DNA from: Haloferax marisrubri
GTDB lineage: Archaea; Halobacteriota; Halobacteria; Halobacteriales; Haloferacaceae
DNA length: 64,000 nt
NCBI RefSeq assembly: GCF_001469875.2
Contig: NZ_LOPW02000010.1
Coordinates: 655,924-719,923, forward strand
Direction of reading: 5' to 3'
The notes below the pieces were generated by a model. The model had not been told where the DNA came from. It did not search any database and saw only the letters and a program-made list of their open reading frames with translations. Both the position numbers and the translations under genes were made by a program. Numbering within the stretch: the first letter of the stretch is position 1; every line of letters begins with the position of its first letter. Positions 1 to 64,000 of this stretch are shown in pieces.

Positions 1-1
1 G

Positions 2-184
2 GACGACGCCGCCGAGTTCGTCGCCCCCTACATCAGCGACGACGGGCAGACGATGGAACTCGCCAACAACCAGGCCATCTTCCTGTTCGAACTCGGGACG
101 ACGAACACCCGAAGCGGCGCCTTCGACATGCAGGACGTGGTCATCCTCGTGACCCTCTGGGAGGACGAGGAGGGAGGTGACTGA
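2..184 (+). CDS. C-terminal 60 residues of an unknown protein (5' partial)
   Basis: An open frame enters from the left edge and stops at a TGA at 182-184. The visible tail is acidic, with a short hydrophobic stretch (QDVVILVTLW) close to the C-terminus followed by an acidic EDEEGGD end. Codon use is strongly GC3-rich like the neighbouring genes, so it is very probably coding. I do not recognise the family. The hydrophobic stretch could be a beta strand or a short membrane contact. The start and most of the gene lie outside the window. Confidence 0.6.
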   Translation, partial: DDAAEFVAPYISDDGQTMELANNQAIFLFELGTTNTRSGAFDMQDVVILVTLWEDEEGGD

Positions 185-307
185 GGAGGCAGACGCCCGC
201 TCATCCGCCGCGCTCGTCAGGAGCGCCGACCCATTCTTCGGTCTTTTTTCCCGTCGCAACCGTACGACCGCCGTAGCGTTAACATCCGCGTCGCCGTAGA
301 CTCGCAC

Positions 308-1012
308 ATGTCGTTCGACCCGGACCGCGTCTCGACGGTCACGTTCGACTCGTACAGCACCCTCGTGGACGTCGACGCCGCCGAGAAGGCGCTCGCCGAG
401 CGCGTCGACGACCCCGAACCCGTCTCGAAGCTCTGGCGGTCGCGGTCGCTCGAATACACGTTCGTCGGCAACCACATCGACGAGTACGAGCCCTTCTACG
501 AGGTCAACCGCGCGGCACTCCAGTACGCGTTGGACGCCCACGACGTGTCGGTCTCCGCGAGCGAACGCGACGAGATTCTCTCGGTGTACCACGAACTCGA
601 CGTGTTCGACGACGTGCGCGACGCGGTCGGCCGCCTCCGCGACGCCGGCTACGACTGCTACGTCGTCTCCAACGGGAACCCGGAGATGCTCGATTCGATG
701 GTCGACCACGCCGACATCCGCGACCTCCTCGACGGCGTCGTCAGCGCCGACGAGGTCGAGGTGTTCAAGCCCGACGCGGAGATTTACCGCCACGCGGCCG
801 CCCGCACCGGGACGCCCATCGACGAAATCGCCCACGCGACCGCCGGCTGGTTCGACGTGATGGGGGCGCAACACGCCGGGATGCAGGGCGTCTGGGTCGA
901 CCGGAAGGACTCGCCGTGGGAACCGTTCGGGCCGGAACCCGACCGCACCGTCCCGGACCTCACGACGCTCGTGGACAGGCTCGTCGGCGACGGCCCACGC
1001 GCGGCGGACTGA
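308..1012 (+). CDS. HAD-superfamily hydrolase, haloacid dehalogenase type II-like
   Basis: The 234-residue protein has the HAD fold signatures in order. The nucleophile motif is FDSYSTL, with Asp about residue 14. Motif II is VVSNG near residue 120. The motif III Lys sits in VFKPDAEIY near residue 153, and a GWFDVMGAQHAG segment lies near residue 181. That last block is typical of type II 2-haloacid dehalogenases, where a conserved block positions the acidic residue. The usual Gly of FDxYGTL is Ser here. Length fits the family. The substrate is unknown: haloarchaeal members are often annotated dehalogenase without proof and could be phosphatases. It stands alone, with about 120 bp to the upstream gene. 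Confidence 0.85.
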   Translation: MSFDPDRVSTVTFDSYSTLVDVDAAEKALAERVDDPEPVSKLWRSRSLEYTFVGNHIDEYEPFYEVNRAALQYALDAHDVSVSASERDEILSVYHELDVFDDVRDAVGRLRDAGYDCYVVSNGNPEMLDSMVDHADIRDLLDGVVSADEVEVFKPDAEIYRHAAARTGTPIDEIAHATAGWFDVMGAQHAGMQGVWVDRKDSPWEPFGPEPDRTVPDLTTLVDRLVGDGPRAAD

Positions 1013-1093
1013 CCCTCGCGGCTCCGGTCAGTTCACAGACGCCCTGTGCTATTTGCTCACAATACTATTATCGCTGGCCGTTCATCTAGCTGG

Positions 1094-1465
1094 ATGGAAC
1101 GGCGGCGCGTGAAAGGCGGGATTCTGGCCGCTATCGGGTTCGTTCTGTCTCCGCTTTCGTGGTGGAACGACCTCGTGGTCAACCTCCCGCTCGCCTACGC
1201 GTTCGGCGTCGCGGTGAGCCTCATCTCCAGAAGTTGGTTTCTTCCGGGCGTCGTCGCGGGCTACTGGCTGACGAACGTCATCGGGTTCGTACTGCTCCAC
1301 AAGGGCGCTATCGACGCGGTATCGGCCGAGTCACATCCGTACACCGCCCGGCGGTTCGCCAAGGACTTCGCCATCTCTATCGGGTACACGGCGCTCGTGG
1401 TCCTGTTGGTCTGGTTCGGTATCCTCACCGTTCCCGACGGCCTGCTCGCGGCGCTCGGTCGGTAA
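1094..1465 (+). CDS. small membrane protein, unknown function
   Basis: The ATG at 1094 gives a 123-residue protein beginning MERRRVKGG, a basic N-terminus. Three hydrophobic segments follow, roughly residues 8-24, 28-65 (possibly two helices) and 95-118. An in-frame ATG at 1046 would add 16 residues that look like upstream sequence, so the later start is preferred. The sequence between the helices is basic and aromatic. I cannot name the family. The gene lies between the HAD hydrolase and the convergent surface protein gene, with no operon partner. Confidence 0.7.
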   Translation: MERRRVKGGILAAIGFVLSPLSWWNDLVVNLPLAYAFGVAVSLISRSWFLPGVVAGYWLTNVIGFVLLHKGAIDAVSAESHPYTARRFAKDFAISIGYTALVVLLVWFGILTVPDGLLAALGR

Positions 1466-1557
1466 CCGCAGCAGGGCTGGTCAGGCCAGCTCTCGCGGTC
1501 GAAAATAGGATTCGAGCCGGCTCGGCGGTGGGACCGGGCCGGTCGGCGGTCGTCGTC

Positions 1558-3444
1558 TCAGTTCTCCGTTCCGTTGTCGATGGGCGTCTCGGTCGGCGGC
1601 GGAGTCTCCGTCGGTGGCGGGGTCTCCGTCTCGTTCGTCGGTTCTTCAGTCGTTGGCTCTTCCGTGGTCGGTTCTTCGGTCGTTGGCTCTTCCGTGGTCG
1701 GTTCTTCAGTCGTTGGCTCTTCCGTGGTCGGTTCTTCAGTCGTTGGTTCCTCCGTGGTCGGTTCCTCGTTAATCGTCACCTCGGCGTCGTCGGTGACTGG
1801 CGACCCGTCCGTGGTGTACGGGCCGTCGTCGGCTCCGTCAGACGAGACGAACTCGAACAGTTCGTTACCGTTCGTGTCGAAGTGCGCCATCGCCGTCAGG
1901 GTGGCACTCTCTTCCAGCGGCTCGATGAGGTTGATTCGGATGTTACTGTCGCTCCCCTCGAAGTAGTTCGATACCCCGATGACGTCGCCGCTCTCGTTGT
2001 GAATCACGACGAAGCCGCCCTCAGAGAGGGTCGCGCTCGCCACGGTCACCCTGAACCCGTTGGAGTTCTGGTCTTCGAACGCGACGGACGCTGTCGGTTC
2101 GTCAGTCGGTTCTTCGGTCGTTGGCTCCTCAGTCGTTGGCTCCTCCGTAGTCGGTTCTTCGGTCGTTGGCTCTTCGGTCGTTGGCTCTTCGGTCGTCGGC
2201 TCCTCCGTAGTCGGTTCTTCGGTCGTCGGCTCCTCGCCGACCGTCACTTCGGCGTCGTCGGTGACGGGCGTGCCGTCAATCGTGTATGGACCGTCTTCGG
2301 TCCCGTTGGAAGTGAGGAAGTCGAGCGTCTGGTTGTCGTTGGTGTCGAGGTGCGCCTGTGCGGTCAGGGTGGCGCTCTCGTTCAGCGGTTCGAGGAGCGG
2401 CACCGTGACGTTCTCCTGGTCACCGGCGTCGAGGTAGTCGGTCGCGCCGATGACAGAGCCGTTCTCGTCGATGACGGCGATGTAGCCGCCCTCGGAGAGG
2501 TTGGCGTTCGCGACAGTCACGCTACTCCCGTCGGACTCCTGGTCGTCGAATTGGAGCGTCGCGGTCGGTTCTTCGGTCGTCGGTTCCTCGCTAACCGTCA
2601 CTTCGGCGTCGTCGGTGACGGGCGTCCCGTTCACCGTGTACGGGCCGTCTTCGGTCCCGTTGGAGGTGAGGAAGTCGAGCGTCTGGTTGTCGTTGGTGTC
2701 GAGGTGCGCCTGCGCGGTCAGGGTGGCGCTCTCGTTCAGCGGTTCGAGGAGCGGCACCGTGACGTTCTCCTGCTCGCCGGGTTCGAGGTAGTCGGTCGCA
2801 CCGAGGACCGACCCGTTCTCGTCGAGGACGGCGATGTAGCCACCCTCAGAGAGGTTCGCGCTCGCGACGGTCACGTTACTGCCGTCGGACTCCTGGTCGT
2901 CGAACTGGAGCGTCGCGGTCGGCTCCTCGGGTTCGGGCTCGGGCTGTTCGCCCACGGTGAGCGTCGCCAGTTCGCCGAAGTCGCGCGTCTCGACGCCGTG
3001 GATGTACGTCCCGTCTTCGAGGCCCGTCGTGTTGACCTCGAACGCGATGGTCTCGGTCTCGTTCGGGTTCAGCGCCCACCCGGTGCGGACGACCACGTCA
3101 CCCTCGAGACGGAACTCGACGCACTGAATCATCGGTACGTCGTTCGGGTTGGTGATGTCAGCCGACACCGTCACCGGCTCGCCGGCTTCGACGCCGGCCG
3201 GCGCGGAGAGGTTGCTCACGCCGAACGACTCGTAGGTCGCGTTGTTCGGATACGTGCAGTACTCCGCCTGCATCTGCGTCTGTGTCTGTTGCTGTACCTG
3301 TGCCTGCCGTGTGTCGACCGCCGGCGCGTTCGGCTGGGCGACCGACTGCACGCCGTCGGACGCCGCCAGTCCAGTCCCCGTCGCCGCCGCCGCGACGAGG
3401 GCGACGACGACGAGGACACCGGCGATACGTGTTCGTGTACTCAT
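1558..3444 (-). CDS. secreted surface protein with three DUF7282 domains and Thr-Glu-Pro repeat linkers
   Basis: The 628-residue protein starts at the ATG complementary to 3442-3444, just before a Sec signal peptide (RTRIAGVLVVVALVAAAATG). An N-terminal CARDB-like beta region (about 60-160) precedes three copies of a beta domain with the GGYIAVxDENGSVxGATDYL pattern, which I recognise as DUF7282. They lie at about residues 176-281, 295-401 and 453-556. Domain 3 is preceded, and the C-terminus followed, by long TTEEP repeats that would be extended and O-glycosylatable. Many N-x-S/T sites also suggest glycosylation. No PGF-CTERM or membrane anchor is visible at the end (PIDNGTEN), so it may be released or held by other contacts. 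Confidence 0.85.
   Translation of the reverse strand: MSTRTRIAGVLVVVALVAAAATGTGLAASDGVQSVAQPNAPAVDTRQAQVQQQTQTQMQAEYCTYPNNATYESFGVSNLSAPAGVEAGEPVTVSADITNPNDVPMIQCVEFRLEGDVVVRTGWALNPNETETIAFEVNTTGLEDGTYIHGVETRDFGELATLTVGEQPEPEPEEPTATLQFDDQESDGSNVTVASANLSEGGYIAVLDENGSVLGATDYLEPGEQENVTVPLLEPLNESATLTAQAHLDTNDNQTLDFLTSNGTEDGPYTVNGTPVTDDAEVTVSEEPTTEEPTATLQFDDQESDGSSVTVANANLSEGGYIAVIDENGSVIGATDYLDAGDQENVTVPLLEPLNESATLTAQAHLDTNDNQTLDFLTSNGTEDGPYTIDGTPVTDDAEVTVGEEPTTEEPTTEEPTTEEPTTEEPTTEEPTTEEPTTEEPTTEEPTDEPTASVAFEDQNSNGFRVTVASATLSEGGFVVIHNESGDVIGVSNYFEGSDSNIRINLIEPLEESATLTAMAHFDTNGNELFEFVSSDGADDGPYTTDGSPVTDDAEVTINEEPTTEEPTTEEPTTEEPTTEEPTTEEPTTEEPTTEEPTTEEPTNETETPPPTETPPPTETPIDNGTEN
1625..1768 (-). 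repeat. tandem repeat tract encoding the C-terminal TTEEP linker
   Basis: A degenerate unit of about 15 bp, organised as 30-bp higher-order units, reads tcagtcgttggctcttcc / gtggtcggttct on the + strand. It encodes nine or so consecutive PTTEE units on the minus strand. Third-position changes between units show that it has been kept as protein repeats for some time while still able to expand or shrink. Confidence 0.9.
2100..2235 (-). repeat. tandem repeat tract encoding the inter-domain TTEEP linker
   Basis: This is the second tract of the same 15-bp PTTEE-coding unit inside the surface protein gene, between DUF7282 domains 2 and 3. The two tracts share long identical blocks about 470 bp apart and so could recombine with each other and delete the third domain. 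Confidence 0.9.
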
Positions 3445-3944
3445 GTGTCTGCGATGACAATCTACCGACGCCGCCGGCAAAAGCTGACGAGATAGTTTCA
3501 ATAGTTTCGCGTACGGGCTGTCAACTTACCTGACGGTATAGACGGTTAGTCTGTCTCTGATTTCGATACTGGAGGCTTCTCGACCAGTTTTTCCGCAACA
3601 GTTCACGAAACACGATGTTTCACGCGAGACGCTACGCTTTAACTGTCAGAAAAGCGAGTTCGTCGCCGAAGCTAACGGGGTAGTTTCTCGTTTATTCGAA
3701 CTTCTTGACAGTTTGAGTGACGCGGTCGGCTGAGCGTTTCGAAAGCGGGACGGTGTCGAATCGCTGGCTGTCTCGCAGGGGACTGAGAGTCGCCGTGGTC
3801 GACTTCCCACCCCGGTACCGATTCCTCCACGACGTTGAGGAGCACGAACTACTTCCTCGATTGTCGTTACATTCGAGTTCGAATTTGGGGAATCACACTC
3901 ATAATATCCAAAACTTCTTGTACCCGTACCGTATTTGGACGTGT
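3445..3944. other. 500-bp intergenic region between divergent genes
   Basis: The segment carries the upstream regions of the surface protein gene (minus) and the zinc-finger gene (plus). It is clearly more AT-rich than the flanking genes. An imperfect inverted repeat around cgaaacacgatgtttcacg lies near 3612-3630. Open frames through here have non-haloarchaeal codon use and no recognisable protein, so I read it as non-coding. A TATA-like cataatatcc stretch (about 3899-3909) lies 35-45 bp before the zinc-finger ATG. Confidence 0.5.
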
Positions 3945-4094
3945 ATGAGCGAATCCAACGAGAATTCGCGGATCGCACCGTACACGGAGTACTCGCGCAC
4001 CCGTTCTCGGTGCCCTCGATGCGGGACCTCCGTCCCGAAGGAGGCGGTCGCCGGCGCGCTGTGTGCGAGTTGCAAGACGGACGTATCCATCTGA
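3945..4094 (+). CDS. 49-aa CPxCG-type zinc-finger mini-protein
   Basis: The protein starts at the ATG at 3945 (MSESNENSRIAP) and contains CPRCG and CASCK, two knuckles 15 residues apart that form a single four-Cys zinc site. Such one-domain zinc micro-proteins are numerous in haloarchaea. A few have been linked to motility or biofilm, but most have no known role. The frame stays open upstream to 3717, but that extension has poor codon bias and is probably not translated. The stop TGA overlaps the ATG of the next gene by one base (TGATG), implying translational coupling. Confidence 0.75.
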   Translation: MSESNENSRIAPYTEYSRTRSRCPRCGTSVPKEAVAGALCASCKTDVSI

Positions 4095-4282
4095 TGAGCG
4101 CGGCCGCACCCCACAGTTCCGACGAGCTGGCGGACGCGCCGGTGTTCGACCTCGAATGCATCTATGACGACCCGGAGAACCCGACCGAACTGACGGTCTT
4201 CTCTCCGAAGTCAGAAGAGTTGACGACGTCGTGGATCACGGTCGACCGCGGGAGCGCCGTGTCGCTCGACGACATCGCGTAG
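4094..4282 (+). CDS. DUF7511-type small haloarchaeal protein
   Basis: The 62-residue acidic protein begins MSAAAPHSSDEL and contains FDLECIYDDPENPTELTVFSP followed by TTSWITVDRGSAVSLDD. I know this signature from the widespread haloarchaeal DUF7511 family, whose function is unknown. It is probably a small beta protein. The ATG at 4094 overlaps the stop of the upstream zinc-finger gene by one base, so the two are very likely co-translated and may act together. A longer frame from 3935 reads the zinc-finger gene out of frame and is rejected. Confidence 0.8.
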   Translation: MSAAAPHSSDELADAPVFDLECIYDDPENPTELTVFSPKSEELTTSWITVDRGSAVSLDDIA

Positions 4283-4384
4283 GCGCTCCGCGGGCGGGTT
4301 TCCGTTTTTGATGTTTGACTGCTAGTGGCCGGTTTAGTGCCGCGGACGCCTCGCCGTCGCTCGTTGTTTCGAGAACTCAAAAAA

Positions 4385-4405
4385 TGGGTTGGGGCGGATT
4401 CGAAC
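4385..4405 (-). repeat. 21-bp copy of the 3' end of tRNA-Val
   Basis: Positions 4385-4405 are identical to 4525-4545. The repeat holds the discriminator base, the 3' acceptor strand and the T-stem/T-loop half of the adjacent tRNA gene. The copies are in direct orientation 140 bp apart. This is the arrangement left by integration into a tRNA 3' end (attL/attR), although the interval is far too short for an element with an integrase. Confidence 0.85.
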
Positions 4406-4461
4406 TAATCGAGAGACGGTCGCTCCCTTCGGTCGCGCTGCGTCTCTCTGAGTTCGAATCC
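4396..4461. repeat. long nested inverted repeat downstream of tRNA-Val
   Basis: An 11-bp arm at 4396-4406 (overlapping the tRNA copy) pairs perfectly with 4451-4461, and an inner 8-bp arm gagagacg at 4411-4418 pairs with 4441-4448. A second hairpin, cttcgacac at 4476-4484 with gtgtcgaag at 4511-4519, lies between it and the tRNA gene. The structures could end or process the tRNA transcript, or be the body of a tiny mobile unit. Confidence 0.75.
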
Positions 4462-4524
4462 ACGGCTACCACACACTTCGACACACGCTCCTCGCTGTCG
4501 CTCGTCGGTGGTGTCGAAGAGAAG

Positions 4525-4599
4525 TGGGTTGGGGCGGATTCGAACCGCCGGCCTGCTCCGTGTGAAGGAGCCGTCATAACCTGGCTAGACCACCAACCC
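4525..4599 (-). tRNA. tRNA-Val(CAC)
   Basis: Read on the minus strand the gene folds as a complete cloverleaf. The acceptor GGGTTGG pairs with CCAACCC. The anticodon stem GCTCC/GGAGC encloses the loop TTCACAC, giving anticodon CAC (valine, GTG codons). The T-arm is GGCGG-TTCGAAT-CCGCC, with discriminator A. There is no intron and no encoded CCA. The last 21 bases are repeated at 4385-4405. Confidence 0.95.
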
Positions 4600-4671
4600 G
4601 GCTACGATTTCGATTTCCCGCGCCGCCAATTAAGACTTACGTTGTGCCCCGATTCGGGGGCACAAACGAGT

Positions 4672-4923
4672 CTACTCGGGTCGCCGCACGCGACTGCGAA
4701 CCCGCCCGGCGGCCCGGCGACTCCGCGTCGCCGCCCGGCGCGCGCCGTACTCGACGCGCTCCCGCCGCGTCTGCGGCGCGGTCGCTTCCTCGTCCTCGAC
4801 TTCGCGCCCGAGCGCCGCCATGAGGCGGCGACGGAGCGGTGCCGTCTCCTCGTCGAGCCCGGCGTACAGGTGCTCGAATCCACGTCGGAAGTAGTACCGT
4901 GCGTCGGTGAAGTGTCGGTTCAT
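4672..4923 (-). CDS. small basic/acidic haloarchaeal protein, DUF7553-like
   Basis: The 83-residue protein starts MNRHFTDARYYFRRGFEHLYAG, a helix with heptad-like spacing. It ends in an Arg-rich tail (about residues 52-83) that could bind nucleic acid or polyanions. The N-terminal part resembles the small DUF7553 helical family I recall from haloarchaea, while the Arg-rich tail is unusual for that family. Function is unknown. An iron-type palindrome lies 93-106 bp upstream of the start (5016-5029), too far to be sure that it controls this gene. Confidence 0.6.
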   Translation of the reverse strand: MNRHFTDARYYFRRGFEHLYAGLDEETAPLRRRLMAALGREVEDEEATAPQTRRERVEYGARRAATRSRRAAGRVRSRVRRPE

Positions 4924-5015
4924 ACCTCCGGATAGTCCCGGCGACGAGAAAACGGTTATGTCACGTGATACCGAGAGTCATATCTCTGAGAAAGAGCGAT
5001 ACACTTTAGTGATTC

Positions 5016-5029
5016 TTAGGCATACCTAA
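5016..5029. promoter_or_regulatory. DtxR/SirR/Idr-type metal-regulator box (orphan)
   Basis: The palindrome TTAGG-CATA-CCTAA matches the two boxes in front of the siderophore-binding gene at 10391-10442. In haloarchaea this TTAGGNNNNCCTAA motif is the site of DtxR-family iron-responsive regulators. Here no recognisable iron gene starts next to it. Confidence 0.75.
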
Positions 5030-5030
5030 A

Positions 5031-5068
5031 ACTGGGAACGCAGGCCACGCTTCGTGGTCGGTCCCAGT
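5031..5068. other. strong hairpin beside the iron box, candidate small RNA or terminator
   Basis: An outer stem ACTGGGA (5031-5037) pairs with TCCCAGT (5062-5068). An inner stem 5043-5049 pairs with 5053-5059 around a three-base loop. It starts directly after the DtxR-type palindrome. A cactttag TATA-like element at about 5003-5010 would place a plus-strand start near 5031-5037. It could alternatively end the minus-strand transcript of the adenosyltransferase gene, 115 bp upstream. Confidence 0.5.
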
Positions 5069-5182
5069 TAGCGTCTGGCCCCTTCCGGGACGGCGATACC
5101 GTGGGCACGATTCGTCCGTCCTGGTCCCATTATCCTCGTGAGCGACCGCGCCGACACCGGCGGGTGCGGCGGACGCTCTAAC

Positions 5183-5716
5183 TCAGTACGTCGGCGACTC
5201 CTCGGGCACGCCGTCGCGTCTGTTGACCAGTCGCGCGAAAACGAACAGCGCGTCGGAGAGGCGGTTGAGGTACGCGACGACCTCCTCGTTGACGGGTTCT
5301 TCGGCCGCGAGCGAGACGACGCGGCGCTCGGCCCGCCGGGACACCGCCCGGGCGTGGTGGAGTTTCGCCCCCGTCTCGCTCCCGCCGGGGAGGATAAACG
5401 ACGTGAGCGGGTCGAGTTCCTCGTCGGCCTCGTCAATCCACGCTTCGAGTTCGTCCACGTGGTCGGCGGCTATCTGCGGGTCGCCCTCGTCGGGGTCGGG
5501 GTTCGCGAGGTCGGCCTGCACGATATGGAGGTGGTTCTGGACGGCTTCCAGCACGTCGTCCACGTCGTCGTGGCCGGTCGGGCGGACCGTCCCGACGAGG
5601 GCGTTCACCTCGTCGACCGTCCCGTAGGCCTCGATGCGGTGGCTCGTCTTCGACACGCGGGTCATGTCCCGCAGGTCGGTCATCCCCTCGTCGCCGCGGC
5701 CGGTGTATATCTTCAT
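5183..5716 (-). CDS. pduO: PduO-type ATP:cob(I)alamin adenosyltransferase
   Basis: The enzyme transfers the adenosyl group of ATP to cob(I)alamin or corrinoid to make coenzyme B12. The 177-residue protein opens with KIYTGRGDEGMTDL, the family's ATP-binding GDxGxT signature. It ends with the trimer/active-site block RAVSRRAERRVVSL and YLNRLSDALFVFARLVNRRD. Length matches single-domain PduO enzymes. The ATG overlaps the stop of the upstream glutaredoxin gene by four bases (ATGA), so the two form a coupled pair. The glutaredoxin might help keep thiols reduced, but that is inference. Confidence 0.93.
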   Translation of the reverse strand: MKIYTGRGDEGMTDLRDMTRVSKTSHRIEAYGTVDEVNALVGTVRPTGHDDVDDVLEAVQNHLHIVQADLANPDPDEGDPQIAADHVDELEAWIDEADEELDPLTSFILPGGSETGAKLHHARAVSRRAERRVVSLAAEEPVNEEVVAYLNRLSDALFVFARLVNRRDGVPEESPTY

Positions 5717-5952
5717 GCCAGCGTCTGGTCGACGTATTGGAGGATTTTCTCGCTCTCGGCCATCGTCACGCCGCGGTCGTCGTCCACGAGGACGGGGACC
5801 CCGCGCTGGCCGCTCACGCGCTTGACCTCGTTTCGGTCCGAGTGCAGCGCGTCGACCCACTGCGTCTCGTAGTCGACGCCCGCCTCGGAGAGCGCGTCGT
5901 GGACCTTCTCGCAGTACGGACAGCCGTCGAGCGCGTAGAGTTCGATTCCCAT
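5713..5952 (-). CDS. glutaredoxin-like thioltransferase
   Basis: The 79-residue protein MGIELYALDGCPYC has the canonical CPYC active site at Cys11/Cys14. It also has the cis-Pro loop RGVPVLVDDD and the C-terminal MAESEKILQYVDQ helix of glutaredoxins. An upstream in-frame ATG (5991) would add 13 residues including RRVQRRD, less likely than the ATG at 5952. The 4-bp overlap with the adenosyltransferase gene suggests joint translation. Haloarchaea mostly use gamma-glutamylcysteine rather than glutathione, so the physiological reductant may differ from bacterial glutaredoxins. Confidence 0.9.
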   Translation of the reverse strand: MGIELYALDGCPYCEKVHDALSEAGVDYETQWVDALHSDRNEVKRVSGQRGVPVLVDDDRGVTMAESEKILQYVDQTLA

Positions 5953-6070
5953 GTCCCGCCGTTGGACGCGCCGACCCAAAGAGATTTGCACGCCGGTGAG
6001 TCAGATCGCCGCTCCTCGACCGTCGTGCCGTCGGTGCCCCGTGAGCCGTTACGGCTCGCCACTCGCATGT

Positions 6071-6086
6071 TTTAGACGCGTCAAAA
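6071..6086. promoter_or_regulatory. near-palindrome upstream of the znu operon, candidate operator
   Basis: TTTAGACGCGTCAAAA contains the perfect 8-bp palindrome GACGCGTC flanked by T and A runs. It sits about 20 bp upstream of a TATA-like ctatatgg (about 6107-6114), which in turn lies about 27 bp before the ATG. Position and symmetry fit a metal-responsive repressor or activator site, but the protein is unknown. Confidence 0.4.
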
Positions 6087-6140
6087 TTCAACCTTAGAGC
6101 AACAAATCTATATGGTGGCTTGTATCTATTTCACATAGTG

Positions 6141-7247
6141 ATGAACACTAACGCAGATTCGTCCGACCCCAAACTCTCTCGGCGGTCGGTCGTCGCGGCC
6201 GGTTCCGGTCTGTTGACGGCCGGTCTTGCGGGCTGTCTCGGCGGTGGCGGCGGAGCGGGAGGCGGAAGCGACGGCTCGAACACCGGCTCGAACGACGCCT
6301 CCGGCGGGTCCGAGTCGGAAGACGAGTACGTCGTCGTCGCGTCGTTCTTCAGTTTCTACGACTTCGCGCGCAAGGTCGCGGCCGACACGCCGGTCACGCT
6401 GAAGAACCTCATCCCGACGGGGCTCCACGGCCACGGCTGGGAACCCGACGCGAGCGTCACGCGCGACATCATCGAGGCCGACGCGTTCGTCCACGTCGGC
6501 GAGGACTTCCAGCCGTGGGCCGACCGCGCCATCCAGACGCTGAAAGACGACGACGTTGACACCCAACTCATCAACGTCCGCGAGGGCGTCGAACTCGTGG
6601 AACTCGCCGCGAGCCTCGACCGCGACGAGGAGGGCGTCGGCGAGGGTCGCGGGAAGGACCCCCACTTCTGGCTCGACCCCCAACGCGCCAAGACCGCCGT
6701 GGACAACATCACCGAGGGGCTGGTCGAACTCGCCCCCGAGCACGAGGAGACGTTCCGCGACAACGCCGACGCGTACAAAGCCGACGTGCTCGACCGCATC
6801 GACCGCGACTACCAGGATATCTTCGATCGGGCGTCGCGCAAGGTCGTCCAGTTGGCGGCTCACAACGCCTTCCAGTACATCGGCGTCCGCTACGGCGTCG
6901 AGATGCGCCCGCTCGTCGTCAACCTCGCCGCCAGCGGCGACGTGAAACCCTCGGACATCACCGAGGCGAAGCGCGTCATCGAGGAAAACGACATCAAGTA
7001 CATCGGCGCAGGCGTCTTCGAGACGCGCCGCCCGGCGAAACAGCTCATCGCCGAGACGCCCGTCGAGGCGTACTTCCCCGTCACCCCCTACGCGGGCGTC
7101 CGCGAGGACTGGGTCGAAAACGACTGGGGCTACGAGGAAATCGCCTACAACATCAACATGCCGACGTTCGAGGTCGTCCTCGGGAACAAGTCACCCGAGG
7201 AGGTCGGCCACGACGGCTGGGCCGACGAGTGGAGGAACTTCGAATGA
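6141..7247 (+). CDS. znuA: zinc/manganese ABC transporter substrate-binding lipoprotein
   Basis: The protein captures divalent metal outside the cell and passes it to the permease encoded downstream. The 368-residue protein has a twin-arginine signal (SRRSVVAAG) and a lipobox ending at Cys32 (TAGLAGC), followed by a flexible Gly/Ser/acidic linker. Cluster A-I metal ligands are visible: GLHGHGWEP near residue 95, DPHFWLDP near 173 and HNAFQYIG near 240. There is no His-rich loop as in many ZnuA proteins, so zinc versus manganese cannot be decided. The ATG at 6141 is preferred over 6120 because it directly precedes the Tat signal. The stop overlaps the ATPase gene by four bases. Confidence 0.92.
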   Translation: MNTNADSSDPKLSRRSVVAAGSGLLTAGLAGCLGGGGGAGGGSDGSNTGSNDASGGSESEDEYVVVASFFSFYDFARKVAADTPVTLKNLIPTGLHGHGWEPDASVTRDIIEADAFVHVGEDFQPWADRAIQTLKDDDVDTQLINVREGVELVELAASLDRDEEGVGEGRGKDPHFWLDPQRAKTAVDNITEGLVELAPEHEETFRDNADAYKADVLDRIDRDYQDIFDRASRKVVQLAAHNAFQYIGVRYGVEMRPLVVNLAASGDVKPSDITEAKRVIEENDIKYIGAGVFETRRPAKQLIAETPVEAYFPVTPYAGVREDWVENDWGYEEIAYNINMPTFEVVLGNKSPEEVGHDGWADEWRNFE

Positions 7248-8086
7248 GCGCCCTCCGCAACGGCGAGTCCGCGGAGTCCGCTGAGGCCGCCGACACCGGT
7301 CTCGCCGCCGACGACGCCGACGACGGCCGCGGCTCCTCCGGCCCGCTCGTCGAACTCGCAGACGTCGAGTTCGGCTACACCGCGACGCCCGTCGTGGAAG
7401 ACATCTCGCTCCGCATCGACCCCGGCGAGTACGTCGCCATCGTCGGGCCGAACGGGTCGGGGAAGTCGACGCTGATGAAGCTCATCCTCGGCCTGCTCCG
7501 GCCCGACGAGGGGTCCGCGCGGCTGTTCGGCGAGCCCTCCCACGCCTTCGACGACGGCGCGCGCATCGGCTACGTCGCCCAGCACGCCAGCGCCTCCAAG
7601 GAGATGCCCATCACCGTCCGCGAGGTCGTGAAGATGGGTCGGTTCCCCCACGTCGGCTTCGGCCGGCTCTCCGCGGAGGACCACCGCATCGTCGACGAGG
7701 CGCTCGCCACGGTCGGGATGTCCGACTTCGCGAACCGCCGAGTGACGAAGCTCTCTGGCGGCCAGCGCCAGCGCGCCTTTATCGCCCGCGCGCTCGCCGG
7801 TGAGGCCGACCTGCTCGTCTTGGACGAACCGACCGTCGGCGTCGACGCCGAGTCGGTCGACGCCTTCTACGACCTGCTCGAAGCGCTCAACGAGGAGGGC
7901 ATCACGATTCTCCTCATCGAACACGACCTCGGCGCGGTCACCGACCACGCCCGGCGCGTCGTCTGTCTCAACCGCGAGGTCTACTTCGACGGTCCGACCG
8001 ACGAGTTCGTCGAGAGCGACGCCCTCGCGCGGGCCTTCGGCACAGCGGCCTCCTTCGCGGGCGGTTCGGGTGGTGGCCGCACGTGA
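7244..8086 (+). CDS. znuC: zinc/manganese ABC transporter ATP-binding protein
   Basis: The 280-residue ATPase has Walker A GPNGSGKS near residue 68, a Q-loop, the signature LSGGQRQR near 170, Walker B LLVLDEPT and the His switch LIEHD. About 30 acidic residues precede the nucleotide-binding domain, a haloarchaeal feature. The ATG overlaps the znuA stop (ATGA), and the TGA overlaps the permease start, so all three are translated as one unit. It energises import of the metal bound by ZnuA. Confidence 0.93.
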   Translation: MSALRNGESAESAEAADTGLAADDADDGRGSSGPLVELADVEFGYTATPVVEDISLRIDPGEYVAIVGPNGSGKSTLMKLILGLLRPDEGSARLFGEPSHAFDDGARIGYVAQHASASKEMPITVREVVKMGRFPHVGFGRLSAEDHRIVDEALATVGMSDFANRRVTKLSGGQRQRAFIARALAGEADLLVLDEPTVGVDAESVDAFYDLLEALNEEGITILLIEHDLGAVTDHARRVVCLNREVYFDGPTDEFVESDALARAFGTAASFAGGSGGGRT

Positions 8087-9096
8087 TGCCCGTCGAACTG
8101 TTCGCCGTGTTGCAGGCGGGCCCGTTAGACGCCGTCCTCGCGCCGTTCTACTGGTTCCTCGCGCTGTGGTCCGACCTGCTTTTCGCCGTTGGCGACGCGA
8201 CCGGTCTCGGCTTCCTCGACTACCGGTTCATGCATCGCGCCATCCTCGTCGGCCTCTGTATCGGCGTGATGGCCCCACTCATCGGGACGTTCCTCGTCCA
8301 CCGCCAACTCGCGCTCATCGGCGACGCGCTCGCCCACACCGCCTTCGCCGGGGTCGCAGTCGGCCTCTTTCTCAACGGCGTGTTCAGCCTCGGCGTCTCG
8401 CCGTACCTGACCGCCGTCGTCGTCGCCGTCATCGCCGCGCTCCTCATCGAACTCATCTCCGAGGCGACCGACGCCTACAACGACGTGTCGATGGCAATCG
8501 TGCTCTCGACCGGGTTCGCGCTGGGGACCGTCCTCATCAGCCTCAACGCGGGCGGCCTCGCGGTCGGCATCAACCAGTACCTCTTCGGCAACCTCTCGAC
8601 CGTCTCGGCGGAGAACGCGGCCATCCTGCTCGTGCTGTTCGCCGTCATCGTCGGCACCGTCGCGCTCACGCGCAACCAACTGCTCTACGTGACGTTCGAC
8701 GAGACTGCCGCCGCCGTCTCGGGCATCTCGGTCACGTGGTACAACCGCGTGATGGTCATGCTGACCGCGCTTGTCGTCGTCGGCGCGATGCAGATTATGG
8801 GCGTCATCCTCGTCGCCGCCATGCTCGTCGTCCCCGTCGCCGGCGCGGCGCAGGTCTCCCAAAGCTTCTCCGAGTCGCTTCTCGTCTCCGTCGTCCTCGC
8901 CGAACTCGCCGTGCTCCTCGGCATCGGCGCGTCCTACTACGGCGAGGCGACCGCGGGCGGCGTCATCGTCCTCTTCGCGGTCGGTATCTACGTCGTCGCC
9001 GTCGCCATCGGCAAGGTGCAGGCGCGCGCCGGAGAGGACGCGACGCCCGAACTGGGGAGCATCGACGCGGCCGAGACGCGCTCGAACTCGGACTGA
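8086..9096 (+). CDS. znuB: zinc/manganese ABC transporter permease (ABC-3 family)
   Basis: The 336-residue integral membrane protein has about nine hydrophobic helices and the conserved block GTFLVHRQLALIGDALAHTAFAG, which contacts the ATPase. Start choice: ATG at 8086 overlaps the znuC stop by one base (TGATG). A GTG at 8083 directly before it is the alternative. The N-terminal ~45 residues contain an extra hydrophobic segment before the core. The last codons (encoding RSNSD) lie in a short direct repeat that is copied just after the stop. Confidence 0.92.
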   Translation: MPVELFAVLQAGPLDAVLAPFYWFLALWSDLLFAVGDATGLGFLDYRFMHRAILVGLCIGVMAPLIGTFLVHRQLALIGDALAHTAFAGVAVGLFLNGVFSLGVSPYLTAVVVAVIAALLIELISEATDAYNDVSMAIVLSTGFALGTVLISLNAGGLAVGINQYLFGNLSTVSAENAAILLVLFAVIVGTVALTRNQLLYVTFDETAAAVSGISVTWYNRVMVMLTALVVVGAMQIMGVILVAAMLVVPVAGAAQVSQSFSESLLVSVVLAELAVLLGIGASYYGEATAGGVIVLFAVGIYVVAVAIGKVQARAGEDATPELGSIDAAETRSNSD

Positions 9097-9136
9097 GACG
9101 CGCTCGAACTCCGTTTTGTAGAACGAGACGCGCTCG
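9073..9136. repeat. short direct repeats at the 3' end of znuB
   Basis: The 17-bp unit gagacgcgctcgaactc occurs at 9073-9089, inside the end of znuB, and again at 9095-9111, spanning the stop codon. The first 12 bases recur at 9125-9136. The gene's tail has thus been duplicated downstream, with an offset of 22 bp. Confidence 0.85.
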
Positions 9137-9157
9137 GCGGAGCCGTCGGTGTCCGGG

Positions 9158-10387
9158 TTAGAACGTTCCGTTGACCACGTCGCCGACGCGTTGGCGGTCG
9201 AAGAGGGCCTCGTCGGCGTCGAACACGTCTGGATACACCTGCTTGACGGTTCGCTCGGTGTTGAACAGGTTGAGAATCGGGCCCGCCTGTGGCGGTCCAC
9301 CCGGGTACACGGCACCGGACTGGACCGCGGTCAGGTTACTACCGACGTTGTCCTCGGCCATCGGCGTGACGTGCGCCGCCCGCCACTCGTCGGTCCCCGT
9401 CAAGTCGGTCGACTCCATCCCGGACGGAATCTGCCCGTCGTAGATGAGCACGTCGGGGTCTGTTTCGAGGAGCGCCTCGTACCCGACCGTCGGGTATTCG
9501 CCGGGAGGGACGTCCATCGATGCCCACGCGTCCTCGAAGCCGGCGGCACGGTAGTGCATCTGTCGGAACCCTCGGTCGCGAATCGGGAGCAGCCTGAACG
9601 ACCCGTCTTCGGGGTCCGAGCTGACGAAGAGCACGCCGACGGTCGGGCGTTCGTCCTCCGGTGGAAGGCGCGCCGAAATTTCGGCCATCATCTCGTCGTG
9701 TATCCGTCGGAACTGCTCGCTGCGCGCTTCCTCTTGAAACACTTCGGCGACCTTGTCGAACAGGTCGTAAAGCGAGTAGAGGTAGTCGGCGTTCCACTCG
9801 CGCTCGCGGGCGCTGTACGCGCCGAAGAACGGGGCGACGTTCTCAGTCACCTCGTCGATGTCCTCCTCGGACATTCCGTACGCCGCCAGGTAGTTCGGGT
9901 CCGCGAAGTGAACGTCCGCGTCGGCCTCGTAGAAGACCTCCTTCGAAAAGCCGCCGTCCTGCCACAACACGGGGAGCGAACTCGGGTCGATGTCGGGTGA
10001 GACGCCCGCCGCTTCGAAGGCGACGCCGGGATACAGGCCGAACCCCGTTGCGACGAGTCCGTCTCCCTTTCCGAGCGCAATCGCCATGTCGAGGTACGCG
10101 GGACCGCCGGGATTCGACCATCGCTCCGGGACTGCGTCGAACTCGACGTCGCCCATCGGTTCGATGGAGACGGTGTACGAGCCGTCTTCCGTCGTCGCTT
10201 CGGTTGTCTGTGTGTTGTCGGCCGTCTGTGGCTGCGCCTCCGTCGTCGTCGGTTCGGGGGTCGTCGGGCCACTCTCCGAGTTACTACTGCCGGTACACCC
10301 CGTGAGAAGGCCACTGCCGACGAGCACACCCCCGTACTTCAGATACGTTCTCCGGGTCGGCTCCGAACCGTTCGCGTCGTGTTCCAT
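9158..10387 (-). CDS. iron/siderophore ABC transporter substrate-binding lipoprotein
   Basis: The 409-residue protein has a twin-arginine motif (TRRTYLKYGG) and a lipobox with Cys31 (LLTGC). A Thr/Pro/Glu-rich linker follows, then a two-lobed periplasmic-binding fold typical of the FepB/BtuF/FhuD class (cluster A-III), including DPDVLIYDG near the middle of the second lobe. The ATG at 10387 lies four bases from a DtxR-type box and 40 bases from a second. That strongly supports an iron substrate and repression when iron is plentiful. No permease or ATPase gene is adjacent, so it must use a transporter encoded elsewhere. An upstream in-frame start would read through both boxes. Confidence 0.88.
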   Translation of the reverse strand: MEHDANGSEPTRRTYLKYGGVLVGSGLLTGCTGSSNSESGPTTPEPTTTEAQPQTADNTQTTEATTEDGSYTVSIEPMGDVEFDAVPERWSNPGGPAYLDMAIALGKGDGLVATGFGLYPGVAFEAAGVSPDIDPSSLPVLWQDGGFSKEVFYEADADVHFADPNYLAAYGMSEEDIDEVTENVAPFFGAYSAREREWNADYLYSLYDLFDKVAEVFQEEARSEQFRRIHDEMMAEISARLPPEDERPTVGVLFVSSDPEDGSFRLLPIRDRGFRQMHYRAAGFEDAWASMDVPPGEYPTVGYEALLETDPDVLIYDGQIPSGMESTDLTGTDEWRAAHVTPMAEDNVGSNLTAVQSGAVYPGGPPQAGPILNLFNTERTVKQVYPDVFDADEALFDRQRVGDVVNGTF

Positions 10388-10390
10388 GAT

Positions 10391-10406
10391 TTTAGGCCCA
10401 CCTAAA
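10391..10406. promoter_or_regulatory. DtxR-type iron box 1 of the siderophore-binding gene
   Basis: TTTAGG-CCCA-CCTAAA is a perfect 6-bp palindrome with a 4-bp spacer. It starts four bases upstream of the start codon, so a bound regulator would block the transcription start or initial transcribed region. Confidence 0.85.
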
Positions 10407-10426
10407 CACACAAATCTCTTGCGGAA

Positions 10427-10442
10427 TTTAGGTCGGCCTAAA
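10427..10442. promoter_or_regulatory. DtxR-type iron box 2 of the siderophore-binding gene
   Basis: TTTAGG-TCGG-CCTAAA has the same arms as box 1, with centres 36 bp apart (about three and a half helical turns). It covers the region where the TATA/BRE element would be expected. Paired sites suggest cooperative binding. Confidence 0.85.
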
Positions 10443-10626
10443 TACGGTGGCGACCGCCACGCACGTCGTCGAAGTCGGCACAACGGCGGAGACTCCCGTC
10501 TCGTAGCCGTCTGGAGACGCGTGGTGCGAAATACGAGATTTCATATCGCACTATTTGATTTATATCTCCCGTTACCCTCGGCTCCGAACCAATATCTTCA
10601 ACAACGACTACCACGGATTCGACCCC

Positions 10627-10803
10627 ATGAGCGACCTCGAAATCCAGCGCGAATGCCCGGCCTGCGGCAACGACACGTTCTACCTCGCCGCCAGCATGGA
10701 GATTCACCTCGGCACGAAGACGAAGTGGCACTGCACGGAGTGCGACTACGGCTACATCCACATCACGGACGACATCGAGACGTACGCGAAGGCCGAAGCG
10801 TAA
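10627..10803 (+). CDS. 58-aa zinc beta-ribbon protein (DUF7838-like)
   Basis: MSDLEIQRECPACGNDTFY...WHCTECDYGY contains two CxxC knuckles 26 residues apart that form a zinc ribbon, followed by a short acidic tail. I recall haloarchaeal homologs filed as a DUF7838 beta-ribbon family of unknown role. The ATG at 10627 precedes the ribbon directly. The longer frame from 10555 covers AT-rich promoter sequence (TATA-like atttatatc near 10558). It stands alone, convergent with the gcv operon. Confidence 0.8.
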   Translation: MSDLEIQRECPACGNDTFYLAASMEIHLGTKTKWHCTECDYGYIHITDDIETYAKAEA

Positions 10804-10825
10804 GCCGCGAAAAAGGTTTTTCTCG

Positions 10826-12247
10826 TTATTCGTCGTCGCCGAGCGCCTGCCACGAGAGCCGCGGGTTCCGCGCGGCGGACACCTGGTCGATGCGACGGGC
10901 GCTGGTCTTCGTGGGCGCGGTTTCGAGCGCCTCGTCGGAGTCGGCGTACGCCGCGTTGAAGGCGTGTGCGAGGTCGTCGAGCGACGCCTTGTCCTCGACT
11001 TCCGTCGGCTCCGTGAGCATCGCCTGCGAGACGAGTTCGGGCCACTTCGTCGTCGGCGGGTGGACGCCGTAGTCGAGCATGCGCTTCGCCACGTCGGCGG
11101 CGTCGCGGTCGCCCGAGGTCGCCGCGAACTCGTGGTGGAACGGCCCGTACGGGACTTCGAGGTCTATCTGCGAGGCGAGGTAGTTGGCGTTGAGGACGGC
11201 CTTGGCGCTGGCGTCCGCGAGGCCCGCGTCGCCGAGGCGAGCGATGTAGGCGTACGCCTTCACGAGGACGAGCCAGTTGCCGGCGAAGCCGTGGACCTTG
11301 CCGATAGACGACTCGGGTTCGTACTGCTCGTAGCCCGCGGCCGTCTCGCGGACCATCGGACTCGGGAGGAACTCAGCGAGTTCCTCGACCACGCCGACCG
11401 GGCCGGCACCGGGGCCGCCGCCGCCGTGGGGCGTGGCGAACGTCTTGTGGACGTTGTAGTGCATGATGTCGAAGCCCATGTCGCCGGGGCGAGCGCGGCC
11501 GAGCAGCGCGTTGAGGTTCGCGCCGTCGTAGTACAGCAGACCGCCGGCGTCGTGGACCATCTCGGCGATATCGACGATGTCGCGCTCGAACAGCCCCAGC
11601 GTGTTGGGGTTCGTGAGCATGAGCGCGGCCGTCTCCTCGGAGATGGCGGCGTCGAGCGCCTCCATGTCCACGCGGCCGTCGTCGTCCGAGGGGAGTTCGA
11701 CCACGTCGTAGCCGGCCATCGCGGCCGACGCGAAGTTGGTCCCGTGGGCCGACGAGGGGATGATAATCTCCGAGCGGTCGTCGTCTCGGGACTCGTGGTA
11801 GGCCTTCGCGACGAGAATGCCCGTGAACTCGCCCGCGGCACCCGCCGGGGGCTGGAGCGTCACGGCGTCCATCCCGCCGATGTCGGCGAGGTACTCCTGC
11901 AGGCCGTGCAGGAGGCCGAGCGTCCCCTGAATCGTCCGGTCGGAGCGGTCGGGGTGAACCCCGGCGTTGGGGTCCGCCGCCACGTCCTCCGTGAACGAGG
12001 GGTTGTACTTCATCGTACACGACCCAAGCGGGTACGGCCCGAGTTCGACGCTGTAGTTCATCTGCGACAGCCGCGTGTAGTGGCGCGCCAGTTGGGGCTC
12101 CGACAGCGCCGGCAGCGTCAGTTCGTCGCGGGTCAGGTCGTCGGGGAGGACGCCCTCCGAATCGACCTCGACGGTGGTGCTGTCCTTTTCGGACAGGAGC
12201 GGTTCGTACTCGTCGTCGCGGCTGAATCGGGCTTGGTCGAAGTTCAT
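10826..12247 (-). CDS. gcvPB: glycine dehydrogenase (decarboxylating) subunit 2
   Basis: This is half of the P-protein. With GcvPA it decarboxylates glycine and loads the aminomethyl group onto the lipoyl arm of GcvH. The 473-residue protein carries the pyridoxal-phosphate lysine in NVHKTFATPHGGGGPGAGPVG near residue 270. The ATG at 12247 overlaps the gcvPA stop by one base (TGATG). The frame open further upstream is only a shadow of gcvPA. It is the last gene of the operon. Confidence 0.96.
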   Translation of the reverse strand: MNFDQARFSRDDEYEPLLSEKDSTTVEVDSEGVLPDDLTRDELTLPALSEPQLARHYTRLSQMNYSVELGPYPLGSCTMKYNPSFTEDVAADPNAGVHPDRSDRTIQGTLGLLHGLQEYLADIGGMDAVTLQPPAGAAGEFTGILVAKAYHESRDDDRSEIIIPSSAHGTNFASAAMAGYDVVELPSDDDGRVDMEALDAAISEETAALMLTNPNTLGLFERDIVDIAEMVHDAGGLLYYDGANLNALLGRARPGDMGFDIMHYNVHKTFATPHGGGGPGAGPVGVVEELAEFLPSPMVRETAAGYEQYEPESSIGKVHGFAGNWLVLVKAYAYIARLGDAGLADASAKAVLNANYLASQIDLEVPYGPFHHEFAATSGDRDAADVAKRMLDYGVHPPTTKWPELVSQAMLTEPTEVEDKASLDDLAHAFNAAYADSDEALETAPTKTSARRIDQVSAARNPRLSWQALGDDE

Positions 12248-13590
12248 CAGATGACCTCCTCGAAGGCCGCGACCAGTCCGTCCGCGGCGTCGGCGTTCGC
12301 GTCGGTGATACAGACCTGCAGGTGGTGGTCGTCGAGGGCGTGGACCGCGAAGCCGCGGCCCGCGAGGTCGTTCGTGATGGCGGGCGCGGGTTGGTCCGTC
12401 CGGACGACGAACTCGCGGAAGTGGTGGCGGTCGTACAGCGGCGCTTTGACGCCCGAAAGCTCGTCCAGTCGGGCGGCGAGGTCGCGCGCGTCGGTGACGG
12501 CCTCCGTCGCGAGGTCGACGAGGCGGTCGGGGCCGAGCCACGCCATGTGCATGGCGGTGCGGAGCGCGACCCACGCCTGATTCGTACAGATGTTCGAGGT
12601 CGCGCGCTCCTTGCGGATGTGCTGTTCGCGGGTCTGGAGCGTCAGCGTGAACGCCCGCATGTCCGCGCTGTCCTCGGAGACGCCGACGAGGCGGCCGGGG
12701 ACCTGCCGGAGGTACTCCTCGCGGGTGGCGAAGATGCCGAGACCCATGCCGTAGGCCGTCCCGAGGCCGAGCGCGCCGGCCTCGCCGACGACCACGTCGG
12801 CACCGACGCTCGCGGGCTCTTCGAGGAGCGCGAGCGCCACGAGGTCGCTTCCGAGACAGAACAGCGCGTCGTTGTCGTGTGCGAGGTCGCCGATGTCGGC
12901 GAGTCGCTCCTCGATGACGCCGCGGACCGTCGGGGTCTCAGCGTAGACCATCACGGTCTCGTCGTCGACGAGGTCCGCGAGGGCTTCCACGTCGACCGCG
13001 CCGTCGGCCATCGGGTACTCGCCGATTTCCATCTCCGCGCCGTCGAGGTAGTTCTCGAGGACGCCGAGGCGACCCTCGTGGAGGTGCTCGGGGACGAGCA
13101 CGCGGTGGCCGCTCGCGCCGCGGCGGAGGCGGTTCGCGAGGAGCGCGGCCTCGGCGAGCGCCGTCGCGGCGTCGTACATCGAGCAGTTGGCGACCGGGAG
13201 CCCGGTCAGTTCGACCAGCATCGACTGGTACTCGAACAGCACCTGCAGGAAGCCCTGCGCGATTTCGGGCTGGTACTGCGTGTACGAGGTGAGGAACTCC
13301 GAGCGCCGCGAGAGGTCGTCGACCAGCGCCGGAACGTAGTGGGCGTGGTGGCCGCGGCCGAGGAACTCCGTCAGCTCCTCGTTGCGCGAAAACAGGTCGG
13401 CCATGACGTTCCTGAGCTCCTGTTCGTCGGTACCGGAGACGCCGAACTCGCCGTCGAAGCGGACCTCCTCGGGGATGTCGAAGAGCTCCTCGGCGCTGTC
13501 GGCGCCGACGGCGTCCAGCATCGCTTCCTCGTCGGCGTCGGTGTGTGGGGCGTACGGGCTTCCGACCCGCCGTCCGTTTCCAGCCGTCAT
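12247..13590 (-). CDS. gcvPA: glycine dehydrogenase (decarboxylating) subunit 1
   Basis: The 447-residue subunit has the N-terminal GcvPA features ([16 protein letters not shown], then [22 protein letters not shown]) and forms the heterotetrameric P-protein with GcvPB. A split P-protein is usual in archaea and Gram-positive bacteria. There is one base between the gcvH stop and this ATG. Confidence 0.95.
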
Positions 13591-13591
13591 C

Positions 13592-13972
13592 TCACTCCGT
13601 CTGCTCGCGGTACTCCTCGGGGGAGAGGAGGTCGTCGAACTCGCTTTCGTCGGCCGGTTCGAGTTCGAGCATCCAGCCGTCGCCGTAGGGGTCGTCGTTG
13701 AGGAGTTCCGGGGCGTCGAACAGCTCCTCGTTGACGGCCGTGACGGTGCCCGAGACGGGGGCGTAGAGGTCCGAGACGGCCTTGATGCTCTCGACCACGC
13801 CGAACTCCTCGCCGGCGGCGAGTTCGTCGCCCTCGGCGGGGAGTTCGACGAAGACGACGTCGCCCAGTTCGTCCTGTGCGAAGTCGGAGATGCCGATTTT
13901 GACGGCGTCGCCCTCGGTGGTGGTCCATTCGTGCGATTCCAGGTACTTCCGGTCGTCAGGGATTTCGAACAT
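13592..13972 (-). CDS. gcvH: glycine cleavage system H protein
   Basis: The 126-residue lipoyl carrier has the lipoylated Lys64 in [14 protein letters not shown] and the usual C-terminal [13 protein letters not shown]. It shuttles the aminomethyl group from the P-protein to GcvT. There are two bases between the gcvT stop and this ATG, and one to gcvPA, so the operon is very tightly packed. Confidence 0.97.
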
Positions 13973-13974
13973 TG

Positions 13975-15066
13975 TCAGTTGATGAAGGGAGGTGTCACGA
14001 TTACTGCGCGCTTCTCGCGGCCGCGGACGAGAATCGAGATTTCGGTCTCGTCGTCGGCGTACTCGACGGGGACGTAGCCGAGACCGATGGGCTCCGACAG
14101 CGTCGGGCTCATCGTCCCGCTCGTCACGACGCCGATGACCTCGCCGTCCGCGTCGGCGATGTCGTAGCCGTGGCGGGGAACACCGCGGTCGAGGAGGGCG
14201 AAGCCGACGAAGGTCTCGTCGATGCCGGCCTCGCGCTGTCGTTCGAGGGCGTCGCGGCCCACGAACTCGGTGTCGAGTTTGACGACGAAGCCGATGCCGG
14301 CCTCGTAGGGGGTCCGAGGCTCCGTCTCGGGGTCGAAGTCCTGTCCCGAGAGCAGGTAGCCCATCTCCAGTCGGAGCGTGTCGCGGGAGCCGAGCCCGCA
14401 GGGAGTCGCGTCGAGCGCCGACCAGACGGTCTCGGCGTCGTCCCACGGACAGAGGACCTCGAAGCCGTCCTCGCCGGTGTAGCCCGTCCGGGCCACCCAG
14501 CACTCGACGCCCGCCACGTCGGCGAACGTCGCTTGGAACTTCGAGAGGTCGCCGAGGGCCGCGTCGGGCGCGGCGTCGGTGACCGAATCGAGGGCGTCGG
14601 GGCCCTGTACCGCGAACATCGCCCACTCCTCGGTTACGTCCTCGACGGTGGCGTCGAGGTCCCAGTCGTCGCGGAACGAGGTCCAGCGGTCGTACATCTC
14701 CTCGTCGTGGCCGGCGTTCGGGATGAAGAGATAGACCCGCTCGTCGCGGTCGGGGAGTCGGTAGACGACGGTGTCGTCGATGATGACGCCCTCGTCGTTC
14801 ACGATGGCCGAGTACTGCGAGTCACCCGGTTCGAGGGCCGTCACGTCGTTCGTCGTCAGGCGTTGCATCAGCGCGGTCGCGTCCGGGCCGGACACCTCCA
14901 GTTCGCTCATGTGCGAAACGTCGAAGATGCCGACCGACTCGCGGACGGCCGCGTGTTCGGCCTTGATGGAGTCGTACTCCACAGGCATGTCCCATCCGCC
15001 GAACTCGGTGAACGTCGCCCCGGCGTCCGCGTGGACGCCGTACAACGGCGGCTTACGAAGGCCCAT
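13975..15066 (-). CDS. gcvT: aminomethyltransferase (glycine cleavage T protein)
   Basis: The 363-residue protein transfers the methylene unit from GcvH to the tetrahydrofolate-type carrier and releases ammonia. Seen are the N-terminal [24 protein letters not shown], the folate-binding region [11 protein letters not shown] and the later [13 protein letters not shown] block. The ATG at 15066 fits family N-termini. A frame extending to 15513 is not supported. A minus-strand TATA-like ttacttatc lies about 20-30 bp before the start, so the mRNA is probably leaderless. It is the first gene of gcvT-H-PA-PB. Confidence 0.96.
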
Positions 15067-15382
15067 ACAGGCCCCTGCGAACTGCGATAAGTAATGCTTT
15101 GGTATCTGTTCGCTCGGTATGTTCACTATCTTGCATGAATCGGCCCCCTGTTGTGGAAGAAAACACCACGAATCCGCAACCAGACGGCGAAATATGCCAT
15201 CCGGGTGCGGTATCGACCGAGACGGTGACTGCGGAGATAAATCAAATACTGCGATACAGAATGTGAGTGGCGTGCGACTGCGCCTCTCACAGTCGCGACG
15301 ACGAGGCAGACCGCACCGTCTCCCCCGAACTACGTATCCACAACGGCCAAAGCTACTTGTGCGGAAACGGTGGTTAATCGAC
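15067..15382. other. intergenic region between gcvT and a divergent lipoprotein gene
   Basis: It holds the gcvT promoter at its left end and a 7-bp hairpin (gcgactg 15274-15280 with cagtcgc 15290-15296). A frame is open through here in phase with the lipoprotein, but it lacks a signal peptide and has mixed codon use. No gene or RNA structure of the glycine-riboswitch type was recognised. Confidence 0.45.
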
Positions 15383-15931
15383 ATGCGTCGTCGCCACTTC
15401 GTCTCTCTACTCGGAACGGCACTCGTCGGCGGTTGTCTGTCGTCCGATAACCCGGACACAGCTCCGACGCTCGGCCAGATATCCGTCGTCAACCACGCGT
15501 ATCGTCCGCACACGGTCCACGTTCTGATAGAACGGAACGGTGAACCAATCTACTGGGCGGACCACAGCGCGACGGCTGGAGACGATATCGGACCCGGGGG
15601 TGCGGTTATCCCGTGTGCGTGGGGAACCGAGGCCGGTGGATACGTCGTGAGGGCCCGCCTCGACGAGCGAACGGAGTGGCGCGCTATCGACATCGACGAG
15701 TACGACAGCGAGAGCATCGGGCTGTCCCTGCAGATTGGCGATGTGAACACCGGCCCGCGAGACGCGCCACGGCTGACGATTTGGCACACTAGCAACCCGA
15801 GCGAACGCTGTCCGACGGGGACGGCGACCGCGGCCGCGACTCCTGAGTTTCGAGAGCCGGACGCTGGAGAACTGCTGTCGAATACGAATACTGCCGACCC
15901 GAGACGCGAGCGACCGAGGACCGACGATTAG
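15383..15931 (+). CDS. haloarchaeal lipoprotein, unknown function
   Basis: The 182-residue protein starts MRRRHFVSLLGTALVGGC with a short twin-Arg signal and lipobox Cys18. The mature part is a single beta-rich domain (QISVVNHAYRPHTVHVLIERNGEPIYWADHS), which looks like the immunoglobulin-like lipoproteins common in haloarchaea, then a low-complexity Thr/Ala/acidic tail. Its stop overlaps the convergent dabA stop by three bases (15929-15930 shared), so the two genes leave no spacer. Confidence 0.75.
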   Translation: MRRRHFVSLLGTALVGGCLSSDNPDTAPTLGQISVVNHAYRPHTVHVLIERNGEPIYWADHSATAGDDIGPGGAVIPCAWGTEAGGYVVRARLDERTEWRAIDIDEYDSESIGLSLQIGDVNTGPRDAPRLTIWHTSNPSERCPTGTATAAATPEFREPDAGELLSNTNTADPRRERPRTDD

Positions 15932-18351
15932 TCGTCCGCGACGGCGGCCGCGGTCGGTGGCTCCGGCTGCGCTTCGACCTGTTCGGACGCCGGCGTCCAC
16001 GTCAGTTCCTCCTCGTAGTGGAACGCGCGGTGGTCCTGCGTCGGGTCGACGACCGTCAGCGAGAGCCAGTCGTTGTCGAGCAGTTCGGTCAGTTCCGCGT
16101 GGTCGGCCAGCACGTCGGTGACGCGGTCGACCGGCGCGTGGATGACCGTCGAGAGGCGGAGCGGCTGGTGGTACGGCCTGTCGTCGGCGGCCATCAGCGA
16201 CTGGAGCGGGAGCCCCGTCATCAGGTCGCCGCCGTTGCCCTGATAGACGCCGACGTTACCGACGGGGTTCTGGGTCACCTTCGACCCGCTCCCGTAGACG
16301 GCGTTGTCGACCGTCGAGAAGTAGTACTGGGCGTTTATCCACTGCGTGACGACCATCGGCCCCGTCAGAATCGCTTCGAGCGCGTCGCCGTCGGGGTCCG
16401 TCGCGTGGTCGTACGAGTGGAGGAACGCGCGGCCGTCGAGGTCGAGGTCGCTCGTCAGTTCGCGGGGGCCGATGACGAAGCCGGCGTTGCCGGCCAGTCC
16501 CCACTCGGGGCGCGTCTCGGCCCAGTCGGCGGCGCGGCGCTCGGTCTCGCTGACGGCCGCGGAGCCGCCGGCACCCATCGTCTCGGCGCGCTCGGCGGCC
16601 GCGTGCTCGCGGGCGACCGCGAGGTCAGCGCGCAACCGGTCGAGGTCGTCCGCGTGGCTCTCGGGCACGTCGCCGTCGAACAGTTCGATTTCGTCGGTCG
16701 TCGTGTTGTGCTGGCCGGCGACGAACACCGTGTCCTCGGGGATGTCGAACCCGCGGTCGCGGAGTTCCGCCTTGACCGTCTCGTCGTTGCAGATGGCCGC
16801 GAGAACGCGGGCGTTCGGGCCACCGGGGTTGCCGGCGCAGGCACCGCAGTCAAGGCTCGAATCGAAGGGATTGTTGGCCGTCTCGCTGGCGTGGCCGGTG
16901 AACACGACGAGGCGACCGAACTCCTCCCAACCCATCAGTCCGAAGGCGTTCGCGGCGTACTCGACTTTCTCCTCGTCGGTCAGCCCCACCGGGAGGTCGC
17001 CGACGTAGGAGTGCTGGTGGTGGACGGCCTGCTCGCAGAACTCGTGGTTGTCGGGAACCGCGTCGTCGGCGGTCCCGAGCAGGTCGGAGACGCGCCCGGG
17101 GACGAGCGTGCGGGCCGCGAGAGCGACCCCGTACCCGCTCCCCGCGCTCTCGACGAAGCCGAAGGCGGTGGCGGGGTTGGTCTTCAGCGCCTCGATGGCC
17201 TCGCCCGCGGCCTCGCGGAAGCGCGACCAGCGGTCGTGGCTCGCCTTCGTCTCTCTGTCGGTCGGGACCTCGGTGACGTGGTGTTCCGGGTCGACAATCG
17301 GGGGACAGGCGTCGACCGACACCTCGTCGTCGTAGCCCTGATACTCCATCGGGATGCCGAAGAAGCCGGCGTAGCCGTGGGTCTCGTAGTCGCCGGTGTC
17401 CTCGATGTGCCGGCGGATGACCTCCGAGCGCGTGTCGATACAGAAGACCAGTTGCGCGTCCGGGCGACCGCGGGGGGCGCTGTTTTCGAGGACCTCGCTC
17501 TCGGCGGCGACGCGCTCGACGACCTCGTCGCGGTAACTGGCTTCCCACGCGCTCAGGAACGCCTCGGCGAGTTCGTCGGCCGCGTCGGTCTCGGGCGTCT
17601 CGGGACCGGTCGATGGCGCGAGATTCACGTCGAACGCGTCGAGGAGCGCGAGGCGGGCCGCGAGGTAGCCGTCGAGCGTAATCGGGTACTCGGACTGCCA
17701 CTCGCCGCCGTCGGCGGAGCGTTGCTTGATGAAGCCGGTCCATCCGGGGAGCGCGGCGAGTTGCTCCTCGAATATCGGCACCCACTGGCTTTCGGGGTAC
17801 GACGCGACCACGGACTCGATGGTCTCGGTCGGCGATTCGGGCAGGTCGGCGACGATGCCGTCGTCGGGAATCTGGCCGTCGTACGCGGCCATCGACCGGA
17901 AGGCGCTGTAGAAGCCGTCCTCGCGGTCCGGCATCGGCCAGTGCGCTTGGCCCTCGTCGAGGAACGCCGACAGCCACTTCGTCAGCACGCGGTCGACCCG
18001 CGCGGTGTCGGTGTCGGCGTCAGTCTCGTCGTCCGCGGGCTCCGACTCGGTGGCGGCGTCCATGCGTTCCAGCAGGGCGTCGGGGTCGTCGTCGTAGCCG
18101 CGCTCGGCCAGTTCCGAGGCGAGCACGTCGGGGTCGATTTGCCCGTGGTCGAGCGCCGCTTCGAACGTCTCGGGGGCCGGGTAGCCGCGGCCGCCGACGA
18201 GGTCCGCGGCCTGCGTGACCGCCTCGCCGAACGGCATGTCTTCGAACCCCGAAAGCGGGTTGGCCGTCACGAACGAGTGAATCGGCCAGACCGAACCGAC
18301 CGTCGTCGCCGCTTTGTCGATGCTGTCTTCGATGGCGTGTTCAGTACTCAT
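15928..18351 (-). CDS. dabA: DabA-type inorganic carbon transporter, cytoplasmic subunit (DUF2309)
   Basis: The 807-residue protein belongs to the DUF2309/UPF0753 family. Family members studied in bacteria are beta-carbonic-anhydrase-like zinc proteins that hydrate CO2 vectorially with DabB. The expected zinc/catalytic residues are visible: Cys-x-Asp in FCIDTRSEVIRRH near residue 303, then His and Cys in TGHASETANNPFDSSLDCGAC near residues 486-501. The start ATG lies inside the end of dabB (11-bp overlap). In a heterotroph its likely job is bicarbonate supply for carboxylases or pH balance rather than autotrophy. Confidence 0.88.
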   Translation of the reverse strand: MSTEHAIEDSIDKAATTVGSVWPIHSFVTANPLSGFEDMPFGEAVTQAADLVGGRGYPAPETFEAALDHGQIDPDVLASELAERGYDDDPDALLERMDAATESEPADDETDADTDTARVDRVLTKWLSAFLDEGQAHWPMPDREDGFYSAFRSMAAYDGQIPDDGIVADLPESPTETIESVVASYPESQWVPIFEEQLAALPGWTGFIKQRSADGGEWQSEYPITLDGYLAARLALLDAFDVNLAPSTGPETPETDAADELAEAFLSAWEASYRDEVVERVAAESEVLENSAPRGRPDAQLVFCIDTRSEVIRRHIEDTGDYETHGYAGFFGIPMEYQGYDDEVSVDACPPIVDPEHHVTEVPTDRETKASHDRWSRFREAAGEAIEALKTNPATAFGFVESAGSGYGVALAARTLVPGRVSDLLGTADDAVPDNHEFCEQAVHHQHSYVGDLPVGLTDEEKVEYAANAFGLMGWEEFGRLVVFTGHASETANNPFDSSLDCGACAGNPGGPNARVLAAICNDETVKAELRDRGFDIPEDTVFVAGQHNTTTDEIELFDGDVPESHADDLDRLRADLAVAREHAAAERAETMGAGGSAAVSETERRAADWAETRPEWGLAGNAGFVIGPRELTSDLDLDGRAFLHSYDHATDPDGDALEAILTGPMVVTQWINAQYYFSTVDNAVYGSGSKVTQNPVGNVGVYQGNGGDLMTGLPLQSLMAADDRPYHQPLRLSTVIHAPVDRVTDVLADHAELTELLDNDWLSLTVVDPTQDHRAFHYEEELTWTPASEQVEAQPEPPTAAAVADD

Positions 18352-19825
18352 TGTATTCCTCCGTGGTGGTCAGCACCGTCGGGGACGCGGGCTGACTCGC
18401 GTTCAACAGCGCGACGTAGAGACGCCGGCTCCGTTTGTGGACCCCGAGTTCTATCGCGACGTAGACCGCGAGGAAGACGCCGGCGACGAGCGCGTGAAGC
18501 GCGCTCAGTTCGGCCGGCGCTTCGACGACCGGCAGTCCCGACAGGACGCTCGAAATCGACTCGTAGGCGAGCGCGTAGACGGTGATGGCCGGCAGGAACA
18601 CCAGCGGGACCGCGCCGTAGCGGGCCGTCGCCGGAAGCGCGGCGTGCGCGACGACGTTGCGGGCCGCGTGCAGCGTGGTGAGCACGACGAACGCCACGAG
18701 CAGGAGTCCGCTGTCGAGGTGCGTCCCCTTCCCGGTGAGCGCCGCGAACAGCGCGCCGCCGGCCAGTCCGGTCACGACGATGACGGCCGCGCCCGCGACC
18801 CCGGTTTCGTGCGCGTCGTGCGCAGTCGGGGCGGTCTGTTCGACCTGTCCGCCCGCGCCGAGGAAGTGGTACGCCTTGTAGAAGCCGTGCAGAATGAGGT
18901 GCGTAATCGCGGCTCCGAAGAAACCGAGGCCGGCCTGCATAATCATGAAGCCCATCTGGCCGATGGTCGAGCAGCCGAGTTCGCTCTTGACGTCCGTCTG
19001 GACGTTCTTGAGCAGTTTTCCGAGGAGGGCGCTCGTCGCGCCGACGGCCACGATACCGAGCATGAGCGTGGCGTCGAGAGTCACGACGGGGGCGAACCGG
19101 AGCAGCAGGATGCCGCCGGCGTTCACGAAGCCCGCGTGCATCAGCGCCGAGGCGGGCGTCGGCGCGGTCATCGAGGAGAGGAGCCAGCCGTGGAACGGGA
19201 CGAGCGCGGACTGAATCATCGCCGCGAGAACGAGCGCGACACAGGCCACGAGCCACGCCGCGCCGCCGAGTCCGTCGGCGGCCGCGGCGATACCGGAGAC
19301 CGTCGTCGCGCCGGTCGCCCACCACAGCGCCGCGAGCGCGACGCCGAGGAACGCGCTACTGGCGAGGAAGTACCTGCGGGCGACGCTCGCGGCGGCCTGC
19401 GCCTGCTTCCAGCCGTCGATGATGCCGATGAGTTTCGCCATCGCGAGCCCCATCGCCAGCCAGAACAGCCAGAACAGCGCGACGTGGTTGGCCGCGACGA
19501 GGGCCATCACGGCGACCGTGAAGCCGAACACGGTGGCGAAGAAGCCCGTCTCGTGGCGGCTCCCGGCCATGTAACGGCGCGAGTAGCTGTGGACGATACC
19601 GCTGAAGAACGTCACGACCACCCACAGCAGCACGGTCAGGCCGTCGACGGCGACGACGCCGGGAACCTCCCACGCGCCGCCGAGTCGGACTCGGGCGAAG
19701 AGCACGGCGACGCTCGCGGCGAACAGCGCCCACACGAGCTTCGTTAGTGCGACGGGCGCGAGCGGCGAGTCCGCCGTCGCGTCCGGGAGTGCTCCGACCG
19801 TCGGTTTCGAGCTGTGTCCTGACAT
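18341..19825 (-). CDS. dabB: DabB-type inorganic carbon transporter, membrane subunit
   Basis: The 494-residue polytopic protein has the proton-conducting subunit fold of complex I/Mrp antiporters (Proton_antipo_M), with about 14 helices. Key features include VHSYSRRYMAG, the helix with SALVPFHGWLLSSMTAPTPASALMHAGFVNAGG and conserved Lys residues. Pairing and overlap with DUF2309 mark it as DabB rather than NuoL or MrpA. It presumably couples cation flow to CO2 hydration by DabA. A minus-strand TATA-like gatttaatag (about 19914-19923) lies about 90 bp upstream. Confidence 0.87.
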   Translation of the reverse strand: MSGHSSKPTVGALPDATADSPLAPVALTKLVWALFAASVAVLFARVRLGGAWEVPGVVAVDGLTVLLWVVVTFFSGIVHSYSRRYMAGSRHETGFFATVFGFTVAVMALVAANHVALFWLFWLAMGLAMAKLIGIIDGWKQAQAAASVARRYFLASSAFLGVALAALWWATGATTVSGIAAAADGLGGAAWLVACVALVLAAMIQSALVPFHGWLLSSMTAPTPASALMHAGFVNAGGILLLRFAPVVTLDATLMLGIVAVGATSALLGKLLKNVQTDVKSELGCSTIGQMGFMIMQAGLGFFGAAITHLILHGFYKAYHFLGAGGQVEQTAPTAHDAHETGVAGAAVIVVTGLAGGALFAALTGKGTHLDSGLLLVAFVVLTTLHAARNVVAHAALPATARYGAVPLVFLPAITVYALAYESISSVLSGLPVVEAPAELSALHALVAGVFLAVYVAIELGVHKRSRRLYVALLNASQPASPTVLTTTEEYNEY

Positions 19826-20203
19826 CGTTCGATTCGTCGTTGACCAGAACGGTCACCGAAACGCGTTCGGCGACCGATACTGGTCGTCCTTACGCCCATC
19901 CGAGAACAGATTGTCTATTAAATCTACCTACATTCACAAATCGTTCGCAAATTAGCCATTATAGAACATTATGGTTTCGTGAGCGCGGGGCGACGCGGAC
20001 AGTCGGATCTGGGCGAGTCGGATTTCCTCAGAACACCCGTTTCACGCCGTGTAACGCACTATCTTCCCAGTCGGTAATCGACTACCAGCGATGGGTCACG
20101 CGACATCGACCCGCCGCGGCGATTCACGACTGCGGTCGCTCGTCGGGTCCGAACCGATTGGCGAACGCTCCGTTCGCCGCGAGGATATCGAGCGCGCGCC
20201 CGC
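19826..20203. other. intergenic region upstream of dabB and downstream of the Lrp gene
   Basis: It contains an AT-rich core (about 19908-19980) that should hold the dabB promoter. A perfect 8-bp hairpin (ggcgaacg 20160-20167 with cgttcgcc 20171-20178) lies 26-44 bp after the Lrp stop and could mark the end of that transcript. No coding sequence is convincing. Confidence 0.5.
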
Positions 20204-20689
20204 TCAGGAGTCGTTTTCCGCGTGTCTCTCGGCGTCGAACTTCCCGAACGGCGTCGTCTCGTGCGTGCGGACGAGCACCTCGTCGGCGACCGTGAGGCCC
20301 ATATCGAGGAGTTCCTGCGCGATGGACGTGATGTCGCTGTCCGTCTCGCCGACGGCGGTCACGAGGAGGTTCTGTTCGCCGGTGACCAGTTCTTGGACGG
20401 CCACGACACCGTCCATCTCCAGAATCTCGGGGACGAGTTCGCCTCGCTTGGGAATCGAAGCGGTGCAGTAGAGTAGCATGCGGAGCGGGTAGCCCGACTT
20501 CCCATAGTCGACGCTCGCGCTGTAGCCCTTGACCACGCCGTCGGATTCGAGCCGCTGGATGCGCTTGCGGACGGTGCTGTCCGAGGTCCCCGTTCGCTTC
20601 GCGATATCCCCGGACGACATGTTTCGCGCGTCCTCTTGGAGTGCGTACAGAATCGCCTTGTCCACGTCGTCGATATCCTCGCCAGCCAT
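20204..20689 (-). CDS. Lrp/AsnC-family transcriptional regulator
   Basis: The 161-residue protein has an N-terminal winged HTH (DDVDKAILYALQEDARNMSSGDIAKRTGTSDSTVRKRIQRLE) and a C-terminal ligand-binding RAM domain. The C-terminal tail ends HAENDS. A minus-strand TATA-like ggataaag (20714-20721) lies about 25-32 bp before the ATG, so the mRNA is probably leaderless. Its position upstream of dabB on the same strand makes regulation of the Dab genes possible, though the intervening 377 bp argue for separate transcripts. Confidence 0.9.
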   Translation of the reverse strand: MAGEDIDDVDKAILYALQEDARNMSSGDIAKRTGTSDSTVRKRIQRLESDGVVKGYSASVDYGKSGYPLRMLLYCTASIPKRGELVPEILEMDGVVAVQELVTGEQNLLVTAVGETDSDITSIAQELLDMGLTVADEVLVRTHETTPFGKFDAERHAENDS

Positions 20690-20782
20690 ACCACTACGTC
20701 GGGGGCAAGAGCACTTTATCCTTTGATGTTACGCGGACGACGCCCCGGCCGACACTCGATACTCGCCGACTCCGGGAGTAGA

Positions 20783-20789
20783 TTTATTA
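20783..20789 (+). promoter_or_regulatory. TATA box of the 34-aa gene
   Basis: TTTATTA lies 24-30 bp before the ATG at 20813, the usual position for a leaderless haloarchaeal transcript. Confidence 0.6.
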
Positions 20790-20812
20790 CCCATCCGATA
20801 CAATTAGTTACT

Positions 20813-20917
20813 ATGATTGTTGTAAAAGATAACGCCGACACGCCCAAAGCTCACGAGCAGTCCGTTCGCCGCACGGCCACCTTCGCCGACATGGCCGCCG
20901 CGATGCGTGGGTTCTGA
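20813..20917 (+). CDS. 34-aa mini-protein between the Lrp and EF-1A genes
   Basis: MIVVKDNADTPKAHEQSVRRTATFADMAAAMRGF is a short protein with GC3-rich codons after the first seven or so. A well-placed TATA box (20783-20789) supports translation from a leaderless mRNA. It has no Cys and no membrane segment, and it may fold as a single helix in its C-terminal half. I do not recognise it. It could be a regulator peptide or a conserved haloarchaeal micro-protein. Confidence 0.5.
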   Translation: MIVVKDNADTPKAHEQSVRRTATFADMAAAMRGF

Positions 20918-21027
20918 GCGGTCTTCGTGGCTCGATTCTCCGCTCGGTTCGCCCGACCGCGCCGCGACATGACTGATTTCCTGAGTTTTCGCGTTTCCTG
21001 ATAACCCGTTTCCGCGACCCGTCCAAA

Positions 21028-21053
21028 CCGGCGCGAGACGCGCTTCGCGCCGG
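21028..21053. promoter_or_regulatory. perfect 9-bp inverted repeat upstream of tef1A
   Basis: CCGGCGCGA at 21028-21036 pairs with TCGCGCCGG at 21045-21053 around eight bases. It ends about 60 bp before the tef1A ATG, next to a TATA-like atttacc (21062-21068). It could end the transcript of the 34-aa gene or be an operator. Confidence 0.45.
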
Positions 21054-21115
21054 GAAAACGGATTTACCTTTGGGTGTCATATTCTACCAAACTGGGCGAC
21101 ACCGCCCTGATACCC

Positions 21116-22378
21116 ATGGCAGACAAACCACACCAGAACCTAGCCATCATCGGACACGTCGACCACGGGAAATCCACGCTCGTCGGCCGACTCCTGTTCG
21201 AGACAGGTAGCGTCCCGGAACACATCATCGAACAGCACCGCGAGGAGGCGGCGTCCAAGGGGAAGTCGGGCTTCGAGTTCGCCTACGTCATGGACAACCT
21301 CGCCGAGGAGCGCGAACGCGGCGTCACCATCGACATCGCCCACCAGCGCTTCGACACGGACAAGTACTACTTCACCATCGTGGACACGCCCGGCCACCGC
21401 GACTTCGTGAAGAACATGATTACGGGCGCGTCGCAGGCCGACCACGCGATTCTCGTCGTCGCCGCCGACGACGGGGTCGCGCCGCAGACCCGCGAGCACG
21501 TCTTCCTCGCCCGCACCCTCGGCATCGAGGAACTCATCATCGCGGTCAACAAGATGGACGTCGTCGACTACAGCGAAGACTCCTACAAGCAGGTCAAAGA
21601 GGAGGTCCAACAGCTCCTGAACCAGGTACGGTTCAACTCCGACGACGCCGGCTTCATCCCCATCTCGGCGTTCGAGGGCGACAACATCGCCGAGCCCTCG
21701 GAGAACATGTCGTGGTTCGACGGGCCGACCGTCCTGGAGTCCCTGAACAACCTCCCGGAGCCGTCGCCGCCGACCGACGCCCCGCTTCGCGTCCCGATTC
21801 AGGACGTGTACACCATCTCCGGCATCGGGACGGTCCCGGTCGGCCGCGTCGAGACGGGTATCCTCAAGACCGGCGACAACGTCCGGTTCATGCCTTCTGA
21901 CGCGGGCGGCGAAGTGAAGACCATCGAGATGCACCACGAGGAGGTCCCGGAGGCGGGCCCCGGCGACAACGTCGGCTTCAACGTCCGCGGCGTCGGCAAG
22001 GACGACATCCGCCGCGGCGACGTCTGCGGCCCGGCCGACGACCCGCCGTCGGTCGCCAAGACGTTCAAGGCGCAGATCGTCGTGATGCAACACCCCTCGG
22101 TCATCACGGCGGGCTACACGCCGGTCATCCACGCGCACACCGCGCAGGTCGCCTGCACGTTCGAATCGCTCGACCAGAAACTCGACCCCGCGTCGGGCGA
22201 GGTCGCAGAGGAGGAACCGGACTTCATCAAGGCCGGCGACGCCGCCGTCGTCACGCTCCGGCCACAGAAGCCGCTCAGCATCGAACCGTCGTCAGAAATC
22301 GCCGAACTCGGGAGCTTCGCCATCCGCGACATGGGACAGACCATCGCGGCCGGCAAAGTCCTCGAAGTCTACGAGTAG
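21116..22378 (+). CDS. tef1A: translation elongation factor 1A (EF-Tu-like), stand-alone copy
   Basis: The 420-residue GTPase delivers aminoacyl-tRNA to the ribosome. G1 is GHVDHGKS at residues 13-20, G3 is DTPG near 90 and G4 is NKMD near 144. The beta-barrel domains contain [18 protein letters not shown] and [16 protein letters not shown]. The ATG at 21116 matches family N-termini ([14 protein letters not shown]), not the ATG at 21074. It is not followed by rps10, which usually follows tef1A in archaeal ribosomal clusters, so it may be a second copy. I cannot tell whether it replaces or supplements the canonical gene. Confidence 0.93.
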
Positions 22379-22495
22379 CGCCCGGTTTCGACCACAGTTT
22401 TTCGCGCCACCGCCGTGACAGCGACCGTCCAGCCTACACGGACGGACGCGACCGATTGGTCACAAACGGCGCGCGAGCGTTCGTCGCGTCCGGGC

Positions 22496-22747
22496 TCACT
22501 CGTTAGCGCCGGGGTAGAGCGCCGACACCTGCCAGACGTTCGCGCGGACGCCGGCCCTGACGAGGTCCATCCGCACGCGGTCGCCGGCGTGGTGGTTCGC
22601 GAGGTAGTCGCGGTAGCTACTGTTCTCGTAGGACGTGACGTGGAACGTCGAGCCGTTGTCGCCGCGAAGTGTCGCCGCACCGTGGTCGTTTACCTCATTT
22701 ACGATTGTAAACGTATCCGGGCTATTTCTGGACGCTGTCTGAGACAT
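22496..22747 (-). CDS. small haloarchaeal protein, DUF7999-like
   Basis: The 83-residue protein has the pattern EVNDHGAATLRGDNGSTFHVTSYENSSYRDYLANHHAGDRVRMDLVRAGVRANVWQ. This suggests an OB- or SH3-like beta barrel and recalls the small DUF7999 family of haloarchaea (name from memory). A minus-strand TATA element (ttttat, 22773-22778) sits 26-31 bp before the ATG, predicting a leaderless mRNA. It is convergent with tef1A. Function is unknown. Confidence 0.75.
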   Translation of the reverse strand: MSQTASRNSPDTFTIVNEVNDHGAATLRGDNGSTFHVTSYENSSYRDYLANHHAGDRVRMDLVRAGVRANVWQVSALYPGANE

Positions 22748-23085
22748 ACTCGATTATATGTTAATGAGGCACATAAAACCTGCCATCGCGTTTAGTAAAT
22801 CATTATAAACTATTTCGTGATTGTGGCTCGACGGAGACTGTCAGTTCGCTGTCGGTCGATTTTCGGAGAATGGCCCGCGTCCGCGAGTTGATTCGAGGCG
22901 CCGTGCGCCGGTGGTTGGGTTGTGACCGGCGTGGGACGTGACGCGACACGGCCACGCTGTCGAGCGCGGGTGGGTCGTCGAAACGAATTGTGTCGCGTAA
23001 GTACGGCCCCCCGAGTCTGGGACGGGGCGCAGTCATCCTAGGTAGTGGAACCAATTAACGGAATAGCTTGATATATCCGGTTTCA
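22748..23085. other. intergenic region, AT-rich, no gene seen
   Basis: It holds the TATA element of the small gene on its left (22773-22778) and the downstream end of the RimK-type gene on its right. A frame at 22803-23054 has atypical composition and no recognisable domain. Confidence 0.45.
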
Positions 23086-24378
23086 TTAGTCACCCGCGTC
23101 GCCGCGAACTCCTCGTCGCACGTCGACGTAGTAGTCGCGGAGCACGTCCCGACCGATTCGAATCGGCGTCTCCGAACCCACGTCCTCGTCGAGCACCGCG
23201 GTCACAGTCCGTCGTTCGCCCGCGAGTTCGACCACGATATCAACCCGCGGCGGCGCGCCGTCCTCGACCGTCGCCGGCGGTTCGGTGCCGAGGTCGGCCG
23301 CCAACCGGGGTGCGATTTGCGTCGTCGAAGCCGTGGTGTCGATGCGCGCGAGCACTTCCTTCGACCCGCTGATGCCGGTGACGGTCACGCGCTCCGCGTG
23401 GCCGACGACGGGGGCCCGCTCGTCGCGGACGTGCGACGGAGCGTCCGCCGGGGGCGTCCCGTCGAGCGCGCGCCCGAGTCGTTCGACGAGCGCCGGGTCG
23501 GTGCGCCCGCCGGCCCGCTCGATTGCGAGGCGGGCGATGGCCGCCGCGGGCGACCGTCCGGTGGCGCGGAAGAGCCCGCGGAACCCCGCCGTCGGGTTCA
23601 CTTCGAGGACGACCCAGCCGTCGTCGCTCTCGATGAGGTCGACGCCGGCGTAGTCGAGGCCGAGCGTCCGCGTCGCCCAGAGCGCCGCCCCGGCGGCCCC
23701 CTGCGGGAGGTCCTCGGACGCGTCCTCCACGTCGCCGCCGAGGGCGACGTTCGTGCGCCAGTCGCCCGCCGGGGCGTAGCGGTACATCGCGCCGACGACC
23801 TCGTCGTCGACGACGTAGATTCGGAGGTCGCGGTGGCGCTCGCCCGCGTCGACGTACTGCTGGATGAACGCCCGGCGGCCGTCGACGGTCGCCGAGACGG
23901 CCCGGTCGTGGTCGACCAACCACGTCCCGCCGCCGTTGGTCCCGACGGCCGTCTTGTAGACGACCGGCGTCCCGAACCCGTCCCGCGCGGCGTTCAGTTT
24001 GGCGTCCGCGGTGGCCATGTACGTGTGCGGCACCGGGACGCCCGCGGCGGCCAGCCTGCTCGCCGTCGCGTGCTTGTGGACGGCGAAGAGGACGCTCCGC
24101 GGGTCGTTGAGCACGGGGCGAACCGCGGCGTAGCAACTGGCGATAGAGAGGTCTTCGAGCGGACTCGTCGATTTCGACAGCAGGAGTCGGTTGACCACCA
24201 CGTCGACCTCGGGGTCGAGCGTGACGCCCGACGGCGACACCTCGATGCCGACTGCCTCCTCGTGGAGCCAGACGGCCTCGTGGCCGAGCGCCGTGACCGC
24301 GTTGCTGATGGCTTTCGTCTCCCTGCTGTCGTGGAATCCCAGAATCCCTACTGTGACCGTCGGTTCGTCCCCACCCAT
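23086..24378 (-). CDS. RimK-type ATP-grasp ligase fused to a retropepsin-like (RimB/ATP-dependent zinc protease) domain
   Basis: The 430-residue protein has two parts. Residues about 1-300 are a RimK-type ATP-grasp amino-acid ligase: an N-terminal Rossmann-like part, then VVYKTAVGTNGGGTWLV for ATP binding and GVDLIESDDGWVVLEVNPTAGFRG for the Mg/ATP residues. Residues about 335-425 match the retropepsin-like PF05618 domain, with ARIDTTAS carrying the aspartyl-protease-type Asp near residue 346 and IRIGRDVLRDYYVDV at the end. Separate RimK and RimB proteins handle poly-glutamate tails in bacteria, and here both lie on one chain. The substrate (a ribosomal protein, a cofactor or another peptide) is not evident. 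Confidence 0.85.
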   Translation of the reverse strand: MGGDEPTVTVGILGFHDSRETKAISNAVTALGHEAVWLHEEAVGIEVSPSGVTLDPEVDVVVNRLLLSKSTSPLEDLSIASCYAAVRPVLNDPRSVLFAVHKHATASRLAAAGVPVPHTYMATADAKLNAARDGFGTPVVYKTAVGTNGGGTWLVDHDRAVSATVDGRRAFIQQYVDAGERHRDLRIYVVDDEVVGAMYRYAPAGDWRTNVALGGDVEDASEDLPQGAAGAALWATRTLGLDYAGVDLIESDDGWVVLEVNPTAGFRGLFRATGRSPAAAIARLAIERAGGRTDPALVERLGRALDGTPPADAPSHVRDERAPVVGHAERVTVTGISGSKEVLARIDTTASTTQIAPRLAADLGTEPPATVEDGAPPRVDIVVELAGERRTVTAVLDEDVGSETPIRIGRDVLRDYYVDVRRGVRGDAGD

Positions 24379-24543
24379 GGTGGGAGTACGCGCCCCGGTC
24401 GCATCAGCGCATCGCGAGGTCCCGCAGAACCAGAATGTGATGCCGCGCGACGCGTCACGGGTGCGTCGCGGGCGCGGCGGTCACGTGCTCATGAAGTCGG
24501 CTGTCGGTTCGCGCGAGGCGGCCTCGCGCGGGAGTGGTCCTCG

Positions 24544-26112
24544 TTACTCGGTTTCGGTGACGCTCACGGTGTAACTCCCGCTCCCGGAGTAGCTGTCGAC
24601 CAGCACCGAGAGGTCCGTCGACGCGTCGGGGTTGTCGATGACTATCTGCTCTTCGCTGTCCGTGGTCCACGACCGGTAGTCGTACGACCCGGTCGTGGGA
24701 CACGTCCCCGAGCCCTCGTTGACGTAGAGGTCGAAGTCGGCGCTCGCCGGGCCGCTGAGGTCGACGACGACCTGCGACGGCGAATCGTACTCCCACGCGT
24801 AGCTCCAACAGTCGGAGTCGGCCGACGACGACAGCGAGTCGTCGATGGTCGAGGTGGTCGAGTCGCCACCGCCACCACCGCCGCCGCCACCGCCGCTTCC
24901 CGGTTCGGTCGTGACGGCGTTCGCGGCGTCCACGCGGCCCGCGCCCTGTTCGTTCTCCGAGAGGCCGATATCGACCGCGGTGTTCTTGAGTTGGCTCCGC
25001 AGGTCGGCCGGCGAGAGGTCGTAGACGGCGAGCGTGAGCCCGGCGACGCCCGAGACGACCGGCGTCGCCATCGACGTGCCGGATATCTCCTTGTACTCGG
25101 TGTCGGTCGTCCAACACGACAGCACGTTTGTCCCCGGCGCGGCGAGGTCGATGTCGGTGCCGTAGTTGGAGTACGACGCCAGCGTCTCGTCGGGGTCGAG
25201 CGCGGAGACAGCGACGCACTCGCTGTAGGCGGCGGGGTACGAGACGCTCCCGCTCCCGTCGTTGCCGGCGGCGGCGACGACGAGGCTCCCCTGCTGGGTC
25301 GCGTACGACACGGCGTTTTTCATCGTGGACGTGTAGCCGCCCCCGCCGAGCGAGAGGTTGATGACGTCAGCGCCCTGGTCTGCGGCCCACTCGATGGCGT
25401 CGGCGATGTCGCTCGTCGAACCGCTGCCGGACTCGGAGAGCGCGCGCCCCGAGAGGAGCGACGAGTCGCTGATGCCGCCGATACCTTCGCTGTTGTCGGT
25501 CGTGCCGGCGGCGATGCCGGCGACGTGCGTGCCGTGGTACTCGTCGGCGAGCACGTCCGGATACGGGTCGCCGTCGGCGTCGACGAAGTCCTGGCCCTTG
25601 TCGGAGGCGAACTGCGCCGAGAGGTCGGGGTGGTCGTATTTGACCCCTTGGTCGACCACGGCGACGGTCACGTCGGAACTGCCGAGCGTGGTGTCCCACG
25701 CGGTGTCGGCGTTCACCTGCTGTGGCGCGTACTGACTGCCGTACTGTGGGTCGTTCGTCGTGTAGAGCGCCTGATGGGTGACGTTCTTCTCCGCGTACTT
25801 CACCTCGTCGCGCTTCGTGACCGCCGAGATGAAGTTCTCGCGGGCGCGGTCGGCGGCGACCGACGGGAACTCGACCGCCACGTAACTGAGGGTCTTGTTC
25901 TCGTGGACGACCGTCGCGTTGCCGGGGACGTGCTTCTCGACGGCCTTTCGCGGGCTGTCAGCCGTCTTCGAGACGCCGACGAGAATCTCGTCTTTCTTCG
26001 GACCGGGGGACCGTCCGGGCGTCGCGGAGGTCACGCCGGCCGCGCCGGTCAGCCCGGCGGCCGCGGCGAGTTTCAGGAAGGTTCGTCTGTCGAAGTTCGG
26101 TGTGCCTGCCAT
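24544..26112 (-). CDS. halolysin-type subtilisin-like serine protease, Tat-exported
   Basis: The 522-residue preproprotein has a twin-Arg signal (FDRRTFLKLAAAAGLTGAAG), an I9-type inhibitory propeptide (about 35-115) and a subtilase domain. Its triad is Asp in VAVVDQGVKYDHPD near 149, His in YHGTHVAGIAAG near 193 and Ser in SGTSMATPVVSGV near 345. A Gly-rich hinge and a C-terminal PPC-like beta domain (about 410-522) follow. The start is the ATG at 26112; the ATG 10 codons upstream is less likely. It is probably secreted folded to degrade proteins in brine. A palindrome sits just upstream of its TATA box. Confidence 0.93.
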   Translation of the reverse strand: MAGTPNFDRRTFLKLAAAAGLTGAAGVTSATPGRSPGPKKDEILVGVSKTADSPRKAVEKHVPGNATVVHENKTLSYVAVEFPSVAADRARENFISAVTKRDEVKYAEKNVTHQALYTTNDPQYGSQYAPQQVNADTAWDTTLGSSDVTVAVVDQGVKYDHPDLSAQFASDKGQDFVDADGDPYPDVLADEYHGTHVAGIAAGTTDNSEGIGGISDSSLLSGRALSESGSGSTSDIADAIEWAADQGADVINLSLGGGGYTSTMKNAVSYATQQGSLVVAAAGNDGSGSVSYPAAYSECVAVSALDPDETLASYSNYGTDIDLAAPGTNVLSCWTTDTEYKEISGTSMATPVVSGVAGLTLAVYDLSPADLRSQLKNTAVDIGLSENEQGAGRVDAANAVTTEPGSGGGGGGGGGGDSTTSTIDDSLSSSADSDCWSYAWEYDSPSQVVVDLSGPASADFDLYVNEGSGTCPTTGSYDYRSWTTDSEEQIVIDNPDASTDLSVLVDSYSGSGSYTVSVTETE

Positions 26113-26157
26113 GGGCACACATGTCTCGGGAGACCGTGGCAATATTTGTTAGCTTGA

Positions 26158-26175
26158 CTGAAATTTCAATTTCAG
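26158..26175. promoter_or_regulatory. palindromic operator candidate of the halolysin gene
   Basis: CTGAAAT-TTCA-ATTTCAG is a perfect 7-bp inverted repeat. On the minus strand it lies 46-63 bp before the halolysin ATG, directly upstream of a TATA-like aatattgcc, where an activator would bind in an archaeal promoter. Confidence 0.55.
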
Positions 26176-26276
26176 CCTGTTCTTCAAAGACAGTTCGGAA
26201 CGGATCCATAAACCAAAATAAATCCTCGACAAATTCCCTAATCGTCGTTCCCACTTCGGTCGCCCCGCACTCGAAA

Positions 26277-26282
26277 TTTATA
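26277..26282 (+). promoter_or_regulatory. TATA box of the NYN gene
   Basis: TTTATA lies 26-31 bp before the ATG at 26308, predicting a leaderless transcript. Confidence 0.6.
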
Positions 26283-26307
26283 ACCCCGAAACCGGGTGAG
26301 GTGGTGT

Positions 26308-26784
26308 ATGGACCTCTTGCGGCGGTTGGTCGGCCCCGACGGGCTCCCGTCGGGCCGAGTGGCGCTGTTCGTGGACGGGCCGAACGTCCTCCGCGACGAG
26401 TTCGACGTGGACTTAGACGACATCCGGGCGGCGGCTCGCTCGCTCGGCGGGCAGTTGAGCGCGGCGCGGCTCTACCTCGACGAGCACGCCACGCCGGGAC
26501 TGATTCAGGCGGCCGAGGCGCGCGGCTTCGAGGTCGTCGTCACGAGCGGCGACGTGGACGTGAAACTCGCGGTCGACCTCACCCGCTACGCCGTCGAGGA
26601 CCGCGCCGACGTCATCGCGGTCGCCTCGCGGGACACCGACTTCAAGCCCGCCCTGGAGACGGCCAACGCCTACGGCCTACGGACGGTCGCCATCGCGCCG
26701 GGGAGCTACGGTCGCTCGGACGCGCTCCAGAACGCGGCGACCCACGCGATGACGCTCGACGAACTCACCGACGGCGGCGACTGA
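26308..26784 (+). CDS. NYN-domain (PIN-like) RNase family protein
   Basis: The 158-residue protein is a single NYN domain. It has the first acidic strand in RVALFVDGPNVLRDEFDVDL, then VVTSGDVDVKLAVDL and DVIAVASRDTDFKPAL, which carry the conserved Asp residues that bind metal in PIN/NYN nucleases, and the AIAPG end strand. The ATG at 26308 with the TATA element 26-31 bp upstream is chosen over 26296. It is probably an RNA-processing or decay enzyme; the target is unknown. Confidence 0.85.
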   Translation: MDLLRRLVGPDGLPSGRVALFVDGPNVLRDEFDVDLDDIRAAARSLGGQLSAARLYLDEHATPGLIQAAEARGFEVVVTSGDVDVKLAVDLTRYAVEDRADVIAVASRDTDFKPALETANAYGLRTVAIAPGSYGRSDALQNAATHAMTLDELTDGGD

Positions 26785-26814
26785 GTCGAGAGACGGCCTG
26801 TCCGACTCTGATAC

Positions 26815-26850
26815 GACCCGACCCGACCCGACCTGACCTGACCTGACCGA
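26815..26850. repeat. pentanucleotide tandem repeat (gaccc/gacct)
   Basis: About seven 5-bp units, first gaccc then gacct, follow one another between the NYN and TatD-like genes. The period of five and the C-to-T switch half way suggest slippage growth of a simple repeat in non-coding DNA. Confidence 0.85.
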
Positions 26851-26894
26851 CCGCGAACGGTTCGCTTTTTCCTCCCCCGCCCGACCACTCGCCC

Positions 26895-27743
26895 ATGCAG
26901 GAGTTCGACACGCCGGTCGTGGACAACCACCTCCACCTCGACCCGGACCACGGGCGCGGGCTGGAGGCGGTGAAGGATTTCGCCCGGAGCGGCGGCACGC
27001 ACCTCCTCGTCGTCAACAAACCCTCGTGGCTCCTCGGCCACGAGGTCGAGACGGGCGAGGACTTCCGCCCGGTGTTCGAGACGACGGTCGAGGTCGTCCG
27101 CGAGGCCTCGGAGCTACTCCCCGGGCGCGCGTGGCCGGTCCTCGGCGTCCACCCCGGTCTCGTCTCGAAACTCGTCGACGACCGCGGCTACGACCCCGAG
27201 GACGCCCGCGACCTGATGTGTGCCGGCCTCGACACCGCCGCCGAGTTCGTCCGCGAGGGCGACGCGCTCGCGCTCAAGTCCGGCCGCCCGCACTACGAGG
27301 TCACGGACGCCGTCTGGGAGGCCTCGAACGCCGTCCTCAGACACGGCCTCGACCTCGCCGCGGACTGCGACTGCGCGCTCCAGCTCCACACGGAGTCGAC
27401 GACCGACCTCTCGGACGTGGCCGAGTGGGCCGACGAACGCGGCGTGCCCGGTGAACGCGTGGTCAAACACTACGCGCAGGGCCACCTGACCGGCGGCACG
27501 CCGAGCGTCATGAGCGACAAGGACCGCCTCGAAGACGCCGCCGAGCGGGGCGACCCCTTCCTCATGGAGACCGACTTCATCGACGACCCCGACCGCCCCG
27601 GCGCGGTGATGGGCCCGAAGACCGTCCCCCGGCGCGTCGATTGGCTCCTCGACGAGGGGCGCGACGACGCCGTCAGGAACGCCCACGTCGAGACGCCCGC
27701 GCTGGTCTACGGCGTCGACACCGAAGCGACGCTGGACCGATAG
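26895..27743 (+). CDS. TatD-related metal-dependent hydrolase
   Basis: The 282-residue TIM-barrel protein begins with the HxH motif (VVDNHLHLD, His12/His14). It contains VLGVHPGLVSKL, ALQLHTEST, VVKHYAQGHL and the late Asp in METDFIDDP. These are the metal ligands of the TatD/amidohydrolase superfamily in the expected order. TatD proteins are usually DNases, whereas archaeal relatives such as this one are uncharacterised. The gene lies about 110 bp after the NYN nuclease gene on the same strand. Confidence 0.85.
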   Translation: MQEFDTPVVDNHLHLDPDHGRGLEAVKDFARSGGTHLLVVNKPSWLLGHEVETGEDFRPVFETTVEVVREASELLPGRAWPVLGVHPGLVSKLVDDRGYDPEDARDLMCAGLDTAAEFVREGDALALKSGRPHYEVTDAVWEASNAVLRHGLDLAADCDCALQLHTESTTDLSDVAEWADERGVPGERVVKHYAQGHLTGGTPSVMSDKDRLEDAAERGDPFLMETDFIDDPDRPGAVMGPKTVPRRVDWLLDEGRDDAVRNAHVETPALVYGVDTEATLDR

Positions 27744-27882
27744 GGACCGATCGGCGGCGAGGCGACCCACCGCCGAAACCGACGCACGAGTCGAATCGCG
27801 CCGTCTTCTCCCACGTCGTCGTCTCACACGGTCACAAGCAGGATAAGAAAGGCATTTGAGTCCGGCACGGGAGGTTGTAGGT

Positions 27883-28470
27883 ATGACCGAGGCCGAGGAA
27901 CGATACTACTCGCCGGAACGCTGGCAGAACTGGTTGACGCGCGTCGAAGAAGAGGACCTGGACCTCGAAAGCGAGGAGACCGGCCGTCTCCTGATGAACA
28001 TCCAGAACGACGCGGCCATCGCCATCGCCAAGATTCTGACCGCCTACGACGACGACACGCTGGGCGAAGAGGAAGCACTTGACGAGCTTTCGACCGTCCA
28101 CGACATCGTCATGGCCGAACCCGAGTTCGAGTCGGAGAACGAGGAGGCCGAAATCCTCATCGGGAGCGTCCAGACGAGCCTCTCGTGTGCCTTCTTCGCC
28201 GCCGAGGAGTTCATCGTCGCCGGCCCCGCCGAACTCGAAGACGACATGGACGCCTACATCCGCGCGGCCGCGGACGCCGAGGCCGCCGACGACCTCGACA
28301 GCGCGCTCGGCTACATCGTCCAGGTCGGCACCCGCGTCATCGACGGCGAGGAACTCGACATCGAGGTCCTCGACGAACTCGAATTCGGACTCGTCACCGA
28401 GTGGGTCAACGGTCTCGACAGCCTCCAGAGCGGCCTCTCGGAGCCCGAGGTCGTCGAAGAAGAAGACTGA
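27883..28470 (+). CDS. DUF2150 family protein
   Basis: The 195-residue, highly acidic, mostly helical protein begins MTEAEERYYSPERWQNWLTRVEEEDLDLE. I recognise this as the archaeal DUF2150 family, which has no known function. There is no membrane segment. The upstream frame to 27856 is not needed, since the ATG at 27883 matches the conserved N-terminus. Confidence 0.85.
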   Translation: MTEAEERYYSPERWQNWLTRVEEEDLDLESEETGRLLMNIQNDAAIAIAKILTAYDDDTLGEEEALDELSTVHDIVMAEPEFESENEEAEILIGSVQTSLSCAFFAAEEFIVAGPAELEDDMDAYIRAAADAEAADDLDSALGYIVQVGTRVIDGEELDIEVLDELEFGLVTEWVNGLDSLQSGLSEPEVVEEED

Positions 28471-28527
28471 ACTCGGCCTCTCGCTTCTGTAGGAGTCTTT
28501 TTCCCGTTTCGGGTATCTTCACGTCAT

Positions 28528-31203
28528 ATGGACTTTCGGGGGGACGAGCGAGCAGTTACTGTCCAAATCGGCGCAGTGCTGCTGTTTGGGATGATCATCA
28601 TCTCGATGTCGATGTACCAAGCGACCGTCGTCCCGAATCAGAACGAACAGGTCGAGTTCCTACACAATCAAGAGGTTCACGACCAGTTCAAGTCGCTTCG
28701 CGGTGCAATCATCGAAAGCTCGTCGGAGACGACCGCACGGCCTTCGACGGTCTCGTTGGGGACGCGGTATCCGAGTCGAACGCTGTTCGTCAATCCCGGT
28801 CCCGTATCGGGGACGTTGCAGACGCGGGAACTCGGTGATATTTCCATCACGAACGTTAGCACGACGGAAGCCGAGACGGGCGACTACGTTAACGGCGACG
28901 ACAATCTCTCGTATCCCACCAAATCGCTCGAATACCGGCCGAACTACAACGTCATGCAGTCCACCCCGACAACGGTGTACGAAAACACCATCGCGTACAA
29001 CCGGTTCGACACCGGCTACGACGGGACGCTCTCCGGGCAGTCGCTGATAAACGGCCGGACGATTTCGCTCGTTGTCCTCCAAGGCAACTACTCCGAGAAC
29101 GGCGTCGGTTCCGCGACCGTTGACGCGCAGGCGATTAGCCCCGCGACGCGGACCGTCTCCGTGAAGAACACATCAGGACGCGTGAACATCACCGTCCCGA
29201 CGAAACTGTCGGTGGGCGAGTGGCGTGACGCGCTCGAAGACGATGGTGAGTTGAACGACCCGGAAAGCGACGACGACTACGTCTATAGTGTCACCGACGG
29301 TCCTGGTGATACCATCTTCATCGAGATGAAAAAGGGCGTGACGTACGACCTCCGCGTCGGAGCGGTCGGCGTTGGGTCGGGTGTCGACGACCCGTCCGCA
29401 CATTACCTGACGGTCGTCGACGGAGCCTCGCCTCGAAGCATCGCGCCGGGAGACACTGAGACGCTCACCTTCGAAGTTCGGGACCGATACAACAACCCCG
29501 TCTCTGGAGTCTCAGTAAACTTCTCTACGAGCGGGAGTTCGGTCTCAATCGACACGGAGGAGTCGACGACCGATTCGAAGGGCCGAATCCGAGTGACAGC
29601 AACGGGCGCGTCCGCGGGGACCGCCGAGGTGCTCGGCAGCTTCGACGATGAGACGTTCGACGCGGAAGACAGGCAGGACGCGGGTGTCGAAATCACCGTT
29701 TCGAGCGAAGAGGCCACCGCGGGTGGCGTCGCCGGACTCCTCTACGAGAACGACGCGGTCGCCCGCGACGGCGACGATGGAGACTCGTCCCCCGGCGGCG
29801 TCGAGTTCTCGCTGCGGAACGTCGACTCCGACTCCGTCGAACTCCTGAGCGTCGTGGTAAATCCGCACGACGACAGTATCGATGGACTCTCAGACAGGGT
29901 CGACGGCGGGAACGACGACCCCGGCGAGACGGAGCTGTACGTCGAGTCGCCGAGCGGTGACGCTCTCGTCGACTACCAGATTGCCCAGAACGAGTACGTC
30001 GACGTGCCCGATGACGGGCTCGCAATCGATATCGACGAGAGTGGTGACCTCGGCGGGTCGAACCCTGTCGTCGGCACCGGCGAGTCCGCGCGGTTCTACG
30101 TGTACGAGTTCTACGACAGCGACACGAACGTCGACATGACCGGCGAGTGGCTCTCCGTTCGCGTGACTTACCGCCTCCCGTCGGGTCTCGTCGACGCCAA
30201 AACGTTCTCGTTCGAAGCCAACGCCCAGCCAGAAGGTGATGTGAACTCCCCGCCGACCCCCAGAACAACCGGGCCGTACAGCGTCCCCGAAGGCGGGTCG
30301 ATACAGCTTGATGGATCCGGGAGTTCGGACAGCGACGGGTCGATTACCAGTTACAGTTGGTCCATCACCAACGACCCCACGGGGCAGGCGAGCCTGTCGA
30401 ACCCCAGTTCCGCCCAGCCGACGTTCAACGCGCCCGACAGCGTCTCGGGCGACACCGACGTGACCGTCGAACTAACGGTGACAGACGACGACGGAGCGAC
30501 GAGTATGAGAACGACGACCGTGACCGTCACGGACACAGACGGCACGCCGTCTCCGTCCGTCTCGATGCGTGTCGACGACCTCACCGACATCCAAACGAAC
30601 AACCCCGACTTCGTCGTCTCCTACGACATCGGGGACACGAACGCGTCGTTCGAGCGCGTCGAGGTCAGGGCCGATTCGACGGAGGGCTCCGCTTCGGGCT
30701 TCGCACAGCAGTCGACATCGCGCGGCAGCGTTCGGTTCCAGCCCGGATACGGAGTCAGACAGACGTTCGAGGTCACGATTGACGTGATTTACGACGGGCC
30801 GAACGGAGAATACGTCGAGAGCTCACGGACCGTGACCGACGTGGCCGACGCGCGGAACCGGAACGGAAACGCCGACCTGTCGCTCGGAAGTAGCGCATCC
30901 ATCGACGCGTTCGACGTCGAAGACCGGACCGACACCGGGACGAACGCGGTCTGGTACCGCGCCGACTACGACGTGTCGTCCGGCGACTTCAGTCGGGTCG
31001 AACTGGTGGCGCTCAATCTCAACGGCAACGGGGCGACGACCACGACCCAACGTACCGACCGGAGCCGTAACAACGTCGACATCATCGAGCGGCGGGACGG
31101 CGCACAGACCGACTATCGGGTCGGGATATTGGTGTACGACGACACCGGTGCCGTCGTCGATATCCAGACCGTCGACGACGTCGCGGACGGGGACGGTCCG
31201 TAG
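28528..31203 (+). CDS. large surface-anchored protein with pilin-like N-terminus, Ig-like and PKD domains
   Basis: The 891-residue protein has one N-terminal hydrophobic helix (VQIGAVLLFGMIIISMSMY) after a charged stretch, resembling archaeal pilin-like proteins, followed by extracellular beta-rich sequence. A Big_1-like domain lies at about 288-390 (FEVRDRYNNPVSGVSVNFS). A PKD domain lies at about 572-680 (GGSIQLDGSGSSDSDGSITSYSWS). Many Asp/Ser/Thr residues and N-x-S/T sites fit a glycosylated surface protein. No C-terminal anchor is visible. Codon bias is a little weaker than in the neighbouring housekeeping genes. Function is unknown: adhesion or a cell-surface scaffold is plausible. Confidence 0.8.
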   Translation: MDFRGDERAVTVQIGAVLLFGMIIISMSMYQATVVPNQNEQVEFLHNQEVHDQFKSLRGAIIESSSETTARPSTVSLGTRYPSRTLFVNPGPVSGTLQTRELGDISITNVSTTEAETGDYVNGDDNLSYPTKSLEYRPNYNVMQSTPTTVYENTIAYNRFDTGYDGTLSGQSLINGRTISLVVLQGNYSENGVGSATVDAQAISPATRTVSVKNTSGRVNITVPTKLSVGEWRDALEDDGELNDPESDDDYVYSVTDGPGDTIFIEMKKGVTYDLRVGAVGVGSGVDDPSAHYLTVVDGASPRSIAPGDTETLTFEVRDRYNNPVSGVSVNFSTSGSSVSIDTEESTTDSKGRIRVTATGASAGTAEVLGSFDDETFDAEDRQDAGVEITVSSEEATAGGVAGLLYENDAVARDGDDGDSSPGGVEFSLRNVDSDSVELLSVVVNPHDDSIDGLSDRVDGGNDDPGETELYVESPSGDALVDYQIAQNEYVDVPDDGLAIDIDESGDLGGSNPVVGTGESARFYVYEFYDSDTNVDMTGEWLSVRVTYRLPSGLVDAKTFSFEANAQPEGDVNSPPTPRTTGPYSVPEGGSIQLDGSGSSDSDGSITSYSWSITNDPTGQASLSNPSSAQPTFNAPDSVSGDTDVTVELTVTDDDGATSMRTTTVTVTDTDGTPSPSVSMRVDDLTDIQTNNPDFVVSYDIGDTNASFERVEVRADSTEGSASGFAQQSTSRGSVRFQPGYGVRQTFEVTIDVIYDGPNGEYVESSRTVTDVADARNRNGNADLSLGSSASIDAFDVEDRTDTGTNAVWYRADYDVSSGDFSRVELVALNLNGNGATTTTQRTDRSRNNVDIIERRDGAQTDYRVGILVYDDTGAVVDIQTVDDVADGDGP

Positions 31204-31265
31204 TTCGACAACCGACGTAACTCACCATCGACAAAACCTTATCCCTCGGTTCTGTAGCATCGACC

Positions 31266-32603
31266 ATGACTTCCGTCGGCATCGACGCCATGGAGATTTG
31301 GACGGGCAAACTCGTGTTAGACCTCCCCAACACCTTCGCGCCGGTGAAGGGCGAAGACCCGGAGAAGTACACGAAGGGTCTCGGTCTCCACACGTCGTCG
31401 TTCCCGGACGTGTACGAGGACATCGTCACGATGGGGGCGAACGCCGCCAAGCAACTGATGGACCGAAAGGGCCTCACGCCCGCGGACATCGGCCGCATCG
31501 ACGTGGCGACAGAGTCCGCGTTCGACAACTCCAAGCCGGTGTCGACGTACATCGCGGGCTGTCTCGAACAGGTGTACGACGGCGACTTCCGCCACGCCAA
31601 CAAGGGCGAGCGCAAGTTCGCGTGCATCGCCGGCACCCAGAGCCTCGACGACGCCTACAACTGGATTAAGGCGGGTCGCAACCGCGGGCGCGCGGCGCTC
31701 GTCATCGCCACCGACACCGCCCTCTACGAGCGCGGCGACCCCGGCGAGGCGACGCAGGGCGCGGGCGCGGTGGCGATGCTCATCGACGAGGACCCGGACC
31801 TGGTCGAACTCTCGACCGAGCAGGGCTACGGCAGCATGGACGAGACGGACTTCCTCAAGCCGAACCAGCAGTTCCCCTCCGTGGACGGCAAGCGCTCCAT
31901 GCAGGTGTATCTCGCCCGCATGCGCGAGGCGCTCGAAGACTACGAGAGCGTCGCGGGTCGCACCCACCCCGACCTGTTCGAGTACATCCCGTTCCACACG
32001 CCGTTCCCCGGCATGGTCCGGAAGGCGGCGCTCCTCGGCTTCCGTCACATGACCCGCGACACCGACATCGAAGACGACCTCGAAGCCGAAATCGGTCGGC
32101 AGCCCCGCGAGGAGGACTTCGAGACGTGGGACGACTACGAGGAGGCCATCCGCGGCTACATGGACGAACTGAAGACGACCGAGCAGTACCGCGACTGGTA
32201 CGGCCGCGTCATCGAGCCGACGCTCGACATCTCCAGCCGCGTCGGCAACTGGTACACCGGCTCGGTCCACATCGCCCGGCTGTCGGCGCTGAAGACCGCC
32301 GCGGACGAGGGGAAGGACATGACCGGCAAGTCGCTTCTCGTCGGCTCGTACGGCTCCGGCGCGCAGGCGGAGATTCACGCCGAGCGCATCCAAGAGACGT
32401 GGCTCGACGAAATCGAGGCCGTGGACGTGGACGACCAGCTCGCGGCCCGCACCGAGATTTCCTTCGACGACTACGAGCTCATCCACGACGTGCACAACCA
32501 CGAAAAGGAAATCGAGGTCGAGGAGTTCACCCAACCCGAAGCCGAGTTCGTCTTCACGGGCTGGGGCCGGATGAACGAGCGCCGCTACGAATACGTCGAA
32601 TAA
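31266..32603 (+). CDS. hmgB: hydroxymethylglutaryl-CoA synthase
   Basis: The enzyme condenses acetyl-CoA and acetoacetyl-CoA to HMG-CoA, the entry to mevalonate and archaeal lipid synthesis. In the 445-residue protein the catalytic Cys is in KFACIAGTQSL near residue 120, the Glu in ATESAFDNSKP near 81 and the His in PFHTPFPGMV near 243. Length matches the archaeal and eukaryotic type of synthase. The archaeal DUF35 partner gene is not adjacent. Confidence 0.96.
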   Translation: MTSVGIDAMEIWTGKLVLDLPNTFAPVKGEDPEKYTKGLGLHTSSFPDVYEDIVTMGANAAKQLMDRKGLTPADIGRIDVATESAFDNSKPVSTYIAGCLEQVYDGDFRHANKGERKFACIAGTQSLDDAYNWIKAGRNRGRAALVIATDTALYERGDPGEATQGAGAVAMLIDEDPDLVELSTEQGYGSMDETDFLKPNQQFPSVDGKRSMQVYLARMREALEDYESVAGRTHPDLFEYIPFHTPFPGMVRKAALLGFRHMTRDTDIEDDLEAEIGRQPREEDFETWDDYEEAIRGYMDELKTTEQYRDWYGRVIEPTLDISSRVGNWYTGSVHIARLSALKTAADEGKDMTGKSLLVGSYGSGAQAEIHAERIQETWLDEIEAVDVDDQLAARTEISFDDYELIHDVHNHEKEIEVEEFTQPEAEFVFTGWGRMNERRYEYVE

Positions 32604-32657
32604 CAGACCGACCGCACGGCCGAGCGACGGGCGAGCGCCCGCGTTCGCGCTGGGTCG

Positions 32658-32960
32658 TCAGAACGAACGGGCCTGTTCGGGGAGTATCGACCACGAGTCC
32701 GCCGGGTCCGCGCCCCGGTCGTCGTAGAACTTTCTGCCGATGTAGTCGTCGCTCACGCTTCCGAGTATCGTGTTGTACAGGTCGGCGGCCGACTCGTAGG
32801 TCTCGGGTCCGAGCGGGGCGAGGATGGTCTCGACGGTCTCCGCGTCGTCGACGTTCGGCGCGGCCACCTCGATGTCGCCGGCGCGTTCGAGCACGCGCTC
32901 GGTCGTGACCGGGTACTCGAACGCCGTTTCCAGATGCGATTGGAGGTCGCGAATGTCCAT
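32658..32960 (-). CDS. DUF5789-like small haloarchaeal protein
   Basis: The 100-residue acidic protein contains LETAFEYPVTTERVLERAGDIEVAAPNVDDAETVETIL and DDYIGRKFYDDRG, which I associate with the haloarchaeal DUF5789 family (DUF name from memory). It is predicted alpha/beta, cytoplasmic, of unknown function, and convergent with hmgB. Confidence 0.75.
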   Translation of the reverse strand: MDIRDLQSHLETAFEYPVTTERVLERAGDIEVAAPNVDDAETVETILAPLGPETYESAADLYNTILGSVSDDYIGRKFYDDRGADPADSWSILPEQARSF

Positions 32961-33093
32961 GGGCGGACATCGTCGCGGTCGCCCTTCGGCTTTTTTCGCC
33001 CTCAGGCGGACACTCTGGAAACTCGAATCGAACGGAATCGAACGGAATGAACCCGAATCGGAGGAGCCGAAAAAACGGGTGACTGCGGCGAAC

Positions 33094-33801
33094 TCAGGGG
33101 AGTTTCCGCAGGTCTTCGAGCATCTCGTCTAAGTCGCGGTCGGTCACGGCGAGGGCGAAGCCGTCGATGGTGGCGAGCGCGGGCGCGTGCTCCCAGAGTT
33201 CGTCCTCCGAGAGGCCGTGGAGGACGACCGCGTTCGGCGTCGGCGTGACGACGCGCATGGCGACGAGCGGCGACTCGCCGCGGGTGACGCCGGTGAAGAC
33301 GAGCGCCCGACTCGTGGACTGACCGTAGAGCCGGTAGAACTCCTCCGAGGAGAGCCGCGTGATTGCCTGAATGCTGTTGATGACGGTGTGGCCGCTGATT
33401 CGGTCTTGGTCGCCGTCGACGATTGGCGTCGCGCCGATGGCGTCGTAGAAACTGTCAAGCGGAATCGACGTGGGGTACTCTCGGAGGTCCTGGACGATGT
33501 CGCTCTCGAAGCCGGCCGAGAGGACGCGGGCGTACTGCCGGATTCGACTGCCGCCGCGGGCCTCGTCGATGTCGAGAAGCGCCTCGACCATCCGGCGGAT
33601 GACGCCGATGCCGGGGCTCTCGCGGCGACCGCTCTCGTAGTCGGAGACGACCGACGACGACACGTCCAACTGCTCGGCGAGCGCCGTCTGGGAGATGTCG
33701 AAGTCGGTCCGCCACTTCCGGAGCGTCGCGCCGGGGTCGTCCGAGAGGGTAATCTCGCCCGCGATGCGGCGGGCGAGGTCGTCGCGCGGTGCCGCGGTCA
33801 T
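33094..33801 (-). CDS. archaeal XRE-family HTH regulator (COG1709-like)
   Basis: The 235-residue protein has a Cro/C1 HTH at about 30-85 (LRKWRTDFDISQTALAEQLDVSSSVVSDYESGRRESPGIGVIRRMVEALL). A conserved archaeal C-terminal domain follows (HTVINSIQAITRLSSEEFYRLYGQSTSRALVFTGVTRGESPLVAMRVV). This architecture is widespread and single-copy in Euryarchaeota, which suggests a general role, but the targets are unknown. The start at 33801 is chosen because the upstream extension is translated promoter sequence shared with the divergent gene. Confidence 0.87.
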   Translation of the reverse strand: MTAAPRDDLARRIAGEITLSDDPGATLRKWRTDFDISQTALAEQLDVSSSVVSDYESGRRESPGIGVIRRMVEALLDIDEARGGSRIRQYARVLSAGFESDIVQDLREYPTSIPLDSFYDAIGATPIVDGDQDRISGHTVINSIQAITRLSSEEFYRLYGQSTSRALVFTGVTRGESPLVAMRVVTPTPNAVVLHGLSEDELWEHAPALATIDGFALAVTDRDLDEMLEDLRKLP

Positions 33802-33941
33802 CGCGAACACCTCGGTCCAACCGAGGAGTGAATCATGGGACAACGTGCGTGAGTGTCCCGCAAAAGGATGTCGAAAGTGGTAGTCGTCGCCTGACGAACC
33901 CCGTGGGAACCCTGAAGGTCGTCGGCCGACCACTACGCGGT

Positions 33942-34586
33942 ATGCCATCGACCCTCGTCCACGTCGCGGTCGGCGGACTCGTCGGTGCCGCCCTCCTCGG
34001 TCGCTGGTTCGACGCCCGCTCGGTCGGCGTCGCGCTCGTCGCCGCCGCGGTTCCCGACCTCGATTCGTTCACCAGCACGCTCCTGCCCGGGAGCCATCGC
34101 GCACTCCTGCACACGCTGTTGCTCCCGCTCGCCCTCGTCGCGGTCGTTGCCTACGACACGCGGATTCGGGACCCCGAGCGCTCCGCGATTCGTGGCCGGT
34201 GGGGAACCCGCGGCGTCGTCGTCGCGTGGGTCGGCGTCGCCGCGCTCCTCTGCGGCGGCATCTTCCCCGACCTGTTCACCAACGGCGTCAACGCCTTCTA
34301 CCCGCTTCACGACGCCTTCTACTCGATTAGCGGACGCGCCGAGTGGTCGAGCACGCGCGGGTTCGTCCAGACGTTCGTCGAGCTACAGCCCGCGTCGCCG
34401 CCGCCGACGACGGAGACGCTCCACTACAGCACCGTCGTTGACCCGTCGCCGGGCGCGGAGCCCGAGAACGTCGAGCGGGTCGCCCCGCTCGCCTCATCGG
34501 GGACAGAATTGATGCTCATCGTGCTCGGCGCGGGCGTGGTCGGCGGCCGACTCTTCTCGGAGCGGCTTCGCGGCTCGTCGGAGTGA
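33942..34586 (+). CDS. membrane-bound metal-dependent hydrolase (YdjM/DUF457-type)
   Basis: The 214-residue protein has four or five membrane helices. Conserved polar motifs are STLVHVAVGGLVG, AAVPDLDSF, HRALLHTLLLP and FPDLFTNG, the His/Asp pattern of the YdjM-like family of predicted membrane hydrolases. The substrate is unknown. The ATG at 33942 is 140 bp from the divergent regulator gene start. Confidence 0.8.
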   Translation: MPSTLVHVAVGGLVGAALLGRWFDARSVGVALVAAAVPDLDSFTSTLLPGSHRALLHTLLLPLALVAVVAYDTRIRDPERSAIRGRWGTRGVVVAWVGVAALLCGGIFPDLFTNGVNAFYPLHDAFYSISGRAEWSSTRGFVQTFVELQPASPPPTTETLHYSTVVDPSPGAEPENVERVAPLASSGTELMLIVLGAGVVGGRLFSERLRGSSE

Positions 34587-34644
34587 GTCGAGAGCGCGGC
34601 TGCGACTCCGAGCGTTCATAACCGATGGCGACGCACCCGCGTGC

Positions 34645-35211
34645 ATGAGCGAGACACCCGACGGCGTCGAGGTGCGACCCTACGAGCCGGGCGACGCGGA
34701 CGCGTTCTGGGAGCTGAAACGCGGGTTCGAACTCGGCATCGGCGAGGGGACCGGCGACGACGACAAACTGTCGAAGTACGAGGCGAAGCTCACCGACGAC
34801 TACCGCGAGCGATACCTCTCGTGGGTCGAGCGCTGTGCGACCGACGACCCCGGGTGCGTCGTCGTCGCCGAGGCGGTGTCGGACGACGAGCACGGTGCTG
34901 GCGGCGACGACAACGCTGACGACAGCGACGGCGGCGACGCTCATCTGGTCGGCTACGCCTTCGCGCTCCCCGAGGAGATGACGTTCATCTGGGACGCCGC
35001 CGTTCTCAACGAGTTATTCCTCGACGCCGACTACCGCGGGACGGGCGTCGCCGACAAACTCATGGAGGCCGTGTTGGACCACGCGCGCTCGCAGGACCTC
35101 CCCCTCGACCGAATCGTCCTCGACGTGGACGAGGCGAACGACCGGGCGCGGGCGTTCTACGACCGCTACGGCTTCGACCACTGGGGCGAGCTCGTCGCTC
35201 GCGACCTCTGA
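34645..35211 (+). CDS. GNAT-family N-acetyltransferase
   Basis: In the 188-residue GNAT fold protein the acetyl-CoA pyrophosphate-binding loop is in LDADYRGTGVADKLMEAVLDHA (R-G-T-G-V-A). The late strand/helix is VDEANDRARAFYDRYGF. A very acidic low-complexity insert (residues about 78-97) sits between early strands, a haloarchaeal expansion. The acetyl acceptor is unknown. Confidence 0.88.
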   Translation: MSETPDGVEVRPYEPGDADAFWELKRGFELGIGEGTGDDDKLSKYEAKLTDDYRERYLSWVERCATDDPGCVVVAEAVSDDEHGAGGDDNADDSDGGDAHLVGYAFALPEEMTFIWDAAVLNELFLDADYRGTGVADKLMEAVLDHARSQDLPLDRIVLDVDEANDRARAFYDRYGFDHWGELVARDL

Positions 35212-35281
35212 GGTCGGGAAACGCGAGGAGCCGGAAAAACGAGAACCGAAAACCGAAAACCGAGCGGGCGGACGCCGACGA

Positions 35282-35863
35282 CTACCGGAGCGCCGCGGCC
35301 CCGAGGCCACCGACGGTACCGAGAACGGCGGGGTACGCGACGCCCGCGAGAAGCGCGGACGTGACCGGGTCGGGGCTGATGGCTGACTCGCCGAGGGAGA
35401 CGGTGAACAGCGCGATACCCGCGAGCGCGAAGACGAGGTAGCCGATAGTGGTTCCCGCGCCGGCGAGCGCGCCCGCCCGCGTCGAGGACGCGCCGCTGAC
35501 GACGGCCGCGAGCGCGCCCGCCGCGAGGAGCGCGACCACGGGCACGACGTAGAGAATCGGCGAGAACGCCTCGATGCCCTCGATGAGGTTCGTGGACGAG
35601 GTCGTCCCGAACAGGCCGGGGAACGTCGTCGTCACGCCGTGGGCGCTCATGAACACCCAGCCGACGACCTTCCACGTCGAGATGTCGGAGCCGAGGGCTT
35701 CGAGCACCTGACTGGCCGTCGAGTTCTCGATAGTCGAGGAGGTGAAGACGTAGGTCGCGAGGTAGCCGAACAGGGCCGCCCCGAGACCGGCGACGCCGCC
35801 GCTGCCGACCGACCGAAGCGTCGATGGTGTGGAACCGGGCGTCGATTCAGGTGTCGTTGACAT
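35282..35863 (-). CDS. multi-pass membrane protein, unknown (DUF7978-like)
   Basis: The 193-residue protein has a Ser/Thr/Pro-rich N-terminus and about four hydrophobic helices separated by short loops (AGLGAALFGYLATYVF, ILYVVPVVALLAAGALAAVV, TTIGYLVFALAGIALFTV and the C-terminal helix). It resembles haloarchaeal DUF7978-type membrane proteins from memory. No catalytic motif is seen. Confidence 0.7.
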   Translation of the reverse strand: MSTTPESTPGSTPSTLRSVGSGGVAGLGAALFGYLATYVFTSSTIENSTASQVLEALGSDISTWKVVGWVFMSAHGVTTTFPGLFGTTSSTNLIEGIEAFSPILYVVPVVALLAAGALAAVVSGASSTRAGALAGAGTTIGYLVFALAGIALFTVSLGESAISPDPVTSALLAGVAYPAVLGTVGGLGAAALR

Positions 35864-36028
35864 CGTGTCGGAAGCGATTGTCGTTCTCCCCTAAATGTCT
35901 CGTGGCCGCCGTGAGAGGGCGTCTCGCGGTACGTGATGTCGATACGTGCTGATGGCGACGCGTCCAGCGACCGCCCGACGGTCGCCGAATGCCGGAGGGT
36001 CACGTTCAAGTCTCGCCGTGCGATAGCG

Positions 36029-37222
36029 ATGGGCATGTTACTACGGGGCGCTCGGGTGATTCGCGGCGACCGCGTCGTCGAGGAGACTGACGTTCGAACC
36101 GACGCCGAGACGGGGCGAATCGAGGCCGTCGGCGACCTCGACCCCCGCGGGGACGAGCGGGTCGTCGACCTCGCCGGCAAGACGGTCACGCCCGGACTGG
36201 TGGACGCGCACGTTCACTTCTCGCTCTCGGGGGAGCGGAGCGTCGAGGACGTGGTCGGCATGTCCGACGCCGAACTCACGTTGGTCGAGGCGCGAAACGC
36301 CCGGAAGACGCTCGAAGCGGGCGTCACGGGCGCTCGCGTGATGGGCGCGCGTGACATCGACGTGGCGCTGAAGCGCGCCATCGACGCCGGGGACGTGCCC
36401 GGTCCGCGGACGGTCGCCAACTGCCGGTCGATAACCATCACCGGCGGCCACGGCCACCACATGGGCCGCGAGATAGACGGGCCGACCGAGGCGCGAAAGG
36501 CGGTCAGAGAGCAGGTGAAACTGGGTGCCGACTTCATCAAGTTCATGACGACCGGCGGGGTGACGACGCCCGGCAGCGACCCCGGCGCGGTGGCGTTCAC
36601 CGACGAGGAACTCCACGCGCTCGTCGACGAGGCGCACCGCCGGGGCGTCCACACCGCGACCCACGCCCACGGCGGCGAGGGCGTGAAAGCCGCCATCCGG
36701 GCCGGCGTCGACACGGTCGAACACGGGACGTTCCTCGACGACGAGGCAATCGACCTGTTCTTGGAGCGCGACGCGACGCTCGTGCCGACGCTCTCCGCGC
36801 CGTACCACATCGTCCGCAACACCGAGGCCGCGACGAAAGAGGACGTGACGAAGACCGAGTTCGTCTACGACCGCCACATCGAGTCGTTCAAACTGGCCGC
36901 CGAGGCCGGCGTCCGCATCGCCGGCGGCACCGACGCCGGCACGCCGTTCAACGTCCACGGCGGCAACGCCACCGAGGTGCAGTTCATGGCGCAACACGCC
37001 ATGGAGCCGCTGGACGCCATCCGGGCGATGACCGAGACGGCCGCCGACGCGGGGGGGCTGGACGACTGCGGCGTCGTCGAACCCGGCGCGTACGCCGACC
37101 TGCTCGTCTTCGACGACGACCCGCTTTCGGACCTGACGGTACTGAACGACCCGACGGCGGTCCTGAAGGGTGGCCGCGTCGTCGCCGGCGCGGTCCCCGG
37201 TGCGGTTTCAGGCGGAGAATAA
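36029..37222 (+). CDS. amidohydrolase (imidazolonepropionase/prolidase-like, COG1228)
   Basis: The protein is a 397-residue TIM-barrel hydrolase. The HxH pair is in GLVDAHVHFS near residue 60. The bridging Lys is in DFIKFMTTGG near 170. Later ligands are His in THAHGGEG near 212, His in VEHGTFLDD near 231 and Asp in GGTDAGTPFN near 300, giving a binuclear-type site. Close relatives are dipeptidases or carboxypeptidases acting on Xaa-Pro or other N-acyl amino acids, so peptide scavenging is likely. The start could also be the ATG two codons later (36035). Confidence 0.88.
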   Translation: MGMLLRGARVIRGDRVVEETDVRTDAETGRIEAVGDLDPRGDERVVDLAGKTVTPGLVDAHVHFSLSGERSVEDVVGMSDAELTLVEARNARKTLEAGVTGARVMGARDIDVALKRAIDAGDVPGPRTVANCRSITITGGHGHHMGREIDGPTEARKAVREQVKLGADFIKFMTTGGVTTPGSDPGAVAFTDEELHALVDEAHRRGVHTATHAHGGEGVKAAIRAGVDTVEHGTFLDDEAIDLFLERDATLVPTLSAPYHIVRNTEAATKEDVTKTEFVYDRHIESFKLAAEAGVRIAGGTDAGTPFNVHGGNATEVQFMAQHAMEPLDAIRAMTETAADAGGLDDCGVVEPGAYADLLVFDDDPLSDLTVLNDPTAVLKGGRVVAGAVPGAVSGGE

Positions 37223-37230
37223 GTGACGGC

Positions 37231-37878
37231 TCAGCGAACGTCGTCGGGGTCGAGGTTCCAGCGGAACTCGGCGTCGTAGTCGCCGCCGGTCGTCGCCAGC
37301 CAGTCCTCGCGGGAGACGCTGTAGCGGAGTTCGTCGGCCGGGTCGCCGTCGATGACGATGCTGTTTGGCTCGCGGCCGTCGAGGCCGCCGCCGAGCGCCG
37401 CCATGTACTTCTCGATAGCGCGCTGGGACTTCTCGTTCGCCGCGACGTGCGAGACGGCGACGACTTCGAGGTCGAACGCGTCGAACGCGAGCGCCGCCAG
37501 CGCCGCGGCGCGTTCGCCCGAGTAGCCGCGACCCCAGTAGCGCGGGCGGAGCCACAGGCCGAGTTCTCCGACGCGGCGGTCCCACTCGGTGTGGAGGCCG
37601 CCGAACCCGGAAATCTCGCCCGCGCCCTCTTCGCCCTCGCGCGGGATAATCGCGTAGTCGGCGCTCTCCGCGTCGGTCCAACTCGACTCCCCGCGGTCGA
37701 GGAAGTCCTTCGTCACCTTCGGCGTCTCGTGGCGCGACCACGGCATGTACCGGGTCACGTCGTCCATCTCGGGAGCCGAACAGAGGTCGTACGCCTCGTG
37801 GACGCCGACGTGCTTCGGGCGGCGGGCAACCAGTCGAAGCCGCGGCGTCTCGACGACTTCGGGAAAGAGGTCGCTCAC
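37231..37878 (-). CDS. RimJ/RimL-type GNAT acetyltransferase, second of a tandem pair
   Basis: The 215-residue protein begins at a GTG (complement of 37876-37878), reading MSDLFPEVVETPRLRLVARRP. The GTG overlaps the stop of the upstream paralog by four bases. Motif A is RPRYWGRGYSGERAAALAAL, followed by VAANEKSQRAIEKY. The C-terminal WLATTGGDYDAEFRW is shared with the paralog. A 381-aa frame extending to 38376 is a shadow of that paralog. The target amine is unknown. Confidence 0.87.
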   Translation of the reverse strand: MSDLFPEVVETPRLRLVARRPKHVGVHEAYDLCSAPEMDDVTRYMPWSRHETPKVTKDFLDRGESSWTDAESADYAIIPREGEEGAGEISGFGGLHTEWDRRVGELGLWLRPRYWGRGYSGERAAALAALAFDAFDLEVVAVSHVAANEKSQRAIEKYMAALGGGLDGREPNSIVIDGDPADELRYSVSREDWLATTGGDYDAEFRWNLDPDDVR

Positions 37879-38513
37879 TCGCGGCCCTCCCAGCGGAACT
37901 CGGCGTCGTAGTCGCCGCCGGTCGCGGTTTCCCACTGTTCGCGGGTCACGGACCAACCGCGAACGTCGCGCGGGGTGCCGTCGGCGTCGACGGCCTCGTT
38001 GGGAAACAGACCGTCCTCCTGCCCGCCGAATCGGTCGGTGTACTTCTCGATTGCTCGACACGACGCCTCGTTTTCGGGCATGGCGTACGCGAGCGCGACG
38101 TCGAGGTCGAGCACGTCGAAGACCGCGGCGAAGAACGCGGCCGCGCGCTCGCCCGAGTAGCCGCGGCCCCAGAACTCCTTGCGGAGCCACATGCCGAAGA
38201 CCGCCCGGCGCTTGTCCCACTCGGGGTTGAAGCCGGCGGTGCCGGCGAACTCGCCCGCGCCGTCCTCGCCGTCCCGAGGGAAGACGGCGTAGATGGCGTT
38301 CTCCCCGGACTCGTGGCCTTCTTCGGCCTGTTCCAGAAAGTCCAGCGTCTCCTTGGGCGTCTCGTGGGGGTTCCACGTGACGAACTCGGTCTCCTCCTCG
38401 ATGGTGTCCGACCGCGAGGCGGCGAACTGCTCGTATGCGTCCAACGGGTCGACGACCTCCCGCGACAGGGCGCGGAGCCTGAGCCGCGGGGTCACGATTT
38501 CGTCGGGGAACAT
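37875..38513 (-). CDS. RimJ/RimL-type GNAT acetyltransferase, first of a tandem pair
   Basis: The 212-residue protein has the same layout as its downstream neighbour: IVTPRLRLRAL near the start, RKEFWGRGYSGERAAAFFAAVF for acetyl-CoA binding, PENEASCRAIEKY, and the C-terminal TGGDYDAEFRW. The pair arose by tandem duplication and is translationally coupled by a GTGA overlap. They may act as a heterodimer or on different substrates. Confidence 0.88.
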   Translation of the reverse strand: MFPDEIVTPRLRLRALSREVVDPLDAYEQFAASRSDTIEEETEFVTWNPHETPKETLDFLEQAEEGHESGENAIYAVFPRDGEDGAGEFAGTAGFNPEWDKRRAVFGMWLRKEFWGRGYSGERAAAFFAAVFDVLDLDVALAYAMPENEASCRAIEKYTDRFGGQEDGLFPNEAVDADGTPRDVRGWSVTREQWETATGGDYDAEFRWEGRE

Positions 38514-38719
38514 GGAACGGAGTCCACTCGGAGGGCGCTAATAAGTTTTCTGAGTATTGACAGTTGACGACACGAGACAGTCTCTGACCCGGTCGCCGCT
38601 CTCGAACCGGTCGGATTCGAACACGTTCCGGGTTCGCACACGTTCTCCCGCGCGAGAACCCGGAGGTGCGTATTTGTGGCGGGAGCGCGTCTAGCGAGGT
38701 CGGGAACGGGTGAGACGAG

Positions 38720-39112
38720 ATGGACTGGGAGCGAACGGTGGGCGGCTACGCACTCGTCATGGGAGCCGTGACGCTCGTCATCTGGGTGTTGACCGTCGAG
38801 CGCGGTCCGGTCATGGAACCGCGGACCGACCCGTTCGCGCTGTTCGCGTCGCTCGTGTTGGGCGGACTGACCGGCGTGTCGCTGCTGGCGACGGGTGTGG
38901 GACTCGTTCGGAGCCAACTGTGGGCGCGGCCGCTCAGTCTCGTCGCCTTCGGCCTGCTTTTCGCCGGCGTCATCGACAGCGCCGGCTACTACGCCGGCGT
39001 CGGGCGAGTCGGCGTCGTCGTGGGGCTGTTCGTCGTCTGCCTCGTCACGCTCGCGGCGCTCGGCTGGTCGCTCGTCGACGCCCGGAACCGGGCGCGGCGG
39101 GCGGCGTGGTGA
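38720..39112 (+). CDS. four-helix membrane protein, unknown
   Basis: The 130-residue protein has four predicted membrane helices (about 8-26, 40-62, 70-90 and 96-118) and a basic C-terminus. It has no motif I recognise. GC3 codon bias supports coding. The gene lies 113 bp upstream of rfcL on the same strand. Confidence 0.7.
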   Translation: MDWERTVGGYALVMGAVTLVIWVLTVERGPVMEPRTDPFALFASLVLGGLTGVSLLATGVGLVRSQLWARPLSLVAFGLLFAGVIDSAGYYAGVGRVGVVVGLFVVCLVTLAALGWSLVDARNRARRAAW

Positions 39113-39225
39113 GTCGATGTCTCTGTCGGTGAGTCGCCCCGAGACTCCGGGCGCGTCCGGTGGCGCGTCCGGCCGGCGCGCGGCGCTCCGCAACCACTAA
39201 ACGCGCCTCGGTCCTCCTTCCGGTA

Positions 39226-40701
39226 ATGGTAGACTGGACGGAGAAGTACCGCCCATCGACGCTCTCCGAGGTCCGCGGCAACAACAAGGCCCGCGACGCC
39301 CTCGCGGAGTGGGCCAAGACGTGGGACGACCACCGGGAGGCGGTCGTCGTCCACGGGAGCCCGGGCATCGGAAAGACCTCCGCGGCCCACGCGCTCGCCG
39401 CCGACATGGGCTGGGAGACGGTCGAGTTGAACGCGTCGGACCAGCGGACCGGCGACGTCATCGAACGCTTCGCCGGCCGCGCCGCGAAGAACGCGACGCT
39501 CGCCGGTTCCTCGACGGGCACGTCCACCCGGCAGCTAGTCATCCTCGACGAGGCCGACAACATCCACGGCAACTACGACCGCGGCGGGGCCAGCGCGGTC
39601 ACTCGCCTCGTCAAGTCGTCGAGCCAGCCCATCGTCCTCATCGCCAACGAGTTCTACGACATGAGCCGCGGGCTCCGGAACGCCTGTCAGGAAATCGAGT
39701 TCCGCGACGTGTCCGCCCGCTCTATCGTCCCCGTCCTCCGCGACATCTGCCGCAAGGAGGGACTGGAGTTCGAGTCCGACGCCCTCGACCGCATCGCCGA
39801 GATGAACAGCGGCGACCTGCGCTCGGCCGTCAACGACCTGCAGGCCATCGCCGAGGGTCGCGAGAAAATCACCGAAGAAGACGTGGTCATGGGCGACCGC
39901 GACCGCTCGGTCGGCCTGTTCGAGTTCCTCGACGCCGTCCTCAAAGAGGAGTCCGCACAGGACGCGCTGTACACCGCTTACGACGTGGACGAGACGCCCG
40001 ACGACCTCACGAAGTGGGTCGAGGACAAGGTCTCGCTGGTCTACGAACCCGACGAACTCGCCCGCGCCTACGACTTCCTCGCCAACGCCGACCGCTGGCT
40101 CGGCCGCGTGCGCGCCACGCAGAACTACTCCTACTGGCGCTACGCGACCGACAACCTCGCCGCCGGCGTCGCGGCCTCCCGCGACCGGACCCGCGGCGGG
40201 TGGACCCGCTACGGCGGCGCGCCCTACCGCTCGACCCGCGACAAGACCCGCGACACCGTCGTCCAGAAAATCGCGGAACAGGGCGGCTTCAGCATGGCGA
40301 CCGCCCGCCGCGAGGTCCTGCCGTACCTCTCGGCTATCACCCACCACTGCAAGCCCCGCGAACTGACCGTCGCCATGGCCGCCTACTACGAGTTCGACGA
40401 GTCGCACGTCTCCTTTGTCACCGGGAGCGGCGAGACGACGAACAAGGTCCAGTCAATCGTCGAGGACGCCGGCGAACTCCGCGAGGAACTGGTCGAAGAA
40501 CACGCCGGCGGCGCGTTCGCCGGCATGGAAGGCGTGTCCGTCGAGGGCGACGCCGCGGCCGACGGCGACGATGGTAACGGAGCAGACGACGGCTCGGGCG
40601 ACGTGCTCGACCGCGACGCCGACGCCGACGAGTCTGCCGAGAGCGACGACGCCGACGCCTCGACCGACGACGGGCAGTCCGGCCTCGACGACTTCTTCTG
40701 A
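39226..40701 (+). CDS. rfcL: replication factor C large subunit
   Basis: The 491-residue subunit of the sliding-clamp loader has Walker A GSPGIGKTS near residue 44, Walker B LVILDEADN near 105 and sensor/SRC-like regions. It ends with a long acidic low-complexity tail and a PCNA-binding PIP box QSGLDDFF at the very C-terminus. The start is the ATG at 39226 (MVDWTEKYRP, the conserved N-terminus). The acidic tail (about 425-480) is a halophile feature. Confidence 0.97.
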   Translation: MVDWTEKYRPSTLSEVRGNNKARDALAEWAKTWDDHREAVVVHGSPGIGKTSAAHALAADMGWETVELNASDQRTGDVIERFAGRAAKNATLAGSSTGTSTRQLVILDEADNIHGNYDRGGASAVTRLVKSSSQPIVLIANEFYDMSRGLRNACQEIEFRDVSARSIVPVLRDICRKEGLEFESDALDRIAEMNSGDLRSAVNDLQAIAEGREKITEEDVVMGDRDRSVGLFEFLDAVLKEESAQDALYTAYDVDETPDDLTKWVEDKVSLVYEPDELARAYDFLANADRWLGRVRATQNYSYWRYATDNLAAGVAASRDRTRGGWTRYGGAPYRSTRDKTRDTVVQKIAEQGGFSMATARREVLPYLSAITHHCKPRELTVAMAAYYEFDESHVSFVTGSGETTNKVQSIVEDAGELREELVEEHAGGAFAGMEGVSVEGDAAADGDDGNGADDGSGDVLDRDADADESAESDDADASTDDGQSGLDDFF

Positions 40702-40801
40702 ACGGGACCATCCGTCGCGTTTCCGCGGTTTCCGCCGGTTTTCCACCGCCCGGGGTTGACGCCACGCGGAGCTTTTTGGGGCCGCCCGACGAACCGCGCG
40801 T

Positions 40802-41863
40802 ATGAGAGCCGCAGTCCTCCGCGAACACGGTGAACCGCTCGACGTGACCGAAGTCCCCGACCCGACGTGTGACCCCGACGGCGTCGTCGTCGAAGTCGAG
40901 GCCTGCGGCATCTGCCGGAGCGACTGGCACTCGTGGATGGGCCACGGCGAGTGGGCCGACGACGCGGTTCCGCCCGGACAGATTCTCGGCCACGAACCCG
41001 CCGGTCGCGTCGTCGAGGTCGGCGACCGCGTCCGGACGATTCGCGAGGGCGACCGCGTCGCCTTGCCGTTCAACCTCGCCTGCGGTTCGTGCGGCTACTG
41101 CCAGACCGGCCACGGCAACGTCTGCACGGGCGACCACCCGCACGCGCTCGGCTTCGAACTGTCCGCGCAGGGCGCGTTCGCGGACTTGGTGCATCTCCCT
41201 TCCGCCGATTACAACGCGATTCGACTCCCCGAGGGCGTCTCGCCGACCGACGTGGCCGCGCTCGGCTGTCGGTTCATGACGGCCTACAACGCCCTCGACG
41301 CCCGCGCCGGTCTCCGCGCGGGGCAGTGGGTCGCTGTCCACGGTTGTGGCGGCGTCGGCCTGTCGGCAATTCAGGTGGCGAACGTCCTCGGCGCGCGCGT
41401 CGTCGCCGTCGACGTGCGCGACTCCGCGCTGGACGCGGCCGCCGACCTCGGCGCTGACGCCGTCGTCGACGGCTCCGCGGAGGACCCGGTCGAAGCCATC
41501 CGGGGGCTGACCGACGGCGGGGCGCACGTCTCGCTCGACGCGCTCGGCGTCGCGGAGACCTGTCGGAACTCGGTTCGGTCGGTCCGGCCGCGGGGGTCGC
41601 ACGTGCAGGTCGGCCTGACGACCGAGGCCGAAAAGGGGAACGTGTCCCTGCCGACCGACTGGATGACGAGACACGAGGTGTCGTTCCTCGGCGCGCGCGG
41701 GATGCCGCCGACGAGCGCGGACGACCTGCTCTCGCTGCTCGCGTCGGACGCGGTCGACCCCGGGTCGCTCGTGACGAAGACCGTCTCGCTCGACGAGGTT
41801 CCCGAGCGGCTGGCCGCGATGACCGACTACGACACCGTCGGCGTCGAAGTGATGGTTCCGTAA
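40802..41863 (+). CDS. zinc-dependent alcohol dehydrogenase (MDR family)
   Basis: In the 353-residue enzyme catalytic zinc ligands start with ACGICRSDWHSW near residue 35 and GHEPAGRVVEVG. The structural zinc site is CGSCGYCQTGHGNVC near 97-111. The Rossmann motif is GCGGVGLSA near 181, and Asp in VVAVDVRD favours NAD over NADP. The substrate is unclear: close relatives oxidise alcohols or polyols. Confidence 0.9.
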   Translation: MRAAVLREHGEPLDVTEVPDPTCDPDGVVVEVEACGICRSDWHSWMGHGEWADDAVPPGQILGHEPAGRVVEVGDRVRTIREGDRVALPFNLACGSCGYCQTGHGNVCTGDHPHALGFELSAQGAFADLVHLPSADYNAIRLPEGVSPTDVAALGCRFMTAYNALDARAGLRAGQWVAVHGCGGVGLSAIQVANVLGARVVAVDVRDSALDAAADLGADAVVDGSAEDPVEAIRGLTDGGAHVSLDALGVAETCRNSVRSVRPRGSHVQVGLTTEAEKGNVSLPTDWMTRHEVSFLGARGMPPTSADDLLSLLASDAVDPGSLVTKTVSLDEVPERLAAMTDYDTVGVEVMVP

Positions 41864-41900
41864 AACAGGGCTGTCGTCGGTTCGGACGCTCGTTGCGGGC

Positions 41901-42131
41901 TCAGGGCGTCGGCGTCGGCGCTCGACGTTCTTCGGTCGCCTCGTCGTCCAGTCCGCGCCAGACGACCTCGCCGCAGTCCGGGCAGTCGAGTCGGACCGCG
42001 CGGCCGTCGCGCGTCCGTTCGGGCCACGCGTCGATACCGGCGGCGCGGCCGCAGGTCTGACAGAAGAGGACGGCCTTGGTGCGTTCGCTATCGGGCGGCT
42101 CGTGACTGAATTCGCGGGGTGCGTAGTTCAT
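41901..42131 (-). CDS. 76-aa zinc-ribbon protein (DUF8106-like)
   Basis: VLFCQTCGRAAG and LDCPDCGEVVW provide two CxxC knuckles 25 residues apart, a small zinc ribbon, with an acidic Pro/Thr tail. Homologs occur across haloarchaea without a known role (DUF8106 from memory). It is convergent with the alcohol dehydrogenase gene. Confidence 0.75.
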   Translation of the reverse strand: MNYAPREFSHEPPDSERTKAVLFCQTCGRAAGIDAWPERTRDGRAVRLDCPDCGEVVWRGLDDEATEERRAPTPTP

Positions 42132-42201
42132 GCCGCAGGAAGCGGCGTTTCGGGGGATAAGCTTGTTGGAAGATTCCGGGTGTGTGCCCGGCTACCCCGG
42201 C

Positions 42202-42930
42202 TCAGAGTAGCTTCGAGAGGAACTGCTTGCCGCGGTCGGTCTTCGGGTTCTCGAAGAACACCTCGGGCGGCGAGTCCTCGACGACTTTGCCGTCGGCCAT
42301 GAGGACGATGCGGTCGCCGACCTCGCGGGCGAAGCCCATCTCGTGGGTGACGACGAGCATCGTCATGCCCTCCTCGGCGAGGTCGTGCATCACGTCGAGC
42401 ACCTCCCCGACGAGTTCGGGGTCGAGCGCGCTCGTGACCTCGTCGAACAGCATCACGTGCGGGTCCATGGCGAGCGCGCGGGCGATGGCGACGCGCTGTT
42501 GCTGACCGCCCGAGAGCTGGTTCGGATAGGAGTTCGACTGCGCGCCGAGACCGACGCGGTCGAGCAGTTCGTCGGCGCGGCGCTCGGCGTCTCCTTCCTT
42601 GAGTCCCTTCACCTTCGTGGGTGCGAGCGTCACGTTCTCTCGCGCCGTCTTGTGCGGAAAGAGGTTGAAGCTCTGGAACACCATGCCGATGCGCTGGCGC
42701 AGGCGGTTGATGTCCGCGTCGGCCGCGGAGATGGACTGGCCTTCGAGTCGAATCTCGCCGCCCTGAATCTCTTCGAGGCGGTTCGCACAGCGGAGGAGCG
42801 TCGATTTCCCGGACCCCGAGGGCCCGATGATGACGCAGACTTCGCCCTCTTCGACGTTCAGGTCGACGTCTTTCAGGACGTGCGTCTCGCCGAAGTACTT
42901 GTCAACCTCGTCGAACTCGAGGAGACTCAT
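42202..42930 (-). CDS. polar amino acid ABC transporter ATP-binding protein (GlnQ-type)
   Basis: The 242-residue ATPase has Walker [10 protein letters not shown], the signature LSGGQQQR, Walker [15 protein letters not shown] and the His switch [10 protein letters not shown], diagnostic of the polar amino acid uptake (PAAT) class. Its ATG overlaps the permease stop by four bases. It powers import of the amino acid bound by the lipoprotein encoded upstream. Confidence 0.94.
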
Positions 42931-43760
42931 CGGCGGTCACCTCCCCAGTCGGCGCGGGCTTCGAGGTGGTTGACGATTTTGCCGAGCGGAATCGTAATCA
43001 TGAGATAGGCGATGGCGACGAGGATAATCGGCGTCCACGGGTCGAACGTGGTCGAGTTGACGTTGCGGAACGCGCTGATGAGTTCCGGGATGGCGATGAC
43101 CGTCAGGAGCGACGTGTCCTTCACGAGGATGACCTGGTCGTTACCGATGGCGGCGAGCGCGTTGCGCCACGCCTGCGGGAGGACGACCTCGCGCATGCCC
43201 TGCACGTAGGACATCCCGAGCGAGCGGGCGGCCTCCATCTGTCCCTCCGGGACGGCGTCGATGCCGCCGCGGACGGCCTCGCCGACGTAGGCGGCGTGGT
43301 TGAGCGTCAGCCCGATGATGGCCGTGGGGTACTGCCAGTTGGAGATGGGGAACTGCCCCGGCGGCCAGAACGCCGGAATCCCGACGAAGATGACGAGCAA
43401 CTGGAACAGAAGCGGCGTGCCGCGGAAGAACTCGACGTAGGCGGTCGCGACGGTGTTCGTGAACCTCGTGTTCGACACCCGACCGAGGCCGACGAAGATG
43501 CCCGCGGTGACGGACAACAGACTTCCGAGAAGAACGATACCGAGCACCCGCAGGAACGCGTTGACGAACTGCGGGTGGATGATTTCGACGAAGAGTTCGA
43601 AATCGACCTGCGTGAAGATAATCGCCGCGATGAAGCCGCCGACCGCGAGCGTGAACAGTCCCGCGACAGCCGCTCCCAGTCGTCTGAGCGTTTTGTCGTT
43701 CAAAAACTGCTCTTGGTACTCACCGTCTCCGGTGCGTCCCTCGGAGTAGGAATCAGCCAT
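42927..43760 (-). CDS. polar amino acid ABC transporter permease (HisM/GlnP family)
   Basis: The 277-residue permease has about five or six helices and an EAA loop ([37 protein letters not shown]). The N-terminal 25 residues are acidic and cytoplasmic. It is the middle gene of the binding protein - permease - ATPase operon, with 48 bp between the binding-protein stop and its start. A single permease gene implies a homodimer. Confidence 0.93.
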
Positions 43761-43808
43761 TGGTAGTGTTTCTCACAGTAGTGGGATAAAAAACGCGTCC
43801 TGGTCGAG

Positions 43809-44618
43809 TTACCCGGAGAAGTACTCCGAGTAAATCTCGTCGTACGTGCCGTTGTCGCGGATGGTCTGCAGCGCGCCGTTGACCTCCTCGCGCAGGTCGT
43901 CGTCGTCCTGCCGGAAGCCGATACCGTACTCCTCGACGGTGAGGGTGAGGTACGGCGGGGCGTTCTCGCTACCCTGCTCTTCGGCGGCGCCGGCCCCTTC
44001 GAGGAACCGGACGTTGTCGCTCTGCTCGACGAACTCCGCGTTGACGGTGTTGTCGTTGACGACCGCGCGGACCTGGTTGTTCCGGAGCGCGTCGAACGCG
44101 CCGGTCACCTGGTCGTAGCTCTGAATCGTCAGGTCGCCGCCGAACTCCTCTTTGAGGCTGGTCGCGGCGCTCTCGCCGGTCGTCCCCTTCTGGACACCCA
44201 CGGTGACGCCCTGCAGGTCCTCCTTCGAGGAGATGTCACTGCTGTTGAGCACGATGACCGTCTGGTACGCGGTGAAGTACGGGTCCGAGAAGTCGATCTG
44301 CTCCGCGCGGTCCTCGGTGATGGTCATCGCGGACATGATGACGCGGAAGTTCCCGTTGTTGAGCGAGGGGATGATGCTGTCGAAGCTCGTCTTCTGGAAC
44401 TCGTGTTCGTAGCCGAGTTCGCCGAAGACCGCCTCGGCGATGTCGACGTCGAAGCCGACGAGTTCGCCCTCGGTCGTCTCGTACTCGAACGGCCGGTACG
44501 GGATGTCCGAGCCGATGGTGATGGTCTCGCTGCTACTGCCGCCGCCGCCGAGACAGCCGGCCAGCGTGAACGCGGCCGCGGCTCCGGCGGAGCCCTTCAG
44601 AAAGGTGCGACGTTCCAT
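43809..44618 (-). CDS. polar amino acid ABC transporter substrate-binding lipoprotein
   Basis: The 269-residue cluster F-IV type protein has twin-Arg MERRTFLKGSAG, lipobox Cys22 (LAGC), then TIGSDIPYRPFEYE, GFDVDIAEAVFGELG and the ligand-contact regions VIMSAMTITEDRAEQIDFSDPYF and VGVQKGTTGE. Arg in ITEDRAEQ contacts the amino acid carboxylate in this family. The ATG at 44618 is used; a longer frame adds non-signal sequence. Specificity (Gln, Arg or other) cannot be read from the sequence. Confidence 0.92.
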   Translation of the reverse strand: MERRTFLKGSAGAAAAFTLAGCLGGGGSSSETITIGSDIPYRPFEYETTEGELVGFDVDIAEAVFGELGYEHEFQKTSFDSIIPSLNNGNFRVIMSAMTITEDRAEQIDFSDPYFTAYQTVIVLNSSDISSKEDLQGVTVGVQKGTTGESAATSLKEEFGGDLTIQSYDQVTGAFDALRNNQVRAVVNDNTVNAEFVEQSDNVRFLEGAGAAEEQGSENAPPYLTLTVEEYGIGFRQDDDDLREEVNGALQTIRDNGTYDEIYSEYFSG

Positions 44619-44882
44619 AACAGCCCTCAGGTAGCACAGCCCCGTATAACACTTCTTCGGTCCGTTCGTCAATTCGTTCCGATATTGACGAAAAATATCC
44701 GGGAATTGTGTAGATGGGTGAGACATATCTCTAACTATGAAACGGATTCAGAATATATTCTTTTTCTCGGAGTAGTCTGTAACTCGAACTGAGAATGTTG
44801 AGGATATACTCGACAGTTATCTTATTTCTTGTATTTAATGCCGGATGTGAGAGTGGGTGACGGCTCGGGTCGTTCCGGCCCG
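44619..44882. other. AT-rich intergenic region
   Basis: It carries the promoter of the amino acid transporter operon and the downstream end of ctaA. Composition drops well below the genome average around 44690-44840. No gene was seen. Confidence 0.45.
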
Positions 44883-45716
44883 TCAGTCCGCGTCGTTCGT
44901 CGCGCCGGCCTGCGGTACCGGGAGGCCGCCGCGGACGAGGAGCGCCGCGCCGGCGACGAGGACGAGCGCGAGAACGGTTCCGCCGAGGTGAGCCAGTTCG
45001 AGCACCGGACCGTACACCTGCCGGCCGGCGATGAGGAGCGCGACGACCACGACGCTCGCGGGCGCGGTGACGAATCTGAGCCGGCCGTAGGCGTCCGCCC
45101 GCGGGCCGTGGGCGGCGTTCGCCCAGAGGGTGACCGCGACGAGCGCGGCGTAGGTGGCGAGGCCGACGACGTAGTAGACGGCCTGCGTCGTCGGGCCGAA
45201 GGAGACGAACGCGTGGGGCGCGAGGACGAGCATGACGGGCGCGCCGACGAGCGCCAGTCTGACCGCGTCGGCGATGCGGGGGATGCCGCGGTCGACGAGT
45301 CCCCACGCGGCGGCGGCGACGACGGCGGTGAAGATGGAGGTCGCGACCACGTAGTGGGCGGTGAGGATGACCCACTCGTACTCGGTGACGGTGAGCGCCC
45401 CGAGGACGATTTGGAACGGGAGGATGACCGTGGCGACGACGAGCGCGTAGCGGACGCCTTTCCCGACGCCCTCGCGCCACGCCTGCACGGTCGTCCCGAG
45501 GATGAGGAAGCCGGTGAGCATGGCGACGAGGCGGTGGAACCACTCGATGAAACTGCCCCAGTTGGCCGGGAACAGGCCGAGGAAGCCGTCGCAGAACGGC
45601 CAGCGCCCGGCGCAAGTGAGGCCGGCCCCCGAAGCGGCGGTGTACACACCGAGGACCATCAGGACGCCGGTCATCGCGGCGGCCCCCGCGAGGAGGCGGC
45701 GAAGCCGAGGTGTCAT
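44883..45716 (-). CDS. ctaA: heme A synthase (CtaA/COX15)
   Basis: The 277-residue protein has about eight helices in two similar halves. Heme-binding His residues lie in FIEWFHRLVAML near residue 60 and ILTAHYVVATS near 119, with further His in LAPHAF and LELAHLGG in the second half. A Cys pair in GLTCAGRWPFCDG lies in the first extracellular loop, as in Bacillus-type CtaA. It oxidises the heme O methyl group to make heme A for terminal oxidases. Longer frames in the same phase reach across the divergent promoter and are rejected. Confidence 0.92.
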   Translation of the reverse strand: MTPRLRRLLAGAAAMTGVLMVLGVYTAASGAGLTCAGRWPFCDGFLGLFPANWGSFIEWFHRLVAMLTGFLILGTTVQAWREGVGKGVRYALVVATVILPFQIVLGALTVTEYEWVILTAHYVVATSIFTAVVAAAAWGLVDRGIPRIADAVRLALVGAPVMLVLAPHAFVSFGPTTQAVYYVVGLATYAALVAVTLWANAAHGPRADAYGRLRFVTAPASVVVVALLIAGRQVYGPVLELAHLGGTVLALVLVAGAALLVRGGLPVPQAGATNDAD

Positions 45717-45887
45717 ACGCGAGGGTCGGGACCGCGCGAACTTATATCTCGTCGGTATGGTCCTCGAAGATGTCACCCCGGAACGCAGTCCCGCGGCCGG
45801 CACCGGTCGGCTCCGAACGGCTCTGACGGGGTTCGTCCCACTTGTCCGAGCCGTCCCATTCAAGTCGGTTCGGTTGGACGCGCGAAC

Positions 45888-46994
45888 ATGGACGAGCGAC
45901 TCGAATCCCGAGCGGACCGACTCGACGCGTATCTCGACGACCGCGGCCTCGAAGCAGTCTGGTTCGCCCGACCGAACTCCTTCGCGTGGCTCCTCGGCGG
46001 CGACAACGTCGTCGACCGCGACTCGCCGTTGGGCGTCGCCGCCGCCGGCTACGACGGCGACGAGTTCCACGTCGTGACGGACAACATCGAAGCGACCCGC
46101 CTGCTCCACGAGGAAGTCCCCCACGAGGACGTTCGCGTCCACCGCTTCCAGTGGTACGAGGGCTCGCTGGCGTCCGGCGTCGAGGCGGTCTCGCCGACCC
46201 CCGCCGCCGCCGACTTCGACGTGCCCGGCTTCGAGGACGTTGACGCCTCGGCCGTCCGTCAGCCGCTTTCCGATGCCGACATCGAGGCCTACCGCGAACT
46301 CGGCCGCGACGCGGCGAGCGCGGTCGAGCGGGTCTGCCGCGAACTCGCGCCGGGCGACACCGAACACGAGGTCGCCTCCGGCCTGAAAGTCACGCTCAGC
46401 GCGATGGGCATCGAAGCGCCGGTGGTGCTCGTCGGCAGCGGGCGGCGAGCCCAGAAGTACCGCCACTACACGCCCAAACAAGAGGAACTCGGCGACTACG
46501 CGCTCGTCTCCGTGACGGCCCAGTGCGGCGGTCTCTACGCGAGCTGCACGCGAACCGTCGCGTTCGACGCGCCCGAGTGGCTCGAAACCCGCCACGAGGG
46601 AGCGATGCAGGTCGAGACGGAGGCGCTGGCGGCGACCCGAACGGCCGCCGTGGAGGACGGTACCGCCGGCGACGTGTTCAACGCTATCCGCGACGCCTAC
46701 GACGCGGTCGGCGAGTCCGAGGAGTGGCTGAACCACCACCAGGGCGGCGCGGCCGGGTTCGCCGGCCGGGAGTGGTTCGCCACGCCCGACGCCGACGACG
46801 AGGTCCACGCGCCGATGGGCTACGCCTACAACCCGACCATTCAGGGCGCAAAGAGCGAGGGAACCGCGCTCGTCACTGACGAGGGCGTCGAGCCGCTGAC
46901 CATGACCGGCCGCTGGCCGACCCGAACCGTGACCGACGCCGACGAGACCGTCGAACTCGAACGGCCGGAAATTCTTCACATCGAAACGGAGTAA
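45888..46994 (+). CDS. M24-family (creatinase/aminopeptidase P-like) protein with degenerate metal site
   Basis: The 368-residue protein has the N-terminal creatinase-like domain (LDAYLDDRGLEAVWFARPNSFAWLLGGDN) and the pita-bread C-terminal domain. The canonical first motif DxG...(G/S)D(I/V)TRT reads LVSVTAQCGGLYASCTRT here, so both metal-binding Asp positions appear to be Ser. The later HxGH region is NHHQGGAAGFAGREW. It is therefore probably not a normal metallopeptidase. It is divergent from ctaA. Homologs occur in other archaea; the role is unknown. Confidence 0.8.
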   Translation: MDERLESRADRLDAYLDDRGLEAVWFARPNSFAWLLGGDNVVDRDSPLGVAAAGYDGDEFHVVTDNIEATRLLHEEVPHEDVRVHRFQWYEGSLASGVEAVSPTPAAADFDVPGFEDVDASAVRQPLSDADIEAYRELGRDAASAVERVCRELAPGDTEHEVASGLKVTLSAMGIEAPVVLVGSGRRAQKYRHYTPKQEELGDYALVSVTAQCGGLYASCTRTVAFDAPEWLETRHEGAMQVETEALAATRTAAVEDGTAGDVFNAIRDAYDAVGESEEWLNHHQGGAAGFAGREWFATPDADDEVHAPMGYAYNPTIQGAKSEGTALVTDEGVEPLTMTGRWPTRTVTDADETVELERPEILHIETE

Positions 46995-47125
46995 TTTTTC
47001 GAGCGGAGCGGCGTCGATTCGTCGCCGTGACCTCGCCGCCGTCCGCCGGAGATTCGACTATTGTCGAAGTCAAAATTCGACGTTGTTGAATAGCTTTTTG
47101 CCCCCTGCGTGAGGACGTGTTGGTC

Positions 47126-49381
47126 ATGGGACTGGACGACGACTCACGGGAATATCACAGACAAGACCCACCCGGAAAAATCGAGATTGCGACGACGAAG
47201 CCGACGAACACACAGCGCGACCTGAGCCTGGCGTACTCGCCCGGCGTGGCCGCGCCGTGTCTCGACATCGCGGAAGACGAAGACGCCGCCTACGAGTACA
47301 CGGCGAAGGGCAACCTCGTCGGCGTCGTCTCGAACGGCTCCGCCGTCCTCGGGCTGGGGGACATCGGAGCGCAGGCGTCGAAGCCGGTGATGGAAGGCAA
47401 GGGCGTGCTGTTCAAGCGCTTCGCCGACATCGACGTGTTCGACGTCGAACTCGACATCACTAACGTGGACGACTTCGTGGCGGCGACGAAAGCGATGGAG
47501 CCGACGTTCGGCGGCATCAACTTGGAGGACATCAAGGCCCCGGAGTGCTTCGAAATCGAACGACAGCTCCGCGAACAGATGGACATCCCCGTGTTCCACG
47601 ACGACCAGCACGGCACGGCCATCATCTCCGGCGCGGCCCTGCTGAACGCCGCCGACATCGTGGACAAGGACCTCGACGACCTCGACATCGTCTTCTCCGG
47701 CGCGGGCGCGTCCGCGCTCGCGACGGCGCGGTTCTACGTCTCGCTCGGCGCGAAAAAGGAGAACATCACGATGTGCGACTCCTCGGGAATCATCACCGAG
47801 TCGCGCGTCGAGGAAGGCGACGTCAACAAGTACAAAGCCGAGTTCGCACAGCCGGTCGACGAGGGCTCGCTCTCGGACGCCATGGAAGGCGCGGACGTGT
47901 TCGCGGGGCTCTCCGTCGGCGGCATCGTCAGCCAGGAGATGGTGCGGTCGATGGCCGACAATCCGGTCATCTTCGCGATGGCGAATCCGGACCCCGAAAT
48001 CACCTACGAGGACGCGAAGGAAGCCCGCGAGGACACCGTCATCATGGCGACGGGGCGCTCCGACTACCCGAATCAGGTGAACAACGTCCTCGGGTTCCCC
48101 TTCATCTTCCGCGGCGCGCTCGACGTCCGCGCGACGGAGATTAACGAGGCGATGAAGCGCGCGGCCGCCGAAGCGCTCGCCGAACTCGCCCGACAGGACG
48201 TGCCCGACGCGGTCGTCAAGGCCTACGGCGACCACCCGCTGCAGTTCGGTGCCGACTACGTCATCCCCAAGCCGCTGGACCCCCGCGTGCTGTTCGAGGT
48301 CGCCCCCGCGGTCGCGCAGGCGGCGATGACCTCCGGCGCGGCCCGCGAGCGCCTCGACATGAACGAGTACCGCGAGCGCCTCGAAGCGCGCCTCGGGAAG
48401 TCCCGCGAGATGATGCGCGTCGTCCTCAACAAGGCGAAGTCGGACCCCAAGCGGGTCGCCCTCGCCGAGGGCTCCAACGAGAAGATGATTCGCGCCGCCT
48501 ACCAGATGCAGGAGGAGGGCATCGCAGAGCCCATCCTCGTCGGGAAGACGACGACGATCCTGCGCAAGGCGGAGGAGTTGGGTCTCGACTTCGACCCGAC
48601 CATCGCCAACCCCCGCGACGGCGAGTGGGACCACTACGCCGAGCGCCTCTACGAGCTTCGACAGCGCAAGGGAGTCACGCAGTCTGAGGCGGAGGAACTC
48701 GTCCGCCGCGACTCGAACTACTTCGCCAGCGTGATGGTCGAAGTCGGCGACGCGGACGCGATGCTGACGGGGCTGACCCACCACTACCCCTCGGCGCTTC
48801 GCCCGCCGCTGCAGATTATCGGCACCGCCGAGGACGCGAACTACGCGGCCGGCGTCTACATGATGACGTTCAAGAACCGCGTGGTCTTCTGCGCCGACAC
48901 GACGGTCAACCTCGACCCCGACGAGGAGATTCTCGCGGAGATTACGAAGCACACCGCCGAACTCGCCCGCCAGTTCAACGTCGAGCCCCGCGCGGCGCTG
49001 CTCTCGTACTCCAACTTCGGGAGCGTCACGAACGAGGGGACGCGCAAGCCCCGCGACGCCGCGGCACTCCTGCAGGACGACCCCGACGTGGACTTCCCGG
49101 TCGACGGCGAGATGCAGGCCGACACCGCCCTCGTCGAGGACATCCTCGAAGGCACCTACGACTTCGCGGAACTCGACGAACCGGCGAACCTGCTCGTCTT
49201 CCCGAACCTCGAAGCGGGGAACATCGGCTACAAACTGCTCCAGCGCCTCGGCGGCGCTGAGGCCATCGGCCCGATGCTCGTCGGCATGGACAAACCCGTC
49301 CACGTCCTCCAGCGCGGCGACGAAGTCAAGGACATCGTCAACCTGGCGGCGACGGCGGTCGTGGACGCCCAAGAGGAGTAA
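47126..49381 (+). CDS. maeB: malic enzyme with C-terminal phosphotransacetylase-like domain
   Basis: The 751-residue MaeB-type enzyme decarboxylates malate to pyruvate, usually with NADP. The malic domain at about 1-420 has [59 protein letters not shown] and the Rossmann motif [10 protein letters not shown]. The PTA-like domain at about 430-751 lacks transferase function in studied MaeB proteins and serves allosteric control. The ATG at 47126 is preferred over 47117. The last 40 coding bases are copied 132 bp downstream. Confidence 0.95.
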
Positions 49382-49382
49382 C
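49341..49382 (+). repeat. 42-bp direct repeat, copy 1 (end of maeB)
   Basis: It covers the last 13 codons and stop of maeB plus one base. The sequence is identical to 49473-49514. Confidence 0.95.
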
Positions 49383-49472
49383 GCGCCCGAGCGGAGCGAG
49401 GGATTTTTTTGGTCCAGCTTTTTTCGGAGAGGTGAGCGGAGCGAACCCGAACCGAAAAAAGGTGGTCGTTCG

Positions 49473-49514
49473 ACCTGGCGGCGACGGCGGTCGTGGACGC
49501 CCAAGAGGAGTAAC
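49473..49514 (+). repeat. 42-bp direct repeat, copy 2 (downstream duplicate of the maeB end)
   Basis: It is identical to 49341-49382 with an offset of 132 bp. The intervening 90 bp contain two gagcggagcga motifs and T-rich/A-rich runs (gggattttttt, gaaaaaagg) of terminator character. Translation of the copy in the maeB frame context gives the same C-terminal residues, but no start is present, so it is a remnant. Confidence 0.95.
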
Positions 49515-49549
49515 TGACGACTCCGGTTCTGCTTTTTTCGGCGAGACGC

Positions 49550-50275
49550 TCACCCGAACTCGACCCACGCGACGGCGACGCCCAGCCCGACCGCCGGCGG
49601 GGCCGCGTAGAGCGCGAACGTCGTCGAATCCGGCGGCGAGAAGCACGCGGCGAAGACGACGAGACAGAGGAGCGACAGCCCTCTCGTCCGCCCGGCGAGT
49701 CGCCGCGAGAGCGCTCCGGCGCGGCGTAACCCGAGCAGAAGCGGGGCGACGGCCGCGCCGCCGCCGACCGCGACCGGGAAGAACAGTTCGAGTTCGAGCG
49801 CCGACTGGCGGGAGTCGGCCGCGACGCGACCCCATTCGACCAGCAGGTCGGCGAGCGGCGGCGCGAACTGCCGCGCGGCGACCGTTCCGACGAGGAAGCC
49901 CGCGGCGGCGACCACCAACCACCCCGAGGCGTCGCGGAGGTTGACCGCCGGGTCGCGGTCGGCGAGGAAGACGAGCGAGACGCCAGCGGCGAGAGCACCG
50001 GCGAGTACGCCCAGTTCGAGACGAACGAGGAAGGTCGGGTCGCCGACACCGACGACAGCTGTCGAAACACCCGAGGACAGAGAGACCCCGGCAGTCGGTG
50101 AGACACCGGCAGTCGGCGAGAGAAGTGCGGGGTCGCGGACGGCGGCGAAGACCAAGACGGCCGTCAAGACGGCGGTGACGGCGAGTCGGCCCGCGTGGCG
50201 ACGTGCGGTCGCGCCGAGCGGCGAGAGCCCGCGTCGCTGCGGGTCGAACGCGTCGACGGTCTCCGTGGGGTCCAT
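49550..50275 (-). CDS. multi-pass membrane protein, possible distant TatC relative
   Basis: The 241-residue protein (ATG at 50275; an upstream ATG at 50305 would add 10 residues) has about six hydrophobic helices. A short tandem repeat encodes PTAGVSPTAGVS near residues 54-65. The C-terminal part RGLSLLCLVVFAACFSPPDSTTFALYAAPPAVGLGVAVAW recalls the TatC segment with TPPD followed by a Pro-containing helix. The typical TatC N-terminal Glu and the FRP loop are not evident. I therefore call it an unknown membrane protein. Confidence 0.65.
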   Translation of the reverse strand: MDPTETVDAFDPQRRGLSPLGATARRHAGRLAVTAVLTAVLVFAAVRDPALLSPTAGVSPTAGVSLSSGVSTAVVGVGDPTFLVRLELGVLAGALAAGVSLVFLADRDPAVNLRDASGWLVVAAAGFLVGTVAARQFAPPLADLLVEWGRVAADSRQSALELELFFPVAVGGGAAVAPLLLGLRRAGALSRRLAGRTRGLSLLCLVVFAACFSPPDSTTFALYAAPPAVGLGVAVAWVEFG

Positions 50276-50416
50276 ACGTCCGGCGTCGTCACTCCGCGTT
50301 GTCAACTTTTTGACGGAGAGGTGACCGGCCGCCGGCGGGACGACGGCGAGTGGGACCGCTCGCGCTCGGCGGCCCCGGACGGGCGGGGCGAACGGGTCGG
50401 CGGCGACGCCTCGCGC

Positions 50417-51055
50417 TCAGTCGCTCGCCCGACCCTCGAACCGCGAGGGCGGGAGATAGCTCACGTCCGTGCCGGAGTCAGTTTCGAACTCCGGCGGGTC
50501 GGGGAGCACGCAGCGGTCGGCGCGCCGGTTGACGTGTTCGTACTCGCCCGGCGCGTTCGCCAGCGGGTGCGCGGGGTTCTCGCGGCTGTCGATTCGCGCG
50601 GCACGAAGCTCACCGAACCCGGCGATGCGGGCTTGAATCCCGCGCCAGTGGTGTTCGCTCCCCGCGGGGACGACGATGCGCTTCGGCGACTTCCAGTCGG
50701 GGTGGTCGCCGGCGAGGACCGCGTTGTTGACGTTCGCGGCGAGGTCGTCGTGGTCGACGAGGACGCCGACGCGAGCGCCCGGCGGCGCGCGATTGGCGAG
50801 CACGTCCAGTCCGAGGTGAAGTGCGCGATACTCCGAGACGTTGTTGTCGGGCGGCACGTCTGGGAGCGCGATACGGGCGACTCGCTCGCCGTCGCGGGTC
50901 TCTATCACCGCACCGAGTCCGCCGCCGTTGGGGCGGTACGACCCGTCCGTCGCGACGTAGAAGTGTCGTTGGTGCGTGCGCGGCGGGTGTGCGATGTGGG
51001 GCGTCGGCGACTCGTCGAACAAGTCCCGAAGTGTGGGACGGCCGGTCACGGCCAT
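50417..51055 (-). CDS. ribonuclease H-like protein (RNase HI family)
   Basis: The 212-residue protein has an RNase H fold. The first catalytic Asp37 is in FYVATDGSYRPNGGGLGAVI, the Glu75 in NNVSEYRALHLGLDVL, the Asp in VLVDHDDLAANVN and a late Asp in VNRRADRCVL. This is the archaeal type of RNase HI that cuts RNA in RNA-DNA hybrids. A basic N-terminal extension of about 30 residues is unusual. The start at 51055 is chosen because further upstream sequence is the divergent dppA leader. Confidence 0.85.
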   Translation of the reverse strand: MAVTGRPTLRDLFDESPTPHIAHPPRTHQRHFYVATDGSYRPNGGGLGAVIETRDGERVARIALPDVPPDNNVSEYRALHLGLDVLANRAPPGARVGVLVDHDDLAANVNNAVLAGDHPDWKSPKRIVVPAGSEHHWRGIQARIAGFGELRAARIDSRENPAHPLANAPGEYEHVNRRADRCVLPDPPEFETDSGTDVSYLPPSRFEGRASD

Positions 51056-51209
51056 ACGAATCGTTCCGCGATGGTCCCTAATAAGCGTACCCCGTGTTCG
51101 GGGGGTGATGACTCGGGAGCATAACTGTGCACAATATATGGGCAGAACGCTATGCGGGAGCCGAATCACAGGCAATGGATATAAGAACGACCGACGCAAT
51201 CTACCTTCG

Positions 51210-52841
51210 ATGGCTGATAACAATTCACACATTAGTCGGCGGTCGTACATGAAGTTGGCAGGCGGCGCGGCGGCGTCGGCGGCGCTCGCGGGTTGTTCCG
51301 GCGGCGGTGGTGAGGAGACGGAGACCACCGAACCGACGACGACTGGCGGTGAGGAGACGGAGACCACCGAACCGACGACGACCGAGGACAGCGGTTCGTT
51401 CGACGTGACCATCACGCAGGGCCAGATGCCCTCCGGTCTCGACCCCCACGACCACCGCGAGACGACGACGGACATCGTCGTCCTCCACGCCTACGAGGGC
51501 GTTCTGACCCGCGACGCGGCGGGGTCGATTCAGACCGCGCTCGCGACGAACTACGAGCGTATCGACGGGGAAAACGCGGTCCGCTTCGACCTCCGCGAGG
51601 GCGTCACGTTCCACAACGGCGACGAACTCACCCCCGAAGACGTCGCGTACAGCATCAACCGCGTCGTCGACGAGGAGGTCGGCTTCGCCAGCCCGCAGAG
51701 CGACCAACTCGCCGGCGTCGCCGGAGCGGAGGTCATCGAGGGCGAGAACGCGGTCAAGGTCAACAACTCCTCGCTCAACCCCATCGTGTTCTCCGAGTTC
51801 GCGACCTACCTCGACGTGATGCAGCAGTCGTGGGTCGAGGACAACGACCAGGCGTACATCAGTCAGAACATGAACGGGACGGGGCCGTTCCAACTCGACT
51901 CGTACACCGAAGACGAGGAAGTCGTCCTCACGGCGTACGACGACTACTGGCAGGAGCCGGCGTCGGTCGACACGCTCACCTTCCGCGCCGCGTCCGAGGC
52001 CAGCACCCGCGTCAACCAACTCCTGCAGGGCGAGACCGACCTCATCGTCAACGTCCCGCCCCAAGAGGTCCAGCGCGTCACCAACTCCGACAACGCCCGC
52101 GTCGCGGCGTCCCCGTCGACCCGCATCATCTACAACGGGATGCGCTACGACCTCGAACCGTTCGACTCGGTGGAGTTCCGGCAGGCGATGAACTACGCCG
52201 TCGACCTCGAAAGCATCGTCCAGAACGTGCTTGAGGGCTTCGGCGCGCAGACGGGCCAGCCCACTCTTCCCGAGTTCGTCGGGCACAACCCCGACCTCGA
52301 CCCCTACCCGTACGACCCGGACCAAGCCGAACAGTTGGTCGAAGACTCCGGCTACGCCGGCGCGGAAATCGAGCTTCACACGCCGGTCGGCCGCTACCTG
52401 AAGGACCTCGAAGTCGCGCAGGCGGTCGCGGGCTACATCGACGAGCTCCCGAACGTCACGGCGACGGTCCGCCAGCGCGACTTCGGGTCGCTCGTCGACG
52501 AACTGCTCGCGGGCAGTATCGAGGCCCGCCCGCCGTGGTTCCTCATCGGCTGGGGCGAAGCGACGTTCGACGGCGGCCTCGTCATGGAGGCGCTTCTCGC
52601 CTCCGACGGGACGCTCACGACGTGGCAAAACGAGGAGTTCGACGCGCTGCTCGAACAGGCCGGCAACCAGTCCGGCGAGGAGCGCGAGGCGACCCTCCAA
52701 GAGGCGAACGCGCTGGCCCACGAGCAGTGTCCGTGGATCTTCCTGAACCAGCAGTACAGCGTCTACGGCGTCAACGACGCCATCGCATGGGAGGCCCGCT
52801 CCGACGAGCGCATCGACGCGTACGCGATGAGCCAGCAGTAG
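51210..52841 (+). CDS. dppA: dipeptide/oligopeptide ABC transporter substrate-binding lipoprotein
   Basis: The 543-residue cluster C binding protein has twin-Arg SRRSYMKLAGG and lipobox Cys29 (ALAGC). A duplicated Thr/Glu linker (EETETTEPTTT twice) leads to the SBP_bac_5 fold, with AYEGVLTRDAAG, VRFDLREGVTFHNGDELTPEDVAYSINRV and NGTGPFQLDSY. It starts the operon dppA-B-C-D-F, with three bases to dppB. Confidence 0.94.
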   Translation: MADNNSHISRRSYMKLAGGAAASAALAGCSGGGGEETETTEPTTTGGEETETTEPTTTEDSGSFDVTITQGQMPSGLDPHDHRETTTDIVVLHAYEGVLTRDAAGSIQTALATNYERIDGENAVRFDLREGVTFHNGDELTPEDVAYSINRVVDEEVGFASPQSDQLAGVAGAEVIEGENAVKVNNSSLNPIVFSEFATYLDVMQQSWVEDNDQAYISQNMNGTGPFQLDSYTEDEEVVLTAYDDYWQEPASVDTLTFRAASEASTRVNQLLQGETDLIVNVPPQEVQRVTNSDNARVAASPSTRIIYNGMRYDLEPFDSVEFRQAMNYAVDLESIVQNVLEGFGAQTGQPTLPEFVGHNPDLDPYPYDPDQAEQLVEDSGYAGAEIELHTPVGRYLKDLEVAQAVAGYIDELPNVTATVRQRDFGSLVDELLAGSIEARPPWFLIGWGEATFDGGLVMEALLASDGTLTTWQNEEFDALLEQAGNQSGEEREATLQEANALAHEQCPWIFLNQQYSVYGVNDAIAWEARSDERIDAYAMSQQ

Positions 52842-52844
52842 TCG

Positions 52845-53843
52845 ATGTCGCTGTCGAGGTTCCTCATCAAACGCTCGCTCCAGGGGCTGTTCGTCATCTG
52901 GGGGGTCATCACGGTCGTCTTCGGCCTCCGGTTCATCTCGCCGGGGGACCCGGCGAACGTGCTGTTGCCGCCCGACGTCGACCCCGAGGTCAGAGCGCAG
53001 GTTATCGCCGAACTCGGGCTGAACGAGCCTCTGTACGTGCAGTACTGGCAGTTCATCTCGGGCATCCCGTTCGGCGACCTCGGCCTGTCGCTCGTGACCC
53101 GAACACCGGTCGCGGCGCGCGTCGTGGCAAGGCTCCCGGCGACGATGGAACTCGCCATCGCGGCGACAATCGTCGCCGTCGTCATCGCGATTCCGCTCGG
53201 CGTCCTGTCGGCCACGCGGCGTCACCAGCCCGCGGACTACGGCGCGACCGTATTCTCGCTGGTCGGCATCAGCACGCCGAACTTCTGGCTGGGCGTGATG
53301 CTCATCCTCGTGCTCGCGGTCCAGTTGAACCTGTTCCCCACGAGCCAGCGTCCTATCGGCCTCGACGGCATCGCGATGCTTCTCGCCGGCGGCGACGTGG
53401 GCGCGGCGGTAGACGGGTTCGTGACGTGGCTGTGGCACATCACGCTGCCCGCAATCACGCTCGGGACGTACTTCACCGCGCTCATCACGCGGCTCACCCG
53501 CAGCGGGATGCTCGACCAACTCGGACAGACCTACGTCCGCGCGTCGCGGGCGAAGGGGCTCCCGGAGACGCTGGTCCGCTACAAGCACGCGCTTCGGAAC
53601 ACGCTCATCCCGGTCATCACCGTCATCGGTCTCCAGCTCGGCACCCTCATCGGCGGGGCCGTCATCACGGAGGCCGTCTTCGCGTGGCCCGGGCTCGGGA
53701 CGCTCATCATCAACAGCATCAACGCCCGCGACTGGCCGGTCTTACAGGGCTCGCTCATCATCGTCGCGGTCGGGTTCGTCCTCGTGAACATCCTCGTCGA
53801 CGCCCTGTACGCCTACGTCAACCCGCAGGTGGCCTACGATTAA
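52845..53843 (+). CDS. dppB: dipeptide/oligopeptide ABC transporter permease DppB
   Basis: The 332-residue permease has about six helices, the N-terminal FLIKRSLQGLFVIWGVITVVFGL and the BPD-type loop YVRASRAKGLPETLVRYKHALRNTLIP that docks the ATPase. It forms the channel with DppC and directly follows dppA. Confidence 0.95.
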   Translation: MSLSRFLIKRSLQGLFVIWGVITVVFGLRFISPGDPANVLLPPDVDPEVRAQVIAELGLNEPLYVQYWQFISGIPFGDLGLSLVTRTPVAARVVARLPATMELAIAATIVAVVIAIPLGVLSATRRHQPADYGATVFSLVGISTPNFWLGVMLILVLAVQLNLFPTSQRPIGLDGIAMLLAGGDVGAAVDGFVTWLWHITLPAITLGTYFTALITRLTRSGMLDQLGQTYVRASRAKGLPETLVRYKHALRNTLIPVITVIGLQLGTLIGGAVITEAVFAWPGLGTLIINSINARDWPVLQGSLIIVAVGFVLVNILVDALYAYVNPQVAYD

Positions 53844-53849
53844 CGCTCT

Positions 53850-54914
53850 ATGATATCGGAACGCACACGCAGAAACCTTCGTCGGGAACTCAGACGGAGT
53901 CTCCTCGCGAAGCTTGGCATCGTCGTCGTCATCCTCATGGTGGCGATGGCCATCTTCGCGCCGTTTATCTCCCCGTATAGCCCGTCTCAACAGAACCTCG
54001 ACAACGCCCGGCAACCGCCGCTCGGCTTCAGCACGGCGGAGACCCGGGAGGTGACGCAGATGGAAAACGGAAGCGTCGTCATCGAGGACGGGCAGGTCGT
54101 CACCGAGACGCAGACCGTCTACACGAACGCGACGTTCGCCCACCCGCTCGGCACCGACGGCAACGGGCGGGACATCCTCTCGCGAATCATCTACGGCGCG
54201 AGAACGTCCATCCTCGTCGGGCTGTTCGGTACGTCGCTCGCGGCGCTTATCGGCGTCCTCGTCGGGCTGTCAGCGGGGTTCTATCGCGGGCGCGTGGACG
54301 ACGTGCTGATGCGGAGCGCGGACATCATGCTCGCGTTCCCCTCGCTCGTCCTCGCAATCGCCCTCGTCGGCGTCTGGGGACAGGCGCAAGCGCCAATTCC
54401 CGACCCGTTCGTCGCCACCGGAATCGCCCCGGCGTTCCGCTCGGCGGTCGGGTTACCGACGGGCATGCCGGAGACGGTCGTCCTCCCGGGGACGGTCATC
54501 GTCGTCGTCGCGCTCGTCAACTGGGTGTGGTTCGCCCGCGTCGCCCGCGGCGAGGCGCTCTCCATCCGCGAGGAGGAGTACGTGAAGGCCGCGAAGGCCC
54601 TCGGCGCGAGCGACGGCCGGACGGTGCTCAGACACGTCCTCCCCAACGCCATCACGCCCATCCTCGTGCTGGCGACGATTCAGGTGGCCGCCATCATCCT
54701 GCTCGAATCGGCGCTGTCGTTCCTCGGCTTCTCCGGGGCCGACGTGTCGTGGGGCTTCGACATCGCCCTCGGCCGGCAGTACCAGTCCACCGCGTGGTGG
54801 ATTTCGACGATGCCCGGCCTCGCTATCGTCGTGACGGTCATCGGGCTGAACCTCGTCGGCGACTGGCTCAGAGACGCGCTCGACCCCGGCATCGAAGGGG
54901 AGGGGGGCGTCTGA
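53850..54914 (+). CDS. dppC: dipeptide/oligopeptide ABC transporter permease DppC
   Basis: The 354-residue permease has an N-terminal cytoplasmic stretch, helix 1 (LGIVVVILMVAMAIFAPFI) and a large extracellular loop. Then come HPLGTDGNGRDILSRIIYGARTSILVG and the EAA loop YVKAAKALGASDGRTVLRHVLPN. The extracellular loop (about 50-105) is longer than in bacterial DppC. There are six bases after dppB and one base before dppD. Confidence 0.95.
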   Translation: MISERTRRNLRRELRRSLLAKLGIVVVILMVAMAIFAPFISPYSPSQQNLDNARQPPLGFSTAETREVTQMENGSVVIEDGQVVTETQTVYTNATFAHPLGTDGNGRDILSRIIYGARTSILVGLFGTSLAALIGVLVGLSAGFYRGRVDDVLMRSADIMLAFPSLVLAIALVGVWGQAQAPIPDPFVATGIAPAFRSAVGLPTGMPETVVLPGTVIVVVALVNWVWFARVARGEALSIREEEYVKAAKALGASDGRTVLRHVLPNAITPILVLATIQVAAIILLESALSFLGFSGADVSWGFDIALGRQYQSTAWWISTMPGLAIVVTVIGLNLVGDWLRDALDPGIEGEGGV

Positions 54915-54915
54915 G

Positions 54916-56109
54916 ATGGCCGACACGATTCTCAGCGTCCGCGACCTCTCGACCCGCTTTTTCACCGAGGAGGGGCAGGTCAACGCGGTCGAAAACGTCT
55001 CGTTCGACGTCGAAGACGGCGAGATATTCGGCATCGTCGGCGAGTCCGGCTCCGGCAAGTCCGTGACCGCGCTGTCGGTCATCGACCTCATCGAGTCGCC
55101 CGGCCGCGTGACGCAAGGCGAGATATGGTACCGCAACGCCGACCTCGCCGAGGAGTTCCGCGGGTCGAAGCCCGAGGCCGTCGACGGCGACCTCGTGGAC
55201 ATCCGACGGCTCCCGAAGGGCGTCCGCCGGTCGCTCCGCGGCCCGTCGTTCAGCATGGTGTTTCAGGACCCGATGAGCAGTTTCAACCCCTCGATAACCG
55301 TCGGCGAGCAGATAGCCGAGGCGGTCGAGGTCCAGCGCCGCGCCCGGTCGAACCCGCGCAGCACGCGCTCGCGCACGCAGGGCTACGGCCTCGGCTCGCT
55401 CCTCGTGGACTCGCTTCTCCCCTCGAAGAGCTACGTCGACGACGAGAGCATGGACCGCGCGGTCGAACTGCTCGACCAGGTCGGCATCCCCGACCCCGAA
55501 GACCGCGCCGACGAGTACCCCCACCAGTTCTCCGGGGGGATGCTCCAGCGCGCGATGATTGCGCAAGCGCTCGCCGGCGAACCCGACATCCTCATCGCCG
55601 ACGAACCGACGACGGCGCTCGACGTGACCATCCAGGCCCAGATTCTCAACCTCCTGCGCGACCTGCAGGAACAAGAGGGGATGAGCATCCTGATGATAAC
55701 CCACGACCTGGGCGTCATCGCCCGGATGTGCGACCGCGTCGGCGTCATGTACGCCGGCGAAGTCGTCGAGCGCGGCCCGCTCGCCGACATCTTCGAGAAC
55801 CCCGTCCACCCGTACACGCAGGGGCTGTTGGGGTCGATTCCGGACGTGGACGACCCCTCGGGGCGCCTCGAACCTATCTCGGGCAACGTGCCGAGCCTGC
55901 TCGACTCGGAGATGCCCGACGCGTGTTACTTCGCCGACCGGTGTCCCAAAGCAATGACCGACTGTCTGACCCGCATCCCCGAGTACGAACTGGACGGCCG
56001 ACACAGCGTCCGGTGCGTCCTCGCCGAACAGGAGTACGACCCCGCGGACGCCGTCGATTCGGCCGACGCGACCGACGCGGCCGACCAGGAGGTCAGCGCC
56101 GATGACTGA
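54916..56109 (+). CDS. dppD: dipeptide/oligopeptide ABC transporter ATP-binding protein DppD
   Basis: The 397-residue ATPase has Walker [12 protein letters not shown], signature FSGGMLQRA, Walker [13 protein letters not shown] and His switch MITHD. An insert of about 40 residues after the first helix region ([18 protein letters not shown]...) is haloarchaeal. The C-terminal oligo_HPY domain has four Cys ([15 protein letters not shown]...VRC), the set that binds a [4Fe-4S] cluster in studied DppD/DppF proteins. Confidence 0.94.
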
Positions 56110-57433
56110 GCCGCTTCTCGCGGTTCGGGACCTCCAGAAGTACTACTCCGAGCAGGACTCGTTCGTCGACAGCCTCCTCGGGCGCGACCCGACGAGCGTC
56201 AAGGCCGTCGACGGCATCTCCTTCGAGGTCGAACGCGGCGAGACGCTCGGCCTCGTCGGCGAGTCCGGCTGTGGGAAGTCCACGACCGGCGAGACCCTGC
56301 TCCGACTCCGCGAGGCGACCGGCGGCGCGGTCACCTTCGACGGGACGAACGTCTTCGAGATGGACGACGACGAACTCAAGGCGTTCCGCAGGGACGCCCA
56401 AATCGTCTTCCAAGACCCGTTTTCGAGCCTCGACCCGCGGATGACCGTCGGCGACATCGTCGCCGAACCGCTGAAGATTCACGGGATACCCGAGTCCGCC
56501 GACGGCGAGTCGAAACGCGAGTGGCGGCGCGACAAGGTCGCCGACCTGTTAGAGCGGGTCGGCCTCTCCGCGAACCACCTCGACCGCTACCCCCACGAGT
56601 TCTCCGGCGGCCAGCGCCAGCGCGTCGGCATCGCTCGCGCGCTCGCACTCGAACCGGAGTTCATCGTCCTCGACGAGCCGGTGTCGGCGCTCGACGTGTC
56701 CGTGCAGGCGCAGGTGCTGAACCTGCTCGACGATTTGCAGGAGGAGTTCGGGCTGACGTACCTGTTTATCGCCCACGACCTCTCCGTGGTCCGCCACATC
56801 TGCGACCGCGTCGCCGTGATGTACCTCGGGAACGTGGTCGAACTCGGCCCGACCGACGAGCTGTTCGAGTCGCCGAAACACCCCTACACGAAGGCGCTGT
56901 TGGAGAGCGTTCCCCGACCGTCCACGGCCGAACACGGCCGCCGGGTCGAGGCGCTGTCGGGCGACGTGCCGTCGCCTCGGAACCCGCCGTCCGGCTGTCG
57001 ATTCCGGACGCGGTGCCCGCAGGTCATCCCCCCGGACGACCTCGACATCGAACAGGAGACCTACCGCGCCGTGATGGACCTCCGGGACGCGCTGGCGGTC
57101 GGCGACGTGAACCCCGACCACATCTGGGACGCCGCCGACCCCGACCGGGCGGACACCGAGGCGTTCATCGAGGAGGCGCGCGCGAGACACATCGACGGCG
57201 AACTCCGCGGCGAGGTCGCGGGCGTCGTCGATACGGCGCTCGGCCACCTCGCGGAAGGGGAACCCGACCGCGCCGCCGAGACGCTTCGGGAGCGCTTCGA
57301 GAGCCCCTGCGAGACGCAGCGGCCCGCCGTCGGCGACGCGTCGCACCCCGCGGCGTGTCACCTCTACGAGGGCTCCGACGAGGTGACGGTCATCGGAACG
57401 ACCGCCGGCGCGGCCGCCGAGGCCGACGACTGA
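56102..57433 (+). CDS. dppF: dipeptide/oligopeptide ABC transporter ATP-binding protein DppF with insertion
   Basis: The 443-residue ATPase has Walker [12 protein letters not shown], signature [10 protein letters not shown] and Walker [13 protein letters not shown]. The four-Cys C-terminal motif is split. [10 protein letters not shown] lies near residue 300, but the partner Cys (SPCETQ and AACHLYEG) come about 100 residues later, after a helical acidic insert. The gene overlaps dppD by eight bases. The insert is long compared with bacterial DppF and may be specific to haloarchaeal transporters. Confidence 0.93.
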
Positions 57434-57547
57434 CTCGGGTTCAGCGGACGGACGGCGGGAACTGACATCGGCCGACGCCGCCCTCGCGGCACCGGCGAAA
57501 CCGCCCCGTAACGAAACGTTCAGGCACCCACCGGGCGCACCATCGCT

Positions 57548-58483
57548 GTGACACGGTACCGAAACCTCGGGCTGTTCGTCGTCCTCGCCGCCGTCTGGGG
57601 CTCCGCGTTCATGGCGATAAAAGCCGGACTCGACTTCTTCCCGCCGGTGCTGTTCGCCGCCCTCCGGTACGACGTGGCCGGCGTCGTGATGCTCGCCTAC
57701 GCGCTGTACGCCACCGACTCGCCGGTCCCGCGCGGCAGGGCCGAGTGGACGGAAATCGCCATCGGCGCGGTGTTCCTCATCGCCGCCTACCACGCGCTCC
57801 TGTTTATCGGCGAGACCGACCCGAACGTGACGAGCGCCGCCGCCGCCGTCATCGTCAGCCTCAGCCCGGTTCTCACCACCGGGTTCGCGCGACTCCTGCT
57901 CCCGAGCGAACGGCTCACCGCGCTCGGCGTGGTCGGCCTCCTCCTCGGCCTCGTCGGCGTCGCGGTGCTCTCCGAACTCGACCCGAGCAACCTCCTCGCC
58001 GGCGGCACGGTCGCGAAGCTTCTCATCTTCGGCGCGGCCGCCGCCTTCGCCCTCGGGTCGGTGCTGACCCGCCGAGTCGACTCGGAGATGCCCATCGAGA
58101 CGATGGAAGCGTGGTCGATGCTCCTCGGGGCGGCCCTGATGCACGTCGTCTCCGTCCGCCTCGGCGAGCGCCTCGGCTCGGTCGTCCTCAACGTCCAGTC
58201 GGTCGCCGCGCTCGCGTACCTCTCGCTCGCGGCGAGCGCGCTCGGCTTCCTCATCTACTTCGACCTGCTCGACCGCCTCGGCCCCATCGAAATCAACCTC
58301 GTCTCGTACGTCGCGCCCGTCTTCGCGGCGCTTTCCGGGTGGGCGCTCCTGAGCGAAGTTCCGACGCCGTCCACGGTCGGCGGGTTCGCGCTCATCTTCC
58401 TCGGGTTCGTCCTCCTGAAGCGCGGGGCGATTCGACGCGAACTCAGATACCGGTTCGGCGACGGCGTCCGCTCGACCGACTGA
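57548..58483 (+). CDS. EamA/DMT-superfamily transporter
   Basis: The 311-residue protein starts at a GTG and has ten helices in two EamA repeats (VVLAAVWGSAFMAIKAGLDFFPP first, LAASALGFLIYFDLLDRLGPIEINLVSYVAPVFA second). It is probably an exporter of a small metabolite or amino acid; specificity is unknown. Its last 15 coding bases recur 37 bp downstream (58502-58516) inside the end of the convergent gene. Confidence 0.88.
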   Translation: MTRYRNLGLFVVLAAVWGSAFMAIKAGLDFFPPVLFAALRYDVAGVVMLAYALYATDSPVPRGRAEWTEIAIGAVFLIAAYHALLFIGETDPNVTSAAAAVIVSLSPVLTTGFARLLLPSERLTALGVVGLLLGLVGVAVLSELDPSNLLAGGTVAKLLIFGAAAAFALGSVLTRRVDSEMPIETMEAWSMLLGAALMHVVSVRLGERLGSVVLNVQSVAALAYLSLAASALGFLIYFDLLDRLGPIEINLVSYVAPVFAALSGWALLSEVPTPSTVGGFALIFLGFVLLKRGAIRRELRYRFGDGVRSTD

Positions 58484-58492
58484 AAAGGGCGG

Positions 58493-58774
58493 CTACGCGT
58501 CCGTCCGCTCGACCGAGTCCACTTCTCCGACCATCGTCCACCCCTCCTCGCCGGGTCGCTGTCGGCCGACGACGACCGCGTCGTTGTCCTCCGTCGTCGC
58601 GAACCGGTAGACTGCCTCGTCGCCGTCGCGCCGGCCTTCGGCCTGAAAGTCGGTCTGGAAGAACTCCGCGCTTTCCAGGGTGAACGTGCCGGCTATCTCC
58701 TCGCCGACGACGAGGTGCATGGCGTTCGGGTGGATGTTGTACATGCGCTTTGCGACGCGATTGAGCTCTGGCAT
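58493..58774 (-). CDS. 93-aa protein, unknown
   Basis: The protein begins MPELNRVAKRMYNIHPNAMHLVVGEEIAGTF and continues as an alternating hydrophobic/charged beta-type sequence (AVYRFATTEDNDAVVVGRQRPGEEGWTMVGEV). It may be a small beta barrel. The family is not recognised. It is convergent with the DMT transporter gene, with nine bases between stops. Confidence 0.7.
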   Translation of the reverse strand: MPELNRVAKRMYNIHPNAMHLVVGEEIAGTFTLESAEFFQTDFQAEGRRDGDEAVYRFATTEDNDAVVVGRQRPGEEGWTMVGEVDSVERTDA

Positions 58775-59118
58775 CGCACCGACAGTCGCGCTCGCGGGCT
58801 AAATCCCTACGGACCGACGACGGTCGAATCCGTGCCCGCCCGACGAACTGCGTGTCGAGCCACCGAGTGAATCGGGGACGTGTTCGTTCGGGCGAAACCC
58901 GCGGAAATTCAGGGTTCCGCGACTGTTCAAGAACGCTTGACTGTTGCGCGAATAAAAGAATTAGAGGCGGTTATAAAGTATTAGAGGATCGCTCGCAACT
59001 CTATGAAATTTCACATTTATCGAATAGTCACCAGTAAACGAGTATGAAACGAATGGAATTCTCGCACGTAATTATGACCCCTCCACTCCATGATGGAGTC
59101 GTAGGTGCCCCCCAACCA
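58775..59118. other. AT-rich intergenic region with a structured leader
   Basis: Base composition falls sharply at about 58945-59060. A near-repeat attagagg occurs twice (about 58960 and 58981). A TATA-like tttatcg (59013-59019) lies about 25-31 bp before an ATG at 59044. A perfect 7-bp palindrome (actccat-g-atggagt, 59085-59099) stands 20 bp before the ATG of the next gene. Confidence 0.5.
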
Positions 59119-59385
59119 ATGTCGAACTCCCCATCCACGGTCCCCCGCGAACGCCTCTCCCAACTCCGCGACGTCGTAACGGAAGAACAACCGCTCCGCC
59201 TCGGCTTCGAACTCGTCGCCGCACCGCTCCGGTTCGTCGGCTTCTGGGCCGCGGTCGCCCTCCCGTTCCTGTATCTGCCCCTGCTCTTCGGCGGCCTCGA
59301 AGCGAGCGAGTTCACCGTCTTCGGAGCGCTCCTCGCGCTCAACGCGCTCGCGCTCGTGCTCGGGCACAACTACGCCCGGTCGTAG
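59119..59385 (+). CDS. 88-aa two-helix membrane protein
   Basis: MSNSPSTVPRERLSQLRDVVTEEQPLRLGFELVAAP is followed by two hydrophobic helices (FVGFWAAVALPFLYLPLLF and FTVFGALLALNALALVLGH). The ATG at 59119 is where GC3-rich codon use begins. An in-frame ATG at 59044 sits where a leaderless transcript would start and would add 25 residues with poor codon bias, so the start is not settled. Function is unknown. Confidence 0.65.
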   Translation: MSNSPSTVPRERLSQLRDVVTEEQPLRLGFELVAAPLRFVGFWAAVALPFLYLPLLFGGLEASEFTVFGALLALNALALVLGHNYARS

Positions 59386-59633
59386 GCGACACCACGCCGA
59401 CACGCGCGTGCGCGTCGTCGGACGCGACGACCCGAGCACCGACGCGGTCCGCTTTTCCCCTCCACGTCCTCCCCCCTCCGTTTCGCAGCCTGCTTCCCCC
59501 TCTCTACTGCTTCTCTATCGCGCTCGCACTCGTCTCTCGGAGTTCGGGTCGCGACCCGTCACCGACGAACGTTCCTCATCTTCGACCATCGGGAATCGAG
59601 TGGCTTTACCGCGCCCCGGTCTTCGGATTCGGT

Positions 59634-60617
59634 ATGTCGCTCGCGATGGTTCCACTAGGACGGACCGGAACGACGGTCTCCGAACTCGCGTTCGGGACGT
59701 GGCGGTTCGGTCGGCAGAACGACGACGGCGAGGTCGAGGTCGGCCGCGACCGCGCCCACGAGTTGCTCGACGCCTACGCCGCCGCCGGCGGGAACTTCAT
59801 CGACACCGCCGACATGTACGGCGACGGCGCGAGCGAGCGGTACATCGGCGAGTGGCTCGGAGAGCGCGACCGCGAGGACTTCGTCGTCGCGTCCAAGATT
59901 TTCTGGCCCACGCGCGAAGACGCCAACGGCCGCGGACTCAACCGGAAGCATCTCCGCCGCCAGATGGACCGCATCCTCGACCGACTCGACACCGACTACG
60001 TCGACCTGCTGTACATCCACCGGTGGGACGACGAGACGCCGGTCGAGGAGTTCATGCGGACGCTCGACGGGTTCGTCCGCGACGGGAAGGTGAACTACCT
60101 CGGCACCTCGACGCTCGAACCCAACGCCTGGAAGGTCGTCAAGGCGAACGAACTCGCCGACAAGCGCGGCTACGAACCGTTCACGGTCGCCCAGCCGCGG
60201 TACAACGCCGTCAACCGCGAGATAGAGGGGAACTACCTCGACATGTGCGCCGACTACGACATCGGCGTCGTCCCGTGGTCGCCGCTGGCCGGCGGCTTTC
60301 TCACGGGGAAGTACGCCCGCGACGAGCGCCCGCCCGCGGACTCCCGCGCGGCGAACGACCAGCGGTTCGCCGACTCGTATCTCACGCCGTCGAACTTCGA
60401 CGCGCTCGACGTGGTCGAGGAGGTCGCCGAGACGGTCGGCGCGTCGCCCGCACAGGTCAGTCTCGCGTGGCTCATGCACCACCCGCAGGTCACCGCGCCG
60501 ATTATCGGGGCGCGGACGGTCGACCAACTCGGCGAGAACGTCGTGGCCGCGGACATCGACCTCACGGGCGAGCAGTTCAAGCGCATCTCGACCGCCAAGC
60601 GCCACCTGTCCGCGTAG
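59634..60617 (+). CDS. aldo/keto reductase
   Basis: In the 327-residue TIM-barrel oxidoreductase the catalytic tetrad is partly visible as Asp and Tyr in FIDTADMYGDGASE, Lys in VASKIFWP and His in DLLYIHRWDDETP. The C-terminal NADPH-binding part includes PIIGARTVDQLGENV. It resembles bacterial YghZ/AKR11-type enzymes that reduce aldehydes. There is a 248-bp gap upstream. Confidence 0.92.
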   Translation: MSLAMVPLGRTGTTVSELAFGTWRFGRQNDDGEVEVGRDRAHELLDAYAAAGGNFIDTADMYGDGASERYIGEWLGERDREDFVVASKIFWPTREDANGRGLNRKHLRRQMDRILDRLDTDYVDLLYIHRWDDETPVEEFMRTLDGFVRDGKVNYLGTSTLEPNAWKVVKANELADKRGYEPFTVAQPRYNAVNREIEGNYLDMCADYDIGVVPWSPLAGGFLTGKYARDERPPADSRAANDQRFADSYLTPSNFDALDVVEEVAETVGASPAQVSLAWLMHHPQVTAPIIGARTVDQLGENVVAADIDLTGEQFKRISTAKRHLSA

Positions 60618-60675
60618 CACGTGACAGCGCCCCCGAACCGTCAGGTGTAGGTGTCGCCGGCGGGTATCGTCGCGT

Positions 60676-61236
60676 ATGACCGCCGACGCGTTCGACGCCG
60701 ACGCCTACGTCTCCGAACTCCGGGCGAAGCGCGAGGAGAAAGACGACTTCTTCGGGTCGCACCCCCAGTCGCCGATTCCGCCGGCGGACCGGGACGACTT
60801 CGATGGTCTCGACTACTTCGACCCCGACCCCGACTACCGGGTGACCGCGTCGGTCGAGACGCACGACGACCCCGAACCGGTGACGATGGACACCTCGACC
60901 GACGGCGAGGTCCGGTATCTCCGCGTCGCCACGTTCCACTTCGAACTCCGCGACACCGAACTCACCCTCGGCGCGTATCGCCAGGAACACGACGACTCGC
61001 CGACGCTGTTCGTCCCCTTCCGCGACAAGACGACGGGACAGCAGACCTACAACGGCGGTCGGTACATGGAACTCACGCCCGACGCGCCCCTCGACGAGTT
61101 GGACGAAGTCGTCGTGGACTTCAACCTCGCGTACAACCCGTTTTGCGCGTTCACCGACACGTTTGAGTGTCCGCTCCCCCCCGAGGAGAACTGGCTCGAC
61201 GTAGTCGTCCCCGCCGGGGAGCGAGACTACGAGTAA
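60676..61236 (+). CDS. DUF1684 family protein
   Basis: The 186-residue protein has the DUF1684 signature: an N-terminal FFGSHPQSPIP region, then LFVPFRDKTTGQQTYNGGRYMEL and VVDFNLAYNPFCAFTDTFECPLPPEENWLDV. The Tyr-Asn-Pro-x-Cys motif and the C-terminal CPLPPxENWL are conserved in this widespread family, whose function is unknown. It lies about 60 bp after the aldo/keto reductase, possibly co-transcribed. Confidence 0.87.
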   Translation: MTADAFDADAYVSELRAKREEKDDFFGSHPQSPIPPADRDDFDGLDYFDPDPDYRVTASVETHDDPEPVTMDTSTDGEVRYLRVATFHFELRDTELTLGAYRQEHDDSPTLFVPFRDKTTGQQTYNGGRYMELTPDAPLDELDEVVVDFNLAYNPFCAFTDTFECPLPPEENWLDVVVPAGERDYE

Positions 61237-61288
61237 TCGGCGAAGCAAAAGCGCAAGTTCCATATCGGACGCTTCCGGAGAGACCGAC

Positions 61289-61477
61289 ATGGGACTGCTC
61301 AGTTCGAAGAAAGCCGTCATCGGGATGGCGCTGATGATCGTCGGGACGCTCGCGATGCTGCCGGGAATGCTGCCGAACGCCGCACAGGTCATGTCCTACG
61401 CGCTCGCGCTCGGTGCCGGCGCGCTCACGCTCGGGACGTGGCTGGTCGGCACGTCCGAGGGCGGCCGCCCGGTCTGA
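61289..61477 (+). CDS. 62-aa two-helix membrane protein
   Basis: MGLLSSKKAVIGMALMIVGTLAMLPGMLPNAAQVMSYAL continues into a second hydrophobic segment ending at WLVGTSEGG. The two helices are separated by a short polar turn. It resembles small haloarchaeal membrane proteins, with no function known. It follows the DUF1684 gene by about 50 bp on the same strand. Confidence 0.7.
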   Translation: MGLLSSKKAVIGMALMIVGTLAMLPGMLPNAAQVMSYALALGAGALTLGTWLVGTSEGGRPV

Positions 61478-61638
61478 GTCCGGCGTTCGTCGTCGTACCG
61501 ACTGAAGAACCGTCTTTTCTCGCGGGAGTTCGTTCGCCCCGGTAGCGGTAGCGACGCCGTCCGTAGTAGTCTCGCCAGTCGCGACGCTCCGTGGTTGGTC
61601 GGTCCGAAGAAAACGATGCCGCGAAGGTTGTGTCGTGT

Positions 61639-62118
61639 CTAGGCGTCGGGGCCGGACCACTTCTGGAGCGTGGCGGAGTTACTGCCACTCTCGGAGGTCC
61701 AGACGATGCGGAACGTTGCGCTGTCGAAGGTGTTGTTGCCGACTTGGACGGACGTTCCTGCCGTCACGTCACCGGAGACGCCCATATCCGAGAAGGACTT
61801 CGAGCTGTTCATCTCCGTTCCGTCCGGCGTTCCGGACGTGATGAAGTCGAAGTTCGTGGACGCGGTGAGGTTAATGTTCTCGCTATCTATCGCGGTTCCG
61901 CTATCGTGGGTTACGGTCAGATTATCGTTGCTCCCGGAGGCGTCCTGATAGTCGAAGCTGAAACTCGCCTGCGGGGCGGTGTCGCCGACCTGGTCACCGA
62001 GGCCGAGGACGAACGTCCCGATGACGGCCGCGAGGATGACCGTAATCGCGACCATGAGGATAACACCGATGACTGGTGATACCGCGTCGTCCTCAGCGAG
62101 GAGTTGCTTGAAATTCAT
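61639..62118 (-). CDS. pilA: type IV adhesion pilin, PilA family (second of pair)
   Basis: The 159-residue prepilin has a short charged leader ([11 protein letters not shown]), then the H-domain [33 protein letters not shown], nearly identical to that of the upstream pilin. A prepilin peptidase should cut just before the hydrophobic domain near residue 12. The C-terminal head is Ser/Thr/Asn-rich and ends with [18 protein letters not shown]. Its ATG follows the upstream stop with no spacer. It probably corresponds to pilA4 or pilA3 of Haloferax volcanii, a pair I recall as adjacent. Confidence 0.92.
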
Positions 62119-62547
62119 CTATCCGTTGTAGGTCCACTTCTGAAGGGTGGACGACGTACTGCCACTCTCGGAAGTCCAGACGACGCGGACGGTGTCACCG
62201 TCGTTGAAGCCACCACTTTTGTTGACAACTGCTGAACCACCAGCAGTAATTGGGTCAGACCCGGCGTAAGATGTCCAGGCATTACCCGGGCCGTCGAAGT
62301 CACCGGTTACGGTAACTTGGTTTGCTGGAATCTGCTCACCGCTTTCGTGAGTGATCGTCAGCGCGCTAGATCCATCGTAATCGAAGCTGAAGCTCGCCTG
62401 CGGGGACGTCTCGCTCACTTGGTCGCCGAGACCGAGGACGAACGTTCCGATAACGGCCGCGAGGATAACTGTAATTGCCACCATCAGGATAACCCCGATA
62501 ACGGGACTGACTGCACGGTCTTCCGTGAATAGATGTTTGAGTTGCAT
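62119..62547 (-). CDS. pilA: type IV adhesion pilin, PilA family (first of pair)
   Basis: The 142-residue prepilin (MQLKHLFTEDR then [23 protein letters not shown]) has the conserved PilA H-domain. In Haloferax this domain also has a regulatory link between adhesion and motility. The C-terminal end [19 protein letters not shown] repeats that of its neighbour. The ATG at 62547 is preferred over 62601, since only the former gives a class III signal. The TAG stop is immediately followed by the next ATG. A minus-strand TATA-like gatttaag lies near 62679-62686. Confidence 0.92.
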   Translation of the reverse strand: MQLKHLFTEDRAVSPVIGVILMVAITVILAAVIGTFVLGLGDQVSETSPQASFSFDYDGSSALTITHESGEQIPANQVTVTGDFDGPGNAWTSYAGSDPITAGGSAVVNKSGGFNDGDTVRVVWTSESGSTSSTLQKWTYNG

Positions 62548-63265
62548 GCGTTGTGTCCGACACCCGGGACGGTATCGCTCGCCGAAGACGCCGGGTCGCA
62601 CGCGTTCGCCGCTGTGCGACCAGCATCCCTGCCCGGCACCCGTCGCGGTGTGTCCAATCGACTCGTATCCCCGGGGTAACTTAAATCTACGTGCCAGATT
62701 AATGGATGGTTTCGCACCTCGATTCGGACATTAATATAGTGTTTATATGGTGTTTAAGTCCCTAATGACACCAGTTCCGAGCGTGGTTGTAAAGAACAGT
62801 TGACACGTTTCGGAGTGTTCATTCGTATCGACGCTCGGTGTGCCCAGTCTGGGACAGAGATTACTCATCTAGCGTACGTGCGTGAGGCGACGGCGCGCCG
62901 TGATGTCGATATTACGCGGACAGCTGGCGCTCGACGATTAGTTGTCGAGAACGAGTACGCCCCCGGCGAACCGGGGACGCCGTTCCTACCCAAGGTGGCG
63001 TGCGCACGCGCTAGATATATTTTCAATAGACGTACATATGCTTTGTGGGGTAAACTCGGGTTTCGAGGCCTGTGTGACACGATTGGTAACGTTTCAGAGA
63101 TGGTTCAATCACACAAAGTATTTACCGCGAACGGTCAACAGAGCAAACTGTACCCCTGCCCATGGAGGCATCTGCGAGTACCTCGCCTCGGCCCGGGTTC
63201 TGCCCGGCTTGGTTCCGTCCGAGGGTCGACGAAAACGATGTCCCCGACTGCAACACCCATCAACA
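62548..63265. other. 718-bp intergenic region between divergent pilin and S-layer genes
   Basis: It carries the pilin promoter (minus, TATA-like about 62679-62686) and upstream sequence for the S-layer gene. Notable are AT-rich runs at 62732-62766 (ttaatatagtgtttatatggtgtttaa) and 63011-63035 (tagatatattttcaatagacg). A frame at 62800-63279 has no family resemblance and poor codon bias. I see no RNA gene. Confidence 0.5.
63119..63126 (+). promoter_or_regulatory. TATA-like element of the S-layer glycoprotein gene
   Basis: TATTTACC stands about 140 bp before the ATG, predicting a transcript start near 63150 and a leader of about 115 nt. A long leader would be unusual for haloarchaea but has been described for S-layer genes. 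Confidence 0.4.
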
Positions 63266-64000
63266 ATGACACGCAATAAGCAAATCCGCGCGGTACTCCT
63301 CGCTGCGCTGATGGTTTTCTCGGTCTTCGCCGGGTCCATCGCGTTTACGGGTAGTGCTGCTGCTGCTGCTACTTCCATCAACACCACGACGGTGAGCGGA
63401 AGTAGCGCGACCGTCAACGTCACGGTCGACGCCACGGCTGGTGACAACAACACCACCGTCTGGATCGACCTTGACGACGACGGTACGCTCGACTCTGGCG
63501 AACCGGTCGCAACTAACGACTCCTATACTCCTGGTACGGCTACTGACGTTCTCGTCAGCGGCCTCGACGTCTCTGACCTGACGGCCGGCCAGTACGAGCT
63601 CGCCGCGGCTGAGACCGCTGGCGCTCCCGTCACGGGCACGACGTCCGAAGACCTGAGCGTCACGGCCACAGTCACGAACAACGACGACCCTGAGCTCGTC
63701 TCCGCAGTTCACTACAACGACAACTTCGGTAACGACGTCCTCGAACTCTCCTTCAACGAGGAAGTTCAGAACCTCGGTGGCAACATCCAGGTCTACCAGG
63801 ACGACGTTGACGTGACCAGCGACGTTGTTGCCTCTGGTCCGACCCAGAACAACCCTGGTCAGGTCATCATCAACACGACTGACCTCTACACGGGCGACCT
63901 CGTTGTGAACCTCGAAGGCGTCGAGGACACCGAGGGCAACCAGCTCGAACAGGGTCTCGACGACGACTACAACTCGACGATCACCGTCGCGACGGTTACG
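63266..64000 (+). CDS. csg: S-layer glycoprotein, N-terminal part (3' partial)
   Basis: The gene starts at the ATG at 63266 and is open to the window end (245 codons seen). The signal peptide (RAVLLAALMVFSVFAGSIAFTGSAAAA) is the type specific to haloarchaeal surface glycoproteins. The mature part is acidic and rich in Thr, Asp and N-x-S/T sites (for example INTTT, VNVTV, NNTTV, NDS, NTT). Ig-like strands follow (VSAVHYNDNFGNDVLELSFNEEV). The first residues differ from the H. volcanii csg product as I remember it, so this is a paralog or a diverged species version. The expected C-terminal Thr-rich stem and PGF-CTERM lie outside. Confidence 0.85.
   Translation, partial: MTRNKQIRAVLLAALMVFSVFAGSIAFTGSAAAAATSINTTTVSGSSATVNVTVDATAGDNNTTVWIDLDDDGTLDSGEPVATNDSYTPGTATDVLVSGLDVSDLTAGQYELAAAETAGAPVTGTTSEDLSVTATVTNNDDPELVSAVHYNDNFGNDVLELSFNEEVQNLGGNIQVYQDDVDVTSDVVASGPTQNNPGQVIINTTDLYTGDLVVNLEGVEDTEGNQLEQGLDDDYNSTITVATVT

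What the first reader, a model, noticed from the sequence alone, without database searches (positions are those of the whole stretch)
23086..24378. Ligase and putative protease of the RimK/RimB type on one polypeptide
An ATP-grasp glutamate-type ligase is fused to a retropepsin-like domain with an intact DT(T)A motif. In bacteria separate RimK and RimB together set the length of poly-glutamate tails. A fused pair suggests a self-contained tail-adding and trimming enzyme in archaea, with an unknown target.
Basis: partly seen in the sequence, partly recalled or inferred. Interest (0 to 1): 0.55.

Follow-up and report, generated by a model that had tools for sequence, protein, structure and literature searches.

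The report
Archaeal glutamate ligase with faded protease
This salt-loving archaeon's gene joins an enzyme that adds the amino acid glutamate to a protein-cutting domain, but here the cutting part looks worn out, while its better-kept sister genes in salt-loving archaea mostly end in a glutamate tail that may be their own target.

Summary
The gene is real (23086-24378, minus strand, 430 aa, Haloferax). Its N-terminal part is a RimK-type ligase with catalytic motifs kept. Its C-terminal ~100 residues have the RimB/DUF785 retropepsin fold, but the motif is not intact: DTTA replaces DTGA, the flap is 8-9 residues shorter, and 21 of 53 conserved RimB-domain positions are lost in its clade ("type B"), seen only in Haloferax among the genomes sampled. 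Of 97 other haloarchaeal fusions compared, one in this genome, 96 have D-T/S-G. Fusion is not new: haloarchaeal RimK with C-terminal DUF785 was noted in 2008; a bacterial RimBK hybrid (other order) was assayed in 2025. I read the window gene as a ligase with a non-proteolytic RimB-like domain.

New here: 91 of those 97 end in Glu and 76 in Glu-Glu, against 48 and 1 of 324 background ORFs; type B, 0 of 14. Known RimK acceptors also end in Glu. Auto-glutamylation, trimmed by the enzyme's own RimB domain, would explain this but is untested. The link to the protease is loose: two fusions with broken motifs keep the tail; the six without terminal Glu have sound motifs.

The parts
23086..24378 (-). 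whole gene, 430 aa, ATG start, stop TAA; RimK-RimB fusion, type B
   Evidence: ORF; relatives of its own kind in 13 other Haloferax genomes, 71-94% identity
23533..24075 (-). ATP-grasp ligase core, residues 102-282; glycine-rich loop, R-x-N-V-x-x-GG and E-V-N motifs kept
   Evidence: Pfam RimK 1.3e-28; alignment to E. coli RimK 5zct 1.1e-20; 104 of 115 ligase columns conserved in non-B fusions are kept in type B
23101..23421 (-). RimB-like (DUF785, retropepsin-fold) domain, residues 320-426
   Evidence: AlphaFold pLDDT 78-92 per ten residues over 331-410, 62-64 at 321-330 and 411-420; 2pma Z 11.4 rmsd 3.0 over 102 residues
23329..23340 (-). degenerate catalytic motif D347-T-T-A (DTGA in relatives)
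   Evidence: G kept in 96 of 97 non-B fusions and 2 of 14 type B
23248..23286 (-). shortened flap region, residues 365-377
   Evidence: 14-15 residues between LG and PxVD in 14 of 14 type B, 23 in 94 of 97 non-B
23089..23118 (-). C-terminal ten residues, no glutamate; the place where the other fusions carry a Glu tail
   Evidence: 0 of 14 type B end in E against 91 of 97 non-B

Best explanation
The gene is a paralogue, seen only in Haloferax among the genomes sampled, of the RimK-RimB fusion that is widespread in haloarchaea. The ligase half is most likely active and joins glutamate (or a like amino acid) to an unknown acceptor. The RimB half keeps its fold but most likely no longer cuts; it probably serves as a built-in dimerising and ligase-stimulating module, as separate bacterial RimB raises RimK ATPase activity about fourfold. 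Shown: gene, domains, fold of the model, lost features, clade, selection. Inferred: ligase activity, loss of proteolysis, the stimulating role. The trimming enzyme of this cell, if there is one, would be the paralogue on contig C5.
For: Ligase motifs kept against E. coli RimK. RimB-domain losses in type B: 21 of 53 conserved columns against 11 of 115 in the ligase, Fisher p 1e-5. G of DTG kept in 2 of 14 type B and 96 of 97 others; flap shortened in 14 of 14. Ratio of median pN to median pS over 78 Haloferax pairs: type B ligase 0.23, RimB-like 0.31; type A ligase 0.10, RimB 0.04: relaxed but still selected. B is one clade with a long stem (13 rows, SH-aLRT 100, quick tree). Fold kept. RimB raises RimK ATPase from 47 to 196 nmol/min/mg (PMC11957791 section 8); D31E abolished proteolysis while the mutant still interfered with wild-type RimB, taken there as dimer formation (section 6).
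Against: The catalytic Asp is kept in 14 of 14 type B and Thr follows it in 14 of 14; the H. larsenii and H. elongans copies still read DTGA. I did not see, in the sections read, a test of whether RimB stimulates RimK without catalysis. I found no measured activity for an archaeal member.
Confidence: 0.55

Rival explanations
1. The window protein is still a working ligase plus protease, with DTTA tolerated and a changed, shorter flap for another substrate.
For: Catalytic Asp kept in 14 of 14; two copies read DTGA; domain still under purifying selection, pN/pS 0.31; fold kept.
Against: Loss of the DTG glycine, part of the flap and conserved R positions; the RimB domain evolves faster than its ligase, the reverse of type A.
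Confidence: 0.18
2. A small-molecule or carrier-protein ligase (CofF-, MptN- or LysX/ArgX-like) that has taken over the RimB fold as a substrate-holding domain.
For: Scores with the MptN (119.9 bits) and LysX (113.6) models exceed that with the S6 ligase (75.9).
Against: All three are far below their equivalog cut-offs of 350, 275.6 and 331; the genome has two further RimK-like genes in frames of 306 and 291 residues that could do such work.
Confidence: 0.17
3. A decaying duplicate with little function.
For: The H. massiliensis copy (L030) has a 33-residue in-frame deletion near the junction of ligase and RimB domain; one of 15 sampled Haloferax genomes, G012, shows no such copy.
Against: No internal stop in the 14 sampled copies, pN/pS 0.23 and 0.31; the neighbouring EF-1alpha-like gene is kept in 8 of 8 loci from 7 genomes.
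Confidence: 0.1

Closest known systems
Haloarchaeal RimK with C-terminal DUF785/PF05618 (e.g. Q5V351; noted in PMC2530865, 2008)
   Same: same order of domains, same class; this is the family
   Different: window copy has a degenerate RimB domain and no Glu tail; the passages read give no function, motif or tail
RimBK hybrid of Desulfotalea psychrophila (PMC11957791, 2025)
   Same: ligase and RimB domain on one chain; its RimB part cut polyglutamylated RpsF
   Different: RimB is at the N-terminus there; RpsF glutamylation was not observed; the word archaea does not occur in the main text
RimABK of Pseudomonas fluorescens
   Same: RimK adds Glu, RimB removes it and stimulates RimK
   Different: separate proteins; target is bacterial ribosomal protein bS6 (RpsF), absent from archaea as far as I recall
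RloABC of Pseudomonas aeruginosa (PMC12239564)
   Same: RimB-like retropepsin with an ATP-grasp partner
   Different: secreted protease, separate genes, membrane partner RloB
Adjacent rimB-rimK pairs of Woesearchaeota and a Nanoarchaeota genome (L034-L037)
   Same: stand-alone archaeal RimB-like proteins with DTGA, next to a RimK gene
   Different: two genes, RimB first

Membership tests
RimK-family alpha-L-glutamate ligases (TIGR00768) | profile score above curated cut-off | tested here: met
   152.9 bits against 143.4
RimK-family alpha-L-glutamate ligases (TIGR00768) | ATP-grasp motifs as in E. coli RimK | tested here: met
   motifs line up in the alignment to 5zct; that these are the catalytic ones is recalled
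30S ribosomal protein S6--L-glutamate ligase (NF007764) | equivalog cut-off 331 bits | tested here: not met
   75.9 bits
RimB / A2-type retropepsin | retropepsin (DUF785) fold | tested here: met
   2pma Z 11.4, rmsd 3.0, 102 aligned, model residues 320-426; a predicted model
RimB / A2-type retropepsin | catalytic D-T/S-G motif | tested here: not met
   DTT in the window protein; G in 2 of 14 type B, 96 of 97 others
RimB / A2-type retropepsin | match to PF05618 or NCBIfam RimB NF052261 | tested here: not met
   neither listed at E<=1; the own-genome paralogue scores 37.4 bits for PF05618, cut-off 27, but it too does not list NF052261 at 0.001
RimB / A2-type retropepsin | cleavage of polyglutamate | not testable with these tools
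   needs purified protein
RimBK hybrid (D. psychrophila type) | RimB domain N-terminal to RimK | tested here: not met
   RimB-like domain is C-terminal, residues 320-426
Haloarchaeal RimK-DUF785 fusion | RimK domain followed by RimB-fold domain in a haloarchaeon | tested here: met
   97 non-B and 14 B fusions compared
Haloarchaeal RimK-DUF785 fusion | Glu-ended C-terminal tail (found here) | tested here: not met
   window protein ends GDAGD; 0 of 14 type B end in E

The most novel reading that the evidence does not exclude
The canonical haloarchaeal fusion (type A, the window gene's paralogue) is its own substrate: the ligase adds Glu to the enzyme's own encoded Glu-Glu C-terminus, in cis or on a partner subunit, and the RimB domain trims the chain once it is long enough to be cut, giving a self-set polyglutamate tail that could switch or gauge the enzyme. 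Type B lost acceptor tail and trimming and became a ligase free of this loop.
Probability: 0.3. Interest if true: 0.75.

Novelty: new variant of a known kind. Interest (0 to 1): 0.45.

Why it matters
Archaea have RimK-like enzymes but, as far as I recall, no bS6, so what they glutamylate outside cofactor and amino-acid synthesis is open. The Glu tail gives a named, conserved candidate acceptor, on the enzyme itself, that mass spectrometry of a model archaeon (Haloferax) can test. A natural paralogue without tail and with a broken protease motif is a ready control. The recurring AstE/AspA-family neighbour adds a candidate third component shared by bacteria and archaea.

Tried and rejected
Shine-Dalgarno artefact: GAG GAG at the 3' end could have been a ribosome-binding site of a following gene. 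Rejected on reading the 42 bases downstream: GAA and GAG both occur, stops vary, and I saw no recurrent start codon just downstream (by eye, not counted). General acidity of halophile proteins: rejected; in the last four residues the non-B fusions have 54% Glu and 3% Asp, the 324 background ORFs 12% and 8%, and the two other RimK-like genes of this genome (L023, L024) end in EVSA and AKKS. Strict link between protease and tail: rejected. L175 (motif NPA) and Natronosalvus L187 (DPT) keep EE; the six non-B fusions that do not end in Glu (L051, L052, L054, L063, L142, L159) all have D-T/S-G, though L051 and L052 have Glu-rich tails. The independent-pairs test could not decide (2 pairs); one of its two motif changes was a false pattern hit in L051, which the alignment shows to have G. 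A viral-contig search with type A found no relative; in the phage collection 21 records matched, none over 80% of the query, two (the YerA41 and GN1 phages) reaching into the RimB part. Among the 50 rows that VIA-align showed for the window model, 2pma alone lay over the C-terminal domain; other retropepsins did not appear, which does not exclude them. PF05618 hits at model positions 25-138 outside the haloarchaea (e.g. L090) are another protein with an HELEH motif and a deformylase-like score, not counted as RimB. PMC3403918 held the word polyglutamylation only in its reference list.

Limits: the 97 non-B fusions are a chosen sample (best matches, one or two copies per genome, 15 of them Haloferax), not random; related rows count apart; 84 distinct last-12 strings give 78 ending in E and 66 in EE, and the tree needs 5 changes of terminal Glu over 110 rows. 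Fisher p values ignore kinship. Background ORFs were called by a GC3 rule and some may be wrong; the same kind of rule missed the fusion itself in L045, so neighbour counts are rough. Dropped before counting: L055 (split by a stop) from the 112 rows, and L030 also from the tree; matches ending before query residue 380; identical proteins once. Of 11 haloarchaeal plasmid hits I fetched ten, not H48, whose record length and place match L175; L190 and L191 have stops within the match, and L193 (607 aa, ends GGQS) is against the tail rule. The window model's N-terminal part is poor (pLDDT under 50 over 1-101 and 134-174).

Full report
WHAT IS THERE. The ORF at 23086-24378 on the minus strand starts with ATG and encodes 430 residues. 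The genome has 26 contigs and 3.9 Mb, and the nearest named relatives of this gene are in Haloferax. Residues 102-282 match Pfam RimK at 1.3e-28, and the protein passes the NCBIfam rimK_fam cut-off (152.9 against 143.4 bits). The alignment with E. coli RimK (5zct, 1.1e-20) keeps the glycine-rich loop, the R-x-N stretch and the E-V-N motif. By sequence profiles alone the C-terminal part is nearly invisible: no PF05618 and no RimB or RloA model at E<=1, only Asp_protease_2 at 0.083. Structure shows it: residues 320-426 of the AlphaFold model match Legionella Lpg0085 (2pma, DUF785) with Z 11.4, rmsd 3.0 and 102 aligned residues; the whole model matches RimK first.

THE MOTIF IS NOT INTACT. By BLAST in the fetched loci of this genome and its relatives I gathered 112 distinct fusions: 14 of the window's own kind (type B), 97 others (called non-B; type A is the copy orthologous to that on contig C5), and one split copy left out. 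In an alignment with stand-alone archaeal RimB-like proteins, the catalytic Asp is kept in 96 of 97 non-B and 14 of 14 B. The glycine of DTG is kept in 96 of 97 non-B but in 2 of 14 B (window: Thr; the other 11: Ala). The stretch that bears the flap is 23 residues in 94 of 97 non-B and 14-15 in 14 of 14 B. Of 53 RimB-domain columns conserved in at least 90% of non-B sequences, B has lost 21; of 115 such ligase columns, 11 (Fisher p 1e-5). PMC11957791 calls the DTG motif wholly conserved in A2 proteases and shows that D31E abolishes RimB proteolysis (section 6 read).

TWO KINDS OF FUSION. This genome has a second fusion, G000:C5:98584-99900 (type A), 50% identical, with DTGATRTSID and PF05618 at 37.4 bits against a cut-off of 27. 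Matches at E<=1e-40 to the window protein occur in 105 of 119 sampled genomes of the family. A stand-alone haloarchaeal RimB-like query hits 83 of 99 genomes of the order, nearly always in open frames of 435 residues or more, long enough for the fusion. In a quick tree of the ligase part (110 rows), type B is one clade (13 rows, SH-aLRT 100, stem 0.94). Of 15 Haloferax genomes, 14 hold a type B copy (that of G003, H. massiliensis L030, with an internal deletion) and G012 none; no match of 70% identity or more was listed outside Haloferax. Over 78 Haloferax pairs, the ratio of median pN to median pS is 0.10 for the ligase and 0.04 for the RimB domain in type A, but 0.23 and 0.31 in type B. So the RimB domain is the most constrained part of type A and, of the two domains, the less constrained in type B, though still selected.

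MECHANISM. In Pseudomonas, RimB both cuts polyglutamate and raises RimK ATPase activity from 47 to 196 nmol/min/mg (PMC11957791 section 8). A domain that has lost cutting but kept the fold could keep the second role. I hold this as the best account of the window gene (0.55). The steps from 'motif lost' to 'no cutting' and 'stimulation kept' are inferred.

THE GLU TAIL. Beyond the finding: 91 of 97 non-B fusions end in Glu and 76 in Glu-Glu, while 48 and 1 of 324 background ORFs from the haloarchaeal loci do; B: 0 of 14. The tail before the end varies in length (1 to 39 residues past the last strand) and letters, yet positions -1 and -2 are Glu in 91 and 78 of 97. Among named, annotated plasmid copies, 6 of 6 end in EE, as does unannotated Natronococcus L192; L193 does not, L190 and L191 are broken. 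PMC11957791 lists native RpsF ends as DNADE (P. fluorescens) and GDSEE (E. coli), and found that RimB needs six or more contiguous Glu, or five when the first is the encoded terminal one, and does not cut an all-Asp tail (section 7). The encoded archaeal tails have runs of five or fewer Glu in 93 of 97 and terminal runs of five or fewer in all 97: acceptor-like ends, mostly short of that threshold. This fits auto-glutamylation with self-trimming; a docking or autoinhibitory tail would also fit. L175 and L187, with broken motifs, keep EE, and all six non-B fusions that do not end in Glu have sound motifs, so tail and protease are not strictly tied.

NEIGHBOURS. In 11 of 16 type A loci an AstE/AspA-family (PF24827, tested on L039) gene lies near the fusion, head to head with it in ten and about 2.8 kb away in L048; succinate-dehydrogenase-like genes follow in many (my reading of the sequences). 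On named haloarchaeal plasmids it is near in 3 of 6. The same family follows rimB-rimK in the six loci of family f19 with a bacterial-type RimB that I printed (Pfam-tested on L072) and lies beside rimK in Salinivibrio, Vibrio and Phaeobacter, not in Thioclava: 3 of 4 fetched. A search for papers with RimK and 'succinylglutamate desuccinylase' gave none. Type B instead keeps an EF-1alpha-like gene (my reading) and an 83-residue ORF as neighbours in 8 of 8 loci, from 7 genomes since L031 and L066 appear to be one contig. Three Woesearchaeota and one Nanoarchaeota genome carry rimB and rimK as adjacent separate genes; the Woesearchaeota RimB model matches retropepsins and DUF785 (1fmb Z 12.6, 2pma Z 10.9).

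PRIOR WORK. PMC2530865 (passages) states in 2008 that DUF785 lies C-terminal of the ATP-grasp domain in RimK of Halobacteria and N-terminal in some bacteria. PMC11957791 (abstract, passages, sections 6-8) describes bacterial RimBK; the word archaea does not occur in its main text. PMC12239564 and PMC7343187 were read in passages. I found nothing on a Glu tail or auto-glutamylation of such fusions in the open-access library: searches; most subscription papers are not covered.

VERDICT. The architecture is known and the window copy is the less canonical of the two in its genome; the conserved Glu tail of its relatives is the part worth testing.

Noticed in passing
L039:8542-9567 (+); also L070, L071, L072, L076, L077, L084, L179, L180, L181, L183, L185, L188: An AstE/AspA-family gene (PF24827) recurs beside rimK/rimB or the fusion in haloarchaea, in what I take for Methanosarcinaceae, and in marine bacteria; possibly a third component of a polyglutamate module.
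   Followed up: partly
L178:2120-3541 (Yersinia phage YerA41, gene 066): A phage protein annotated as structural is a RimK-RimB fusion (RimK 3.7e-37, PF05618 29.0 bits, cut-off 27), with RimB C-terminal as in haloarchaea and no Glu tail.
   Followed up: partly
L058:6630-7034: A stand-alone haloarchaeal RimB-like retropepsin (DTGAKRTSID) lies just downstream of a gene that I take from memory for a RIO2-type kinase.
   Followed up: no
L090:1375-1935: PF05618 ('putative ATP-dependent zinc protease') also scores 70 bits on an archaeal protein (family f19) with an HELEH motif and a peptide-deformylase-like match below cut-off, so the Pfam name may cover two unlike proteins.
   Followed up: no
L030:5908-7191: The Haloferax massiliensis copy of the window gene has a 33-residue in-frame deletion near the junction of ligase and RimB-like domain.
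   Followed up: partly
L182:1467-2840 (Thioclava sp. FTW29 plasmid): The annotated rimK gene has 178 residues ahead of its RimK match; it may be a RimBK hybrid of the bacterial order.
   Followed up: no
window 22496-22747 (-): An 83-residue ORF without Pfam match is conserved between the window gene and the EF-1alpha-like gene in 8 of 8 Haloferax loci (7 genomes) examined.
   Followed up: no
window 24544-26142 (-): A subtilase with a Tat-signal match below cut-off and a PPC domain is the next gene on the same strand.
   Followed up: no
window 27874-28470 (+): A DUF2150 protein, an uncharacterised archaeal family, ends in an acidic tail EPEVVEEED.
   Followed up: no
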